NCBI RefSeq assembly: GCF_033547155.1
Contig: NZ_CP137892.1
Coordinates: forward strand, 682,001-746,000
Length of the DNA: 64,000 bases
From: Pseudomonas benzenivorans
GTDB lineage: Bacteria; Pseudomonadota; Gammaproteobacteria; Pseudomonadales; Pseudomonadaceae
Direction: 5' to 3'
The notes under the pieces are model-generated. The model was not told the DNA's origin and did not search any database. It worked only from the letters and a program-made list of their open reading frames with translations. The stretch's first letter is position 1. The number at the start of each line of letters is the position of its first letter. Shown one piece after another: positions 1 to 64,000 of this stretch. The translations under genes were made by a program, and so were the position numbers.

Positions 1-131
1 CTAGGACGCGCAGTGTACGGCATAGGTTCCGCGGCGTCGACCCGGCGATGTCCGTTCGGACGCGGGATCCCGAGTGCGGCTATGATTAGACACCTGAGTT
101 TCAGTCATGTCTTTGGGACGAGACCTTACCT

Positions 132-2675
132 ATGCCGCGCGCGTCGCGTTATCCCTTGCGCCAGTGGATCTGGCGCGCCTTTGTACAGAGTGCGTTGATC
201 CCGCTGATCCTGGTCGAGTCGGTGCTGATTACCATCTATTTGCTGAGCAATGCGGCGATTCGCGATGCGCAGATCGGTTACTTGCAGCAGAGCGCGCTGG
301 GGGACCTGGCGGCGGCCGTGGCCCGTGAGGGGCAGGTAATCGACAGCCGGCTGCGGGCGGTCGAGGCGCAGGTGCAGATTTTTCGCGATGCGACGTTGCA
401 GGCGCTGCAGAACACCGGCTTCCAGCCCGATGAGCTGGAGCGTCAGCGCCACGCCTCGACTGCCAGTGGGGTGTACTACAGCCGCAGCGACGACGGCCGC
501 GCGGCGTCCTTCTACGCCAACAGCACACCCGCGGAACGGCAGGATCGTGCCAAGGCCCTGCGGCTGTCGCAGATCGACCCGCTGATGCGCTCGATCCGTG
601 CGGCCAATCCGCTGGTCGCGGCGGTCTATTTCAACAGCTGGGACAGCTACAACCGCATCTATCCCTTCTTTATGACCCCCGAGCAGTATCCCCATGACAT
701 GGTGATACCCGACTACAACTTCTATTACCTGGCCGACGCTCGCCACAATCCGGAGCGCAAGGTGGCCTGGACCGATGTCTATCTCGACCCGGCCGGCCAG
801 GGCTGGATGATGTCGGCGGTCGCCCCGGTGTATCAGGGCGAGTTCCTCGAAGGCGTGGTGGGGTTGGACATTACCGTCGGCCAGATGCTTACGGAGATCG
901 GCGAGCTGGACGTGCCCTGGCAGGGCTACGCGATGTTGGTCAGCCGCGATCACAACATCATGGCGCTGCCGCAGGCCGGTGAGCGGGATTTCGGTCTGCG
1001 CGAGCTGACCGAGTACTCCTATGCCGAGGCGGTGCGCCGCGAGGTGCTCAAGCCCGAGGACTTCCGCCTGGACAAGTACGCCGACCTGCAGCCGCTGCTG
1101 CAGGCCATGGCGGCGGGGCAGAACAAGGTACAGGAGGTGCAACTGGGCGGGCGCAATCGCCTGGTGGCCTGGAGCGAGATTCCGCAGACCGGCTGGCGCC
1201 TGCTGCTGGTGGTGGACGAGGAGCAGATCTTCAGCGAGACCAACCGCCTGGCCGAGCGCTACCTGCAGATCGGTTACCTGCTGATCGTCGGCCTGGCCCT
1301 GTTCTATCTGCTGTTCTTCGCCTGGATGTGGTGGCGTTCGCGGCATCTGAGCGATCAACTGGTACAGCCGATTGCCGGTATCGGCGCGATGATGCGACGG
1401 ATCGGCCAGGGGGATTTCCATCCCAGCGCGCCCGCCAGCCAGATTGCCGAGCTGAGCTCCATGGCGCAGGCGGTGCAGCATACCGGTGAGCAGCTGCAAG
1501 CCAGCGAGACCGAGCGCCGTCAGGCGCAGCGGATTCTCGAGCTGGTGCTGGAGAGCACCACCGAGAGCTTGTGGGAAGTGGATTCGCTGAACATGACCAT
1601 CAAGCTCAGCGGCCGCTTCCTCAAGCGCTTCGGTCTGAGCCAGGAATGCATGACCCTGAGCGAATTCAATCAACGCATGCATCCGGACGACCTGGAGCGC
1701 ATTCGTCACCTGCGCGGGCAGTTCGCCAGCAGTGGCGAAGACCAGTTCGAGGCCGAGTACCGTTACGCCGACGCCCGCGGTGAATATGCCTGGTTACTCA
1801 GCCGCGGCAAGGTGCTGGAGCGCGATGCGCAGGGGCAGGTACTGCGCATCGCCGGCACCCATGTCGACATCACCCGGCTCAAGCAGGCCCAGGAGGAGCT
1901 GCGCCGCGCCAGCCTGGAGGCCCAGGCGGCCAGCCAGGCGAAGAGCCGCTTCCTGTCGAGCATGAGCCATGAGCTGCGTACGCCCTTGAACGCGATCTAT
2001 GGCTTCGGCCAGTTGATCGAGATGGAGGCGCAGGAGAAGGCCGGTACGCAGCAGGAGGCGAATTACGCACGGGAAATCGTCAACGCCAGTCGCCACCTGA
2101 CGTCCCTGGTCGACGACATCCTCGACCTGTCGAGCATCGAGAGTCGTCGCCAGCAGCTGAACATGCAGCCGGTGGAGATCGGTCCGTTGCTGACCGGTTG
2201 CGCCGAGCTGGTGCAGCCGGAGGTGCAGCAGCGGCACCTGCGACTGGAGGTGCAGGCCGATGTAGACGCGGCGCTGTATGTGCAGGCTGACTTGCGCCGT
2301 GTGCGTCAGGTGGTGCTCAACCTGCTGTCCAATGCGATCAAGTACAACAGCCCCCAGGGCGTCATTCGCATGGGTTACGAGCTGCGCTCGGATGGTGTGC
2401 GACTGTGGGTCGAGGACAGCGGTCCTGGCCTGACGCCCGAGCAGCAGGCGCAGTTGTTCCAGCCGTTCCAGCGGCTCGGGCGGGAGAACTCGAGTACGCC
2501 AGGTACCGGTATCGGCTTGGTCCTGAGCCGCGAACTGGCCAGCCTGATGGGGGGAGAGATGGGCTTCGAGAGTCACGTGGGGGTCGGCAGTCGTTTCTGG
2601 ATCGACCTACCCAGCGCCGCGGCGCCGGCCTCGGACGCCACGCCTGAGGCTGATGCCCCGCGGGTGGCTCCTTAA
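132..2675 (+). CDS. Membrane sensor histidine kinase (Cache-HAMP-PAS-HisKA-HATPase)
   Basis: 847 aa. A membrane segment at about residues 20-42 is followed by a periplasmic part of about 340 residues. Its end (VAWTDVYLDP... then GVVGLDITV) resembles a double-Cache ligand-binding fold. A second membrane segment lies at about 380-402, then HAMP, a PAS_3-like domain (about 475-590), the phosphoacceptor box SHELRTPLNAI with His613, and an ATPase domain with NLLSNAIKYN, EDSGPG and GTGIGL boxes. There is no receiver domain, and no response regulator lies beside it in the window, so it looks like an orphan kinase; a partner could lie left of base 1. The ATG at 132 has no strong ribosome site. A TATGAT hexamer at 81-86 may be its -10, but no good -35 is seen. 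The ligand cannot be read from the sequence. Confidence 0.85.
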   Translation: MPRASRYPLRQWIWRAFVQSALIPLILVESVLITIYLLSNAAIRDAQIGYLQQSALGDLAAAVAREGQVIDSRLRAVEAQVQIFRDATLQALQNTGFQPDELERQRHASTASGVYYSRSDDGRAASFYANSTPAERQDRAKALRLSQIDPLMRSIRAANPLVAAVYFNSWDSYNRIYPFFMTPEQYPHDMVIPDYNFYYLADARHNPERKVAWTDVYLDPAGQGWMMSAVAPVYQGEFLEGVVGLDITVGQMLTEIGELDVPWQGYAMLVSRDHNIMALPQAGERDFGLRELTEYSYAEAVRREVLKPEDFRLDKYADLQPLLQAMAAGQNKVQEVQLGGRNRLVAWSEIPQTGWRLLLVVDEEQIFSETNRLAERYLQIGYLLIVGLALFYLLFFAWMWWRSRHLSDQLVQPIAGIGAMMRRIGQGDFHPSAPASQIAELSSMAQAVQHTGEQLQASETERRQAQRILELVLESTTESLWEVDSLNMTIKLSGRFLKRFGLSQECMTLSEFNQRMHPDDLERIRHLRGQFASSGEDQFEAEYRYADARGEYAWLLSRGKVLERDAQGQVLRIAGTHVDITRLKQAQEELRRASLEAQAASQAKSRFLSSMSHELRTPLNAIYGFGQLIEMEAQEKAGTQQEANYAREIVNASRHLTSLVDDILDLSSIESRRQQLNMQPVEIGPLLTGCAELVQPEVQQRHLRLEVQADVDAALYVQADLRRVRQVVLNLLSNAIKYNSPQGVIRMGYELRSDGVRLWVEDSGPGLTPEQQAQLFQPFQRLGRENSSTPGTGIGLVLSRELASLMGGEMGFESHVGVGSRFWIDLPSAAAPASDATPEADAPRVAP

Positions 2676-2756
2676 GCGTACATTCGGGTCGATAGTCGCC
2701 TATCGGGCGTTGCTCGCGTCGCGGGTCATGCGCCGCCGGTGTACCCGATCAGTCCC

Positions 2757-2783
2757 GCGGCCGGGACCGGTGGCCCCGGCCGC
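2757..2783 (-). terminator. GC-rich hairpin downstream of the small periplasmic gene
   Basis: A 9-bp perfect stem (2757-2765 with 2775-2783) and a 9-nt loop sit just after the stop of the minus-strand gene ending at 2790. It could end transcription from either side. There is no T-run, so a Rho-independent role is uncertain. Confidence 0.35.
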
Positions 2784-2789
2784 TAGGGC

Positions 2790-3035
2790 TTAGTGCTTGG
2801 CCTCGAGCAGTTTCAGGGCTTCGCCGAGCACCTCTACGGACTGGCCGTGATTGCCGCTATTGTGCAGCTCCTCGCCTTCGGCGCGGAGTTTCTGCACTTG
2901 CGCCAGCACGGCCGGGTCGCTGGGCGGGTTGCTTTGCAGCAGGGCATCGATCTTCGCCATATCCGCAGGACAGTGGGCGGCCCAGAGCGGGGCGCTGAGC
3001 AGGGCGGCGGCGAGGAAAGCGACTAGGCGGCGCAT
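2790..3035 (-). CDS. Small secreted/periplasmic hypothetical protein
   Basis: 81 aa. The N-terminus is a clear Sec signal peptide (MRR, a hydrophobic run, then a likely cut after PLWAA). The mature part is about 61 residues, helical and charged, with one Cys right after the cut (HCPADM) and a C-terminal half resembling a single TPR-like helix pair (HNSGNHGQSVEVLGEALKLL). The gene has GGAG-type sequence upstream of its ATG and stands alone between the sensor kinase and the lactate operon. I do not recognise a named family. A single mature Cys near the N-terminus without a lipobox argues against a lipoprotein. Confidence 0.65.
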   Translation of the reverse strand: MRRLVAFLAAALLSAPLWAAHCPADMAKIDALLQSNPPSDPAVLAQVQKLRAEGEELHNSGNHGQSVEVLGEALKLLEAKH

Positions 3036-3165
3036 GGTGTGGCTCCTTCAGGGAGTGGGACTTTCAGTATAGAAAGTGCCGCACGGGGCCCAGGGCCGCT
3101 GGTCTGCTTTCCCTGGCCGGCCCCGTATCGCGCGGCCAGGCTAGGCGTCGCGTTGGCTGTACCTG

Positions 3166-5979
3166 CTAGTAGCGGGCACTGGGTCGGGTGACCCGGTCGA
3201 CCAGGTAGACCAGGCCGTGGTAGTCGATGCCGCCGTGCTGGGACAGGCCGACCTCGCAGGTGCGGCTGGTGGAAATGCCTTCCGCGCAGTGCTGCACCGC
3301 CTCCTTCAGGCTGCGTAGCGCGTGGGCGTTGAGCTCCGGCGTGGTGAAGCCCTTGTCGCCGGCGAAGCCGCAGCAGTGAATGCCTTCGGGCACCACGACT
3401 TCCGTGGTGCAGCGCCGGACGATGTCGATCAACCCCTGGGCCTCGCCCAGATGCTGGGTGCTGCAGGTCACATGCACCGCCACCGGCTCGGCCTGGGGGT
3501 GGAACTCCAGGCGCTCGAGCAGGCGTTCGCGGATGAACTTCACCGGGTCGAACAGCTGCAGGCGCGGGTCGAGGCCGTCCTGCAGCAGGCGCAGGGTGCA
3601 GGGGCTGGTGTCGCAGTAGATCGGGTCGAGGCCGCCGCGGCTGGCGGCGAGCAGTGCTGCGACCAGCTCCTCGCGCTTGGCGTCGCCCTGGGCCGGGTAG
3701 CCCTTGGAGGCGAAGGGCTGGCCGCAGCAGAGGCTGTCCTGGTTCGCCGGGAAGACCACCTGGAAACCGCCTTTCTCCAGCAATGCGCGGGTCTTGTCGA
3801 CGAGCGTCGCCTGCTCGCCATCACTGCAAGCCGGGCCCATGGCCCGGGACACGCAGGCGGCCAGGTAGACCACCCGCGGCCGGTCGTCCTCGACCGTCGG
3901 GGCGATGCGTATGGGTTGGACGGCCTGCGGCATGGCCGGGGTCCACTGCGGCAGGCGCTGGCCGGAGGCCTGGCGCAGGCGCGCGGAGACCTTCGTCAAC
4001 AGCGGGGCGCCGAGCAGCCGGCGCGCCGCGTCGGCGGCCAGCAGGCTCAGGCGGGTGCCCTTGAGCGCCATGGCGAAGTGCCCGGCCAGCCAGTCGGCCG
4101 TGGCCTGGTGCGTCGCCGTGCGGGCGCGCAGCTTGCGCACCAGGTCGCCGGTGTTGATCCCCACCGGACAGCGCTGGGCGCACAGGCCGGTGGCGGCGCA
4201 GGTGTCGACGCCCTGGTACCGATACTCGCGCTCCAGGGCCGCGGTGTCTTCGCCGCGCCGCCGCCGCGCCTGGATGTCGCGCCAGATGACGATGCGCTGA
4301 CGCGGGCTCAGGGTCAGCTCCTTGGACGGGCAGACCGGTTCGCAGAAACCGCATTCGATGCACTTGTCGACTATTACGTCGGCGGCCGGCAGGGGCTTGA
4401 GGTGCTTGAGATGAATTTCGGGGTCCTCGCTCAGCACCACGTCCGGGTTGAGGATGCCCAGGGGGTCGAGCAGGCGCTTGATCCGCCACATCAGTTGATA
4501 GGCGTCCGCGCCCCACTCGAGTTCCACAAAGGGCGCCATATTGCGCCCGGTGCCGTGTTCGGCCTTGAGCGAGCCGCCGAACTCCACCGCCACCAGCTGC
4601 GCGACGTCCTGCATGAAGGCCTCGTAGCGCGCGACCTGCAGCGGATCGTCGAAGCCCTGGGTGAAGACGAAGTGCAGGTTGCCCTCCAGGGCATGGCCGA
4701 AGATGATCGCCTCAAAGTAGCCATGCTTGTCGAACAGCGCCAGCAGGCCCTTGACGCCCTCGGCCAGCTGCTCGACCGGGAAGGTGACGTCCTCGATGAT
4801 CACCGTGGTGCCGGTCTGGCGTACCGCGCCGACGGCCGGGAAGGTGTCCTTGCGGATCTTCCACAGCAGGTCGTAGACCGCCGGGTCCTCGCTGAAGTCG
4901 ACCCGCTTCTCCAGGGGGAAGGGCGCGAGGGCGGCCATGATCTGCGCCAGTTGCTCGTGCAGCAGGCTCTGGCTGGCGGCGCGGGACTCGATCAGCAGGG
5001 CGCAGGCGCCGTTCGACAGGGCCTTGACCCACTCGGGCATGCCCGGCTTGTCCTGCACCGAGCGCAGGCTGCGCCGGTCCAGCAGTTCCACCGCCGAGAC
5101 CGGCTGGTGCTTGAGTAGCGTCACCGCGCGGCAGCAGCTCTCCACCTCGGGGAACACCAGCAGGGCGCTGGCCTTGTGCGGGTGGTCGGGCACCGTGCGG
5201 TAGGTCACCGCGCTGATAAAGCCCAGGGTGCCTTCGGAACCGACCAGCAGGTGGCTGAGGATATCCAACGGCTGATCGAAGTCGATCAGGGCGTTGAGCG
5301 ACAGGCCGGTGGTGTTCTTCAGCCGGTATTTGTGGCGGATGCGCGCGGCCAGCGGCTGGTTGGCGCGGGTCTCGCGGCCGAGCCGGGCGAGCTGTTCGAG
5401 CAGCTCGCCGTGGCGGGCCTGGAAGGCTTCGATGCTGGCCGCGTCCTCGGTGTCCAGCACGCTGCCGTCGGCCAGCACCAGGCGCATGCCGGCCAGGGTG
5501 TGGTAGCTGTTCTGCGCGGTGCCGCAGCACATGCCGCTGGCATTGTTGGCGACTATGCCGCCGATCTTGCAGGCGTTGATCGAGGCCGGGTCGGGGCCGA
5601 TCTTGCGCCGGAAGGGCGCCAGCGCGGCGTTCGCCTGGGCGCCTATGACGCCTGGCTGCAGGCGGATCTGCGCGCCCTGGTCGCGGATCTCGCGGTCGTT
5701 CCAGTGGTCGCCCAGCACGATCAGCAGCGAGTCGCTGATGGCCTGGCCGGACAGGCTGGTGCCGGCGGCGCGGAAGGTCACCGGCACGCGATGGGCGCTG
5801 GCCAGTTCGAGCAGGCGCACCACTTCCGCCTCGCTCTCGACCCGTACCACCAGCTTGGGGATCAGCCGGTAGAAGCTGGCGTCGGTGCCGAAAGCCAGGG
5901 TCGACAGCGGGTCATCGAAGCGCCGCTGGCGCGGAATCAGGCGATTGACCTCGGCGAGGAAGGGGGCAGGCAGGCTCAT
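3166..5979 (-). CDS. dld: FAD/Fe-S D-lactate (D-2-hydroxyacid) dehydrogenase
   Basis: 937 aa membrane-associated flavoprotein expected to oxidise D-lactate to pyruvate and pass electrons to the respiratory chain. Domains in order: FAD-binding type 4 (about 40-250, with FRAAGTSLSGQA), FAD-oxidase C-terminal domain (to about 530, with AEHGTGRN), a two-cluster ferredoxin-like domain (CIECGFCEPVCPS and CAATGLCAQRCP, about 540-620), and a cysteine-rich CCG-type region (CCGQPFASKG; HCCGFAGDKG). This layout matches the large YdiJ/Dld-II type, not the short quinone-linked E. coli Dld. It is the last gene of lldP-lldD-dld, 63 bp after lldD, so D-lactate is the likely substrate; another 2-hydroxyacid is possible. 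GGAG precedes the ATG. Confidence 0.88.
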   Translation of the reverse strand: MSLPAPFLAEVNRLIPRQRRFDDPLSTLAFGTDASFYRLIPKLVVRVESEAEVVRLLELASAHRVPVTFRAAGTSLSGQAISDSLLIVLGDHWNDREIRDQGAQIRLQPGVIGAQANAALAPFRRKIGPDPASINACKIGGIVANNASGMCCGTAQNSYHTLAGMRLVLADGSVLDTEDAASIEAFQARHGELLEQLARLGRETRANQPLAARIRHKYRLKNTTGLSLNALIDFDQPLDILSHLLVGSEGTLGFISAVTYRTVPDHPHKASALLVFPEVESCCRAVTLLKHQPVSAVELLDRRSLRSVQDKPGMPEWVKALSNGACALLIESRAASQSLLHEQLAQIMAALAPFPLEKRVDFSEDPAVYDLLWKIRKDTFPAVGAVRQTGTTVIIEDVTFPVEQLAEGVKGLLALFDKHGYFEAIIFGHALEGNLHFVFTQGFDDPLQVARYEAFMQDVAQLVAVEFGGSLKAEHGTGRNMAPFVELEWGADAYQLMWRIKRLLDPLGILNPDVVLSEDPEIHLKHLKPLPAADVIVDKCIECGFCEPVCPSKELTLSPRQRIVIWRDIQARRRRGEDTAALEREYRYQGVDTCAATGLCAQRCPVGINTGDLVRKLRARTATHQATADWLAGHFAMALKGTRLSLLAADAARRLLGAPLLTKVSARLRQASGQRLPQWTPAMPQAVQPIRIAPTVEDDRPRVVYLAACVSRAMGPACSDGEQATLVDKTRALLEKGGFQVVFPANQDSLCCGQPFASKGYPAQGDAKREELVAALLAASRGGLDPIYCDTSPCTLRLLQDGLDPRLQLFDPVKFIRERLLERLEFHPQAEPVAVHVTCSTQHLGEAQGLIDIVRRCTTEVVVPEGIHCCGFAGDKGFTTPELNAHALRSLKEAVQHCAEGISTSRTCEVGLSQHGGIDYHGLVYLVDRVTRPSARY

Positions 5980-6042
5980 GCAGGCTCCGGGAGTCAGGGG
6001 GCGGGCCGCGCGGGCGGCCTCGTCGGCATAGGGAGGCGCGGC

Positions 6043-7188
6043 TTAGCGCGCCAGTTCGCGTACCAGGGCGTCGGCGTTGATCTCGCCGACCGATTTGGCG
6101 CCGGTCAGCACCATGGCCACGCGCATTTCCTTGTCGATCAGCTCCAGCAGGTTGCTGACCCCGGCACCGCCGGCGGCGGCCAGGGCATAGACGAAGGCGC
6201 GGCCGAGCAGCACGGTGTCGGCGCCGAGGGCGAGCATGCGCACCACGTCCAGGCCGGTGCGTACGCCCGAGTCGGCGAGGATCGCCAGCTCGCCCTTGAC
6301 GGCGTCGGCGATGGCCGGCAGCGCCCGGGCGCTGGACAGCACGCCGTCGAGCTGACGGCCGCCGTGGTTCGATACGACGATGCCGTCGGCACCGAACTTG
6401 ACCGCATCCTTCGCGTCCTCCGGATCGAGGATGCCCTTGATCACCATGGGGCCGTCCCAGAAGTCGCGGATCCATTCCAGGTCCTGCCAGGAGATCGAGG
6501 GGTCGAAGTTGGCGCCCAGCCAGCCGATGTAGTCGGCCAACCCCGTCGGATTACCGCGGTAGGCGGAGATATTGCCCAGGTCGTGGGGGCGGCCGTGCAG
6601 GCCCACGTCCCAGGCCCAACTCGGGTGGGTCATGGCCTGCAGCATGCGGCGCAGCGGTGCGTTGGGGCCGCTCATGCCGGAGTGGGCGTCGCGGTAGCGC
6701 GCGCCGGGTACCGGCATGTCCACGGTGAACACCAGGGTGCTGACCCCGGCGGCCTTGGCGCGCTCCAGGGCGTTGCGCATGAAACCGCGGTCCTTCAGGA
6801 CGTAGAGCTGGAACCACATGGGCCGGTCGATGGCCGGCGCCACCTCCTCGATCGGGCACACCGAGACGGTGGACAGGGTGAAGGGCACGCCCTTGGCCGC
6901 CGCCGCCTTGGCCGCCTGCACTTCGCCGCGGCGCGCGTACATGCCGGTCAGGCCGACCGGGCCCAGCGCCACCGGCAGCGCCAGGGTCTCGCCGAACAGG
7001 CGGGTCTCCAGGCTCAGCTCGGCCATGTTGCGCAGCACGCGCTGGCGTAGGGCGATGTCGGCCAGGTCGGCGACGTTGCGCCGCAGCGTGTGCTCGGCGT
7101 AGGCGCCGCCGTCGAGGTAGTGGAACAGGAACGGCGGCAGCTTGCGCTGGGCCGCGGCGCGGTAGTCGGTCGAGGCGGAAATGATCAT
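6043..7188 (-). CDS. lldD: L-lactate dehydrogenase (FMN, quinone-linked)
   Basis: 381 aa, full length for LldD. It oxidises L-lactate to pyruvate at the cytoplasmic membrane. The alpha-hydroxyacid oxidase fold is clear: [15 protein letters not shown] near the N-terminus, the FMN-binding barrel, and the active-site motif SNHGGRQLD with catalytic His275. The later phosphate-binding segment ([19 protein letters not shown]) is intact. It lies between the permease lldP (119 bp upstream, with a hairpin in the gap) and the D-lactate enzyme, so the operon handles both lactate isomers. Expression is expected to be controlled by LldR. Confidence 0.96.
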
Positions 7189-7225
7189 CGGCTTCTCTCG
7201 AGTGCCAGAATTAAGGGTTCGGGGT

Positions 7226-7256
7226 CGACAGGCCGGCAGCGGTGGCCGGCCTGTCG
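7226..7256 (-). other. Strong hairpin in the lldP-lldD gap
   Basis: A 12-bp perfect inverted repeat (7226-7237 with 7245-7256) with a 7-nt loop lies between the lldP stop and lldD. Without a T-run it is more likely an mRNA-stabilising or processing structure than a terminator. It could set the ratio of permease to dehydrogenase. Confidence 0.5.
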
Positions 7257-7307
7257 AGACAGGGGGTGAAGAGGCGCGCCGCGACCGAGCCGAAGCGCGC
7301 GGGGCTA

Positions 7308-9005
7308 TCAGCGGCCGACGCTCAGCGGGTCGCTGACGCCCAGCAGGTAGATCGCGACGAGGGCGATCAGCCCGGTGAACAGCACGTAGTACAGGGTAGG
7401 CCAGACGGTCTTGCGCAGGGTGGTGCCCTCGCGACCGAGCAGGCCGACCGTGGCCGAGGCGGCCACCACGTTGTGGATGGCGACCATGTTGCCGGCGGCC
7501 GCGCCGATGGCCTGCACCGCGACGATCAGTGCGCCGGAGATCCCCAGGCTATGGGCCACGCCGTACTGGAACTGGCTGAGCATCATGTTGCTGACCGTGT
7601 TGGAGCCGGCGATGAAGGCGCCCAGGGCGCCGACGCTGGGGGCGAGCAGCGGATACACGCCGCCGACGCTGTCGGCCACATAGCGGGCCATGGCGATGGG
7701 CATGCTCGGCAGGTCCGCGGCGTTGACTCCGGAGTTGATCAGGATGCGCACCATGGGCACGGTGAACAGCAGGACGAAGCCGGCACCCAGCAGCACCTTG
7801 CTCGACTCGCCGACGGCGGCGGTCAGTTCGCGCAGCTTCATGCCGTGCAGGAAGAAGGTCGCCAGCACCACAGTCACCAGGATGCCGCCGGGCAGGTACA
7901 GCGGCATGAAGTCCGCCTTGATGCCGCTTTCGCCGAGGATGTCGGGGAATACCAGCAGCACCGACTTCAGGGCGCCGCTGACCTCCGGGAACACCCGGCT
8001 GATCACCAGCAGGGCGCCGACCAGCACGTAGGGCAGCCAGGCACGCAGGCTGCTCATCGGCTTGGCGGTCAGCTCGTCCAGCTTCATCTCCACGCTGCCG
8101 AGCCACTCGCTGGGCCAGTCCTGGGCCGGGGCGAAGTCCCAGGTGTTCTTCGGCACCAGGAAACCGGCGCGGGCGGCGCTGGTGACGATGGCCAGGCCGA
8201 TCAGGCCGCCGGCCAGGGACGGGAACTCGGGGCCGAGGAATACGCCGGTGGCCATGTACGGCAGGGTGAAGGCCAGGCCGGCGAACAGCGCGAAGGGCAG
8301 CACCTCGAAGCCGGCCTTCCAGCTTTTCTCCTTGCCGAAGAAGCGCGTCAGCATCAGCACCATGATCAGCGGCATCAGGCTGCCGACCAGGGCGTGGATG
8401 ATCGCCACGTTGCTGGTGATCAGCTGCAGGAAGATTTCCCAGCTGGAGCCCTGGGCGCTCAGTTGCGCCCCCAGGGCGGCGCTGTCCAGGCCGCTGTTGA
8501 TGCCGATGATGATCGGCGTGCCGACCGCGCCGAAGGACACCGGCGTGCTCTGCACCAGCATGCCCAGCATCACCGCGGCCAGCGCCGGGAAGCCGATGGC
8601 CACCAGCAGCGGTGCGGCGATCGCCGCCGGTGTACCGAAGCCCGAGGCGCCCTCGATGAAGCAGCCGAACAGCCAGGCGATGATGATCGCCTGGATGCGC
8701 CGGTCCGGGCTGACGGTGGCGAAGCCGGCGCGGATCGCGGTGATGCCGCCGGAGTGCTTGAGGGTATTGAGCAGCAATATGGCGCCGAAGATGATCCACA
8801 GCACGCCGGCGGTGATCACCAGGCCCTGGAGCGAGGAGGCCAGCACGCGGTTGAGGCTCATGTCCCAGGCGAACAGAGCGATGCCGGCGGTGAGCAGGTA
8901 GACCAGCGGCATGGCGCGTTTGGCCGGCCAGCGCAGGCCGATCAGCAGGATGGCGGCGAGTAATATGGGGGAGAAGGCGAGTAGGGCGAGTAGTCCGGAT
9001 GACAT
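7308..9005 (-). CDS. lldP: L-lactate permease
   Basis: 565 aa, LctP family, a polytopic inner-membrane lactate:proton symporter with about 12-14 hydrophobic segments. Family-typical stretches include [19 protein letters not shown] sequence (here [16 protein letters not shown]) and [14 protein letters not shown]. The open frame extends to a TTG at 9023, but the ATG at 9005 is preceded by GGAGGA at 9012-9017 with good spacing, so I use it. It is the first gene of lldP-lldD-dld, transcribed away from lldR, with a perfect LldR-type operator 120 bp upstream. Confidence 0.95.
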
Positions 9006-9124
9006 GGCGAGTCCTCCGCTCAAGGGCGCACGGGGCGCGGTGAGTTCGAGAGGGACTGCGTTGCTGCGAGCGTAGCGGGCATGGGAGACCTCGTAAGCAT
9101 CTTGGAATTGTTATGGTCATTCGA

Positions 9125-9143
9125 TAATTGGTAAGACCAATTA
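9125..9143. promoter_or_regulatory. LldR operator O1 between lldP and lldR
   Basis: A perfect palindrome with two 8-bp arms and a 3-bp spacer: TAATTGGT-AAG-ACCAATTA. It matches the TGGTnnnACCA core bound by FadR-subfamily GntR regulators such as LldR and PdhR. It sits in the divergent lldP/lldR region. The promoter hexamers around it cannot be assigned with confidence. Expected effect: repression of both genes without lactate. Confidence 0.85.
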
Positions 9144-9287
9144 ACAAAATGGCCCGCTCAGAGTAAGAGCCCATGCGCCGGCCTGTCAATTGGCGGGCTT
9201 ACGACTTTGGTCGCGGGGGCTCGGCTTGTAAGGGGGCGGTGGGCGCTATAGGCTGGCCAGGCAAGTGTCTGAGCAGGCACGTAAAGC

Positions 9288-9298
9288 TGGTAAAACCA
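9288..9298. promoter_or_regulatory. Second LldR-type operator O2 in the lldR leader
   Basis: TGGTAAAACCA is a perfect copy of the core palindrome (TGGTnnnACCA), extended on one side to ACCAAT. It lies 15 bp before the lldR ATG at 9313 and downstream of a possible -10 (TATAGG, 9247-9252). Its centre is about 159 bp from that of O1, close to 15 helical turns. It suggests autorepression or looping. Confidence 0.65.
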
Positions 9299-9312
9299 AT
9301 GGGGAGCGGGTT

Positions 9313-10080
9313 ATGGAAGTAGGTCAGGTGCGCCAGCGCCGTTTGTCGGACGATATCGTCGCTCAGCTGGAGACCATGATCCTGGAAGGCACGCTCGGGG
9401 CCGGTGAGCGGCTCCCGGCCGAGCGGGTGCTGGCCGAGCGCTTCGGCGTGTCGCGGCCGTCGTTGCGCGAGGCGATCCAGAAACTGGTGGCCAAGGGGCT
9501 GCTGGTCAGTCGTCAGGGGGGCGGCAACTATGTGGCGGAGTCACTGGGCTCGACTTTCAGCGACCCCTTGCTGCACCTGCTGGAGAGCAATCCGGAGGCG
9601 CAACGCGATCTGTTGGAGTTCCGTCACACCCTGGAGGGTTCCTGCGCCTATTACGCCGCGTTGCGCGCCACCGAGCTGGACCGCGAGCGCCTGAGCGAGG
9701 CCTTCGCCGCCCTGCAGGACTGCTACAGCCGCAGCGGCAAGGTCACGCGTGTCGAGGAGGGGGCGGCCGATGCGCGCTTCCACCTGGCCATCGCCGAGGC
9801 CAGCCACAATGCGGTGTTGCTGCATACCATCCGTGGCCTGTTCGACCTGCTCAAGCGCAATGTGGTGACCAATATCGGCGGTATGTACGCCCAGCGTGAC
9901 GAGACCCGCGACATGCTGATCGCACAGCACCGCGCGCTGTTCGAGGCGATCATGGCGGGGCATGCCGAGGAGGCGCGGGAGCTGTCCAACCGGCATATCG
10001 ACTATGTGCAGGAGGTGCTCGCCGAGGTGCGGGAGGAGGCCCAGCGGGTGGCGCGGGCCCAGCGTCGCGGTTTGCGTTAG
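9313..10080 (+). CDS. lldR: Lactate-responsive GntR/FadR-family regulator
   Basis: 255 aa. The N-terminal winged helix (about 10-75: LSDDIVAQLETMILEG, then ERLPAERVLAERFGVSRPSLREAI) is followed by an all-helical FCD ligand domain (about 100-235) with the metal/ligand residues typical of the family (D-x3-H near ADARFHLAIAEASHN, and two later His). A longer frame from GTG 9265 exists, but that start has a weak ribosome site and would put operator O2 inside the coding sequence. ATG 9313 has GGGGAG at 9301-9306. It is divergent from lldPD-dld and predicted to repress it until lactate binds. Confidence 0.92.
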   Translation: MEVGQVRQRRLSDDIVAQLETMILEGTLGAGERLPAERVLAERFGVSRPSLREAIQKLVAKGLLVSRQGGGNYVAESLGSTFSDPLLHLLESNPEAQRDLLEFRHTLEGSCAYYAALRATELDRERLSEAFAALQDCYSRSGKVTRVEEGAADARFHLAIAEASHNAVLLHTIRGLFDLLKRNVVTNIGGMYAQRDETRDMLIAQHRALFEAIMAGHAEEARELSNRHIDYVQEVLAEVREEAQRVARAQRRGLR

Positions 10081-10094
10081 GGCTGCGGCCTCTC

Positions 10095-10577
10095 TTACTC
10101 GTCCTTGCCCTTGCTGCGCATGGCGCGCTGCACTTCGCGGTCGGCGTCACGCTCCTTCTCGGTGTGGCGCTTGTCGAAGTCCTTCTTGCCCTTGGCCAGG
10201 GCGATCTCGCACTTGACCAGGTGCTGCTTCCAGTACAGCGACAGGGCCACGCAGGTGTAGCCCTTCTGCTGCACCGAGCCGAACAGCTTGTCCAGCTCGC
10301 GCTTGTTCAGCAGCAGCTTGCGCGTGCGGGTCGGGTCGGCGATCACGTGGGTGCTGGCGGTCTTCAGCGGGGTGATGTGGCAGCCCATCAGCCAGGCCTC
10401 GTCGTCCTTGAGCAGCACGTAGCTGTCGACCAACTGGGCCTTGCCGGCGCGCAGGCTCTTCACTTCCCAGCCGGACAGGGCCAGGCCCGCCTCGAACTTC
10501 TGGTCGACGAAATAGTCGTGCAGCGCCTTCTTGTTCTGCGCGATGGTGCCTTGTGGGTGTTTCTTTTGTTTAGCCAT
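10095..10577 (-). CDS. smpB: SsrA-binding protein SmpB
   Basis: 160 aa, the usual length. SmpB binds tmRNA and carries it to stalled ribosomes for trans-translation. Visible family features: the start [23 protein letters not shown], the OB-barrel signature [19 protein letters not shown], and the basic C-terminal tail ([14 protein letters not shown] then a Lys/Arg-rich end) that mimics mRNA in the decoding centre. The frame extends 13 codons upstream but the family start is the ATG at 10577. It has no Shine-Dalgarno and a consensus -10 lies only 9 bp upstream. It converges with lldR (14-bp gap). The tmRNA gene is not in the window. Confidence 0.96.
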
Positions 10578-10586
10578 AGGGCGCGC

Positions 10587-10592
10587 ATTATA
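10587..10592 (-). promoter_or_regulatory. Consensus -10 box of smpB
   Basis: TATAAT reads on the minus strand and ends 9 nt before the smpB ATG. Transcription would start about 2-4 nt before the start codon, giving a leaderless or near-leaderless mRNA. No good -35 is visible 16-18 bp upstream. Confidence 0.5.
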
Positions 10593-10747
10593 GGGAGTCG
10601 CCGACGCCGACGCCATGCGCCGGGCGGGGCAAAAACGCGGTTTTTCGCCGGCCTGCGGCGGGCCTTCGTTCGGGCCGCGCTTGAGCCGCTTTCATGAATC
10701 CCCGACAATGCGCGATCTTTTTCCCAATCAGAGCGAACGCATCGCAC

Positions 10748-12151
10748 ATGGCGAACGACAAGGTCTCGATTCACGGCGCCTGGGCCAGCCGCTGGGTCTT
10801 CATTCTCGCGGCGACCGGCTCGGCCGTAGGCCTGGGCAATATCTGGAAGTTTCCCTATATGACCGGGGTCTACGGCGGCGGCGCCTTCGTCGTCATGTAC
10901 CTGATCTGCATCGCCCTGGTCGGTGTGCCGATCATGCTGGCCGAGACCCTGATCGGTCGGCGCGGCCGGCAGAGCCCGGTCAATGCCATGAAGAGTCTGG
11001 CCATCGAGGCGGGGGCCTCGCGCCACTGGTCGCTGGCGGCGCTGATGGGCATGGTCGCCGCCTTGCTGATCCTGTCCTTCTACAGCGTGGTGGCCGGCTG
11101 GTCCCTGGAGTACATCCTCGGCATGGGCAGCGGGCGCTTTGAGGGCATCAGTGGCGAGGGCGCCGGCGCCGCATTCGGTGGCCTGACCGGCGACCCCTGG
11201 CGCCTGACCCTGTGGCATACGCTGTTCATGTTCCTCACCGCGCTGGTGATCGCCCGCGGCGTGGTGGCCGGCCTGGAACGCAGCCTGCGCATCATGATGC
11301 CGCTGCTGTTCGTCCTGCTGCTGGTGCTGCTCGGCTACAGCCTGACCACCGGCTATTTCCGGCAGGGCTTCGACTTCCTCTTCCATTTCGACCCGAGCAA
11401 GGTGCAGGGCGGTATTCTCGCGGCCATGGGCCATGCCTTCTTCACCCTCAGCGTGGGCGTCGGCTCGATCATGGTCTACGGTGCCTATATGCCGAAGAAC
11501 GCCTCCATCGGGGGTACCGTCATGGCGGTGGGCCTGCTCGACACCCTGGTCGCGCTGACCGCCGGCCTGGCGCTGTTCCCCATCGTCTTCGCCGCCGGCC
11601 TGGAGCCGGGGGCGGGGCCTGGGCTGATGTTCGTCACCCTGCCGATCGCCTTCGGCAATATCGCCTTCGGCCAAGTGATGGGGCTGGTGTTCTTTATTCT
11701 GGTGGCGGTGGCGGCCTGGAGTTCGTCGATTTCCATGCTGGAGCCGGCGGTGGCCTACTTCGTCGAGCGCAGCGGGCGCAGCCGCGCCCAGGTGACGGCG
11801 GTGCTGGCGCTGCTGTGCTGGGTGGTCGGCATGGGCACGGTGCTGTCGTTCAATGTCGGCGCCGAGGCCAAGTTCTTCGTGTTCGGTGAGGAAGGCTTCC
11901 GTCTGTTCCAGTGGGGCGCCGAGGGCGGCAAGACCTTCTTCGACAGCATCGACTACCTGACCAGTCGTATCCTCCTGCCGCTGGGCGGCCTGGCCTTCGC
12001 CCTGTTCGCCGGCTGGGTGCTGAGCCGCGAAGCGCTGCGCGAGGAGCTGGCGGCGAAGAGTCCGCTGCTGTTCAACCTGGCCCTGTGGCTGATCCGGGTG
12101 GTCGCGCCGATCGGCGTGCTGGTCGTGTTCGTGGCCGAGCTGAGCAAATGA
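10748..12151 (+). CDS. Sodium-dependent transporter, NSS (SNF) family
   Basis: 467 aa, LeuT-fold membrane symporter with 11-12 hydrophobic segments. The first helix has the unwound Na+/substrate site motif (GSAVGLGNIWKFPYMTG) and the intracellular loop ETLIGRRGRQSPVNA. Substrate is probably an amino acid or small amine, but it cannot be told from sequence. Frame opens at 10694; ATG 10748 (MANDKVSIHGAWASRW) fits the family start, although the ribosome site is weak. It is divergent from smpB and followed at 34 bp by ratA, which it may share transcripts with. From memory this gene is absent between smpB and ratA in P. aeruginosa PAO1. Confidence 0.88.
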   Translation: MANDKVSIHGAWASRWVFILAATGSAVGLGNIWKFPYMTGVYGGGAFVVMYLICIALVGVPIMLAETLIGRRGRQSPVNAMKSLAIEAGASRHWSLAALMGMVAALLILSFYSVVAGWSLEYILGMGSGRFEGISGEGAGAAFGGLTGDPWRLTLWHTLFMFLTALVIARGVVAGLERSLRIMMPLLFVLLLVLLGYSLTTGYFRQGFDFLFHFDPSKVQGGILAAMGHAFFTLSVGVGSIMVYGAYMPKNASIGGTVMAVGLLDTLVALTAGLALFPIVFAAGLEPGAGPGLMFVTLPIAFGNIAFGQVMGLVFFILVAVAAWSSSISMLEPAVAYFVERSGRSRAQVTAVLALLCWVVGMGTVLSFNVGAEAKFFVFGEEGFRLFQWGAEGGKTFFDSIDYLTSRILLPLGGLAFALFAGWVLSREALREELAAKSPLLFNLALWLIRVVAPIGVLVVFVAELSK

Positions 12152-12185
12152 GCGCGGTCGATCCGATGAGCGAGGTGGCGGGCCT

Positions 12186-12620
12186 ATGAGCACCCATATC
12201 CACCGTTCGGCCTTGCTGCCCTATCCGGCCCAGGCGCTGTTCGAGCTGGTCAACGATGTGGCGAGCTATCCGCAGTTCCTGCCCTGGTGCTCGACCAGCG
12301 AGGTGCTGGAGGTCAGCGAGACGCGCATGCGCGCCAGCCTGGCGGTGGCCAAGGGCGGGCTGAGCCAGCGCTTCGTCACCTGCAACAGCCTGGTGCCGGG
12401 GCAGTCGATCGAGCTGAATCTGGAGGAGGGGCCTTTCACCCAGTTGCACGGGCGCTGGGAGTTCAAGGCGCTGGGGGAGAAGGCCTGCAAGATCAGCCTG
12501 GACCTGACCTTCGACTACGCCGGTCCGCTGGTGCGGGCGACGCTCGGCCCGCTGTTCAACCAGGCCGCCAACACCCTGGTGGACGCCTTCTGTCAAAGGG
12601 CCAAGGAGCTGTATGGATAA
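12186..12620 (+). CDS. ratA: RatA-family START/polyketide-cyclase-like protein
   Basis: 144 aa, one START-like domain over its whole length (MSTHIHRSALLPYPAQALFELVNDVASYPQFLPWC is diagnostic in position, shown here only as family resemblance; later GPLFNQAANTLVDAFCQRAK). Homologues of the eukaryotic Coq10 group bind ubiquinone-like lipids; in E. coli RatA was reported to affect ribosome subunit joining. It overlaps rnfH by 8 bp, a conserved pair. The pair is sometimes annotated as a toxin-antitoxin unit; I see no toxin feature in it and favour a quinone or ribosome housekeeping role. Confidence 0.9.
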   Translation: MSTHIHRSALLPYPAQALFELVNDVASYPQFLPWCSTSEVLEVSETRMRASLAVAKGGLSQRFVTCNSLVPGQSIELNLEEGPFTQLHGRWEFKALGEKACKISLDLTFDYAGPLVRATLGPLFNQAANTLVDAFCQRAKELYG

Positions 12621-12933
12621 CAGAACCATAGTGGTCGAGGTGGTCTACGCCCTGGCCGACAAGCAGAAGCTGCTGCGCCTGACCCTGCCCCACGGCACCA
12701 CCGTGCGCCAGGCGGCGCTGCAGTCCGGAATGGAGGCGCATTTCCCGGGGCTGGATCTGGCAAACAGCCCGCTGGGGATATTCGGCAAGGCGGTGGCCAA
12801 GCCGGACGAGCGGGTGCTGGAAGACGGCGAGCGAGTGGAGATCTATCGCCCGCTGATCGCCGACCCCAAAGAGGTGCGCAAGCAGCGTGCGGCCCGGGCG
12901 GCCAAGGCCAAGGCCGAGGGACAGGACGCTTGA
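12613..12933 (+). CDS. rnfH: RnfH-family ubiquitin-like protein
   Basis: 106 aa. The beta-grasp (ubiquitin/MoaD-like) fold is suggested by the order VVEVVYALADKQKLLRLTLP, then GTTVRQAALQSGM, and the closing VEIYRPLIADPKEVRKQRAARAA, the RnfH/UPF0125 signature. The C-terminal tail is Lys/Ala-rich. It has no C-terminal Gly-Gly, so it is unlikely to be a sulphur carrier. Start lies inside ratA, and a strong terminator follows. Function unknown; the name comes from linkage to rnf genes in other bacteria. Confidence 0.88.
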   Translation: MDNRTIVVEVVYALADKQKLLRLTLPHGTTVRQAALQSGMEAHFPGLDLANSPLGIFGKAVAKPDERVLEDGERVEIYRPLIADPKEVRKQRAARAAKAKAEGQDA

Positions 12934-12951
12934 GGTCGCGGCGGCAGACAT

Positions 12952-12981
12952 AAAAAAGCCCGGAATTTTCCGGGCTTTTTT
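12952..12981. terminator. Bidirectional terminator between rnfH and bamE
   Basis: 8-bp stem (12958-12965 with 12968-12975) flanked by six A on the left and six T on the right, so it can end both converging transcripts. Confidence 0.93.
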
Positions 12982-12992
12982 GTGCGCGACGC

Positions 12993-13511
12993 TTATTGCG
13001 GTGAGCTTTCCAGTGGCTCGGGGGTGGGCACCGGCACGGTCTTGACGCTGTCCACCTCGCGCTGGATCTGCTCGAGCAGGGAGCCGGGCGCCGGCGGTGC
13101 GTCCTCGACCCGCGGCTTGTCGGCGGCGGTCGCGCTGGTGTCGCTGCCTTCGCCGAGGATTTCCTGGTCGCGGCTGACGCCCGGCATGAAGTCGCCGGCC
13201 AGGCCGATCAGTTGGTCGTTGCCGTCGAAGGCCAGGCTCACGCGCTCCTGCAGGCGCTGGCCGCCGCCCGGCTGGATGCTGTAGAGGTAGTCCCAGCGAT
13301 TGCTGTGGAAGGTGTCGGTCAGCAGCGGGTTGCCCATGATAAACCGCACTTGGCGGCGGGTCATTCCGGGGCGCAACTGGTCTATCATGTCCTGCGTCAC
13401 GACATTGCCCTGTTGGATGTCGATCTTGTAAACCCCGGGGAATGAGCAACCGGCGAGTGCGAAGAGCCCCGTGAAGGTGAGGCTGGTCAGCAGGAGCTTG
13501 GCATTTTGCAT
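12993..13511 (-). CDS. bamE: Outer-membrane assembly lipoprotein BamE (OmlA/SmpA)
   Basis: 172 aa. A lipoprotein signal ends in the lipobox LAGC (Cys about residue 22). The mature part carries the BamE core: [20 protein letters not shown], then a WDYLYSI strand and [16 protein letters not shown]. It is a subunit of the BAM complex that folds beta-barrel proteins into the outer membrane. The longer frame to 13544 is rejected; MQNAKLLL at 13511 starts the signal peptide. The C-terminal region after the BamE fold is Pro/Asp-rich and longer than in E. coli (113 aa), as in other Pseudomonas OmlA. Divergent from fur. Confidence 0.95.
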
Positions 13512-13608
13512 CGGTGGGTGACTTCCACTATCTTGGCTGGGCAACGTAAACCCGGATCATACCCGCAATAAGGGAAGCTGCGAAACCGCTTCCACGAGAA
13601 AGCAGACC

Positions 13609-14013
13609 ATGGTTGAAAATAGCGAACTACGCAAGGCTGGCCTGAAAGTGACCCTGCCGAGGGTCAAGATTTTGCAGATGCTCGACTCCGCGGAGCAGCG
13701 CCACATGAGTGCAGAAGATGTCTACAAGGCGCTGATGGAGGCGGGCGAGGATGTCGGCCTGGCCACGGTGTATCGCGTGCTGACCCAGTTCGAGGCGGCG
13801 GGCCTGGTGGTGCGGCACAATTTCGACGGCGGCCATGCGGTGTTCGAGCTGGCCGACAGCGGTCATCACGACCATATGGTCTGCGTCGACTCCGGCGAGG
13901 TGATCGAGTTCTTCGATCCGGAGATCGAGAAGCGCCAGAAGGAGGTCGTACGCGAGCACGGCTTCGAGTTGGTCGATCACAACCTGGTGCTCTACGTGCG
14001 CAAGAAGAAGTAA
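13609..14013 (+). CDS. fur: Ferric uptake regulator Fur
   Basis: 134 aa, the short Pseudomonas type. N-terminal winged helix (ELRKAGLKVTLPRVKILQML ... SAEDVYKALMEAGEDVGLATVYRVL) and dimerisation domain with the metal-binding run GHHDHMVCVDSGEVIEF. Only one Cys is present in the region where E. coli Fur has a CxxC pair (CVDSG), and the second CxxC is absent too, so it lacks the structural zinc site built from Cys. It represses iron uptake genes when loaded with Fe2+. Divergent from bamE; a terminator shared with recN follows. Confidence 0.97.
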   Translation: MVENSELRKAGLKVTLPRVKILQMLDSAEQRHMSAEDVYKALMEAGEDVGLATVYRVLTQFEAAGLVVRHNFDGGHAVFELADSGHHDHMVCVDSGEVIEFFDPEIEKRQKEVVREHGFELVDHNLVLYVRKKK

Positions 14014-14031
14014 ACGCGCCGGCACCGCTCA

Positions 14032-14063
14032 CGAAAAAGGCGACCCCTGGGTCGCCTTTTTCG
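14032..14063. terminator. Bidirectional terminator between fur and recN
   Basis: Near-perfect inverted repeat: AAAAAGGCGACCC (14034-14046), 2-nt loop, GGGTCGCCTTTTT (14049-14061), extended by CG on both sides. A-run and T-run let it serve both converging genes. Confidence 0.93.
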
Positions 14064-14083
14064 TGTGTGCAGTTTGCCGCGTC

Positions 14084-15757
14084 TTATGCCTGGGCGCTGC
14101 CGACCATCTGCCGGGCGTGGGCCAGGGACTCCTCGGTGAGGTCGACGCCGCCGAGCATGCGGGCGATCTCCTCGACCCGCTGGTGACGCTCCAGCTTGCT
14201 CACCGCGGTGCGGGTCGCGTCGCTGTCCCGCAGCTTGTGCACGAACAGGTGCTGATGGCCCTGGGCGGCCACCTGCGGCAGGTGGGTGACGCACAGCACC
14301 TGGCCGCGTTCGCCGAGGCGGCGCAGCAGCTGGCCGACCACCTCGGCGGTCGGCCCGCCGATGCCGACGTCGACTTCGTCGAAGACCAGGGTCGGTACCC
14401 GCGAGGTCTGCGCGGTGATCACCTGGATGGCCAGGCTGATGCGCGACAGTTCGCCGCCGGAGGCGACCTTGGCCAGGGGCTTGAGCGGCTGGCCCGGGTT
14501 GGCGCTGACCAGGAATTCGACGAGCTCCAGGCCGTTGGCTTGGGGCTCGTCGCTGCTGTTGGCGCGCAACTGGATGCTGAAGCGTCCCCCGGGCATGCCC
14601 AGGCTGTGCATTTCTGCCTCAACGGCGCTGGCCAGGCGCTGGGCCGCCGCGCTGCGCAGCTGGCTCAGCTCGCCGGCCTTGTCCTGGTAGTGGCGGGCAT
14701 AGGCGCAGAGCTCCTCGCTCAGGCGCTCGACGGCCTGGTCGTCGGCGTTGAGGCTCTCCAGCTCCTCGAACAGCTGCTGTTGCAGGGTCGCCATGTCGTT
14801 GGGCTGGATGCGGTGCTTGCGCGCCAGGGTATAGATGCTGTCGAGGCGCTCTTCCAGTTGCTGCAGGCGCTCGGGGTCGGCATCGAAGTGGTCGAGGAAG
14901 CGGTTGAGCTCGCCGACCGCCTCCTCGACCTGGATCTGCGCGCTGGCCAGCAGGTTGATGGCCTCGCTCAGCGCGCCGGGCTGGCCCTGGAAGCCGCTGA
15001 GACGGTTGAGGCTGCCGGTCAATGCCGACAGCACGTTGCCGGCGTCGTTCTCGCTGCATTGTTCGATCACCAGGCGACAGGCGCTGAGCAGGCTCTCGGC
15101 ATTGGTCAGGGTCTTGTGTTCCTGTTCCAGCTGGTCCAGCTCCTGCTCGCCGAGGGCCAGGTTGTCCAGTTCCTCCAGCTGGTAGCTGAGCAGCTGGTGG
15201 CGGGCGCGCTGCTCGTCGCCGAGGCCGGACAGCCGCTCCAGCTCGCTCTTGGTCTGCTTCCAGCGCTGCGCGGCCAGCTGTACCTGGCGCGCCAGTTCCT
15301 GGCTGCCGGCGTACTCGTCGAGCAGGCGGCGATGGGTGTCGGCTTTGAGCAGGGACTGGTGCTCGTGCTGGCTGTGGATGTCGATCAGCAGCTCGCCCAG
15401 GGCCTTGAGGTCGCCCTGGGGGCAGGGCGCGCCGTTGATGTAGCCGCGCGAGCGGCCTTCGGCGGTGATCACCCGGCGCAGGATGCACGGGCCGTCTTGT
15501 TCCAGGTCGCGCTCGGCCAGCCAGGCGCGGGCCTCGGGGATGTCGTGCAGGTCGAAGCTGGCGAGGATGTCCGCCTTGTCCGCGCCGGGGCGGACCACGC
15601 CGCTGTCGGCGCGGTCGCCCAGGCACAGGCCGAGAGCGTCGAGCATGATCGACTTGCCGGCGCCGGTTTCGCCGCTGATCACGCTCATTCCGCCGTCCAG
15701 TTCCAGGTCGAGATGTTCAACGATGGCGTAGTTGTGTACGGACAGGTGCACCAGCAT
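14084..15757 (-). CDS. recN: DNA repair protein RecN
   Basis: 557 aa SMC-like ATPase that acts in double-strand break repair. N-terminal Walker A GETGAGKS (29-36), a long central coiled coil (about 150-370, rich in Glu/Leu/Gln), then the ABC signature region (KVASGGELSRISLAIQV) and Walker B (TLVFDEVDVGIGG), all intact. Its start has GAGGGGCC-type sequence upstream. A LexA box at 15782-15797 just upstream of the gene shows SOS control. Divergent from grpE. Confidence 0.97.
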   Translation of the reverse strand: MLVHLSVHNYAIVEHLDLELDGGMSVISGETGAGKSIMLDALGLCLGDRADSGVVRPGADKADILASFDLHDIPEARAWLAERDLEQDGPCILRRVITAEGRSRGYINGAPCPQGDLKALGELLIDIHSQHEHQSLLKADTHRRLLDEYAGSQELARQVQLAAQRWKQTKSELERLSGLGDEQRARHQLLSYQLEELDNLALGEQELDQLEQEHKTLTNAESLLSACRLVIEQCSENDAGNVLSALTGSLNRLSGFQGQPGALSEAINLLASAQIQVEEAVGELNRFLDHFDADPERLQQLEERLDSIYTLARKHRIQPNDMATLQQQLFEELESLNADDQAVERLSEELCAYARHYQDKAGELSQLRSAAAQRLASAVEAEMHSLGMPGGRFSIQLRANSSDEPQANGLELVEFLVSANPGQPLKPLAKVASGGELSRISLAIQVITAQTSRVPTLVFDEVDVGIGGPTAEVVGQLLRRLGERGQVLCVTHLPQVAAQGHQHLFVHKLRDSDATRTAVSKLERHQRVEEIARMLGGVDLTEESLAHARQMVGSAQA

Positions 15758-15781
15758 GGTGAGGCCCCTCGGAATGAAAGT

Positions 15782-15797
15782 CTGGTTATTTATACAG
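15782..15797 (-). promoter_or_regulatory. LexA (SOS) box of recN
   Basis: On the minus strand it reads CTGTATAAATAACCAG, i.e. CTG-N10-CAG with the AT-rich centre typical of LexA sites. It begins 25 bp upstream of the recN start and contains a TATAAA that can serve as the -10, so LexA would block the promoter. Confidence 0.88.
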
Positions 15798-15831
15798 TGT
15801 TTGTTTTGTGCCTGACAATCCTCCCGCCACC

Positions 15832-15860
15832 CTTGAAGCGGGAAATTTCGGCCCCATATA
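15832..15860 (+). promoter_or_regulatory. Sigma-32 heat-shock promoter of grpE
   Basis: CTTGAAG (15832-15838), 13-bp spacer, CCCCATATA (15852-15860). This matches the RpoH consensus CTTGAAA-N13-15-CCCCATNT in all but one base. It lies 53 bp before the grpE start. Confidence 0.9.
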
Positions 15861-15912
15861 GGCGGCAGGTGCGCGGGTTCCGGCCGGCGCCAAATTTTCA
15901 GAGGAGAGATGC

Positions 15913-16479
15913 ATGGCAGACGAACAGACCCAAGATAACCAGCTTCCCGAGGTTTCCGCCGAAGTCGAGGCGGCGGGTGGCGAGTTGGATGCGCGTATCC
16001 AGGTTCTCGAGGAAGAGTTGGCTGCCGCCCAGGACAAGGCCTTGCGCGTGGCGGCCGACCTGCAGAACGTGCGTCGCCGCGCCGAGCAGGATGTGGAGAA
16101 GGCGCACAAGTTCGCCCTGGAGAAGTTCGCCAGCGACCTGTTGCCTGTGGTCGACAGTCTCGAGCGCGGCCTGGAACTGTCCAGCCCGAATGACGAGGCG
16201 ATCAAGGCGGTGCGCGAGGGCATGGAGCTGACCCTCAAGCTGTTCCAGGACACCCTCAAGCGTTATCAGCTGGAAGTGGTCGACCCGGAGGGCGCGCCCT
16301 TCGATCCGGAGCACCACCAGGCGATGGCCATGCAGGAGAGTACCCAGGCCGAGCCGGGCAGCGTGCTCAAGGTGTTCCAGAAGGGCTACCTGCTCAACGG
16401 CCGGCTGTTGCGCCCGGCCATGGTGGTGGTCAGCAAGGCCCCGGCCGAGGTGCCACCGTCCATCGACGAGCAGGCTTGA
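15913..16479 (+). CDS. grpE: Nucleotide exchange factor GrpE
   Basis: 188 aa. GrpE releases ADP from DnaK in the folding cycle. The acidic N-terminal tail leads into a long helix (about 30-85, [20 protein letters not shown]) for dimerisation, followed by the conserved [21 protein letters not shown] and the C-terminal beta domain ([26 protein letters not shown]). AGAGGAGAG lies before the ATG. It is the first gene of the grpE-dnaK-dnaJ set, with its own sigma-32 promoter. Confidence 0.97.
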
Positions 16480-16502
16480 AATTCGCCATCGAGCCCCCAT
16501 TT
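16475..16502 (+). promoter_or_regulatory. Sigma-32 heat-shock promoter of dnaK
   Basis: CTTGAAA (16475-16481), 13-bp spacer, CCCCATTT (16495-16502), a perfect consensus. The -35 element overlaps the grpE stop codon (16477-16479). It gives dnaK a second heat-inducible start, 79 bp before the ATG. Confidence 0.92.
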
Positions 16503-16580
16503 GTTGAATCAAGCGTTTTAGTGCTACCGCGGCCGGCCTAGCGAGGCGGCGGGAATATCCAAGTTTCGGGAGAAGTGAAT

Positions 16581-18497
<1,917 letters not shown>

Positions 18498-18606
18498 GCG
18501 CAGGCTTGGCCCACAGGGAGGTGGGAAATGCAGCAGGCCGCCGGGAGCGGCTGCTGCCAGCAGCTCCGTCCGGCGCGACAGGCGTCGCGTTTAGGAGGAA
18601 CCGTCG

Positions 18607-18626
18607 CGCGGGAGCTTGCTCCCGCG
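18607..18626. repeat. REP-like palindrome between dnaK and dnaJ
   Basis: CGCGGGAGC-TT-GCTCCCGCG, a 9-bp perfect stem with a 2-nt loop, in the 171-bp dnaK-dnaJ gap. A related core (CGGGAGCGCGCTCCCG) occurs at 55105-55120. Pseudomonas genomes carry many REP elements with GGGAGC cores, so this may be one. It could also tune dnaJ level relative to dnaK. Confidence 0.55.
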
Positions 18627-18668
18627 TTGGCGTGTCTGGAGGAGGCGATTTGAGGGTGTTGAGGATCT

Positions 18669-20674
<2,006 letters not shown>

Positions 20675-20786
20675 GCGCCCGCGAGGCGGGTAGAGGGCGT
20701 ATCTGGCGGTGGACCGAAAGGCCACCTTCCTGTAAGCTTCCCGCTTTAGTGTGTCCACTAAAAGTTACGCAGAATGAATCAGATAA

Positions 20787-20825
20787 AAAAGCGGGGTGAC
20801 GGTCGATACGTCATCCCGCTTTTTT
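20787..20825 (+). terminator. Strong Rho-independent terminator in the dapB-carA gap
   Basis: AAAAAGCGGGGTGAC (20787-20801) pairs with GTCATCCCGCTTTTT (20811-20825), one G-U wobble, 9-nt loop, T5 at the end. It lies 113 bp after dapB and 44 bp before carA. It may simply end dapB transcripts or act as an attenuator if the carA promoter is upstream of it. Confidence 0.85.
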
Positions 20826-20868
20826 ACAATCTGCGTTTGCTTCAAGCCTTGATCGACGGGAGGTCTTC

Positions 20869-22005
20869 TTGACTAAGCCAGCCATACTCGCCCTTGCTGA
20901 CGGCAGCATTTTTCGCGGCGAGGCCATCGGTGCCGATGGCCATACTATTGGAGAGGTGGTGTTCAATACCGCCATGACCGGCTATCAGGAAATCCTCACC
21001 GATCCCTCCTATGCCCAGCAAATCGTCACCCTGACCTACCCACACATCGGCAACACCGGCACCACGCCGGAGGACGCCGAGTCCAACCGGGTCTGGGCCG
21101 CCGGCCTGATCATCCGCGATCTGCCGCTGATCTCCAGCAACTGGCGCGACAAGCAGCCGCTGGACGAATACCTCAAGGAGAACGGTACCGTCGCCATCGC
21201 CGGCATCGATACCCGCCGCCTGACCCGCATCCTGCGCGAGAAGGGTTCGCAGAACGGCTGCATCCTCGCCGGCGCCGATGCCACCGAGGAAAAGGCCCTG
21301 GAGCTGGCGCGCAGCTTCCCCGGCCTCAAGGGCATGGACCTGGCCAAGGTGGTCAGCTGCAGCGAGCCCTACGAGTGGCGCGAGAGCACCTGGAACCTGA
21401 AGGACGACAGCCATCCGCAGATCCCGGCGGCCGAGCTGCCCTACCACGTGGTCGCCTACGACTACGGGGTCAAGCTGAACATCCTGCGCATGCTGGTGGC
21501 GCGCGGCTGCCGCCTGACCGTGGTGCCGGCGCAGACCCCGGCCAGCGAGGTGCTGGCCCTGAGCCCGGACGGCGTGTTCCTGTCCAACGGCCCGGGCGAT
21601 CCCGAGCCGTGCGACTACGCGATCCAGGCGATCAAGGACGTGCTGGAGACCGATATCCCGGTATTCGGCATCTGCCTCGGCCATCAGCTGCTGGCCCTGG
21701 CCTCCGGCGCCAAGACCCTGAAGATGGGCCACGGCCACCATGGCGCCAACCACCCGGTGCAGGACCTCGACTCGGGCGTGGTGATGATCACCAGCCAGAA
21801 CCACGGCTTCGCCGTGGACGAGAGCAGCCTGCCGGGCAATGTCCGCGCCATTCACAAGTCGCTGTTCGACGGCACCCTGCAGGGCATCGAGCGCACCGAC
21901 AAGGTCGCCTTCAGCTTCCAGGGCCACCCCGAGGCGAGCCCCGGCCCGCACGACGTCGCGCCGCTGTTCGACCGCTTCATCGAAGCCATGGCCAAGCGCC
22001 GCTAA
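20869..22005 (+). CDS. carA: Carbamoyl-phosphate synthase small subunit
   Basis: 378 aa glutaminase subunit that feeds ammonia to CarB for carbamoyl phosphate (arginine and pyrimidine synthesis). N-terminal CarA domain ([26 protein letters not shown]), then class I glutamine amidotransferase with the nucleophile Cys269 in [12 protein letters not shown] and the His/Glu pair in [13 protein letters not shown]. The start is a TTG at 20869 with GGGAGG 5 bp upstream; no ATG gives the family N-terminus, and as I recall TTG is also used in P. aeruginosa. It is 36 bp from carB. Confidence 0.96.
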
Positions 22006-22041
22006 GCCACGCCGACTGACCCAAGGATTCGAGTAAGACAC

Positions 22042-25259
<3,218 letters not shown>

Positions 25260-25263
<4 letters not shown>

Positions 25264-25736
25264 ATAAATACCCGATGACCGTCCAGGGCGCGCGCGCCCT
25301 GGAGGAAGAACTGGCTCATCTGACCAAGGTCGTCCGTCCCAAACTCAGTCAGGACATCGGCGAGGCGCGCGAACTGGGCGACCTCAAGGAGAACGCCGAG
25401 TACCATGCCGCTCGCGAGCAGCAGGGCATGGTTGAGGCGCGCATCCGCGATATCGAGGGGCGTCTGCAGAACGCCGTGATCATCGACGTCACCACCATCG
25501 CCCACACCGGCAAGGTGATCTTCGGCACCACGGTGGAGATCGCCAACGTCGAAACCGACGAGAGTGTGGTCTACAAGATCGTCGGCGAGGATGAGGCCGA
25601 CATCAAGCAGCGCAAGCTGTCGGTCAGCTCGCCCATCGCCCGCGCCCTGGTGGGCAAGGAGGAGGGCGATGTGGTGGCGGTGCATACGCCGAGCGGTCTG
25701 GTCGAATATGAGATCGTCGAGGTTCGCCATATCTGA
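25260..25736 (+). CDS. greA: Transcription elongation factor GreA
   Basis: 158 aa. It rescues backtracked RNA polymerase by stimulating transcript cleavage. The N-terminal coiled coil (about 8-75) carries the acidic tip region ([20 protein letters not shown]) and the C-terminal FKBP-like domain follows ([23 protein letters not shown] [16 protein letters not shown]). It starts within the carB stop codon, a conserved Pseudomonas arrangement. Confidence 0.98.
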
Positions 25737-25746
25737 GCGACAGGCC

Positions 25747-26145
25747 TTGGGTGCCGGCGCCATCAGCTGGCTGCTGGCCCAGACCTTCTGGGTCGGCGGC
25801 TTGTGGCTGCTGAAGTTCCTGGTGCTGCCGGCGCTGGCCAAGCTGGGGCTGGCGCCGCTGCTGATCGAGGAGATCGGCGCGACACTGACCGCGCTGTTGA
25901 TCGGCCTGGCGGCCTGCTGCGTCCTGCTGCAGCTATGGGTGCTGGTGCGGGTCGAGCGTCTGGCGAGTCTGTGGCGGGACCTGCGTGGTCAGCTTCTGCT
26001 GACCGTGTTGCTGATGGCGGGCGGTTACTTCGTGGTACGCCAGTGGTGGCCGGACGCCCAGCGCTGGCTGCTGTTCAGCTACCTGGTGTCGGCGTTCTGT
26101 GGATTGCTGCTGGTGTTGCAGCCGGTGCCGGTCCGTCGCGACTGA
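25747..26145 (+). CDS. Small integral membrane protein, DUF4149-like
   Basis: About 132 aa with four hydrophobic segments: ISWLLAQTFWVGGLWLLKF, IGATLTALLIGLAACCVLL, LLLTVLLMAGGYFVV and LLFSYLVSAFCGLLLVL. The opening AQTFWVGGLWLL resembles the DUF4149/TMEM205-like group found after greA in other Pseudomonas. The start is uncertain: no ATG or GTG is in frame after greA, so TTG 25747 (10 bp after the greA stop) is the best choice; an earlier start inside greA cannot be excluded. Function unknown. Confidence 0.72.
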   Translation: MGAGAISWLLAQTFWVGGLWLLKFLVLPALAKLGLAPLLIEEIGATLTALLIGLAACCVLLQLWVLVRVERLASLWRDLRGQLLLTVLLMAGGYFVVRQWWPDAQRWLLFSYLVSAFCGLLLVLQPVPVRRD

Positions 26146-26154
26146 CAGGCGAGG

Positions 26155-26184
26155 CAAGCCGACGGCGGCGAGGCGGTCGGCTTG
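26155..26184. terminator. Hairpin between the converging DUF4149-like gene and yhbY
   Basis: CAAGCCGAC (26155-26163) pairs with GTCGGCTTG (26176-26184), 12-nt loop. It sits between two converging genes but lacks a T-run. Confidence 0.4.
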
Positions 26185-26191
26185 TGCCGCA

Positions 26192-26503
26192 TCAGCCCTG
26201 GAAGCGGCTGATGTTGGAGAGGTTCTTGTTCGGCTTGGGATTCTTGCGGTAGATCAGCGCCATCTTGCCGATGACTTGCACCAGTTCGCCACGGCCGGCC
26301 TTGCACAACTCATCGATCGCGGCCAGGCGATCTTCGCGTTCGGTGATGCGCAGTTGAACCTTGATCAGTTCGTGGTCGTTCAGTGCGCGCTCCAGTTCGG
26401 CCAGAACGCCCTCGGTCAAACCGTTGTCGGCCACGATCAATACCGGTTTCAGGTGGTGGCCGATAGATTTGTATTGTTTCTTCTGCTCCTGAGTGAGCGG
26501 CAT
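26192..26503 (-). CDS. yhbY: CRM-domain RNA-binding protein YhbY
   Basis: 103 aa, a single CRM domain: MPLTQEQKKQYKSIGHHLKP, NGLTEGVLAELERALNDHEL and the GxxG-type RNA-binding loop near QVIGKMALIYRKNP. It associates with pre-50S ribosomal particles in E. coli. Divergent from rlmE with a 105-bp gap, an arrangement shared with many gammaproteobacteria (next to rlmE-ftsH). Confidence 0.94.
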   Translation of the reverse strand: MPLTQEQKKQYKSIGHHLKPVLIVADNGLTEGVLAELERALNDHELIKVQLRITEREDRLAAIDELCKAGRGELVQVIGKMALIYRKNPKPNKNLSNISRFQG

Positions 26504-26608
26504 AATCTGACCCCTGCTTCTGATCTGGTAAAAAAGCGGCGGCTAGTTTACCCGAGCGCCTTCGGGCCCGCCCAGTTATTCACGACCTGCACAAATTAGA
26601 GGTGCCGT

Positions 26609-27232
26609 GTGGCCCGCTCCAAGACCAGCCCCCGTTGGCTGAAAGAACACTTCGACGATCCCTACGTCAAAATGGCGCAGAGGGACGGTTACCGTTCGCG
26701 CGCCAGCTACAAGCTGCTGGAGATCCAGGAGAAGGACCGCATCCTGCGGCCGGGCATGACGGTGGTCGACCTCGGCGCCGCTCCGGGCGGCTGGTCGCAG
26801 GTGACCAGTCGCCTGATCGGCGACAAGGGCACCCTGATCGCCTCCGACATCCTGGAGATGGACAGCATCCCGGATGTCACCTTCATCCAGGGCGACTTCA
26901 CCGAGGACGCGGTGTTCGCGCAGATCCTCGAGGCGATCGGCGGCAAGCCGGTGGACCTTGTGATTTCCGATATGGCCCCCAATATGAGTGGGGTAAGGGC
27001 GGCCGACCAGCCGCGCGCCATGTACCTGTGCGAGTTGGCCCTGGATCTGGCGGGGCGCGTGTTGCGCCCGGGCGGCGACTTCCTGATCAAGATCTTCCAG
27101 GGCGAAGGTTTCGATCAGTACCACAAGCAGGTGCGCGAGATGTTCGACAAGGTGCAGATGCGCAAGCCGTTGTCGTCTCGCGATCGCTCCCGTGAGCAGT
27201 ATCTGTTGGCCCGTGGCTTCCGCGGCGCCTGA
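26609..27232 (+). CDS. rlmE: 23S rRNA 2'-O-ribose U2552 methyltransferase RlmE
   Basis: 207 aa (also called FtsJ/RrmJ). SAM-binding motif [11 protein letters not shown], the second motif SDMAPNMSG, and the K-D-K-E catalytic residues (Lys in RSRASYKL, Asp in SDMAP, Lys in FLIKIFQG, Glu near SREQY) are all visible. It modifies U2552 in the 50S A-site region late in assembly. The start is GTG 26609 after TTAGAGG; no ATG gives the family start [14 protein letters not shown]. It precedes ftsH, as in E. coli. Confidence 0.96.
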
Positions 27233-27431
27233 CACCGATGCAACCAAGGGCGGGGCTGTCAGTCCAACGCTTTGACGGTAGGGTGTTCGACGGCGGGGCT
27301 GTTGGCGTCAAATAAAGGGTTACAGACCGCGTCTGCCAGCAGCAGGCGTTGTGTAGTAAGTTAGATCGGTACATAACTGGTCGTCATGCGAAGCACGCTT
27401 GCGCACGGGGCCTGCTTCAGAGGGTAGCTAA

Positions 27432-29354
27432 TTGAACGACATGGCAAAGAATCTGATCCTGTGGCTGATCATCGCTGCTGTTTTAGTCACGGTGATGAAC
27501 AATTTCTCCAGCCCGAGCGAGACGAATAAGCTCAACTACTCGGACTTCATCGAGCAGGTTCAGGACGGCCGGGTTCAGCGGGTTACCGTTGACGGCTACA
27601 TCATCAACGGGGTGCGCATCGACGGCTCGTCCTTCGAGACCGTGCGTCCGGCCATTCAGGACAACGGCCTGATCAAGGACCTGATCGACAACAACGTCGA
27701 GATCGTCGGCAAGCAACCGGAGCAGCAGAGCATCTGGACCCAGTTGCTGGTGGCCAGCTTCCCGATCTTGGTGATCATCGCCGTGTTCATGTTCTTCATG
27801 CGCCAGATGCAGGGCGGTGCGGGCGGCAAGGGCGGGCCCATGAGTTTCGGCAAGAGCAAGGCACGCCTGCTGTCCGAGGATCAGGTCAAGACCACCTTCG
27901 CCGATGTCGCCGGCTGCGACGAGGCCAAGGAGGAGGTCAGCGAGCTGGTGGAGTTCCTCCGCGACCCGGGCAAGTTCCAGCGCCTCGGCGGGCGCATTCC
28001 GCGCGGCGTGTTGATGGTCGGCTCACCCGGTACCGGCAAGACCCTGCTGGCCAAGGCCGTGGCCGGCGAGGCCAAGGTGCCGTTCTTCACCATTTCCGGC
28101 TCCGACTTCGTCGAGATGTTCGTCGGTGTCGGCGCCTCCCGCGTGCGCGACATGTTCGAGCAGGCGAAGAAGCATGCCCCTTGCATCATCTTCATCGACG
28201 AGATCGATGCGGTCGGTCGTCATCGTGGCGCCGGCATGGGCGGCGGGCATGACGAGCGCGAACAGACCCTCAACCAGTTGCTGGTGGAGATGGACGGCTT
28301 CGAGATGAACGATGGTGTGATCGTCATCGCCGCCACCAACCGTCCCGACGTGCTCGACCCGGCGCTGCTGCGCCCCGGTCGCTTCGACCGTCAGGTGGTG
28401 GTCGGCCTGCCGGATATTCGCGGCCGCGAGCAGATCCTCAAGGTGCATATGCGCAAGGTGCCGATGAGCGAGGACGTCAACCCGGCAGTGATCGCCCGCG
28501 GTACCCCGGGCTTCTCCGGTGCCGACCTGGCCAACCTGGTCAACGAGGCCTCGCTGTTCGCCGCTCGCGCCGGCAAGCGTCTGGTGGAAATGAAGGAGTT
28601 CGAGCTGGCCAAGGACAAGATCATGATGGGCGCCGAGCGCAAGACCATGGTCATGTCCGAGAAGGAGCGCCTCAATACCGCGTTCCATGAGGCCGGTCAC
28701 GCCATAGTCGGGCGTCTGGTGCCGGAGCACGATCCGGTCTACAAGGTGTCGATCATTCCGCGCGGCCGCGCCCTGGGCGTGACCATGTTCCTGCCGGAGG
28801 AAGACCGTTACAGCCTGAGCAAGCGGGCGCTGACCAGCCAGATTTGTTCGCTGTTCGGCGGGCGTATCGCCGAGGAAATGACCCTGGGATTCGAAGGGGT
28901 CACCACGGGGGCGTCCAACGACATCCAGCGTGCCACCCAGCTGGCGCGGAACATGGTGACCAAGTGGGGCCTGTCCGAGAAGCTCGGCCCGCTGATGTAT
29001 GTCGAGGAAGAGGGCGAGGTGTTCCTCGGTCGCAGCATGGGCACCCAGCACAGCAACGTCTCCGCCGACACGGCGAAGATGATCGACCTGGAGGTGCGCA
29101 GCATCATCGATCAATGCTATGCCACCGCCAAGCGCCTGCTGGAGGAAAACCGCGACAAGCTCGACGCTATGGCCGAGGCTTTGATGAAGTACGAGACCAT
29201 CGACGCCGAGCAGATCGATGACATCATGAACGGTCGCACGCCCCGTGAACCGAAGGGGTGGGGTGGTGGCGATAGCGCGGGCAAGCCTTCGGCCAAGGCC
29301 GACGAGGCGGATAGCTCCGAGAAACCTATCGGTGGTCCCGCCGCCGAGCATTAA
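27432..29354 (+). CDS. ftsH: ATP-dependent membrane zinc protease FtsH
   Basis: 640 aa from TTG 27432 or 637 from ATG 27441 (MAKNLILW). AGGG at 27421-27424 is 7 bp from the TTG and 16 bp from the ATG, so the TTG is favoured by spacing. Two membrane segments (about 5-25 and 102-122) flank a small periplasmic domain. The AAA module has Walker A GSPGTGKT, Walker [12 protein letters not shown] and the second region of homology, and the M41 protease has HEAGH near residue 420. It degrades membrane proteins and regulators such as RpoH and LpxC. folP follows at 8 bp. Confidence 0.97.
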
Positions 29355-29362
29355 GGTCGCAC

Positions 29363-30214
29363 ATGTCCCTAGCCTTAGATGCGAACCGGCTGCCCTGTGG
29401 CAGCCGGTTTCTTGATTTGTCCCGTCCACAGGTGATGGGCATCCTCAACGTAACCCCTGACTCGTTCTCCGATGGCGGTCGCTTCAGTCGGCGCGATGCG
29501 GCGCTGCGCCATGCGGCCGAGATGGTGCGCGCCGGGGCGACGCTGATCGACGTCGGTGGCGAGTCGACCCGCCCCGGTGCCCGCGCGGTATCGCCCGTCG
29601 AAGAGCTGGAGCGCGTAGCGCCGGTGGTGGAGGCCATTGCCGCCGAGCTCGATGTGATCATCTCGGTGGATACCTCGACGCCGGCGGTCATGCGCGAATC
29701 CGCGCGCCTGGGTGCCGGATTGATCAATGATGTGCGCTCGCTGCAGCGCGACGGCGCGCTGGAGGCCGTCGCCGCCAGTGGCCTGCCCGTGTGCCTGATG
29801 CACATGCGCGGCGAGCCGAGCACCATGCAGCAGAGTCCCAGCTATGCCGATATCTTGTGCGAGGTGCGCGGTTTTCTGGCCGAGCGGCTGGCGGCCTGTG
29901 CGACGGCCGGTATCGCCGCCGAGCGGGTGATCCTCGATCCGGGCTTTGGCTTCGCCAAGACCCTGGAGCACAATCTCAGTCTATTCAAGCGCCTGGAGTC
30001 GTTGCATGAACTCGGGCGGCCATTGCTGGTCGGTGTTTCGCGCAAGAGCATGATCGGTCGGGTGCTCGGTCACGAGGTGGGCGAGCGCCTGTACGGCAGC
30101 CTGGCCCTGGCGGCGCTCGCCGTGGCCAAGGGCGCGCACATCGTTCGGGTTCACGACGTGGCGGAAACGGTCGACGTGGTGCGCATGATCGCCGCGGTCG
30201 AAGCGGCCGAATAA
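29363..30214 (+). CDS. folP: Dihydropteroate synthase
   Basis: 283 aa TIM-barrel enzyme joining p-aminobenzoate to dihydropterin diphosphate in folate synthesis; target of sulfonamides. Signature [15 protein letters not shown], then [31 protein letters not shown] and [17 protein letters not shown] precedes ATG 29363, 8 bp after ftsH, so it is in the ftsH-folP-glmM operon. Confidence 0.97.
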
Positions 30215-30233
30215 TTCAGAAGGAAGTCTGGTT

Positions 30234-31571
30234 ATGGGTAGAAAATATTTCGGTACTGACGGTATTCGTGGGCGTGTCGGTGAGTTTCCCATCACCCCGG
30301 ATTTCATGCTCAAGCTCGGCTGGGCAGCCGGCATGGCGTTTCGCAAGCAGGGCAAGTGCCGCATCCTGATCGGCAAGGACACGCGCATTTCCGGCTACAT
30401 GTTCGAGTCGGCCCTGGAGGCCGGGCTGCTGGCGGCCGGTGCCGACGTGATGCTGCTGGGGCCCATGCCGACGCCGGCGATCGCCTACCTGACCCGCACC
30501 TTCCATGCCGAGGCGGGCATCGTCATCAGTGCCTCGCACAATCCGCACCATGACAACGGCATCAAGTTCTTCTCCGGCCAGGGCACCAAGCTGCCTGACG
30601 AAGTGGAGCTGATGATCGAGGAGCTGCTCGACGCGCCCATGACCGTCGTCGAGTCCGAGCAACTGGGCAAGGTAACGCGTATCAACGATGCGGCCGGTCG
30701 CTACATCGAGTTCTGCAAGGCCAGTGTGCCGACCAGTACCGACTTCACCGGGCTGAAGCTGGTGGTCGACTGTGCCCATGGCGCAGCCTACAAGGTGGCG
30801 CCCAGTGTATTCCGCGAGCTCGGCGCCCAGGTGTCGGTGCTTTCCGCGCAGCCCAACGGGCTCAATATCAACGACGGCTGCGGTTCGACCCACATGGACG
30901 CGCTGCAGGCCGAGGTGGTCGCCCAGCAGGCCGATCTGGGTATCGCCTTCGATGGCGATGCCGATCGGGTGCTGATGGTCGATCACACCGGCGCCCTGGT
31001 CGATGGCGACGAGCTCTTGTACATCATCGCCCGCGACCTGCAGGAGCGAGGCAAGCTGCACGGCGGGGTGGTCGGTACCCTGATGAGCAATCTCGGTCTG
31101 GAGCTGGCCTGCGCCGACCTGGGCATTCCCTTCGTGCGCGCCAAGGTCGGTGACCGTTATGTCATTGCCGAGTTGCTCGCGCGGAGCTGGCAGCTCGGCG
31201 GGGAGAACTCCGGCCATCTGGTGTGTTTCCAGCACACCACCACCGGCGATGCGGTCATCGCCGCCTTGCAGGTGTTGCTGGCGCTCAAGCGCCGGGGGCA
31301 GAGCCTGGCCGAGGCTCGCCAGGGCATGCGCAAGTGCCCGCAGGTGCTGGTGAATGTGCGCTTCGCTGGCGGCGAGGACCCGCTCGAGCATCCGGCGGTG
31401 CAGGATGCCAGTGCGCGGGTGACCGAGCGCATGGCTGGGCGTGGGCGTGTACTGCTGCGTAAATCCGGTACCGAGCCGCTGGTGCGGGTCATGGTCGAGG
31501 GCGACGACGAGGGCCAGGTGCGCGGCTATGCCGATGAATTGGCTAAAGTTGTTGCCGAAGTTTGTGCTTGA
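30234..31571 (+). CDS. glmM: Phosphoglucosamine mutase
   Basis: 445 aa. It turns glucosamine-6-P into glucosamine-1-P for UDP-GlcNAc, needed for peptidoglycan and LPS. The phosphoserine loop [12 protein letters not shown] has Ser101, the metal loop is DGDADR, the sugar loop GGENSGH, and the C-terminal phosphate loop [17 protein letters not shown] lies upstream of ATG 30234. Third gene of the ftsH-folP-glmM run, 19 bp after folP. Confidence 0.97.
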
Positions 31572-31636
31572 TGCGGCTTGCCAGGCCGAGAGCTGTTGGG
31601 TAACATCTGCGCCCTCTTTGACCTACGAGGTAAAGC

Positions 31637-32392
31637 ATGCGTCGCCCCCTGGTTGCTGGTAACTGGAAAATGCACGGTACCCGCGCCAGCGTCGCAGAGC
31701 TGATCGAAGGTCTTCGCCGGCAGTCGTTGTCGGGTGATGCTGAGGTGGCAGTCTTTCCGTCCTGCCTGCATATCGCGCAGGTCGTAGAGGGGCTGGCTGA
31801 GGTGCCTGTGGTGATTGGTGGTCAGGATTGCGCGGTCGAGCCCCAGCAGGGTGCACTGACTGGCGAGGTGGCTGCCAGTCAGTTGCGGGAGGCCGGTTGT
31901 GCGATGGTGCTGGTTGGGCACTCGGAGCGCCGTTTGTCCCTGGGCGAGTCCGATGAGGTTGTGGTGCGCAAGTTTGTTGCGGCTCAAGCCTGTGGTTTGA
32001 TTCCGGTGCTCTGTGTGGGGGAGACCCTGGCGCAGCGTGAGGCGGGTGAAACCTTGGTCGTGGTGGGGCGTCAGCTGGCTGCGATTGTCGATGCTCAGGG
32101 GGTTGGGGTGTTTGCCCGCGCTGTAGTGGCGTACGAGCCGGTCTGGGCGATAGGCACCGGGCTGACGGCCTCGCCCGAGCAGGCGCAAGAGGTGCATGCG
32201 GCCATACGGGCGCGGCTCGCGGCGCAGGATGCCGATGTGGCGGGTAAGGTAAGAATTCTTTATGGCGGCAGTGTCAAGGCTGCCAATGCTGCCGAGCTGT
32301 TCGGCATGCCGGATATAGATGGGGGGCTTGTGGGTGGAGCCTCTCTGAATGCGGATGAGTTCGGTGCGATCTGTCGCGCCGCGGGAAACTGA
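31637..32392 (+). CDS. tpiA: Triosephosphate isomerase
   Basis: 251 aa. It interconverts dihydroxyacetone phosphate and glyceraldehyde-3-phosphate. Active-site residues are seen: Asn/Lys in VAGNWKMHG, His in VGHSERR, Glu in [10 protein letters not shown], and the phosphate-binding loops ([18 protein letters not shown]). Codon use differs from the neighbours: many T-ending codons (GGT, GCT, GTT, TGT) where glmM and infB use C/G. AGG precedes the ATG. secG follows at 4 bp. Confidence 0.97.
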
Positions 32393-32396
32393 AAAC

Positions 32397-32780
32397 ATGC
32401 TGGAAACAGTCGTAGTAGTTCTTCATCTGCTGGGTGCGATCGGTGTGGTCGCGCTGGTGCTGTTGCAGCAGGGTAAGGGTGCCGATGCGGGTGCGTCTTT
32501 CGGGTCGGGTGCTTCTGCTACCGTTTTCGGTAGTCAAGGTTCCTCTACCTTTCTGAGTCGTGTTACTGCTATACTTGCCACCGCTTTTTTCTTAACCAGC
32601 TTGGGCTTAGCGTTCTTTGCTAATCAAAAAGCTGATGTGTTGAGCCAGGTGGGGCTGCCAGCCCCGGCGGTTGAGGAAGTGCAGCAAGAAAGACCGGCAG
32701 CTGAAGATGTGCCGGTGCTCGAAGAGCAGAAGTCGGCGGCGGAAGCGGCGGACGTACCTCAGGCTCCAGAGCAGCAGTAA
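32397..32780 (+). CDS. secG: Preprotein translocase subunit SecG
   Basis: 127 aa. Two membrane segments (about 3-22 and 52-72) separated by the cytoplasmic loop [24 protein letters not shown], a SecG hallmark, then a Glu/Ala-rich cytoplasmic tail. Part of the SecYEG channel. The frame is open 16 codons upstream; ATG 32397 ([10 protein letters not shown]) is the family start. Shares the T-rich codon use of tpiA and leads into tRNA-Leu 27 bp downstream, so read-through into the tRNA is plausible. Confidence 0.95.
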
Positions 32781-32807
32781 ATGCGGTAATTAGCTTCAAA
32801 CGATTTT

Positions 32808-32893
32808 GCCGAGGTGGTGGAATTGGTAGACACGCTACCTTGAGGTGGTAGTGGCCATAGGCTGTAGGGGTTCGAGTCCCCTCCTCGGTACCA
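32808..32893 (+). tRNA. tRNA-Leu (anticodon GAG)
   Basis: 86 nt with encoded CCA (32891-32893). Acceptor stem GCCGAGG/CCTCGGT, anticodon stem CTACC/GGTAG around the loop TTGAGGT (anticodon GAG), a long variable arm, and TTCGAGTCC T-loop, typical of a class II leucine tRNA. Confidence 0.97.
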
Positions 32894-32902
32894 ATTTACG
32901 AG

Positions 32903-32927
32903 AAGGCCCGCTACATGCGGGTCTTTT
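32903..32927 (+). terminator. Terminator after tRNA-Leu
   Basis: AAGGCCCGC (32903-32911) pairs with GCGGGTCTT (32917-32925), one G-U pair, 5-nt loop, then TT. It ends 10-34 bp after the tRNA. Confidence 0.75.
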
Positions 32928-32944
32928 CGTTGCTGGAGCTTCGG

Positions 32945-32974
32945 TTGACCCCTCTGTGGGTTCGGCCGTATACT
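32945..32974 (+). promoter_or_regulatory. Sigma-70 promoter of tRNA-fMet
   Basis: TTGACC (32945-32950), 18-bp spacer, TATACT (32969-32974); start expected near 32981, 10 nt before the mature tRNA. Confidence 0.75.
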
Positions 32975-32990
32975 TCGGCCCCAGCTTTGA

Positions 32991-33067
<77 letters not shown>

Positions 33068-33077
33068 GTAGTAGCGG

Positions 33078-33099
33078 AGCCCCTGTCAAGGGGCTTTTT
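33078..33099 (+). terminator. Terminator after tRNA-fMet
   Basis: AGCCCCT (33078-33084) pairs with AGGGGCT (33089-33095), 4-nt loop, T5. First of two terminators ahead of rimP. Confidence 0.88.
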
Positions 33100-33146
33100 G
33101 CTAGCTGGGAGACAGTTTTTTCGGCCGGTCGAGCCGAATCGAAGGG

Positions 33147-33168
33147 ATGGGCGTTTCGCCCATTTTTT
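33147..33168 (+). terminator. Second terminator, in the rimP leader
   Basis: ATGGGCG (33147-33153) pairs with CGCCCAT (33157-33163), loop TTT, then T5 and further T. It ends 29 bp before the rimP GTG, so it can act as an attenuator of rimP-nusA-infB. Confidence 0.85.
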
Positions 33169-33196
33169 ATTTGTACAGCATGCGCGAGGGGTTCAG

Positions 33197-33655
33197 GTGT
33201 CGAGCAAGCTAGAACAGTTGCAGGCCTTGGTGGCCCCGGTAGTCGAGGCACTCGGCTATCAATGCTGGGGTGTCGAGTTCCTGTCGCAAGGGCGGCATTC
33301 GCTGCTGCGTATTTATATCGATCATGCCGACGGCGTTCTGATTGACGATTGCGAGAAGGTCAGTCGGCAGGTCAGTGGCGTCCTCGATGTCGAAGACCCG
33401 ATCAGCGCGGAGTACACCCTGGAGGTGTCTTCGCCGGGCATGGATCGACCACTGTTCACGCTGGAGCAGTTCGCCAGCTATATCGGTGAACAGGTGAAGA
33501 TCAAGCTGCGTTCGCCGTTCGAAGGGCGTCGCAACTTTCAGGGTCTCCTTCGCGCTGTGGAGGAGCAGGACGTGGTGGTGCAGGTGGATGACCACGAGTT
33601 CCTGTTGCCGATCGACTCGATCGACAAGGCCAATGTTATCCCCCGGTTTGATTGA
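33197..33655 (+). CDS. rimP: Ribosome maturation factor RimP
   Basis: 152 aa. It helps mature the 30S subunit. N-terminal alpha/beta domain ([20 protein letters not shown]; the run [15 protein letters not shown]) and C-terminal SH3-like barrel ([34 protein letters not shown]). The frame begins at 33041 in the tRNA, but GTG 33197 (VSSKLEQLQ) is the family start, with GAGGGG 5 bp upstream. First gene of the rimP-nusA-infB-rbfA-truB-rpsO-pnp run. Confidence 0.96.
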
Positions 33656-33721
33656 GACGCGGATCCCGCGGGGTACGCGGATTGCGTGGATCCCAATGGA
33701 TTGCGAAAGGCGAGGCGTACG

Positions 33722-35203
<1,482 letters not shown>

Positions 35204-35229
35204 GTTTTACGGCCTGAGGAGAGAAATGC

Positions 35230-37713
<2,484 letters not shown>

Positions 37714-37735
37714 GGCGACGAGTCGCAACATGCAG

Positions 37736-37768
37736 CGCCCGGCCCCGCTCTCGCGCGGCCGGGCGTTT
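37736..37768 (+). terminator. Hairpin between infB and rbfA
   Basis: CGCCCGGCC (37736-37744) pairs with GGCCGGGCG (37757-37765), 12-nt loop, then TTT. Probably a weak terminator or processing site that lowers expression of the genes downstream. Confidence 0.5.
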
Positions 37769-37823
37769 GCCGCTTTTGAGCCCGATGCCGTCGACGCGTC
37801 GCGGCGAGTGGAAGGTAGTAGAG

Positions 37824-38216
37824 ATGGCAAAAGACTATAGCCGGGCCCAGCGAATCGGCGACCAGATGCAGCGCGAGCTGGCGCAATTGATCCGTCGTGA
37901 GGTCAAGGACCCGCGCCTGGGGCTGGTGACCATCACCGCCGTGGAAGTCAGCCGCGACGTCGGCCACGCGAAGATCTATATCACCGTGATGGCGGCCGAA
38001 GATGGCGTCGACCAGGTGGCCCAGAGCCTCAAGGTGCTCAACGACGCCAGTGGTTTCCTGCGCATGCAGCTGGGCAAGGCCATGAAGCTGCGCAGCGTGC
38101 CGCAGCTGCGCTTCCATTACGACGAGAGCGTCAGTCGTGGCGCCCACCTGTCGGCCCTGATCGATCGTGCCATGTCGGAAGACAGCCAGCATGACGCTGG
38201 CAAGACCGAGGAGTAG
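37824..38216 (+). CDS. rbfA: Ribosome-binding factor A
   Basis: 130 aa, KH-like fold that aids 16S rRNA 5'-end maturation and cold adaptation. Family landmarks: [39 protein letters not shown] and [14 protein letters not shown]. The open frame runs back into infB, but ATG 37824 has GGAAGG upstream and gives the family N-terminus. truB starts 3 bp after its stop. Confidence 0.96.
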
Positions 38217-38219
38217 CCG

Positions 38220-39137
38220 ATGGCCCAGGTAAAACGTGTACGTCGCCAGGTCAATGGCATCATCCTGCTGGACAAGCCGCGCGGCTTCAGCTCCAACGCG
38301 GCGCTGCAGAAGGTGCGCTGGTTGCTCAATGCCGAGAAGGCCGGACACACCGGCAGTCTCGACCCCCTGGCCACCGGCGTGTTGCCGCTGTGCTTCGGCG
38401 AGGCGACCAAGTTCTCCCAGTACCTGCTGGATGCCGACAAGGGCTATGAAACCCTGATGCAGCTGGGGGTGACCACCAGCACCGGGGATGCCGAGGGGGA
38501 AGTGCTCGAACGCCGCGCGGTGACCGTCGGTCGTGCCGATATCGAGGCGCTGTTGCCGCAGTTTCGCGGCGAGATCAGGCAGATACCGCCCATGCACTCG
38601 GCCCTCAAACGCGACGGCCAGCCGCTGTACAAGCTGGCGCGTGCCGGCGAAGTAGTGGAGCGCGAGCCGCGTTCTGTTACTATTGCGCGCTTGGAGTTGC
38701 TGGACTGCGAGGCGGAGCAGGCGCGCCTGGCGGTGGACTGCAGCAAGGGCACCTATATTCGCACCCTGGTCGAAGACCTCGGTCAGCTGCTCGGCTGCGG
38801 CGCCCATGTCGCCGAGTTGCGCAGGACCAAGGCCGGCCCCTTCGCCCTGGCGCAGACGGTCAGCCTGGAAGCGTTGGAGCAGGCTCACGCCGAAGGCGGC
38901 AACGAGGCCTTGGACCGCTTCCTGCTGCCGGTGGACAGCGGCTTGCAGCACTGGCCGCTGCTGCAGTTCTCCGAGCACAGTGCGTTCTATTGGCTGCAGG
39001 GGCAGCCGGTGCGCGCGCCCGAGGCGCCGAAGTTCGGCATGGTGCGGGTGCAAGATCACAACGGCCGCTTCATCGGTATCGGTGAAGTGAGCGAAGACGG
39101 GCGCATCGCGCCGCGTCGCTTGATTCGGTCGGCATGA
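38220..39137 (+). CDS. truB: tRNA pseudouridine(55) synthase TruB
   Basis: 305 aa. Makes pseudouridine 55 in the T-loop of tRNAs. Active-site motif [16 protein letters not shown] with catalytic Asp48, RNA-binding [10 protein letters not shown], and motif [10 protein letters not shown]; the C-terminal PUA-like domain (about 250-305) is complete. ATG 38220 follows the rbfA stop by 3 bp with GGAG in the rbfA end. Confidence 0.97.
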
Positions 39138-39287
39138 CCGTAGCGCGGGCCTGGGGTTTCGGCTCTGGTCCGCGTGTATCGAGGGTGGCTGTTAATAGGC
39201 ACGGTCATACCTCACTTAAAAACACGGGAAGCGATTCCCGGCCTATTGCGACTGCTTCGGCAGTTGCCTTACTGAGAGGATGCCCCC

Positions 39288-39557
39288 ATGGCACTCAGCG
39301 TTGAAGAAAAAGCCCAGATCGTAAACGAGTACAAGCAAGCTGAAGGCGACACCGGTAGCCCGGAAGTGCAGGTTGCCCTGCTGTCGGCCAACATCAACAA
39401 GCTGCAAGGTCACTTCAAGGCCAACGGCAAGGACCACCACTCCCGTCGTGGTCTGATCCGCATGGTAAACCAGCGTCGTAAGCTGCTGGATTACCTGAAG
39501 GGTAAGGACACCACTCGTTACAGCACCCTGATCGGTCGTCTGGGTCTGCGTCGCTAA
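39288..39557 (+). CDS. rpsO: 30S ribosomal protein S15
   Basis: 89 aa, standard length. Signature region [24 protein letters not shown] and the [18 protein letters not shown] motif that binds 16S rRNA. The 150-bp leader contains small inverted repeats (for example CGGGAAGCGATTCCCG at about 39226-39241), which could take part in S15 autoregulation. GAGAGG lies before the ATG. Strong terminator follows. Confidence 0.98.
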
Positions 39558-39584
39558 GCAATGCTTACGCGTAGCTGAATGCCG

Positions 39585-39621
39585 AAGCTGGAAGTGGGGC
39601 TGGCCCCCACTTCCAGCTTTT
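39585..39621 (+). terminator. Strong terminator between rpsO and pnp
   Basis: A 15-bp perfect stem (39585-39599 with 39605-39619), 5-nt loop, TTTT. The length of the stem also makes it a possible RNase III site in the pnp leader. Confidence 0.9.
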
Positions 39622-39731
39622 GCGTTTCAGCCCGGCGCATTTTGGACAGGCTCGGGTCCGACTCCCGTAACTGCCCACGAATTTTGCACTATCCAGATTT
39701 CCCCAAAGGCAACAGAGAGAAGGAAAACACC

Positions 39732-41837
39732 GTGAACCCGGTAATCAAGAAATTCCAGTTCGGTCAGTCGACCGTTACCCTCGAGACTGGCCGTATCGCC
39801 CGTCAGGCCTCCGGCGCCGTGCTGGTCACCGTCGACGACGACGTCAGCGTGCTGGTGACCGTGGTCGGTGCCAAGACCGCCGACCCGAGCAAGGGCTTCT
39901 TCCCGCTGTCGGTGCACTACCAGGAGAAGACCTACGCCGCCGGCAAGATCCCCGGTGGCTTCTTCAAGCGCGAAGGCCGTCCTTCCGAGAAGGAAACCCT
40001 GACCTCGCGCCTGATCGACCGGCCGATCCGCCCGCTGTTCCCGGAAGGCTTCATGAACGAAGTGCAGGTCGTCTGCACCGTGGTCTCCACCAGCAAGAAG
40101 ACCGACCCGGACGTCGCCGCGATGATCGGCACCTCGGCCGCCCTGGCCGTCTCCGGCATTCCCTTCGATGGCCCGATCGGCGCCGCCCGCGTGGCCTTCC
40201 ATGAAAGCACCGGCTACCTGCTGAACCCGACTTACGAGCAGCTCAAGGCCTCCAGCCTGGACATGGTCGTGGCCGGCACCGAGGATGCCGTGCTGATGGT
40301 CGAGTCGGAAGCCAAGGAGCTGACCGAGGACCAGATGCTGGGCGCCGTGCTGTTCGCCCACCAGGAGTTCCAGTCGGTGATCCAGGCGGTCAAGGAACTG
40401 GCGGCCGAAGCCGGCAAGCCGACCTGGGACTGGCAGCCCAAGGCGGAGAACACCGCACTGTTGGACGCCATCCGTGGCGAGTTCGGCGCGGAAATCTCCA
40501 AGGCCTACACCATCACCGTCAAGCAGGACCGCTACAACCGTCTGGGCGAGCTGCGTGACCAGGCCGTGGCCAAGCTGTCCGGCGAGGAAGGTCAGCCGAG
40601 CGCCGGCGAGGTCAAGGACGCCTTCGGCGAGATCGAGTACCGCACCGTGCGCGAGAACATCGTCAACGGCCAGCCGCGTATCGACGGCCGCGACACCCGC
40701 ACCGTGCGCCCGCTGGCCATCGAGGTCGGCGTACTGGGCAAGACCCACGGTTCGGCGCTGTTCACCCGTGGCGAGACCCAGGCCCTGGTGGTCGCCACCC
40801 TCGGCACCGCCCGCGACGCCCAGCTGCTCGACACCCTGGAAGGCGAGAAGAAAGACCCCTTCATGCTGCACTACAACTTCCCGCCGTTCTCGGTCGGTGA
40901 GTGTGGGCGCATGGGGGGCGCCGGTCGCCGCGAGATCGGTCACGGCCGCCTGGCCCGCCGCAGCGTCTCGGCCATGCTGCCGAGCGCCGACGAGTTCCCC
41001 TACACCATCCGCGTGGTCTCGGAAATCACCGAATCCAACGGCTCCAGCTCCATGGCCTCGGTCTGCGGTGCCTCCCTGGCGCTGATGGACGCCGGTGTGC
41101 CGATGAAGGCGCCGGTGGCCGGTATCGCCATGGGTCTGGTCAAGGAAGGCGACAAGTTCGCCGTGCTGACCGACATCCTCGGCGACGAAGACCACCTGGG
41201 CGACATGGACTTCAAGGTGGCCGGTACCGCCAAGGGCGTCACCGCGCTGCAGATGGACATCAAGATCCAGGGCATCACCGAAGAGATCATGGAAATCGCC
41301 CTGGGCCAGGCCCTGGAAGCGCGCCTGAACATCCTCGGCCAGATGAACCAGGTGATCGCCCAGTCGCGCAGCGAGCTGTCGGCCAACGCCCCGACCATGC
41401 TGGCGATGAAGATCGACCAGGACAAGATCCGCGACGTGATCGGCAAGGGCGGCGCGACCATCCGTGCCATCTGCGAAGAGACCAAGGCCTCGATCGACAT
41501 CGAAGACGACGGCAGCATCAAGATCTTCGGCGAGACCAAGGAAGCGGCGGAAGCGGCCAAGCAGCGCGTGCTGGCTATCACCGCCGAGGCCGAGATCGGC
41601 AAGATCTACGTCGGCAAGGTCGAGCGCATCGTCGACTTCGGCGCCTTCGTCAACATCCTGCCGGGCAAGGACGGCCTGGTGCACATCTCGATGCTGAGCG
41701 ATCAGCGCGTCGAGAAGGTCACCGACGTGCTGAAGGAAGGCCAGGAAGTGAAGGTCCTGGTACTGGACGTGGACAACCGCGGCCGGATCAAGCTGTCGAT
41801 CAAGGACGTCGCCGCGGCCGAGGCCTCGGGTGTCTGA
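39732..41837 (+). CDS. pnp: Polyribonucleotide nucleotidyltransferase (PNPase)
   Basis: 701 aa. Phosphorolytic 3'-5' exoribonuclease and degradosome partner. Two RNase PH domains (the second with [18 protein letters not shown] and the catalytic [19 protein letters not shown]), then a KH domain ([17 protein letters not shown]) and an S1 domain ([18 protein letters not shown]) at the C-terminus. The frame opens at 39579 inside the rpsO terminator; GTG 39732 is the family start, 11 bp after a weak GAGAAGGA. Often autoregulated through its leader. Confidence 0.97.
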
Positions 41838-41858
41838 TAGCGGGCGACTGCCACGCTG

Positions 41859-41891
41859 AAAAAGAGGGCCGCATTGCGGCCCTCTTTTTTT
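41859..41891 (+). terminator. Terminator after pnp
   Basis: GAGGGCCGC (41864-41872) pairs with GCGGCCCTC (41876-41884), loop ATT, with A5 before and T7 after. Ends the long rimP-pnp run. Confidence 0.94.
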
Positions 41892-41980
41892 GCCTGGACA
41901 ATAGCGCCGCTGCAGGGGCCGGCCCGCGCAGTGCCGTGGCCTCTGGCGGCCGCCGTGAACCGCATCAGGACATATCGCTT

Positions 41981-43396
41981 ATGGATAAGACCCTCTGCCG
42001 CTACCATCCGGCGCAACCGGCCACCTGGCAGTGCCCGCCCTGCCAGCGTGCCTATGGCAACTGCTGCATTCCCTTGAATGCCGATGCCCCGGACGAAACC
42101 CCTACTTGCCCCCTGTGCGCCGGCTGCTTGCAGTTTCTCGGCGCAGCCAACACGGCCCAGCCGTTCTGGGAGCGTATCCCCGCATTCTTCGTCTACGCCC
42201 TGCAGGGCGGCCCTTTGGCGTTCGCCGCCCTGCTGGCCCTGGCCAGCCTGTTCATGCCGCGCTGGATAGTGCTGTGGATCCTGCTGTTCAGCGTGGCGAC
42301 CAAGTACTTCCACAGCGTGATCGAGGCCAGCAGCCAGGCCGACCGGCAGGCCCCGAGCCTGGCCAGCGCCTTCGGCGGCGAGGGCTTCAGCCTGTTCTTC
42401 AAGCAGCTGGCGGTGTTTCTGATCGCCTTCGCCGTGCTGTGGCTGGCCGCCGACTTCGACAGCGAGGCGCTGTACTGGGCGGTGAATATCGGCCTGCTGC
42501 TGGCATTGCCGGCCAGCATCATCCGCCTGGCGCTGGACAAGGAGCTGGGCGCGGCGCTGAGCCCGGAGCAGATCGGCCAGGTGATGGGGGCCATGGGCTG
42601 GCGCTACCTGATCCTCTGCGCCTTCCTGTTCATCCTCTGGCAGTCGCCGAGCTGGGTCACCTATATGCTCTCCAGCGGCCTGCCGCGAGTGGTGCTGATG
42701 CCGGTCGCCGCCTTCCTGTTCGGCTATTTCGGCGTGGTGATGTGCGCCATGATGGGCTATGCGGTATTCCAGTATCAGGGCGCCCTGGGCTATGTGATCG
42801 CCGATGAAAACGCCTCTGCGGCCTATCCGGCCCCGGAGTATCTGCGCCGGCGCGCCCTGGCCGAGGCGGAAGTACGCCTCAAGGAAGGCCAGAGCGGCCA
42901 GGCCCTGGAAACCCTGGCCAAGGCCCTGGAACGTGACGCCGACGACCTCAAGCTCAACGAGCGCTTCCATCAGCTGTTGTTCGGCCTCAATGCCCGCGAG
43001 CGCTGCTTGCGTCACCTGGCGCATTATCTGCCACTGGCTGCCCGGCTGAATCCGGCGCTGGCGGCGACGGCCGTGCTCAATGCGCGCCAGCTCGGGGCCG
43101 ACTACCTGCCCGACGATGCCCTGGTCTGCGAGAGGGTGGCCGAGGCGCTGTTGCAGCGGCACAAGACCCGGGAAGGCCTGAGCCTGTTGCGCAACCTGCA
43201 CCAGCGCTTTCCCGACTACCCGCATATTCCCCGGGCCTACCTGCTGGCCAGCCGCGGGTTTGCCGAAGGCCTGGGACAGCTCGGTCCGGCGCAGAGGCTG
43301 CTGACCTTCATCCGGACGCGCTACCCGCAATCGCCTCTGCTGGGGGACGTCGCCGCCCTGGAGGCGACCCTGGGCAAGCTGACCGAGTCGTCCTGA
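41981..43396 (+). CDS. Zinc-finger, multi-membrane and helical-repeat protein of unknown function
   Basis: 471 aa. The first 45 residues hold a B-box-like zinc motif: CRYHP, then WQCPPCQRAYGNCC and CPLCAGC. Next come about five or six hydrophobic segments between residues 65 and 270 (for example LAFAALLALASLFM, LAVFLIAFAVLWLA, VVLMPVAAFLFGYFGVV). The C-terminal 180 residues are soluble and helical with repeat-like units (LRRRALAEAEVRLKEGQSG...), resembling TPRs. The frame is open far upstream into pnp; ATG 41981 starts the zinc motif. It converges with the rhomboid gene. I know no named family with this combination; a role in membrane protein quality control is only a guess. Confidence 0.8.
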   Translation: MDKTLCRYHPAQPATWQCPPCQRAYGNCCIPLNADAPDETPTCPLCAGCLQFLGAANTAQPFWERIPAFFVYALQGGPLAFAALLALASLFMPRWIVLWILLFSVATKYFHSVIEASSQADRQAPSLASAFGGEGFSLFFKQLAVFLIAFAVLWLAADFDSEALYWAVNIGLLLALPASIIRLALDKELGAALSPEQIGQVMGAMGWRYLILCAFLFILWQSPSWVTYMLSSGLPRVVLMPVAAFLFGYFGVVMCAMMGYAVFQYQGALGYVIADENASAAYPAPEYLRRRALAEAEVRLKEGQSGQALETLAKALERDADDLKLNERFHQLLFGLNARERCLRHLAHYLPLAARLNPALAATAVLNARQLGADYLPDDALVCERVAEALLQRHKTREGLSLLRNLHQRFPDYPHIPRAYLLASRGFAEGLGQLGPAQRLLTFIRTRYPQSPLLGDVAALEATLGKLTESS

Positions 43397-43418
43397 CGGC
43401 CCTGTGCCCAGGGGCCGT
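43396..43418. terminator. Weak hairpin between converging genes
   Basis: ACGGCCC (43396-43402) pairs with GGGCCGT (43412-43418), 9-nt loop, starting in the stop codon of the upstream gene. No T-run. Confidence 0.3.
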
Positions 43419-43423
43419 GCTGC

Positions 43424-44878
43424 TCAGCGTGCCAGGTGGCGCCGGAGCAGGCCGAGTTGTACGGTCTGCTCGGCCTCTGGGTAGCGTTGACTGAGGAACT
43501 GACCGAGCTCGGCGAGGCCGCCCATGTCCTGCTGGCGGCCGAGTAGCTTGCCCAGGCGCAGGGTCAGCGCCGGCAGTTCGGCGGGCTGCTGGGCGGCGCG
43601 GCTGAGACGGCGCCAGGCGGCCAGGGCCAAGGCGTGCTGCTCGGCCTGCAGCAGGTGGCGCAGCAGGTGCAGCTGCACGGCCGGGTGCTGCAGCAGGGGC
43701 TGGCCGGCCGCCCGGCTGTCTTCGGCCAGGCGCTGCAGCAGGGGTAAACTGGCGGCCTGCTGCGGCAGGGTGAATAGCTGGCGTAGCACGTCGCCGAGCA
43801 GGGCCTTGTCCTGACGGCTATGGGCCAGCGGGTAGAGGCGCTCGAGCAGCTCCAGGCGGCCGGGGTGACGCTCGAGCAGTTGCCGGCCGCGGCTGGCGGC
43901 CTGGTCGAGGGCGAAGTTGCCGATCGCGCGGTCCAGGCTCTCCAGTTCGCGTTTGAAAGGCGCGTCCGGGTCTTCCTTGTGCAGGTAGGCCTCATCGACC
44001 CGCAGTTTGCCGCCCAGACGCGGCAGCCAGACCGTGAGGAAACCGGCACCCAGGCCGCCGAGGTGGGCGTAATAGTTGACGTTGTCGTCGGCCAGCAGCA
44101 GGCCGTACAACTCCTTGCCCAGCCACACCGGCAGGATCCACAGGGCCGGCGCGCGGAAGTAGCCGAACAGCGGGCCCAGCCAGTAGAAGAAGTTGATCCG
44201 GCGCAGGCCGTAGACCCCCAGGTACATGCCCATCAAACCGGAGATGGCCCCGGAGGCGCCGACGCCGCAGACCCAGACCGGGTCCATGATCCACCACAGC
44301 AGGTGCGAGGCCACCCCGCTGAGCAGGTAGAGGCCGAGGTACAGCCAGCGGCCCAGGGCGATTTCCAGGGCGAAGCCGAAGATGAACAGGAACAGCATGT
44401 TGCCGGCCAGGTGGCCGAAGTCGCCGTGCAGGAACATGGCGCCGAACAGCCCCTCGACACTGAAGCGGGCCGGGATGAAGCCGAAGCGCATGCTGCTGAT
44501 ACGGTCGCGCGCCGCTTCCGCCTGCGCGCGCGCGGCCTGCCAGGCCGAATCGGCCAGGTAGTCGGGGTTGTGGTGCAGGCGGCTCTCGAACTGCAGGTCG
44601 TAGAGCACCAGGCGGGCCAGGTCGCTGCGGCGCATGGCGTCGACGTAGCGCCGCTGCTCGGCATCCAGCTCGCGGCGCTCGCTGAAGGACTCGAGAAACA
44701 GCGTCCGCTCGCGGTTGAGCAGGCCGCCGTCGAGGTAGGTCTGGATCGCCTGCGCCTCGCGCGCCTGATCGCCGCCCTGGTAGCCGAAGTAGATCAGCAC
44801 ATTGAGCAGGATCAGCAGCAGGGTGACGACCGGCGGTTTCTTCCAGTCCAGCGGGTGTTCGGCAGGCAGGATGAGCAT
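43424..44878 (-). CDS. Rhomboid-family intramembrane serine protease
   Basis: 484 aa. Rhomboid core between about 130 and 290: HLAGN (His156, Asn160) in the second helix, catalytic Ser209 in GVGASGAISG and catalytic His272 in YYAHLGGLGAG, so the dyad is complete. One membrane helix lies at the N-terminus (about 17-32), separated from the core by a soluble insert of about 100 residues (ERRELDAEQRRY...). The C-terminal 190 residues are soluble helical repeats. The substrate is unknown. It sits 21 bp downstream of three DUF2845 genes and the DUF748 gene, all on the same strand. Confidence 0.9.
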   Translation of the reverse strand: MLILPAEHPLDWKKPPVVTLLLILLNVLIYFGYQGGDQAREAQAIQTYLDGGLLNRERTLFLESFSERRELDAEQRRYVDAMRRSDLARLVLYDLQFESRLHHNPDYLADSAWQAARAQAEAARDRISSMRFGFIPARFSVEGLFGAMFLHGDFGHLAGNMLFLFIFGFALEIALGRWLYLGLYLLSGVASHLLWWIMDPVWVCGVGASGAISGLMGMYLGVYGLRRINFFYWLGPLFGYFRAPALWILPVWLGKELYGLLLADDNVNYYAHLGGLGAGFLTVWLPRLGGKLRVDEAYLHKEDPDAPFKRELESLDRAIGNFALDQAASRGRQLLERHPGRLELLERLYPLAHSRQDKALLGDVLRQLFTLPQQAASLPLLQRLAEDSRAAGQPLLQHPAVQLHLLRHLLQAEQHALALAAWRRLSRAAQQPAELPALTLRLGKLLGRQQDMGGLAELGQFLSQRYPEAEQTVQLGLLRRHLAR

Positions 44879-44899
44879 GTGCTGATGGCCCCGCCCGCG

Positions 44900-45187
44900 T
44901 CAGTTGCCGCGCTGGCTGTCGATGCGCTGCAGGCGACCGCCCTGGAAGGTCAGGTAGTAGTACATGCCGTTGCGCGGGCCGTAGACCCACTCCTCGATCG
45001 GCAGTTCCTGGTTGCCGTCGGCGTTCTGGGTATAGCCGACCAGGCTGCGGCTGGCGGCTTCGCCACACTTGGCCTGGACTTCGCTGGTGCGGTCGCCCTT
45101 GTCGGCGATGCCATGTTCGCAGCGCAGGGAGGCCTGGGCGCAGGTGACGCTCAAGAGCAGGGTGGTGAACAGACCGATTCGGCGCAT
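44900..45187 (-). CDS. DUF2845 periplasmic protein, paralogue 1
   Basis: 95 aa with a signal peptide (cut near CAQA). The mature part has the DUF2845 pattern: LRCEHGIADKGDRTSEVQAKCGEA, then GY, IEEWVYGPRNGMYYYLTFQGGRL and a short tail. Two Cys (one near each end of the first half) are shared with paralogues 2 and 3, suggesting a disulphide. Function unknown. Upstream GGAG gives a good ribosome site. Confidence 0.85.
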   Translation of the reverse strand: MRRIGLFTTLLLSVTCAQASLRCEHGIADKGDRTSEVQAKCGEAASRSLVGYTQNADGNQELPIEEWVYGPRNGMYYYLTFQGGRLQRIDSQRGN

Positions 45188-45245
45188 GGTGGAGCTTCCT
45201 TGTTCCGGGGCAAAGCGGCGAGCCTAGCAGGCGCACCGGCGCTTG

Positions 45246-45545
45246 TCAGTTGCCGCGCTCGCTGTCGATGCTGTCCAGGCGATTACCCTCGAAGCGCAGG
45301 AAGTGGTACATGCCGTTGCGCGGGCCGTAGGTCCACTCTTCCACCGCTACTTCGCTGCGAAAGCCGTAGTAGTCCACCACTTCGCGGTAGCCGAGGAAGT
45401 CGCGACTGCGCGGCTCGCCGCACTTGTCGAGGACCTCGGCGGCGCTGTCGTCGCGACTGACCAGGGCGCTGCCGCAACGCAGGGTCGAGGCGGCAACGAG
45501 CGAAGTCGACAGGCCTAGCGCGAGGATGAGGATGAGGGCTTTCAT
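45246..45545 (-). CDS. DUF2845 periplasmic protein, paralogue 2
   Basis: 99 aa, signal peptide cut near LVAA. Same pattern as the neighbours: LRCGSALVSRDDSAAEVLDKCGEP, GYREVV, VEEWTYGPRNGMYHFLRFEGNRL, ending DSERGN, almost the same end as paralogue 1 (DSQRGN). The frame is open to 45770, but ATG 45545 begins the signal peptide. Confidence 0.87.
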   Translation of the reverse strand: MKALILILALGLSTSLVAASTLRCGSALVSRDDSAAEVLDKCGEPRSRDFLGYREVVDYYGFRSEVAVEEWTYGPRNGMYHFLRFEGNRLDSIDSERGN

Positions 45546-45601
45546 CGGGGCCACCGGGAACGGCTTGGAAGGCTTCAGCCTATACCCTGGCAGGGTGGAC
45601 G

Positions 45602-45889
45602 TCAGCGCTGGCGTCGCCGTTCGATGCGGGTCAGGCGGTTGCCCTCGAAGGTGAGAATGCTCAGCACCCCGTTGCTGGGGCCGTAGACCCACTCCTCGAT
45701 CTTGAACTCGCGCCGCTCGTAGGGGCCCAGGGTGTAGCCGACCAGATCGCGAAATGCCGGCTCGCCGCATTTCTGCTCGACCTCGAAGCTGCGGTCGCCG
45801 AGGCTGACCAGTTGGCTGCCGCAGCGCAGGGTGTCGGCCTGGGCGAGGGCGGCGCAGCCCATGAGCAGGGCCAGGCTTAAGGCTTTCAT
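45602..45889 (-). CDS. DUF2845 periplasmic protein, paralogue 3
   Basis: 95 aa. Signal peptide MKALSLALLMGCAALAQA, then LRCGSQLVSLGDRSFEVEQKCGEPAF, GYTLGP, IEEWVYGPSNGVLSILTFEGNRL. ATG 45889 has GAAG at a better distance than the ATG two codons upstream (45895). It is the first of the three in the direction of transcription, and lies 16 bp after the DUF748 gene. Third tandem copy; function unknown. Confidence 0.85.
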   Translation of the reverse strand: MKALSLALLMGCAALAQADTLRCGSQLVSLGDRSFEVEQKCGEPAFRDLVGYTLGPYERREFKIEEWVYGPSNGVLSILTFEGNRLTRIERRRQR

Positions 45890-45905
45890 GATCATCGGCT
45901 TCAGC

Positions 45906-48827
45906 TTATTCGCTATCGAGGTGCAGGGGGGTGGCCACTCGTCCGTCCGCCTGGGCCTGGCCCAGGCGGACATCCAGCAGGTAGATGCGCGTGTCGGCCA
46001 GACCGCCGCGCTCGACCAGGTAGTCCTTGATGGCGGCGGCGCGGGCCTGGGCCAGTTGGCGTTGCAGCAGCTTGCTCTGGGCCCAGGACTGCAGCACGGC
46101 GTCGCGCAGCCTGGCGGCGCGCTCTGACGCGTTCAGCTCGAGCCATTCGGCAGGGGGCTGCTGTTTCAGGCGGGCCCGGTAGATGCCTTCGAGCAACGCG
46201 GCTTTCTCGTCCTCGGGCACCTGCAGCTGGGCCGGTTCGTCCGGTACGGCTTCGCCGCGGCGCTGGAGGATCTTGTAGTAGGTGTTCTGGTATTCGCGCT
46301 GCAGGCGTTGTTCGGCCAGTGGCGGACCATCGCTGTCCTGGGCGCTCAGGCCCTCGACCTCCAGGCGCAGCGCCGGGCGTTCGTTCAGCGCGCCTGCCAG
46401 GGTATCCAGGGTGGCCTGGGCGTCGGCATCGAGCTGCGCGCTGCCGACGGCGAACGGCACGTTGCTCAGGTCCAGGTCGGCGCCGCCGCCGACCAGGCCG
46501 CCGATGAACTTGAACGGCGCCTGGGCGGCCCGCAGCACCAGGTTGCGCAGGGTCTTCCAGACGATCGGCATCACGCTGAACTCGGGGTTGTTGAGGTCGC
46601 CCTGGACCGGCAGTTGGAGGGCGATCCGGCCATCGGCATCCTTGAGCAGGGCGACGGCCAGGCGTACCGGCAGATCCACCGCGCTGGGGCTGTCGACCTT
46701 CTCGCCCAGTTGCAGCTGCTCGACCACCACGCTGTTCTCGGCCTGCAGCCGGCCCTTGCTGATGCGGTAGTGCAGGTCCAGGTTGAGGCGCCCCTTGCGG
46801 ATGCGGTAGCCGGCGAACTTGCCTGAATAGGGGGTGAGGGTGGTGAGCTCGACCCGCTTGAACTGGGTGGCGATATCCAGGCTGTCCAGCGGGTCGAAGG
46901 GGTTGAGGCTGCCCTCGACGCTCATCGGCGCGTAGCGGTCGACCTTGCCGTTCAGGGTCACGCTGGCCGGCTTGGCGCTACGGCTGTCGAGGGTGCCGAT
47001 ACGGCCGTCCAGCTGCTGAATGGCGGTGGCGAAGTTGGGGGTCAGGCTGAAGTCGGCGAAGTTGGCCGAGCCGTCGGCGATGCTCACCTCGCCGATGCGA
47101 ATGCCCAGCGCCTTGCCGGCGGGCGTCGCTGCGGCGGCTGGGGCTTCTGGCTGAGCGATCAGCAGTTCGTTGAGGTTGGTGCTCAGGTCCTCGTTGATGA
47201 TGAAGCGTGCATAGGGTTGGTGCAGGCGCACTTTGTCGATGTTCAGGCTGTCGCCGTGCCGGTAGTCGAGGCCATCCAGGTCGAGGCGCTGCCAGCGCAC
47301 GAAGTCGCGCTCCTTGATTGTGTCGAGGCTGTGCAGCTGGTTGATCTGAGCCTGGCCGCGAATGCTGAAACTCAGCGGCTGGAGGCCGGCCAGCTCGACC
47401 TGCAGGTCGCTGCCGAGCTGGCCGCTGCGCAGTTCCAGGTGCAGGTAAGGGCTGAGGTAGGCCTGGGCCAGGCGCAGGTCGATATCGCGACTGGCGACTT
47501 TCAGGCTGGCCGTGGTGGGGCTCAGCTGCACCTGGCCCTCGGCCTGCAGTCGGCCCTGCTTGCCCAGTCCGGTATCCAGCTCGAGGACGAAGGGCGAGGT
47601 GCCGCGGCTGTCGAAGTCGCTCAGGTCGAGCGCGAGGGGGCCGAGCTCCAGTTCCACCTGCTGCTGCGGTACGCGGTCGGCCAGGTGGGCCCGGTACTCG
47701 CGCAGCTGCACATCGCGCAGTAGCACCTGCCAGGCGGGTTCCGGGGTGGCCTTGCTCGCGGCCGCTGGCGCATCCTGCTCGGCGGCAGCAGCGGGGCGCG
47801 GCGAGGATGGCGCAGTGGCGGGCTGGCCTGCCAGCAGCTTCTGCCAGTCCAGCTGGCCGTCGGCTTCGCGGGCGGCCCAGGTTTCCAGGTTGCGACTGCG
47901 CAGCTTGCCGACCACGACCTGGCGTTTGCCCAGGTCCACGCGGGTCTCGTCGATGTCCAAGCGTTCCAGGCGCAGCAGCGGCTTGCCGTCCGGGGCGGCC
48001 AGGGCCACGGAGGCTACGCCGACGGCCGCGTTGCTCAGTTGCAATTCGGTGCCCTGGGCCAGGCTCAGGCGATAGTCGGTGTTCAGGTCGAGCTCGCCGC
48101 TTTCCAGGGCCAGGGGCACGGCTTGGCGCACATAGGGCCAGAAGGTGCGCAGGCGGATGCCGGAGACGCGCAACTGGCCACTGGAGGCGAGGGGGGCCAG
48201 GCTGAGCTGGCCTTGCCAGTCGATTCGCGCGCCCTGGGGGCCGCTGGCGACCAGGCGCATGTCGGCGCTGCCGCCTGGCAGGGTGCTGAGATTGCGCAGC
48301 TCCAGGTCGAGCGAGTCGTAGGCGAGCGCCACCGGCTCGCCGGGTCGCAGGTCTTCGAAGCGCAGGCTCGACTCGCTCAGACGCAGTCGCTCGATGCGCA
48401 GCGGGAAGGGGGCGGCGGCCGGCTCTTCGGGGGGCTGCTCCTGAGGGGGCGGCAGCTTGAACAGCTGGCTCAGGTTGAGGGTGCCGTCCCGGGCCAGCCG
48501 CACCTCGCCATGGCCCTTATCCAGCTCGATGGCCGCCAGGTGCAGGACGCCGCGCCACAGGCTGTCCAGTTGCAGGTCGGCGTACAGACGCTCGAAGGCC
48601 AGTTGCTCCTGGCCCGACTCGCCGATGCGCAATCCCCACAGGCTGAGTTCCAGGCTGAAGGGGTTGAGTTGCAGGCGTTCCACCCGGGCGGGTTGGGTGG
48701 CGTACAGCGCCAGCTGCTGGTTGGCGATGCGCAGGGCGATGCCGGGCAGGATGAGGAAGCCCAGCAGGCTGTAGAGGACGCTGGCGATCAACAGGGCGCC
48801 GACGGCGCGTTTCAATCCTTTGTACAT
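45906..48827 (-). CDS. Large DUF748 (AsmA-like) envelope protein
   Basis: 973 aa. One N-terminal membrane anchor (about 8-30: AVGALLIASVLYSLLGFLIL), then a long periplasmic beta-rich region typical of DUF748/AsmA-like proteins (VERLQLNPFSLELSLWGLRI; the later DLSNVPFAVGSAQLDADAQATL with an OmpA-like feel near residue 800). Such proteins resemble lipid-transfer bridges, but a role here is inference. A Pro/Ala-rich linker lies at about residue 345. It is the first large gene of a minus-strand run leading into the DUF2845 triplet and the rhomboid gene. Confidence 0.85.
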   Translation of the reverse strand: MYKGLKRAVGALLIASVLYSLLGFLILPGIALRIANQQLALYATQPARVERLQLNPFSLELSLWGLRIGESGQEQLAFERLYADLQLDSLWRGVLHLAAIELDKGHGEVRLARDGTLNLSQLFKLPPPQEQPPEEPAAAPFPLRIERLRLSESSLRFEDLRPGEPVALAYDSLDLELRNLSTLPGGSADMRLVASGPQGARIDWQGQLSLAPLASSGQLRVSGIRLRTFWPYVRQAVPLALESGELDLNTDYRLSLAQGTELQLSNAAVGVASVALAAPDGKPLLRLERLDIDETRVDLGKRQVVVGKLRSRNLETWAAREADGQLDWQKLLAGQPATAPSSPRPAAAAEQDAPAAASKATPEPAWQVLLRDVQLREYRAHLADRVPQQQVELELGPLALDLSDFDSRGTSPFVLELDTGLGKQGRLQAEGQVQLSPTTASLKVASRDIDLRLAQAYLSPYLHLELRSGQLGSDLQVELAGLQPLSFSIRGQAQINQLHSLDTIKERDFVRWQRLDLDGLDYRHGDSLNIDKVRLHQPYARFIINEDLSTNLNELLIAQPEAPAAAATPAGKALGIRIGEVSIADGSANFADFSLTPNFATAIQQLDGRIGTLDSRSAKPASVTLNGKVDRYAPMSVEGSLNPFDPLDSLDIATQFKRVELTTLTPYSGKFAGYRIRKGRLNLDLHYRISKGRLQAENSVVVEQLQLGEKVDSPSAVDLPVRLAVALLKDADGRIALQLPVQGDLNNPEFSVMPIVWKTLRNLVLRAAQAPFKFIGGLVGGGADLDLSNVPFAVGSAQLDADAQATLDTLAGALNERPALRLEVEGLSAQDSDGPPLAEQRLQREYQNTYYKILQRRGEAVPDEPAQLQVPEDEKAALLEGIYRARLKQQPPAEWLELNASERAARLRDAVLQSWAQSKLLQRQLAQARAAAIKDYLVERGGLADTRIYLLDVRLGQAQADGRVATPLHLDSE

Positions 48828-48926
48828 GAAGCGGCAACTGTTCCGATGCGAAGTGCCTTGGATTATGGCACGGGCCGCGGGTTCAAAATGCCGCGGATGC
48901 CGGCTTTTCGGTCGCTGCGGCCTGAC

Positions 48927-49943
48927 TCAGAACCTCAGGATCAGGGTCTTCAGCGGCGGCTGGCCATCCTGGGAGGGGAAGTCCGCCGCGGGGCTCAGCA
49001 CCTGGCAGTCGCGTACCGGGCGGCCGAGCTTGCTGGCGCAGCGCAGCACCTGCTCGCGCCAGTCGGCCAGGGCGACCTTCGCCAGGTTGTTGCAGCAGAC
49101 CAGCACGCCGTCGTCGGCGGTGGCGAGGATCGCCGGCTTGAGCAGGCTCTGGTAGTCGCGCAGCAGGTCGACGGTGCCGAAGGCGCTCTTGGCCCAGGCC
49201 GGCGGGTCGAGGAAGACCAGGTCGAACTGGCGTGGCGCCAGGCGCGGGTAGTTCGGCAGCTTCTGTCCGCGGCGCTGGGCGATCGGCAGGCCGGCCAGCT
49301 GGCGAATCGCCGGGAAGTAGTCCGACTGGACGAACTGCATGGCCGGTAGCTCGGGGTTGAGCGCGCCGTTCTCGCGGCCGACCGCCAGGTTGCCCTCGGC
49401 GAAATCCAGGTTGACCACCTCGCGGGCGCCGCCGGCTGCTGCGGCGAGGCCGACGCCACAGGTGTAGGCGAACAGGTTGAGCACCGACTGGCCGGCGCAG
49501 TGGGCCTTGACCCAGCCGCGGGCGTTGCGCAGGTCGAGAAACAGCAGCGGGTCCTGTCCGGGGTGGCGACCACGCACCCGATACTTTAGCCCCCATTCGT
49601 GGCCGACCAGGTCCGCCAGGGCGGCCTCCTCGGCGCGGTAGACCGGGTCGCTGCGGTCGATCCGCGAGTTGCCGCCGGAGCGGTCGTTGTACACCAGCAG
49701 CAGGGGCTGCTCGAGCCACTCGCGGCACTGCTCGGCCAGGCTCAGCAACTGCTCGCGCTCGAGGGGCCGGTGGAAGCTTTGCACCAGCAGCTGCGGGCCG
49801 TAGCGGTCCAGGGTCAGGCCGCCGGCGCCTTCCTGGCTGCCGTGGAACAGGCGGTAGCAGTCGCTGCCTTGCCCGTGCAGTTCCTCGAGCAGCGCCTGGC
49901 GGTTGTGGAGGGCGGCGCGCAGCGCCTGATCGAGAGAGGACAT
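48927..49943 (-). CDS. RlmI-like SAM-dependent RNA methyltransferase
   Basis: 338 aa. Rossmann methyltransferase with SVLNLFAYTCGVGLAAAAGG (motif I region), NLDFAEGNL, and the catalytic-type LVFLDPPAWAKSAFG, as in the RlmI/COG1092 family that makes m5C in 23S rRNA. It keeps the small N-terminal EEHEC-like domain (GGLTLDRYGPQLLVQSFH) but lacks the PUA domain of full RlmI (396 aa), so the target may differ. ATG 49943 follows GAGAGAGG. Upstream of DUF748 on the same strand. Confidence 0.8.
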   Translation of the reverse strand: MSSLDQALRAALHNRQALLEELHGQGSDCYRLFHGSQEGAGGLTLDRYGPQLLVQSFHRPLEREQLLSLAEQCREWLEQPLLLVYNDRSGGNSRIDRSDPVYRAEEAALADLVGHEWGLKYRVRGRHPGQDPLLFLDLRNARGWVKAHCAGQSVLNLFAYTCGVGLAAAAGGAREVVNLDFAEGNLAVGRENGALNPELPAMQFVQSDYFPAIRQLAGLPIAQRRGQKLPNYPRLAPRQFDLVFLDPPAWAKSAFGTVDLLRDYQSLLKPAILATADDGVLVCCNNLAKVALADWREQVLRCASKLGRPVRDCQVLSPAADFPSQDGQPPLKTLILRF

Positions 49944-49984
49944 GCGCGGCGACTCGCTAATAGAGGGGCGCGCAGTCTAGCAAG

Positions 49985-50024
49985 AAAAACGCCGGCGCCT
50001 TCTTTGCGCAGTCACGCCGGCGTT
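49985..50024 (-). terminator. Terminator of the thiolase gene
   Basis: AACGCCGGCG (49988-49997) pairs with CGCCGGCGTT (50015-50024), 17-nt loop; on the minus strand the stem is followed by TTTCTTG. It lies 20-60 bp after the thiolase stop. Confidence 0.8.
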
Positions 50025-50044
50025 AAGTCGCGCGGTGGCGGTGC

Positions 50045-51223
50045 TTAGCGTTCGATGGCCAGGGCCACGCCCTGGCCGCCGCCGATGCACAGGGTGGCCA
50101 GGCCCTTCTTGGCGTCGCGCTTGAGCATCTCGTGCAGCAGGGTCACCAGCACCCGGCAGCCGGAGCCGCCGATCGGGTGGCCCAGGGCGATGGCGCCGCC
50201 ATTGACGTTGACCTTCTCGGCCTCCCAGCCCAGTTCCTTGCCGACCGCCAGGGCCTGCACGGCGAAGGCCTCGTTGGCCTCGATCAGGTCCAGCTGCTCC
50301 AGGCTCCAGCCGGCCTTGTCCAGGCAGCGGCGGGTGGCCGAGACCGGGGCGATGCCCATGATCGCCGGATCGACCCCGGCGTTGGCGTAGGCGGCAATCC
50401 GCGCCAGCACCGGCAGGCCGAGGGCCTCGGCCTTGGCTGCGCTCATCAGCAGCACCGCGGCGGCGCCGTCGTTGAGGCTGGAGGCATTGCCGGAGGTGAC
50501 GCTGCCGTCCTTCTTGAATGCCGGCTTGATGCTGGCCAGGGACTCCAGGGTGGTGCCGGCGCGCGGCTGCTCGTCGGTGGCGAAGGCCAGGGGCTCGCCC
50601 TTGCGCTGGGGGATGAGGATCGGGGTGATCTCCTCCACGAAGCGGCCCGACTCGATGGCCGCCGCGGCCTTGCGCTGCGACTCGGCGGCGAAGGCGTCCT
50701 GCTCCTCGCGGGAAATCCCGTATTTCTCGGCCAAATTCTCTGCCGTTATGCCCATATGGTAGTCGTTGAAGGCGTCCCACAGGCCGTCGTGGATCATGCT
50801 GTCGATCAGCTTGCCGTGGCCCATGCGCAGGCCGCTGCGCATGTTGGGCACGACGTGGGGCGCCAGGCTCATGTTCTCCATGCCGCCGGCGATGATCACC
50901 TCGGCGTCGCCGCAGCGAATGGCCTGGGCCCCCAGGTGCAGGGCCTTGAGCCCGGAGCCGCAGACCTTGTTGAGGGTCAGCGCCGGTACCGCGTGGGGCA
51001 GGCCGGCGTGGATCGCCGCCTGCCGCGCGGGGTTCTGCCCGGCGCCTGCGGTGAGTACCTGGCCGAGGATCACCTCGTCGACCTGGGCGCCCTCCAGACC
51101 GCTCTGCTCGAGCAGGCGGCGGATCACCGCGGCGCCCAGCTCGACGGCCGGAATGCCGGACAGCGAGCCCTGGAAGCTGCCGATGGCGGTGCGGGTGGCG
51201 GCGACGATGACGACTTCTTGCAT
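50045..51223 (-). CDS. atoB: Acetyl-CoA C-acetyltransferase (thiolase)
   Basis: 392 aa, biosynthetic/degradative thiolase II. Catalytic Cys88 in [10 protein letters not shown], His in [16 protein letters not shown], and the third-site Cys in [14 protein letters not shown] are all present. It interconverts two acetyl-CoA and acetoacetyl-CoA. The gene symbol is by similarity; phbA- or fadA-like roles are possible. GAGGA precedes ATG 51223. It lies 162 bp after acs on the same strand, so the two may act together on acetyl-CoA. Confidence 0.9.
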
Positions 51224-51385
51224 GATCGATCCTCACGAATGGCGGGCGCGGCAGGCCGCGAAGGAGGGCTATGTTGGCACAGAGCCCAGGCCGCCGGCCA
51301 GCGGCCGAACCGCCCGGTCAGGTGCTTGGCGCCTGGCGCAGGGGGCAGCGCCCCGTCGCGGTGGACGGGGCGGCGGTTGCCTCGT

Positions 51386-53323
<1,938 letters not shown>

Positions 53324-53410
53324 GGCGGGTCCTTTTGTCGTTGTGTCCGCGATGCCCGTAAGGGTAGCACCCCAGCGGCGGCCGGTTTCAAGTCCCGGCC
53401 GCGGGCAGGT

Positions 53411-55075
53411 TCAACCGCGGTGGCGGGCGCGGAAGAAGTCGATCAGGCCCTGGGTGGACTGATCCTCGGCGGTGCTCTGTTCGGCGCCGAGCAGGCGCGA
53501 GTAGACGTTCTTGCCCAGTTCCTTGCCCAGTTCCACGCCCCACTGATCGAAGGCGTTGATGCCCCAGATCGCGCTCTGGGCGAACACCTTGTGCTCGTAC
53601 AGGGCGACCAGGGCGCCGAGGCGCCGTGGACTGACCCGTTCCAGCACCAGGGTGTTGCTCGGCCGGTTGCCGGGAATCACCTTGTGCGGCGCCAGGCGCC
53701 GCACCTCGTCCTCGTCCAGGCCCTGGGCGCGCAGTTCCGCCTCGGCCTCCTCCAGGGTCTTGCCGCGCATCAGCGCCTGGCTCTGCGACAGGCAGTTGGC
53801 ATAGAGCCACTGGTGGTGGTCGGCCACCGGGTTGTAGCTGACCACCGGCACGATGAAGTCGGCCGGGATCAACAGGGTGCCCTGGTGCAGCAGCTGGTGA
53901 TAGGCATGCTGGCCGTTGCAGCCGACCCCGCCCCAGATCACCGGGCCGGTGGCGCAGGGCGCCGGAGCGCCGTCCTGCAGCACGCGCTTGCCGTTGGACT
54001 CCATGTCCAGCTGCTGCAGGTGCTTGGTGATGTTCCGCAGGTAGTGGTCGTAGGGCAGGATCGCCTGGGTCTGGGCGCTCCAGAAGTTGCCGTACCAGAT
54101 CCCCAGCAGGGCCAGCAGCACCGGCATGTTCTGCTCGAAGGGGGCTTCCCGGAAGTGCTGGTCCATGCTGTAGGCGCCGGACAGCAGCTCCTTGAAGTTG
54201 GACATGCCGATGGACATGGCGATCGGCAGGCCGATGGCCGACCACAGCGAGTAGCGGCCGCCGACCCAGTCCCACATCGGCAGGATGTTCTCCTCGTGGA
54301 TGCCGAAGGCCACCGCCGCTTCCTGGTTGCTGGTCACGGCGATGAAGTGGCGATACAGCTCGGCCTCGGAGCCGCCCTGGGCCAGGTACCAGCGCCGCGC
54401 GGCCTGGGCGTTCTTCAGGGTCTCCAGGGTGCCGAAGGACTTCGACGAGACGATGAACAGGGTGGTCTCGGCCCGCAGCCTGGCCGCCAGCTCATGGAAG
54501 GAGCTGCCGTCGATATTGGCCAGGTAGTGGCAGCGCACGCCGCGCTGGGCGAAGGGCAGCAGCGCCTCGGAGACCAGCTGCGGGCCGAGGAAGGAGCCGC
54601 CGATGCCGATGTTGACCACGTCGGTGATCGGCTTCTCGCTGTAGCCGCGCCACAGGCCGTCATGCACCTTGCCGACCAGCTCGGTCATCTGGTGCAGCAC
54701 CCGGTGCACCTCGGGCATCACGTCGACACCGTCGACCAGCACGCGGTCGCCTATCGGTCGACGCAGGGCGGTGTGCAGGGCCGGGCGGTTCTCCGAGGCG
54801 TTGACCGCCTCGCCGTCGAACAGGGCGTCGATCGCCCGTTGCAGGCCGCAGTCCCGGGCCAGGCGTACCAGCAGGTCGCGGGTCTCGCCGGTGATCAGGT
54901 TCTTCGAATAGTCGAGAAACAGGCCGCAGCTGCTCAGCGACAGTCGGTCGAAGCGCTCGGGGTCGGAGTTGAACGCCTCGCGCATGCTGAAGTTCTGCAA
55001 GCGGGCCCGATGGTCCTGCAGCGCCTGCCAGGCCGGCAGGGCGGTGACATCGAGCGGGTGCTGGTAGTACGTCAT
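53411..55075 (-). CDS. pgi: Glucose-6-phosphate isomerase
   Basis: 554 aa, family length. Motifs: [33 protein letters not shown], the catalytic Glu region [16 protein letters not shown] and the His region [17 protein letters not shown], then the Lys region [15 protein letters not shown]. The frame is open to 55474 in panD, but ATG 55075 ([16 protein letters not shown]) is the family start, preceded by GGAAG. A terminator for panD lies just upstream. Confidence 0.97.
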
Positions 55076-55104
55076 TGCGGGGCTTCCTTCTGCTGGTGCG
55101 GTCG

Positions 55105-55120
55105 CGGGAGCGCGCTCCCG
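55105..55120. repeat. 16-bp palindrome upstream of pgi
   Basis: CGGGAGCGCGCTCCCG, perfect, in the pgi-panD gap next to the panD terminator. Core related to the dnaK-dnaJ palindrome; a possible REP-type element. Confidence 0.4.
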
Positions 55121-55126
55121 GGACAA

Positions 55127-55160
55127 TAAAAAGCCCGGAGCACTGGCCGTGTCCGGGCTT
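55127..55160 (-). terminator. Terminator of the panBCD operon
   Basis: AAGCCCGGA (55131-55139) pairs with TCCGGGCTT (55152-55160), 12-nt loop; on the minus strand TTTTATT follows. It starts 26 bp after the panD stop. Confidence 0.88.
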
Positions 55161-55185
55161 CGAGTGTAACCGGGCTGGTGCCGGC

Positions 55186-55566
55186 TCAGGCAACCTGCAC
55201 CGGGATCGCGTTGCTGGTGTGGCTCAGTTCGTTGCCCGGCGCCATATACAGCATGCGCGGCTTGAAGCTGGCCAGTTCGGCCTCGCTGTAGTGGGCATAG
55301 GCGCAGATGATCACCCGGTCGCCGACCTTGGCCTTGTGCGCCGCGGCGCCGTTGACCGAGATCATCCGCGAACCGGCTTCGCCGCGAATCGCGTAGGTGG
55401 TGAAGCGCTCGCCGTTGTCGATGTTGTAGATCTGGATCTGCTCGTATTCGTGGATGCCGGCCAGGTCCAGCCATTCGCCGTCGATGGCGCAGGAGCCTTC
55501 GTAGTCGAGCACGGCATGGGTGACTTCGGCGCGGTGCAGTTTGGCCTTGAGCATGATCGCATGCAT
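55186..55566 (-). CDS. panD: Aspartate 1-decarboxylase
   Basis: 126 aa. Makes beta-alanine for pantothenate. It is a pyruvoyl enzyme made by self-cleavage; Gly24-Ser25 ([14 protein letters not shown]) is the cut site that yields the pyruvoyl group, and ENGERF-like [13 protein letters not shown] follows. Full length. Last gene of panB-panC-panD, 46 bp after panC. Confidence 0.96.
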
Positions 55567-55612
55567 GGCGTTCTCCTAAAGCGGGTAAGGGCGGCAGCCG
55601 GTGTCTGCCGGG

Positions 55613-56473
55613 TCAGGGGGTGGCGTCGAGGTCGAGAGTCAGGTTGTCGATCAGCCGGGTGCTGCCGAGGAAGGCCGCAACCAGGATCACCAACTGGCGG
55701 TCCGCGGCGGTGGCCGGGCGCAGGCTGTTCGCCTCGCGAATCTCCAGGTAGTCCGGGCGGAAACCGGCGTCCTGCTGTTGCTGCTGGGCGGCGGCGATCA
55801 ACTGGGCGAAGTCGCGCTCGCCTGCGTGCAGCGCCGTGGCGATCTGTTGCAGGCCGCGGTACAGGGTGGGCGCCACGGTGCGCTGTTCGGGTGTCAGGTA
55901 GCCGTTGCGCGAAGACAGTGCCAGGCCGTCCGCGGCGCGCACCGTCGGCTCGCCGATGATCTGGATCGGCATGTTCAGGTCGCGCACCAGGGTGCGGATC
56001 ACCGCCAGCTGCTGGAAGTCCTTCTGGCCGAACACCGCCAGGTCTGGCTGGACCATGTTGAGCAGCTTGGTCACCACGGTGGCGACCCCCTCGAAGTGCC
56101 CGGGACGGCTGGCGCCGCACAGGCCTTCGGCGACCCCCGGTACGCTGACACGGGTCTGCCCGGCCATGCCGTCCGGGTACATCTCCTCGACGTCCGGGGT
56201 GAACAGCAGGTGGCAGCCGGCGTCGAGCAGTTTGTCTTGGTCGTCGGCGAGGGTGCGCGGGTAGGTGGCGAGGTCTTCGTTGGGGCCGAACTGCAACGGG
56301 TTGACGAAGATGCTCGCCACCACGAAGTCGGCGCGCTGGGCCGCCTTGGTCACCAGGGCGGCATGGCCGGCGTGCAGGTTGCCCATGGTCGGCACGAAGC
56401 CGATCTGCTTGCCCTCGGCGCGGGCCTGGGCTACGGCGGCGCGCAGATCGCGGATGGTCTTGACCGTGTTCAT
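55613..56473 (-). CDS. panC: Pantothenate synthetase
   Basis: 286 aa. Joins pantoate and beta-alanine using ATP. HIGH-type motif [47 protein letters not shown] and the KMSKS-like [13 protein letters not shown]. Its ATG overlaps the panB stop by 4 bp (ATGA), so the two are translationally coupled. Confidence 0.97.
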
Positions 56474-57270
56474 GCGGAGAATCCGTGTTCGGCGGCGGGG
56501 AAGCTGCGCTCCTTGACCGCCCTGACGTAGGCGGCGAGCGCCGCCGGGATGCCGTCCTGGCCGGCCATGAAGTCCTTAACGAACTTGGGCGTACGGCCGC
56601 TCAGGGACAGCCCGAGCATGTCGTGCAGCACCAGTACCTGGCCGTCGGTGGCGCCGCCGGCACCGATGCCGATCACCGGGATGCGCACCGCCTGGCTGAT
56701 CTCCGCAGCCAGTTCGCTGGGCACGCACTCAAGCAGCAGCATGGCCGCGCCGGCCTGTTCCAGGGCCATGGCGTCGGCGCGCATCTGCCGTGCCTGGGCT
56801 TCCTGGCGGCCCTGGACCTTGTAGCCGCCGAGCAGGTTGACCGCCTGAGGGGTCAGGCCCAGGTGGGCGCAGACCGGCACGCCGCGTTCGGCCAGCAGGC
56901 GAATCGGCTCGGCCAGCCAGGCCGCGCCTTCCAATTTGACCATGTGGGCGCCGGCCTGCATCAGGGTGGCGCAGTTGGCCAGGGTCTGCTCGTGGGTGGC
57001 GTAGGCCATGAAGGGCAGGTCGACGAGAATCAGGGCACCCTGGTTGCCGCGTTTGACGGCGGCGACGTGGTAGGCCATGTCGGCGACGCTGACCGGCAGG
57101 GTGCTGTCGTGCCCCTGCAGGACCATGCCGAGGGAGTCGCCGACCAGCAGCACCTCGACCCCGGCCTGGCAGGCGACCTGGGCGAAGGTGGCGTCGTAAC
57201 AGGTCAGCATGGCGATCTTCTCGCCGCTCTGCTTGAGGCTCTGCAGGGTGCTCAGGGTAACGTCAGGCAT
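56470..57270 (-). CDS. panB: 3-methyl-2-oxobutanoate hydroxymethyltransferase
   Basis: 266 aa TIM-barrel enzyme, first step of pantoate synthesis from 2-ketoisovalerate. Motifs: [46 protein letters not shown], and [24 protein letters not shown] at 57285 overlaps the GAGGA ribosome site; ATG 57270 ([10 protein letters not shown]) is used. First gene of panBCD. A possible promoter and three GTTAC repeats lie in the gap to folK. Confidence 0.96.
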
Positions 57271-57366
57271 GAAAATCGTCCTCACTCAGGCGTCCAGCCG
57301 GCAGTCGGGCTGCTTCTAAAGGGCCTGCATTGGCCTCGGTTTTCACCGGTGCGGGGCAACGGGACG

Positions 57367-57398
57367 CCTATAGTCCTGATGGGGCGGCTCGAAGTCAA
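57367..57398 (-). promoter_or_regulatory. Possible sigma-70 promoter of panBCD
   Basis: On the minus strand TTGACT (57398-57393) and TATAGG (57372-57367) are separated by about 20 bp; a shifted ACTATA gives an 18-bp spacer. Start would be near 57360, about 90 bp before the panB ATG. Suboptimal, so tentative. Confidence 0.35.
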
Positions 57399-57406
57399 TT
57401 GCGGGT

Positions 57407-57431
57407 GTTACCGACTTGTTACGGGCGTTAC
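57407..57431. repeat. Three GTTAC direct repeats upstream of panB
   Basis: GTTAC occurs at 57407-57411, 57418-57422 and 57427-57431, about one helical turn apart, just upstream of the possible panB -35. Placement suits an activator. The same pentamer occurs in the putative CbrB site at 59963-59986. Biological role unknown. Confidence 0.35.
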
Positions 57432-57452
57432 CGGGCATATTGCGCCGGGACC

Positions 57453-57935
57453 TCAGCCCAGGCGCTCCAGGCCGACGAAGGGGCAGGCGGCGAGCAACTC
57501 GCTCAGGCAGCGGCCATCCGGCAGGCGCAGCTCGGGGGCCAGTTCGGCCAGCGGGTAGAGCACGAAGGGCCGGGCATGCATGTGGTAGTGCGGTACGCAC
57601 AGGCGCGGCTCGTCCAGGGTGCGCTGGCCGAACAGCAGGATGTCCAGGTCCAGGGTGCGCGGCCCCCAGCGTTCGGCCTTGCGCGTGCGCCCCTGGTTCA
57701 GCTCTATGGCCTGCAGGGCGTCGAGCAGGGCCAGGGGGGCGAGCGCGGTGTCCAGCGCGGCCACGGCGTTGACGTAGCGCGGCTGGTCCGCCGGGCCGAG
57801 CGGGTCGCTGGCATAGAAGGACGAGGTGGCCGCGAGCCGCGAGTCGGGCAGCTCGGCCAGGGCGGCGAGAGCGCCGCGCAGTTGCTGCAGCGGTTCGGCC
57901 AGGTTGCTGCCCAGGCCGATGTAGACCCTTTCCAT
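57453..57935 (-). CDS. folK: 2-amino-4-hydroxy-6-hydroxymethyldihydropteridine diphosphokinase
   Basis: 160 aa, HPPK. It transfers diphosphate from ATP to the pterin, giving the FolP substrate. Motifs: YIGLGSNLAEP at the N-terminus, FYASDPLGPADQPRYVN, and the signature RWGPRTLDLDILLFG, with PHYHMHARPFVLYPL after it. ATG 57935 overlaps the pcnB stop by one base (TGATG), so it is coupled to pcnB. folP itself lies 28 kb away in the ftsH run. Confidence 0.96.
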   Translation of the reverse strand: MERVYIGLGSNLAEPLQQLRGALAALAELPDSRLAATSSFYASDPLGPADQPRYVNAVAALDTALAPLALLDALQAIELNQGRTRKAERWGPRTLDLDILLFGQRTLDEPRLCVPHYHMHARPFVLYPLAELAPELRLPDGRCLSELLAACPFVGLERLG

Positions 57936-59335
57936 CAATCGTTACCGGGCTTGGCCGTGCCTTCGCCGGCGCCGCGTTTGCGCCGGCCGCCACTGCGCTT
58001 GCGCTTACGCGGCGCACCGGGGCCGTCTTCCTTGCCGCTGAGGTCGCGGATCATGCTGCGCCGCTCGCTGTCGCTGGCGTCCTGATAGGCGGTCCACCAG
58101 TCGCCCAGGCCGCCGGTCTGCTCGCCCGCGCTTTCGCGCAGCAGGAGGAAGTCGTAGCCGGCGCGGAAGCGCGGGTTCTCAAGCAGCAGGTCGGCGCGTT
58201 TGCCGCTGCGCCGCGGCAGGCGCTCCTGCATGTCCCAGATCTCGCGGATCGGTAGGGTGAAGCGCTTGGGAACGGCGATGCGCTGGCACTGTTCGCTGAT
58301 CAGCTCGTGGGCCGCTTCCTGCATCGCCGGGATCGGTGGCATGCCGCGCTCCTGCAGCTTCAGTACGCGGGCCGGCAGCGCCGGCCAGAGCAGGGCGGCG
58401 AAGAGGAACGCCGGGGTCACCGGCTTGCCCTGCTGGATGCGCAGGTCGGTGTTGGCCAGGGCGTTGTGGATAAGGGTATCGGTGTAGTCCGGGTTGTGCT
58501 TGAGCGCCGCGGCACTGGCCGGGAACAGCTGGCCGAACAGGCCGTAGTCCACCAGCAGCTCGTAGGTGTAGACCGCATAGCCGGCGAGGAACAGCTTGAG
58601 CACCTCGTCGAACAGGCGCGCGGCGGGAATCTCGCCGAGCATGGGCGCCAGCTTGTAGATAGGTGCGGCGCTGTGTTTCTCGATGTCGAAATCCAGCTTG
58701 GCGGCGAAGCGCACCGCCCGCAGCATGCGTACCGGGTCTTCCTGGTAGCGCTGGGTCGGGTCGCCGATCAGGCGGATCAGGTGGTTGCGGATGTCGTGCA
58801 CGCCGTGGGCGTAGTCGAGGATGCGTTCGCTGCCCGGGTCGTAATACAGCGCGTTGATGGTGAAATCGCGGCGCTGGGCGTCGTCCTCCAGGCTGCCGTA
58901 GACATTGTCGCGCAGGATGCGTCCGCTCTCGTGGCGCGACGCCCGCGGATCGTCGTCCTCCTCGTCCTGGGGGTGGTTGGCGCGGAAGGTGGCCACCTCG
59001 ATGATCTCGCGGCCGAAATGCACGTGCACCAGCTTGAAGCGTCGGCCGATCACCCGGGCGTTGCGGAACTCGGCGCGGACCTGCTCGGGCGTGGCGCTGG
59101 TGGCGACGTCGAAATCCTTGGGGTCGAGGTCCAGCAGCAGGTCGCGCACGCAGCCGCCGACCAGGTAGGCCTGGTAGCCGGCATTCTGCAGGCGCTCGAC
59201 CACGCTGATGGCATAGCGGCTGATGTCCCCGCGGTGGATCGGGTGCTGACGGTTGCTCAGCACTTCGGGGGTGCTGTGCGATTGTTTCGCGCGGCGCAGC
59301 GGGGAGCGTAAAGACTTGAACAGCTTTTTCAGCAT
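57935..59335 (-). CDS. pcnB: Poly(A) polymerase I
   Basis: 466 aa. Adds 3' poly(A) tails that promote RNA decay and control plasmid copy number. Nucleotidyltransferase core AYLVGGCVRDLLLDLDPKDFDVATSA, the RRDFTINALYYDP segment and the RMLRAVRFAAKLDF helix; a basic tail (RKRKRSGGRRKRGAG) near the C-terminus likely binds RNA. The frame opens at GTG 59344, but ATG 59335 (MLKKLFKSL) is the family start. It lies after crcZ on the same strand. Confidence 0.95.
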   Translation of the reverse strand: MLKKLFKSLRSPLRRAKQSHSTPEVLSNRQHPIHRGDISRYAISVVERLQNAGYQAYLVGGCVRDLLLDLDPKDFDVATSATPEQVRAEFRNARVIGRRFKLVHVHFGREIIEVATFRANHPQDEEDDDPRASRHESGRILRDNVYGSLEDDAQRRDFTINALYYDPGSERILDYAHGVHDIRNHLIRLIGDPTQRYQEDPVRMLRAVRFAAKLDFDIEKHSAAPIYKLAPMLGEIPAARLFDEVLKLFLAGYAVYTYELLVDYGLFGQLFPASAAALKHNPDYTDTLIHNALANTDLRIQQGKPVTPAFLFAALLWPALPARVLKLQERGMPPIPAMQEAAHELISEQCQRIAVPKRFTLPIREIWDMQERLPRRSGKRADLLLENPRFRAGYDFLLLRESAGEQTGGLGDWWTAYQDASDSERRSMIRDLSGKEDGPGAPRKRKRSGGRRKRGAGEGTAKPGND

Positions 59336-59464
59336 GGGAGGCACTGTGTGACGGAATGACTGGCCAGAACGGGTGATGGCCGCGAGAGTGGCGCGGATTC
59401 TAGCATCGAGTCGGGAGATGGTGTAGGAAGCGGCGGGAGAACGGCGTGCTGCGCGGGGTAGAAG

Positions 59465-59838
59465 CTACTGGGGGAGCCTAGGCTCCCCCCCAAGTAGGTG
59501 CGTGCTTCGTTTTTATTGTTATGGCGAACGTGTTGTTCTTGTTGAGGTGTTCGCTTGATCGGGTCAGCGACCCGGGGACAAGCTCCCAAGCCGGGAACCA
59601 ATAGCAAACGGATTACTTTGGATGCTGACGCTACCTTGATCATTCCATGACCCAACCAGTTCAGGAGCTGCCTCGTGGCAGTTTTATTGTTCTCGGCCTG
59701 GTTGTGGGGCGAACCCCAAAGGCAATTCCGTTCCAAAATGATCAGTTAGCTGCGCCTCCGCCCTGTTGTTTTTGTTGTGCTGGAGCCGATACGTCTTATT
59801 TTTATTGTTTTGGGTCGTGCTTGTTATTGTTGTTGTGC
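59465..59838 (-). ncRNA. crcZ: CrcZ-type small RNA, Hfq/Crc antagonist
   Basis: This 690-bp gap between cbrB and pcnB holds no convincing gene but carries the hallmarks of CrcZ, in its known place. On the minus strand it starts GCACAACAACAATAACAAGC, just after a sigma-54 promoter. At least six A-rich CA-type sites (AANAANAA) occur, at 59821-59834, 59796-59811, 59766-59776, 59684-59691, 59533-59540 and 59510-59520; these are the targets of Hfq with Crc. A GC hairpin at 59470-59489 is a likely 3' end. Length is about 370 nt, close to known CrcZ (about 370-410 nt). The ends are estimates. CbrB-driven CrcZ relieves catabolite repression by titrating Hfq. Confidence 0.9.
59470..59489 (-). terminator. 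Hairpin at the likely 3' end of crcZ
   Basis: GGGGGAGCC (59470-59478) pairs with GGCTCCCCC (59481-59489), 2-nt loop. On the minus strand AGTAGCTTC follows, so the T-run is missing; read-through into pcnB or processing is possible. Confidence 0.55.
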
Positions 59839-59847
59839 GCTAGAGAG

Positions 59848-59863
59848 AGCAGGACTCGTGCCA
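59848..59863 (-). promoter_or_regulatory. Sigma-54 promoter of crcZ
   Basis: On the minus strand TGGCACGAGTCCTGCT: GG and GC are exactly 10 bp apart, matching TGGCAC-N5-TTGCW at nearly all positions. The start expected 12 nt downstream is near 59838. This agrees with RpoN-dependent activation by the NtrC-type regulator CbrB. Confidence 0.9.
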
Positions 59864-59920
59864 TTTTTTTAGAGCCCTTTAAAAACAAAGACTTACTAGG
59901 TTTCTGTGGCGTGCGGCGGC

Positions 59921-59958
59921 AATAAAAAAGCCGGGTCTTCGTTACCGATAGACCCGGC
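59921..59958 (-). terminator. Terminator of cbrB
   Basis: On the minus strand GCCGGGTCT (59958-59950), 11-nt loop, AGACCCGGC (59938-59930), then TTTTTTATT. A GTTAC pentamer lies in the loop DNA (59941-59945). Confidence 0.9.
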
Positions 59959-59962
59959 CTTT

Positions 59963-59986
59963 GTTACGAGATGTCGATTGGGTAAC
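59963..59986. promoter_or_regulatory. Putative CbrB upstream activating sequence
   Basis: GTTAC (59963-59967) and GTAAC (59982-59986) form an inverted repeat with a 14-bp spacer, at about -125 to -148 from the predicted crcZ start. As I recall, this is where CbrB binds at crcZ in P. aeruginosa. Sequence-specific assignment is by position and symmetry only. Confidence 0.65.
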
Positions 59987-60035
59987 GGTTTTAGGGAACC
60001 TTTCGCGTGCTGTCCTTGTCGGCGCTACTGGCCAC

Positions 60036-61463
<1,428 letters not shown>

Positions 61464-61497
61464 TAATCTGGTCTCTCGACGGTCTCAGGTCGCAGGT

Positions 61498-64000
61498 TCA
61501 ATTCGCTATGGACGTCGCCTCGACATGCCGCGGCAGGGTCACCCGGATGCGGGTGCCGCGCTGGTGCTCGGGGTCGGCCGGGCTGTCGATTGTTATCTGT
61601 CCATAATGCTCCTCCACGATGGAATAGACCAGCGCGAGGCCGAGGCCGGTGCCCTTGCCGACCTCCTTGGTGGTGAAGAAGGGTTCGAACAGGCGATCCA
61701 TGATCGCCTTGGGAATACCGCTGCCTTCGTCCTCGACTATGAGGTCGACGGTGTGCTCGGAGGCCTCGCTCTTGACCCGGATCGCCGCGCCCGGCGGGGA
61801 GGCGTCGCGGGCGTTGGACAGCAGGTTGATCAGCACCTGGGCCAGGCGTTGGGCGTCGCCTTCGGCCCAGTGCTCGGGGTCGCACAGGTTGAAGAACTGC
61901 ACCTCGACGCTGCGCCGATTCAGCGCCAGCAGGCCAATGGCGTCCTGTGCCACCTGGGCCAGGGACACCGGCTCGTCGGTCTGCAGGTGGGTGCCGGAGT
62001 GGGCGAAGCTCATCAGCGACTGGACGATGCGCGAGACCCGCTTGGTCTGTTCGAGTATCTGTTCGCTGATCTCGGTCAGTTCACCGTCGTCTTCGCGTTC
62101 CTCGCGCAGGTTCTGCGCCAGGCAGGCGATGCCAGTGATGGGGTTGCCGATCTCGTGGGCCACCCCGGCGGCCAGGCGGCCGATGCTGGCCAGGCGTTCG
62201 GAGTGCACCAGCTTGTCTTCCAGCAGCTGGGTCTCGGTGAGGTCCTCGACCAGCAGTACCAGGCCGCTGTTGCCGGGCGCCAGCGGCTCGTCGATGGCCG
62301 CCTTGTGCAGGTTGAGCCAGCGCACCTGGCCGTCCAGCTTCAGCTGCTGCTTGTGCAGGTGCTGGTCGGGCAGTTCGATGAAGCGGGTGAGCAGGCCGAG
62401 CCAGGGCTCGCCGAGGGTGGCCAGGCGCGAGCCGACCACGCGCTGCGCGGGAATCTCGGTGAGCTCCTCCATGGCCCTGTTCCACATGAGGATTTCCTGG
62501 TCCTTGGCCAGCGAGCAGACGCCCATGGGCAGCTCCTGCAGGGTCTGGCGGTGGTAGCGGCGCAGGGCGTCGAGCTCGGCGGCCAGGCCGGTGAGGCGCG
62601 AGTGGTAGTCCTCCAGGCGACTCTCGATGAAGTGGATGTCCTCGGTGACGTAGCTTTCGCTGCCGGCCTTGTAGGGCAGGAAGGTCTCGACTATGTCCTG
62701 GGCCACGCTGGGCCCCATCAGCCCGGAGAGGTTGGCCTCGATGCGGTCGCGCAGGCGGCGCAGGGCGTAGGGCCGGCCTTCGTCGAAGGGCAGGTGCAGG
62801 TCGCGCAGGGCCTGCTCGACCTCGCGCTGGGCGGTCTTGGCGCCCAGGGGCTTGGCCAGCTGGGCGGCGAACTCCTGGGGCGACAGGGCCAGCAGCTCGC
62901 GACGTTGCGGGCGGCGCACGTTGTCCACCGCGCAGGCCTCGGCGGCGCTCTTCTCCTCGGGGCTGGCCTCGGTGAACAGCGAGACCAGGGTGAACACCAG
63001 CACGTTGACCGCCAGCGAGCCGATCGCGGCGAAGTGCCAGCTGCTGTCGTCCAACACGTAGACCAGGTTGAACAGCGGCAGGTAGAAGCCCTGCAGGTTG
63101 CCGACCATCGGCAGCAGCATGCCCACCACCCAGACGCCGATGCCGGCCAGCAGGCCGGCGATGAAGCCGCGGCGGTTGGCGGTCGGCCAGTACAGCACCG
63201 AGAGCACCCCGGGGAGGAACTGCAGGGTGGCGACGAAGGCGACTATGCCCAGGTTGGCCAGGTCCTGCTCGGCGCCGAGCAGGTGATAGAAGCCGAAGCC
63301 GGCCATGATGATGGCGAAGATCAGCGCGCGGCGGGTCCACTTCAGCCAGCGGTAGATGTTGCCTTCGGCCGGCGGCTGGTACAGCGGCAGTACCACATGG
63401 TTGAGGACCATGCCCGACAGTGCCAGGGTGGTGACGATGATCAGCCCGCTGGAGGCCGACAGGCCGCCGATGTAGGCGATCAGCGCCAGGGTCTGGCTGT
63501 TCAGCGCCAGCCCCAGGCCGAGGGTGAAATACTCCGGGTTGGTGGTCGCGCCCAGGCGCAGGCCGGCCCAGAGGATCAGCGGCACCGCCAGGCTCATCAG
63601 CAGCAGGAACAGCGGCAGGCCCCAGCTGGCGCTGACCATGGCCCGCGGGTTGAGGTTCTCGGTGAAGGTCATGTGGTACATGTGCGGCATGACGATGGCC
63701 GAGGCGAAGAACACCAGCAGCAGGGTGCGCCACGGGCCTTCCTGCAGCGGCGTGTGCAGGCTGGTCAGCGCGGCCTGGTTCTGCACCAGCCAACTCTCCA
63801 GCGCCTGGGGACCGTCGAACACGCCGTACAACGCATAGAGGCCGATGGCCGCCAGCGCGCCGAGCTTGACCACCGACTCGAAGGCGATGGCGAACACCAG
63901 GCCCTCGTGCTTCTCGCGGGTGGCGATATGGCGGGCACCGAACAGGGTGGTGAAGAGGATGATCAGGCCGCAGAAGGCCAGGGCCACGCGGTCTTTCACC
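61498..64000 (-). CDS. cbrA: Sensor histidine kinase CbrA with SSF transporter domain (5' part cut)
   Basis: 833 codons are visible; the start lies beyond base 64000 (CbrA is usually about 980 aa, so some 150 residues are missing). The visible N-terminal half is an SLC5/SSF sodium-solute symporter-like domain with about 9-10 membrane segments. Then come a linker (STAC-like), a PAS domain (LPMGVCSLAKDQEILMWNRAM), the phosphoacceptor box VAHEIGNPITGIACLAQNL, and the ATPase domain (NLLSNARDAS, VEDEGSGIP, GTGLGLALVYSIVEEHYGQ). The transporter part may sense or import a substrate such as histidine. It phosphorylates CbrB. Confidence 0.96.
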   Translation of the reverse strand, partial: VKDRVALAFCGLIILFTTLFGARHIATREKHEGLVFAIAFESVVKLGALAAIGLYALYGVFDGPQALESWLVQNQAALTSLHTPLQEGPWRTLLLVFFASAIVMPHMYHMTFTENLNPRAMVSASWGLPLFLLLMSLAVPLILWAGLRLGATTNPEYFTLGLGLALNSQTLALIAYIGGLSASSGLIIVTTLALSGMVLNHVVLPLYQPPAEGNIYRWLKWTRRALIFAIIMAGFGFYHLLGAEQDLANLGIVAFVATLQFLPGVLSVLYWPTANRRGFIAGLLAGIGVWVVGMLLPMVGNLQGFYLPLFNLVYVLDDSSWHFAAIGSLAVNVLVFTLVSLFTEASPEEKSAAEACAVDNVRRPQRRELLALSPQEFAAQLAKPLGAKTAQREVEQALRDLHLPFDEGRPYALRRLRDRIEANLSGLMGPSVAQDIVETFLPYKAGSESYVTEDIHFIESRLEDYHSRLTGLAAELDALRRYHRQTLQELPMGVCSLAKDQEILMWNRAMEELTEIPAQRVVGSRLATLGEPWLGLLTRFIELPDQHLHKQQLKLDGQVRWLNLHKAAIDEPLAPGNSGLVLLVEDLTETQLLEDKLVHSERLASIGRLAAGVAHEIGNPITGIACLAQNLREEREDDGELTEISEQILEQTKRVSRIVQSLMSFAHSGTHLQTDEPVSLAQVAQDAIGLLALNRRSVEVQFFNLCDPEHWAEGDAQRLAQVLINLLSNARDASPPGAAIRVKSEASEHTVDLIVEDEGSGIPKAIMDRLFEPFFTTKEVGKGTGLGLALVYSIVEEHYGQITIDSPADPEHQRGTRIRVTLPRHVEATSIAN

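Follow-up and report, generated by a model that had tools for sequence, protein, structure and literature searches.

CrcZ of Pseudomonas aeruginosa has been described as an RNA of 407 nt with six A-rich stretches able to bind the distal face of Hfq (PMC4063720). For CbrB the consensus TGTTAC-N12-14-GTAACA-N15-19-GTAACA is given in a review from 2022 (PMC8871633), and for crcZ and crcY of P. putida assistance by IHF was reported (PMC6296734). The same review names Pseudomonas and Azotobacter as the exclusive hosts of CbrAB and argues from this narrow distribution on the origin of CbrA (PMC8871633).

Here we describe the gap between cbrB and pcnB in Pseudomonas benzenivorans and the gaps downstream of cbrB in other members of the Pseudomonadales. 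The window, as the whole stretch of DNA that was analysed is called from here on, comprises 64,000 nt of contig NZ_CP137892.1. We are nearly certain of the joint reading that the locus in the window is crcZ and that, as far as sequences can tell, an A-rich decoy RNA driven by CbrB has probably long belonged to CbrAB across the order.

The crcZ Gene in the cbrB-pcnB Gap

An earlier note on this DNA had placed crcZ on the minus strand of the cbrB-pcnB gap and had named an Rfam search with the CrcZ family as a check. The search bore the placement out: positions 59836-59440 (minus strand) match RF01675 (CrcZ) end to end (model positions 1-398 of 398) with 321.7 bits (E 2.1e-89), far above the threshold of 95. 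The crcZ regulatory RNA is thus assigned to 59440..59838, with a provisional 3' end, on the same strand as both neighbouring genes. Counted from the GC of the promoter its +1 would be 59838 or 59837, in agreement with the start at about 59838 proposed before, and the Rfam match begins at 59836. The fold calculated for 59838-59440 has -124 kcal/mol (z -3.19), and none of 100 shuffled sequences folded equally well.

The sigma-54 promoter TGGCACGAGTCCTGCT (59848..59863, minus strand), which the earlier note had recognized, has an exact GG-N10-GC and is the sole match to TGGCA[CT]-N5-[CT]TGC[AT] on both strands of the window. The six motif clusters that had been noted correspond to six non-overlapping AANAANAA motifs of the Hfq distal-face type counted in the transcript (59513..59834, minus strand; 59834-59827, 59809-59802, 59776-59769, 59691-59684, 59543-59536 and 59520-59513). 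On the minus strand of the window AANAANAA occurs ten times in total, the densest 400 nt being crcZ with six, and on the plus strand seven times, with at most two per 400 nt. The 3' hairpin expected from the earlier note is present: GGGGGAGCC-TA-GGCTCCCCC (inner part at about 59489-59470) lies inside an outer stem (59461..59511, minus strand), as seen from sequence and fold, and on reading the sequence no T run was found after it.

Three CbrB subsites precede the promoter on the minus strand: F1 (CGTTAC, 59982..59987) and R2 (GTAACG, 59940..59945), both found with the subsite pattern, and R1 (GTAACA, 59962..59967), found with the pattern and in accord with the published consensus (PMC8871633). 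Together they read CGTTAC-N14-GTAACA-N16-GTAACG, which fits the consensus with two mismatches, and the pattern GTTAC-N13..17-GTAACA-N15..19-GTAAC has one occurrence in the 4.5 Mb genome. An IHF-type site, TAAGTCTTTGTTT (59883..59895, minus strand), starts 32 nt upstream of the promoter and fits the IHF consensus. Subsite R2 lies in the loop of the likely cbrB terminator (59924..59958, minus strand), which was recognized on reading the sequence by its 9-bp stem GCCGGGTCT/AGACCCGGC, its 11-nt loop and its six T; enhancer and terminator therefore share DNA. The terminator is not listed by the pattern scan, which allowed loops of 3-8 nt. The CbrB subsites and the IHF-type site, like the second genomic copy and the wide distribution reported below, were absent from the earlier note.

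The gene upstream, cbrB (60036..61463, minus strand), encodes a sigma-54-type response regulator that NCBIfam places with the NtrC type, with no listed equivalog at its cut-off; NCBIfam names neither CbrA nor CbrB nor Crc specifically, and cbrB is named by synteny and by the adjoining Rfam CrcZ match. The statement that the window holds the whole CbrA-CbrB-CrcZ module went too far, since the 5' end of cbrA, an open frame (61498..64000, minus strand), lies outside: beyond the window edge the frame continues for 162 codons without a stop, or for about 149 if counted from a plausible ATG. Downstream follows pcnB (57935..59344, minus strand), encoding poly(A) polymerase I (TIGR01942, 595.6 bits, cut-off 305.65). 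Elsewhere in the window the Rfam scan gave a match to P31 sRNA (20791-20869, minus strand, 63.8 bits, threshold 40) and one to the ribosomal S15 leader (39247-39344, plus strand, 48.5 bits, threshold 39.5).

The promoter and the six A-rich motifs agree with published CrcZ, which in strain PAO1 likewise has six. The window RNA is like CrcZ of Pseudomonas (RF01675) in position, promoter type, CbrB subsites, six A-rich motifs and full-length covariance match; it differs in that F1 is CGTTAC and R2 is GTAACG instead of TGTTAC and GTAACA, and no defining difference was found. As such the window feature is an ordinary, plain CrcZ, which in the host strain would be expressed and would titrate Hfq/Crc. 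The unannotated gap thereby gains a global regulator with its control sites marked. According to the mechanism that we propose from published Pseudomonas work, CbrB would be bound at F1-R1-R2 on a poor carbon source and, helped by a bend that IHF introduces, would drive sigma-54 polymerase at crcZ; the A-rich (ARN)n stretches of CrcZ would then occupy the distal face of Hfq, with Crc, so that catabolic mRNAs would be freed for translation and less favoured foods would become usable.

A second CrcZ-type RNA is found in the host genome at C1:4082644-4083012 (221.6 bits, Rfam), with its own sigma-54 promoter and F1/R1. The known systems with which it is to be compared are the paralogues CrcY and CrcX; the second copy is weaker (221.6 bits) and located elsewhere. 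By eye its flanks encode a Rieske oxygenase and a BCCT transporter. The plasmid search gave no match. Within the Pseudomonadaceae 192 of 198 genomes have a CrcZ match in Rfam, 188 of them above threshold.

crcZ-like Loci Outside the Pseudomonadaceae

The first relatives came from a CbrB search in named genomes: Gilvimarinus agarilyticus (L067), G. gilvus (L068), a Neptunomonas MAG (L069) and a Cellvibrionaceae MAG (L070), whose cbrB-pcnB gaps contain CbrB-type sites, a TGGCAC promoter and A-rich arrays. None of the four exceeded the Rfam CrcZ threshold, and the one match reached 36.3 bits. In the order as a whole a CbrB match with E <= 1e-150 is present in 204 of 293 genomes, from which stretches were picked for family spread. 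Of 58 loci tested for a neighbouring cbrA, 54 have a CbrA match beside cbrB, and none was found in L237, L242, L248 and L255. The 58 include ten loci from outside the order and three with Pseudomonas, Serpens or Pseudomonadaceae in their titles.

Three criteria, fixed only after the first relatives had been inspected, were applied to the gaps downstream of cbrB: a promoter deviating in no more than one position, three or more AANAANAA within 600 nt after the promoter, and two or more GTTAC/GTAAC not more than 190 nt upstream. All three were found in 78 of the 105 gaps outside the family (a number that counts L067 and L212, one locus, both positive), two in 7 and none in 20, the misses including L064 (a MAG titled Pseudomonadaceae) and L066, L157 and L165 (short stretches ending at contig ends); L239 was dropped for want of a readable gap. 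The reverse strands showed no criterion in 105 of 105 cases. Among 2100 first-order shuffles 2056 had none, 40 one, 4 two and 0 three criteria, and in the 1 kb downstream of 71 other CbrB homologues (one of which is a paralogue from Pseudomonas; nearly all come from outside the order) 60 had none, 8 one, 3 two and 0 three.

Full cases, at least one each, occur in 31 of 39 family labels; f9 and f39 have two criteria at best, and for f8, f10, f18, f35, f42 and f43 the gap scan gave none. The gene pcnB lies downstream in 65 of the 78 full-criteria loci. The nearest GTAAC, by which the -80, -90 and -69 classes were defined, is located at -78 to -82 in 49 of the 78 and at -87 to -92 in 21, about one helical turn apart. 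An IHF-type element, which was not a criterion, is found not more than 75 nt upstream in 37 of the 78 (0.9% of shuffles), at -31 to -33 in 30 and at -41 to -44 in 6.

When 20 positive loci were compared with the Rfam CrcZ model, L156 passed (102.5 bits), eight remained below threshold and 11 gave nothing at E <= 0.1; sub-threshold signals at the same places outside the family reached 68.5, 54.7 and 36.3 bits. Because scores outside the family mostly stay below the RF01675 threshold, we call these loci crcZ-like rather than CrcZ. Pseudomonas CrcZ has a core, AAYTGA..TTTGG, that could be recognized again in labels f2, f34 and f20 and in a single f16 locus; beyond these, the presumed relatedness is based on place and control elements. 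The crcZ-like loci share with CrcZ the place after cbrB, the CbrB-type sites, the sigma-54 promoter and the AANAANAA array, but differ from it in RF01675 scores mostly below threshold, in an early GACCTGGRTGGGG hairpin in some and in a tandem arrangement in some.

A Promoter Model and Unused Genomes

From 37 of 44 loci with the commonest spacing, five of the 37 belonging to Pseudomonadaceae, a sequence model of the promoter region with 114 positions (model R1) was built, in which the constancy of the subsites is imposed. When 80 genomes, including 5 that had been examined before, were scanned with it, matches appeared in 78, up to 15 in each, many of which cover the IHF/sigma-54 part only. Since the model also matches elsewhere, it is the place beside cbrB that carries the argument. 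In 49 of the 58 unused genomes for which the place of cbrB was listed, a match lies not more than 1.6 kb downstream of cbrB on the same strand, and in 48 of the 58 the match beside cbrB is the best among the matches listed. Among the matches listed, none lies at such a place in G355, G396, G280, G333, G356, G432, G469, G426 and G463. The test is the only out-of-sample evidence, its genomes coming mostly from families already seen.

In G206 (f10) the model matches 2.4 kb after cbrB, where a full-criteria locus lies directly before pcnB (L313, about 2290-2900). With the locus directly before pcnB and cbrB 2.4 kb away, the RNA appears to have stayed with pcnB while cbrB became separated. For f8 a locus was found in none of four gaps and in none of three further genomes with a listed cbrB place, and in G396 (f8) none was found in the 4 kb downstream of cbrB.

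Tandem matches to model R1 occur in 9 of the 58 genomes, two matches in 5 and three in 4. In L307 cbrB is followed by three units, and CbrB-type sites, an IHF-type site, a promoter and an array are present in every one of them; two of the three are seen to end in hairpins with T runs. Tandem crcZ-like units, two or three, were also found downstream of cbrB in L292 and L293 and in G325, G369, G389 and G446. In 18 of the 78 loci, from nine labels (e.g., L169, L198, L203 and L216), GACCTGGRTGGGG with a variable hairpin is located about 45-175 nt after the start, its constancy being partly imposed because the search expression mostly required GACCTGGRTGGGG. Such loci would give rise to short transcripts, and where an RNA ends with GACCTGGRTGGGG this element may have a further function, e.g., in base-pairing.

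Crc and the Boundary of the Order

Crc was named from the rph- and pyrE-like ORFs that were recognized by eye on its two sides (NCBIfam: exonuclease III), and Crc of the host genome was searched for in 80 genomes. Outside the family 46 genomes have the full locus; a Crc match with E <= 1e-50 is present in 40 of these, weak in two and absent in four (two of them f28). A Crc match was also found in 13 of 17 genomes with cbrB but without a locus in the gap (two of the 17, G198 and G206, have the locus elsewhere), and in f8 in 4 of 4 genomes tested despite the lack of a locus. The presence of Crc was therefore rejected as a predictor of the locus: 40/46 versus 13/17 does not discriminate, and the association is weak. 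Where Crc is missing, Hfq alone may be the target.

The CbrB subsite pattern was likewise rejected as a genome-wide finder. Besides the host it gave 3 matches in 19 genomes (G198, G246 and G433), which is chance level, the reversed control pattern giving 4 matches in 3 genomes. The match in G198 (L268) proved to be a real locus, on another contig, and the matches in G246 and G433 are without promoter or array.

In the class, 229 genomes were sampled; CbrB matches with E <= 1e-150 turned up in 13, and 10 of the 13 lie outside the order. The module was found in 0 of these 10 CbrB-like loci outside the Pseudomonadales. In one stretch from outside the order (L277, about 2840-3100) a CbrB-like gene is followed by GTTAC/GTAAC sites and a weak sigma-54-like promoter, located before a frame that by eye encodes an acetyl-CoA synthetase (acs-like); there CbrB may control acs directly.

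Alternative Explanations

Two other readings of the gap in the window were considered. ORFs of 135 aa (59329-59736, minus strand) and 92 aa (59647-59925, plus strand) would allow the gap to hold small protein genes, the A-rich pattern being incidental; given the full-length CrcZ covariance match and a fold better than 100 of 100 shuffles, we regard this as very improbable. The other concerns the Rfam match 'P36 sRNA' (RF01679; 59932..59992, minus strand, 61 nt), which passes its threshold of 36 by 1.1 bits (37.1 bits) and could stand for a separate functional sRNA, P36 having been named among the differentially regulated ncRNAs in an RNA-seq study of P. aeruginosa (PMC3902932). The 61 nt, however, are made up of all three CbrB subsites and the terminator of cbrB. 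Among 99 genomes drawn from the Pseudomonadaceae 46 have a P36 match with E <= 0.01, 31 of them above threshold, and in each of the 30 best-scoring loci, which were read, the crcZ promoter with its CbrB subsites begins 127-130 nt after the P36 start. Because of this fixed distance we took P36 as enhancer plus terminator, which makes a separate sRNA unlikely; the RNA-seq mention could stem from cbrB 3' ends or from read-through. The match in the window is accordingly read as a DNA control element and terminator and not as an independent sRNA, and the sequences suggest that Rfam P36 is the crcZ control element and cbrB terminator counted as an sRNA, a family that may be mislabelled.

For the loci outside the family the question is whether the pattern could be due to chance or base composition. 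The motifs are short, and one criterion did turn up in 8 of the 71 control gaps and 40 of the 2100 shuffles, two in 3 and 4, respectively; but all three were found in no control, the positions of GTAAC recur from locus to locus, and the genomes outside model R1 agree, so that we consider chance practically negligible. If the pattern is real, the A-rich stretches elsewhere could still belong to read-through or leader RNA of cbrB or pcnB instead of to Hfq decoys, a cbrB-crcZ co-transcript having been described for Azotobacter vinelandii (PMC6292655) and the order-wide loci outside the family being known from sequence alone. By eye, however, many of the RNAs end in a hairpin at a good distance from pcnB, and each tandem unit that was read has CbrB-type sites, an IHF-type site, a promoter and an array of its own. 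Read-through or leader RNA therefore seems quite unlikely, and decoy RNAs with their own promoters remain our preferred reading.

Distribution and Meaning

Since the same arrangement recurs across the Pseudomonadales, the decoy RNA has probably been associated with CbrAB there for a long time. It is very likely, in our judgement, that CbrAB together with an A-rich decoy RNA controlled by CbrB, sigma-54 and IHF is ancestral to the order. Counting 31 labels from the gap scan and f10, the putative decoy locus is present in no fewer than 32 family labels other than Pseudomonadaceae, in apparently long, short and two- or three-copy tandem forms, most of which the Rfam CrcZ model misses. The decoy RNA is thus probably not a speciality of the Pseudomonadaceae. 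Outside the family the loci would be transcribed and their RNAs would bind Hfq.

At the level of sequence comparison the survey contradicts the exclusive-host statement in PMC8871633. A literature search on CrcZ with Marinobacter, Cellvibrio, Gammaproteobacteria or Pseudomonadales, covering few of the subscription journals, gave no report of CrcZ outside the Pseudomonadaceae. Transcripts of cbrA-cbrB, not assigned to a taxon, were reported from seawater communities with growth of Alteromonadales and Oceanospirillales (PMC5073097).

CrcZ itself was already known; the part that appears new is the extension of the arrangement to the order. The survey supplies species in which the proposal can be tested, natural variants in copy number and length, and a basis for a broader RNA family. 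If the proposal is true, catabolite control by titration of Hfq would be the default in the Pseudomonadales.
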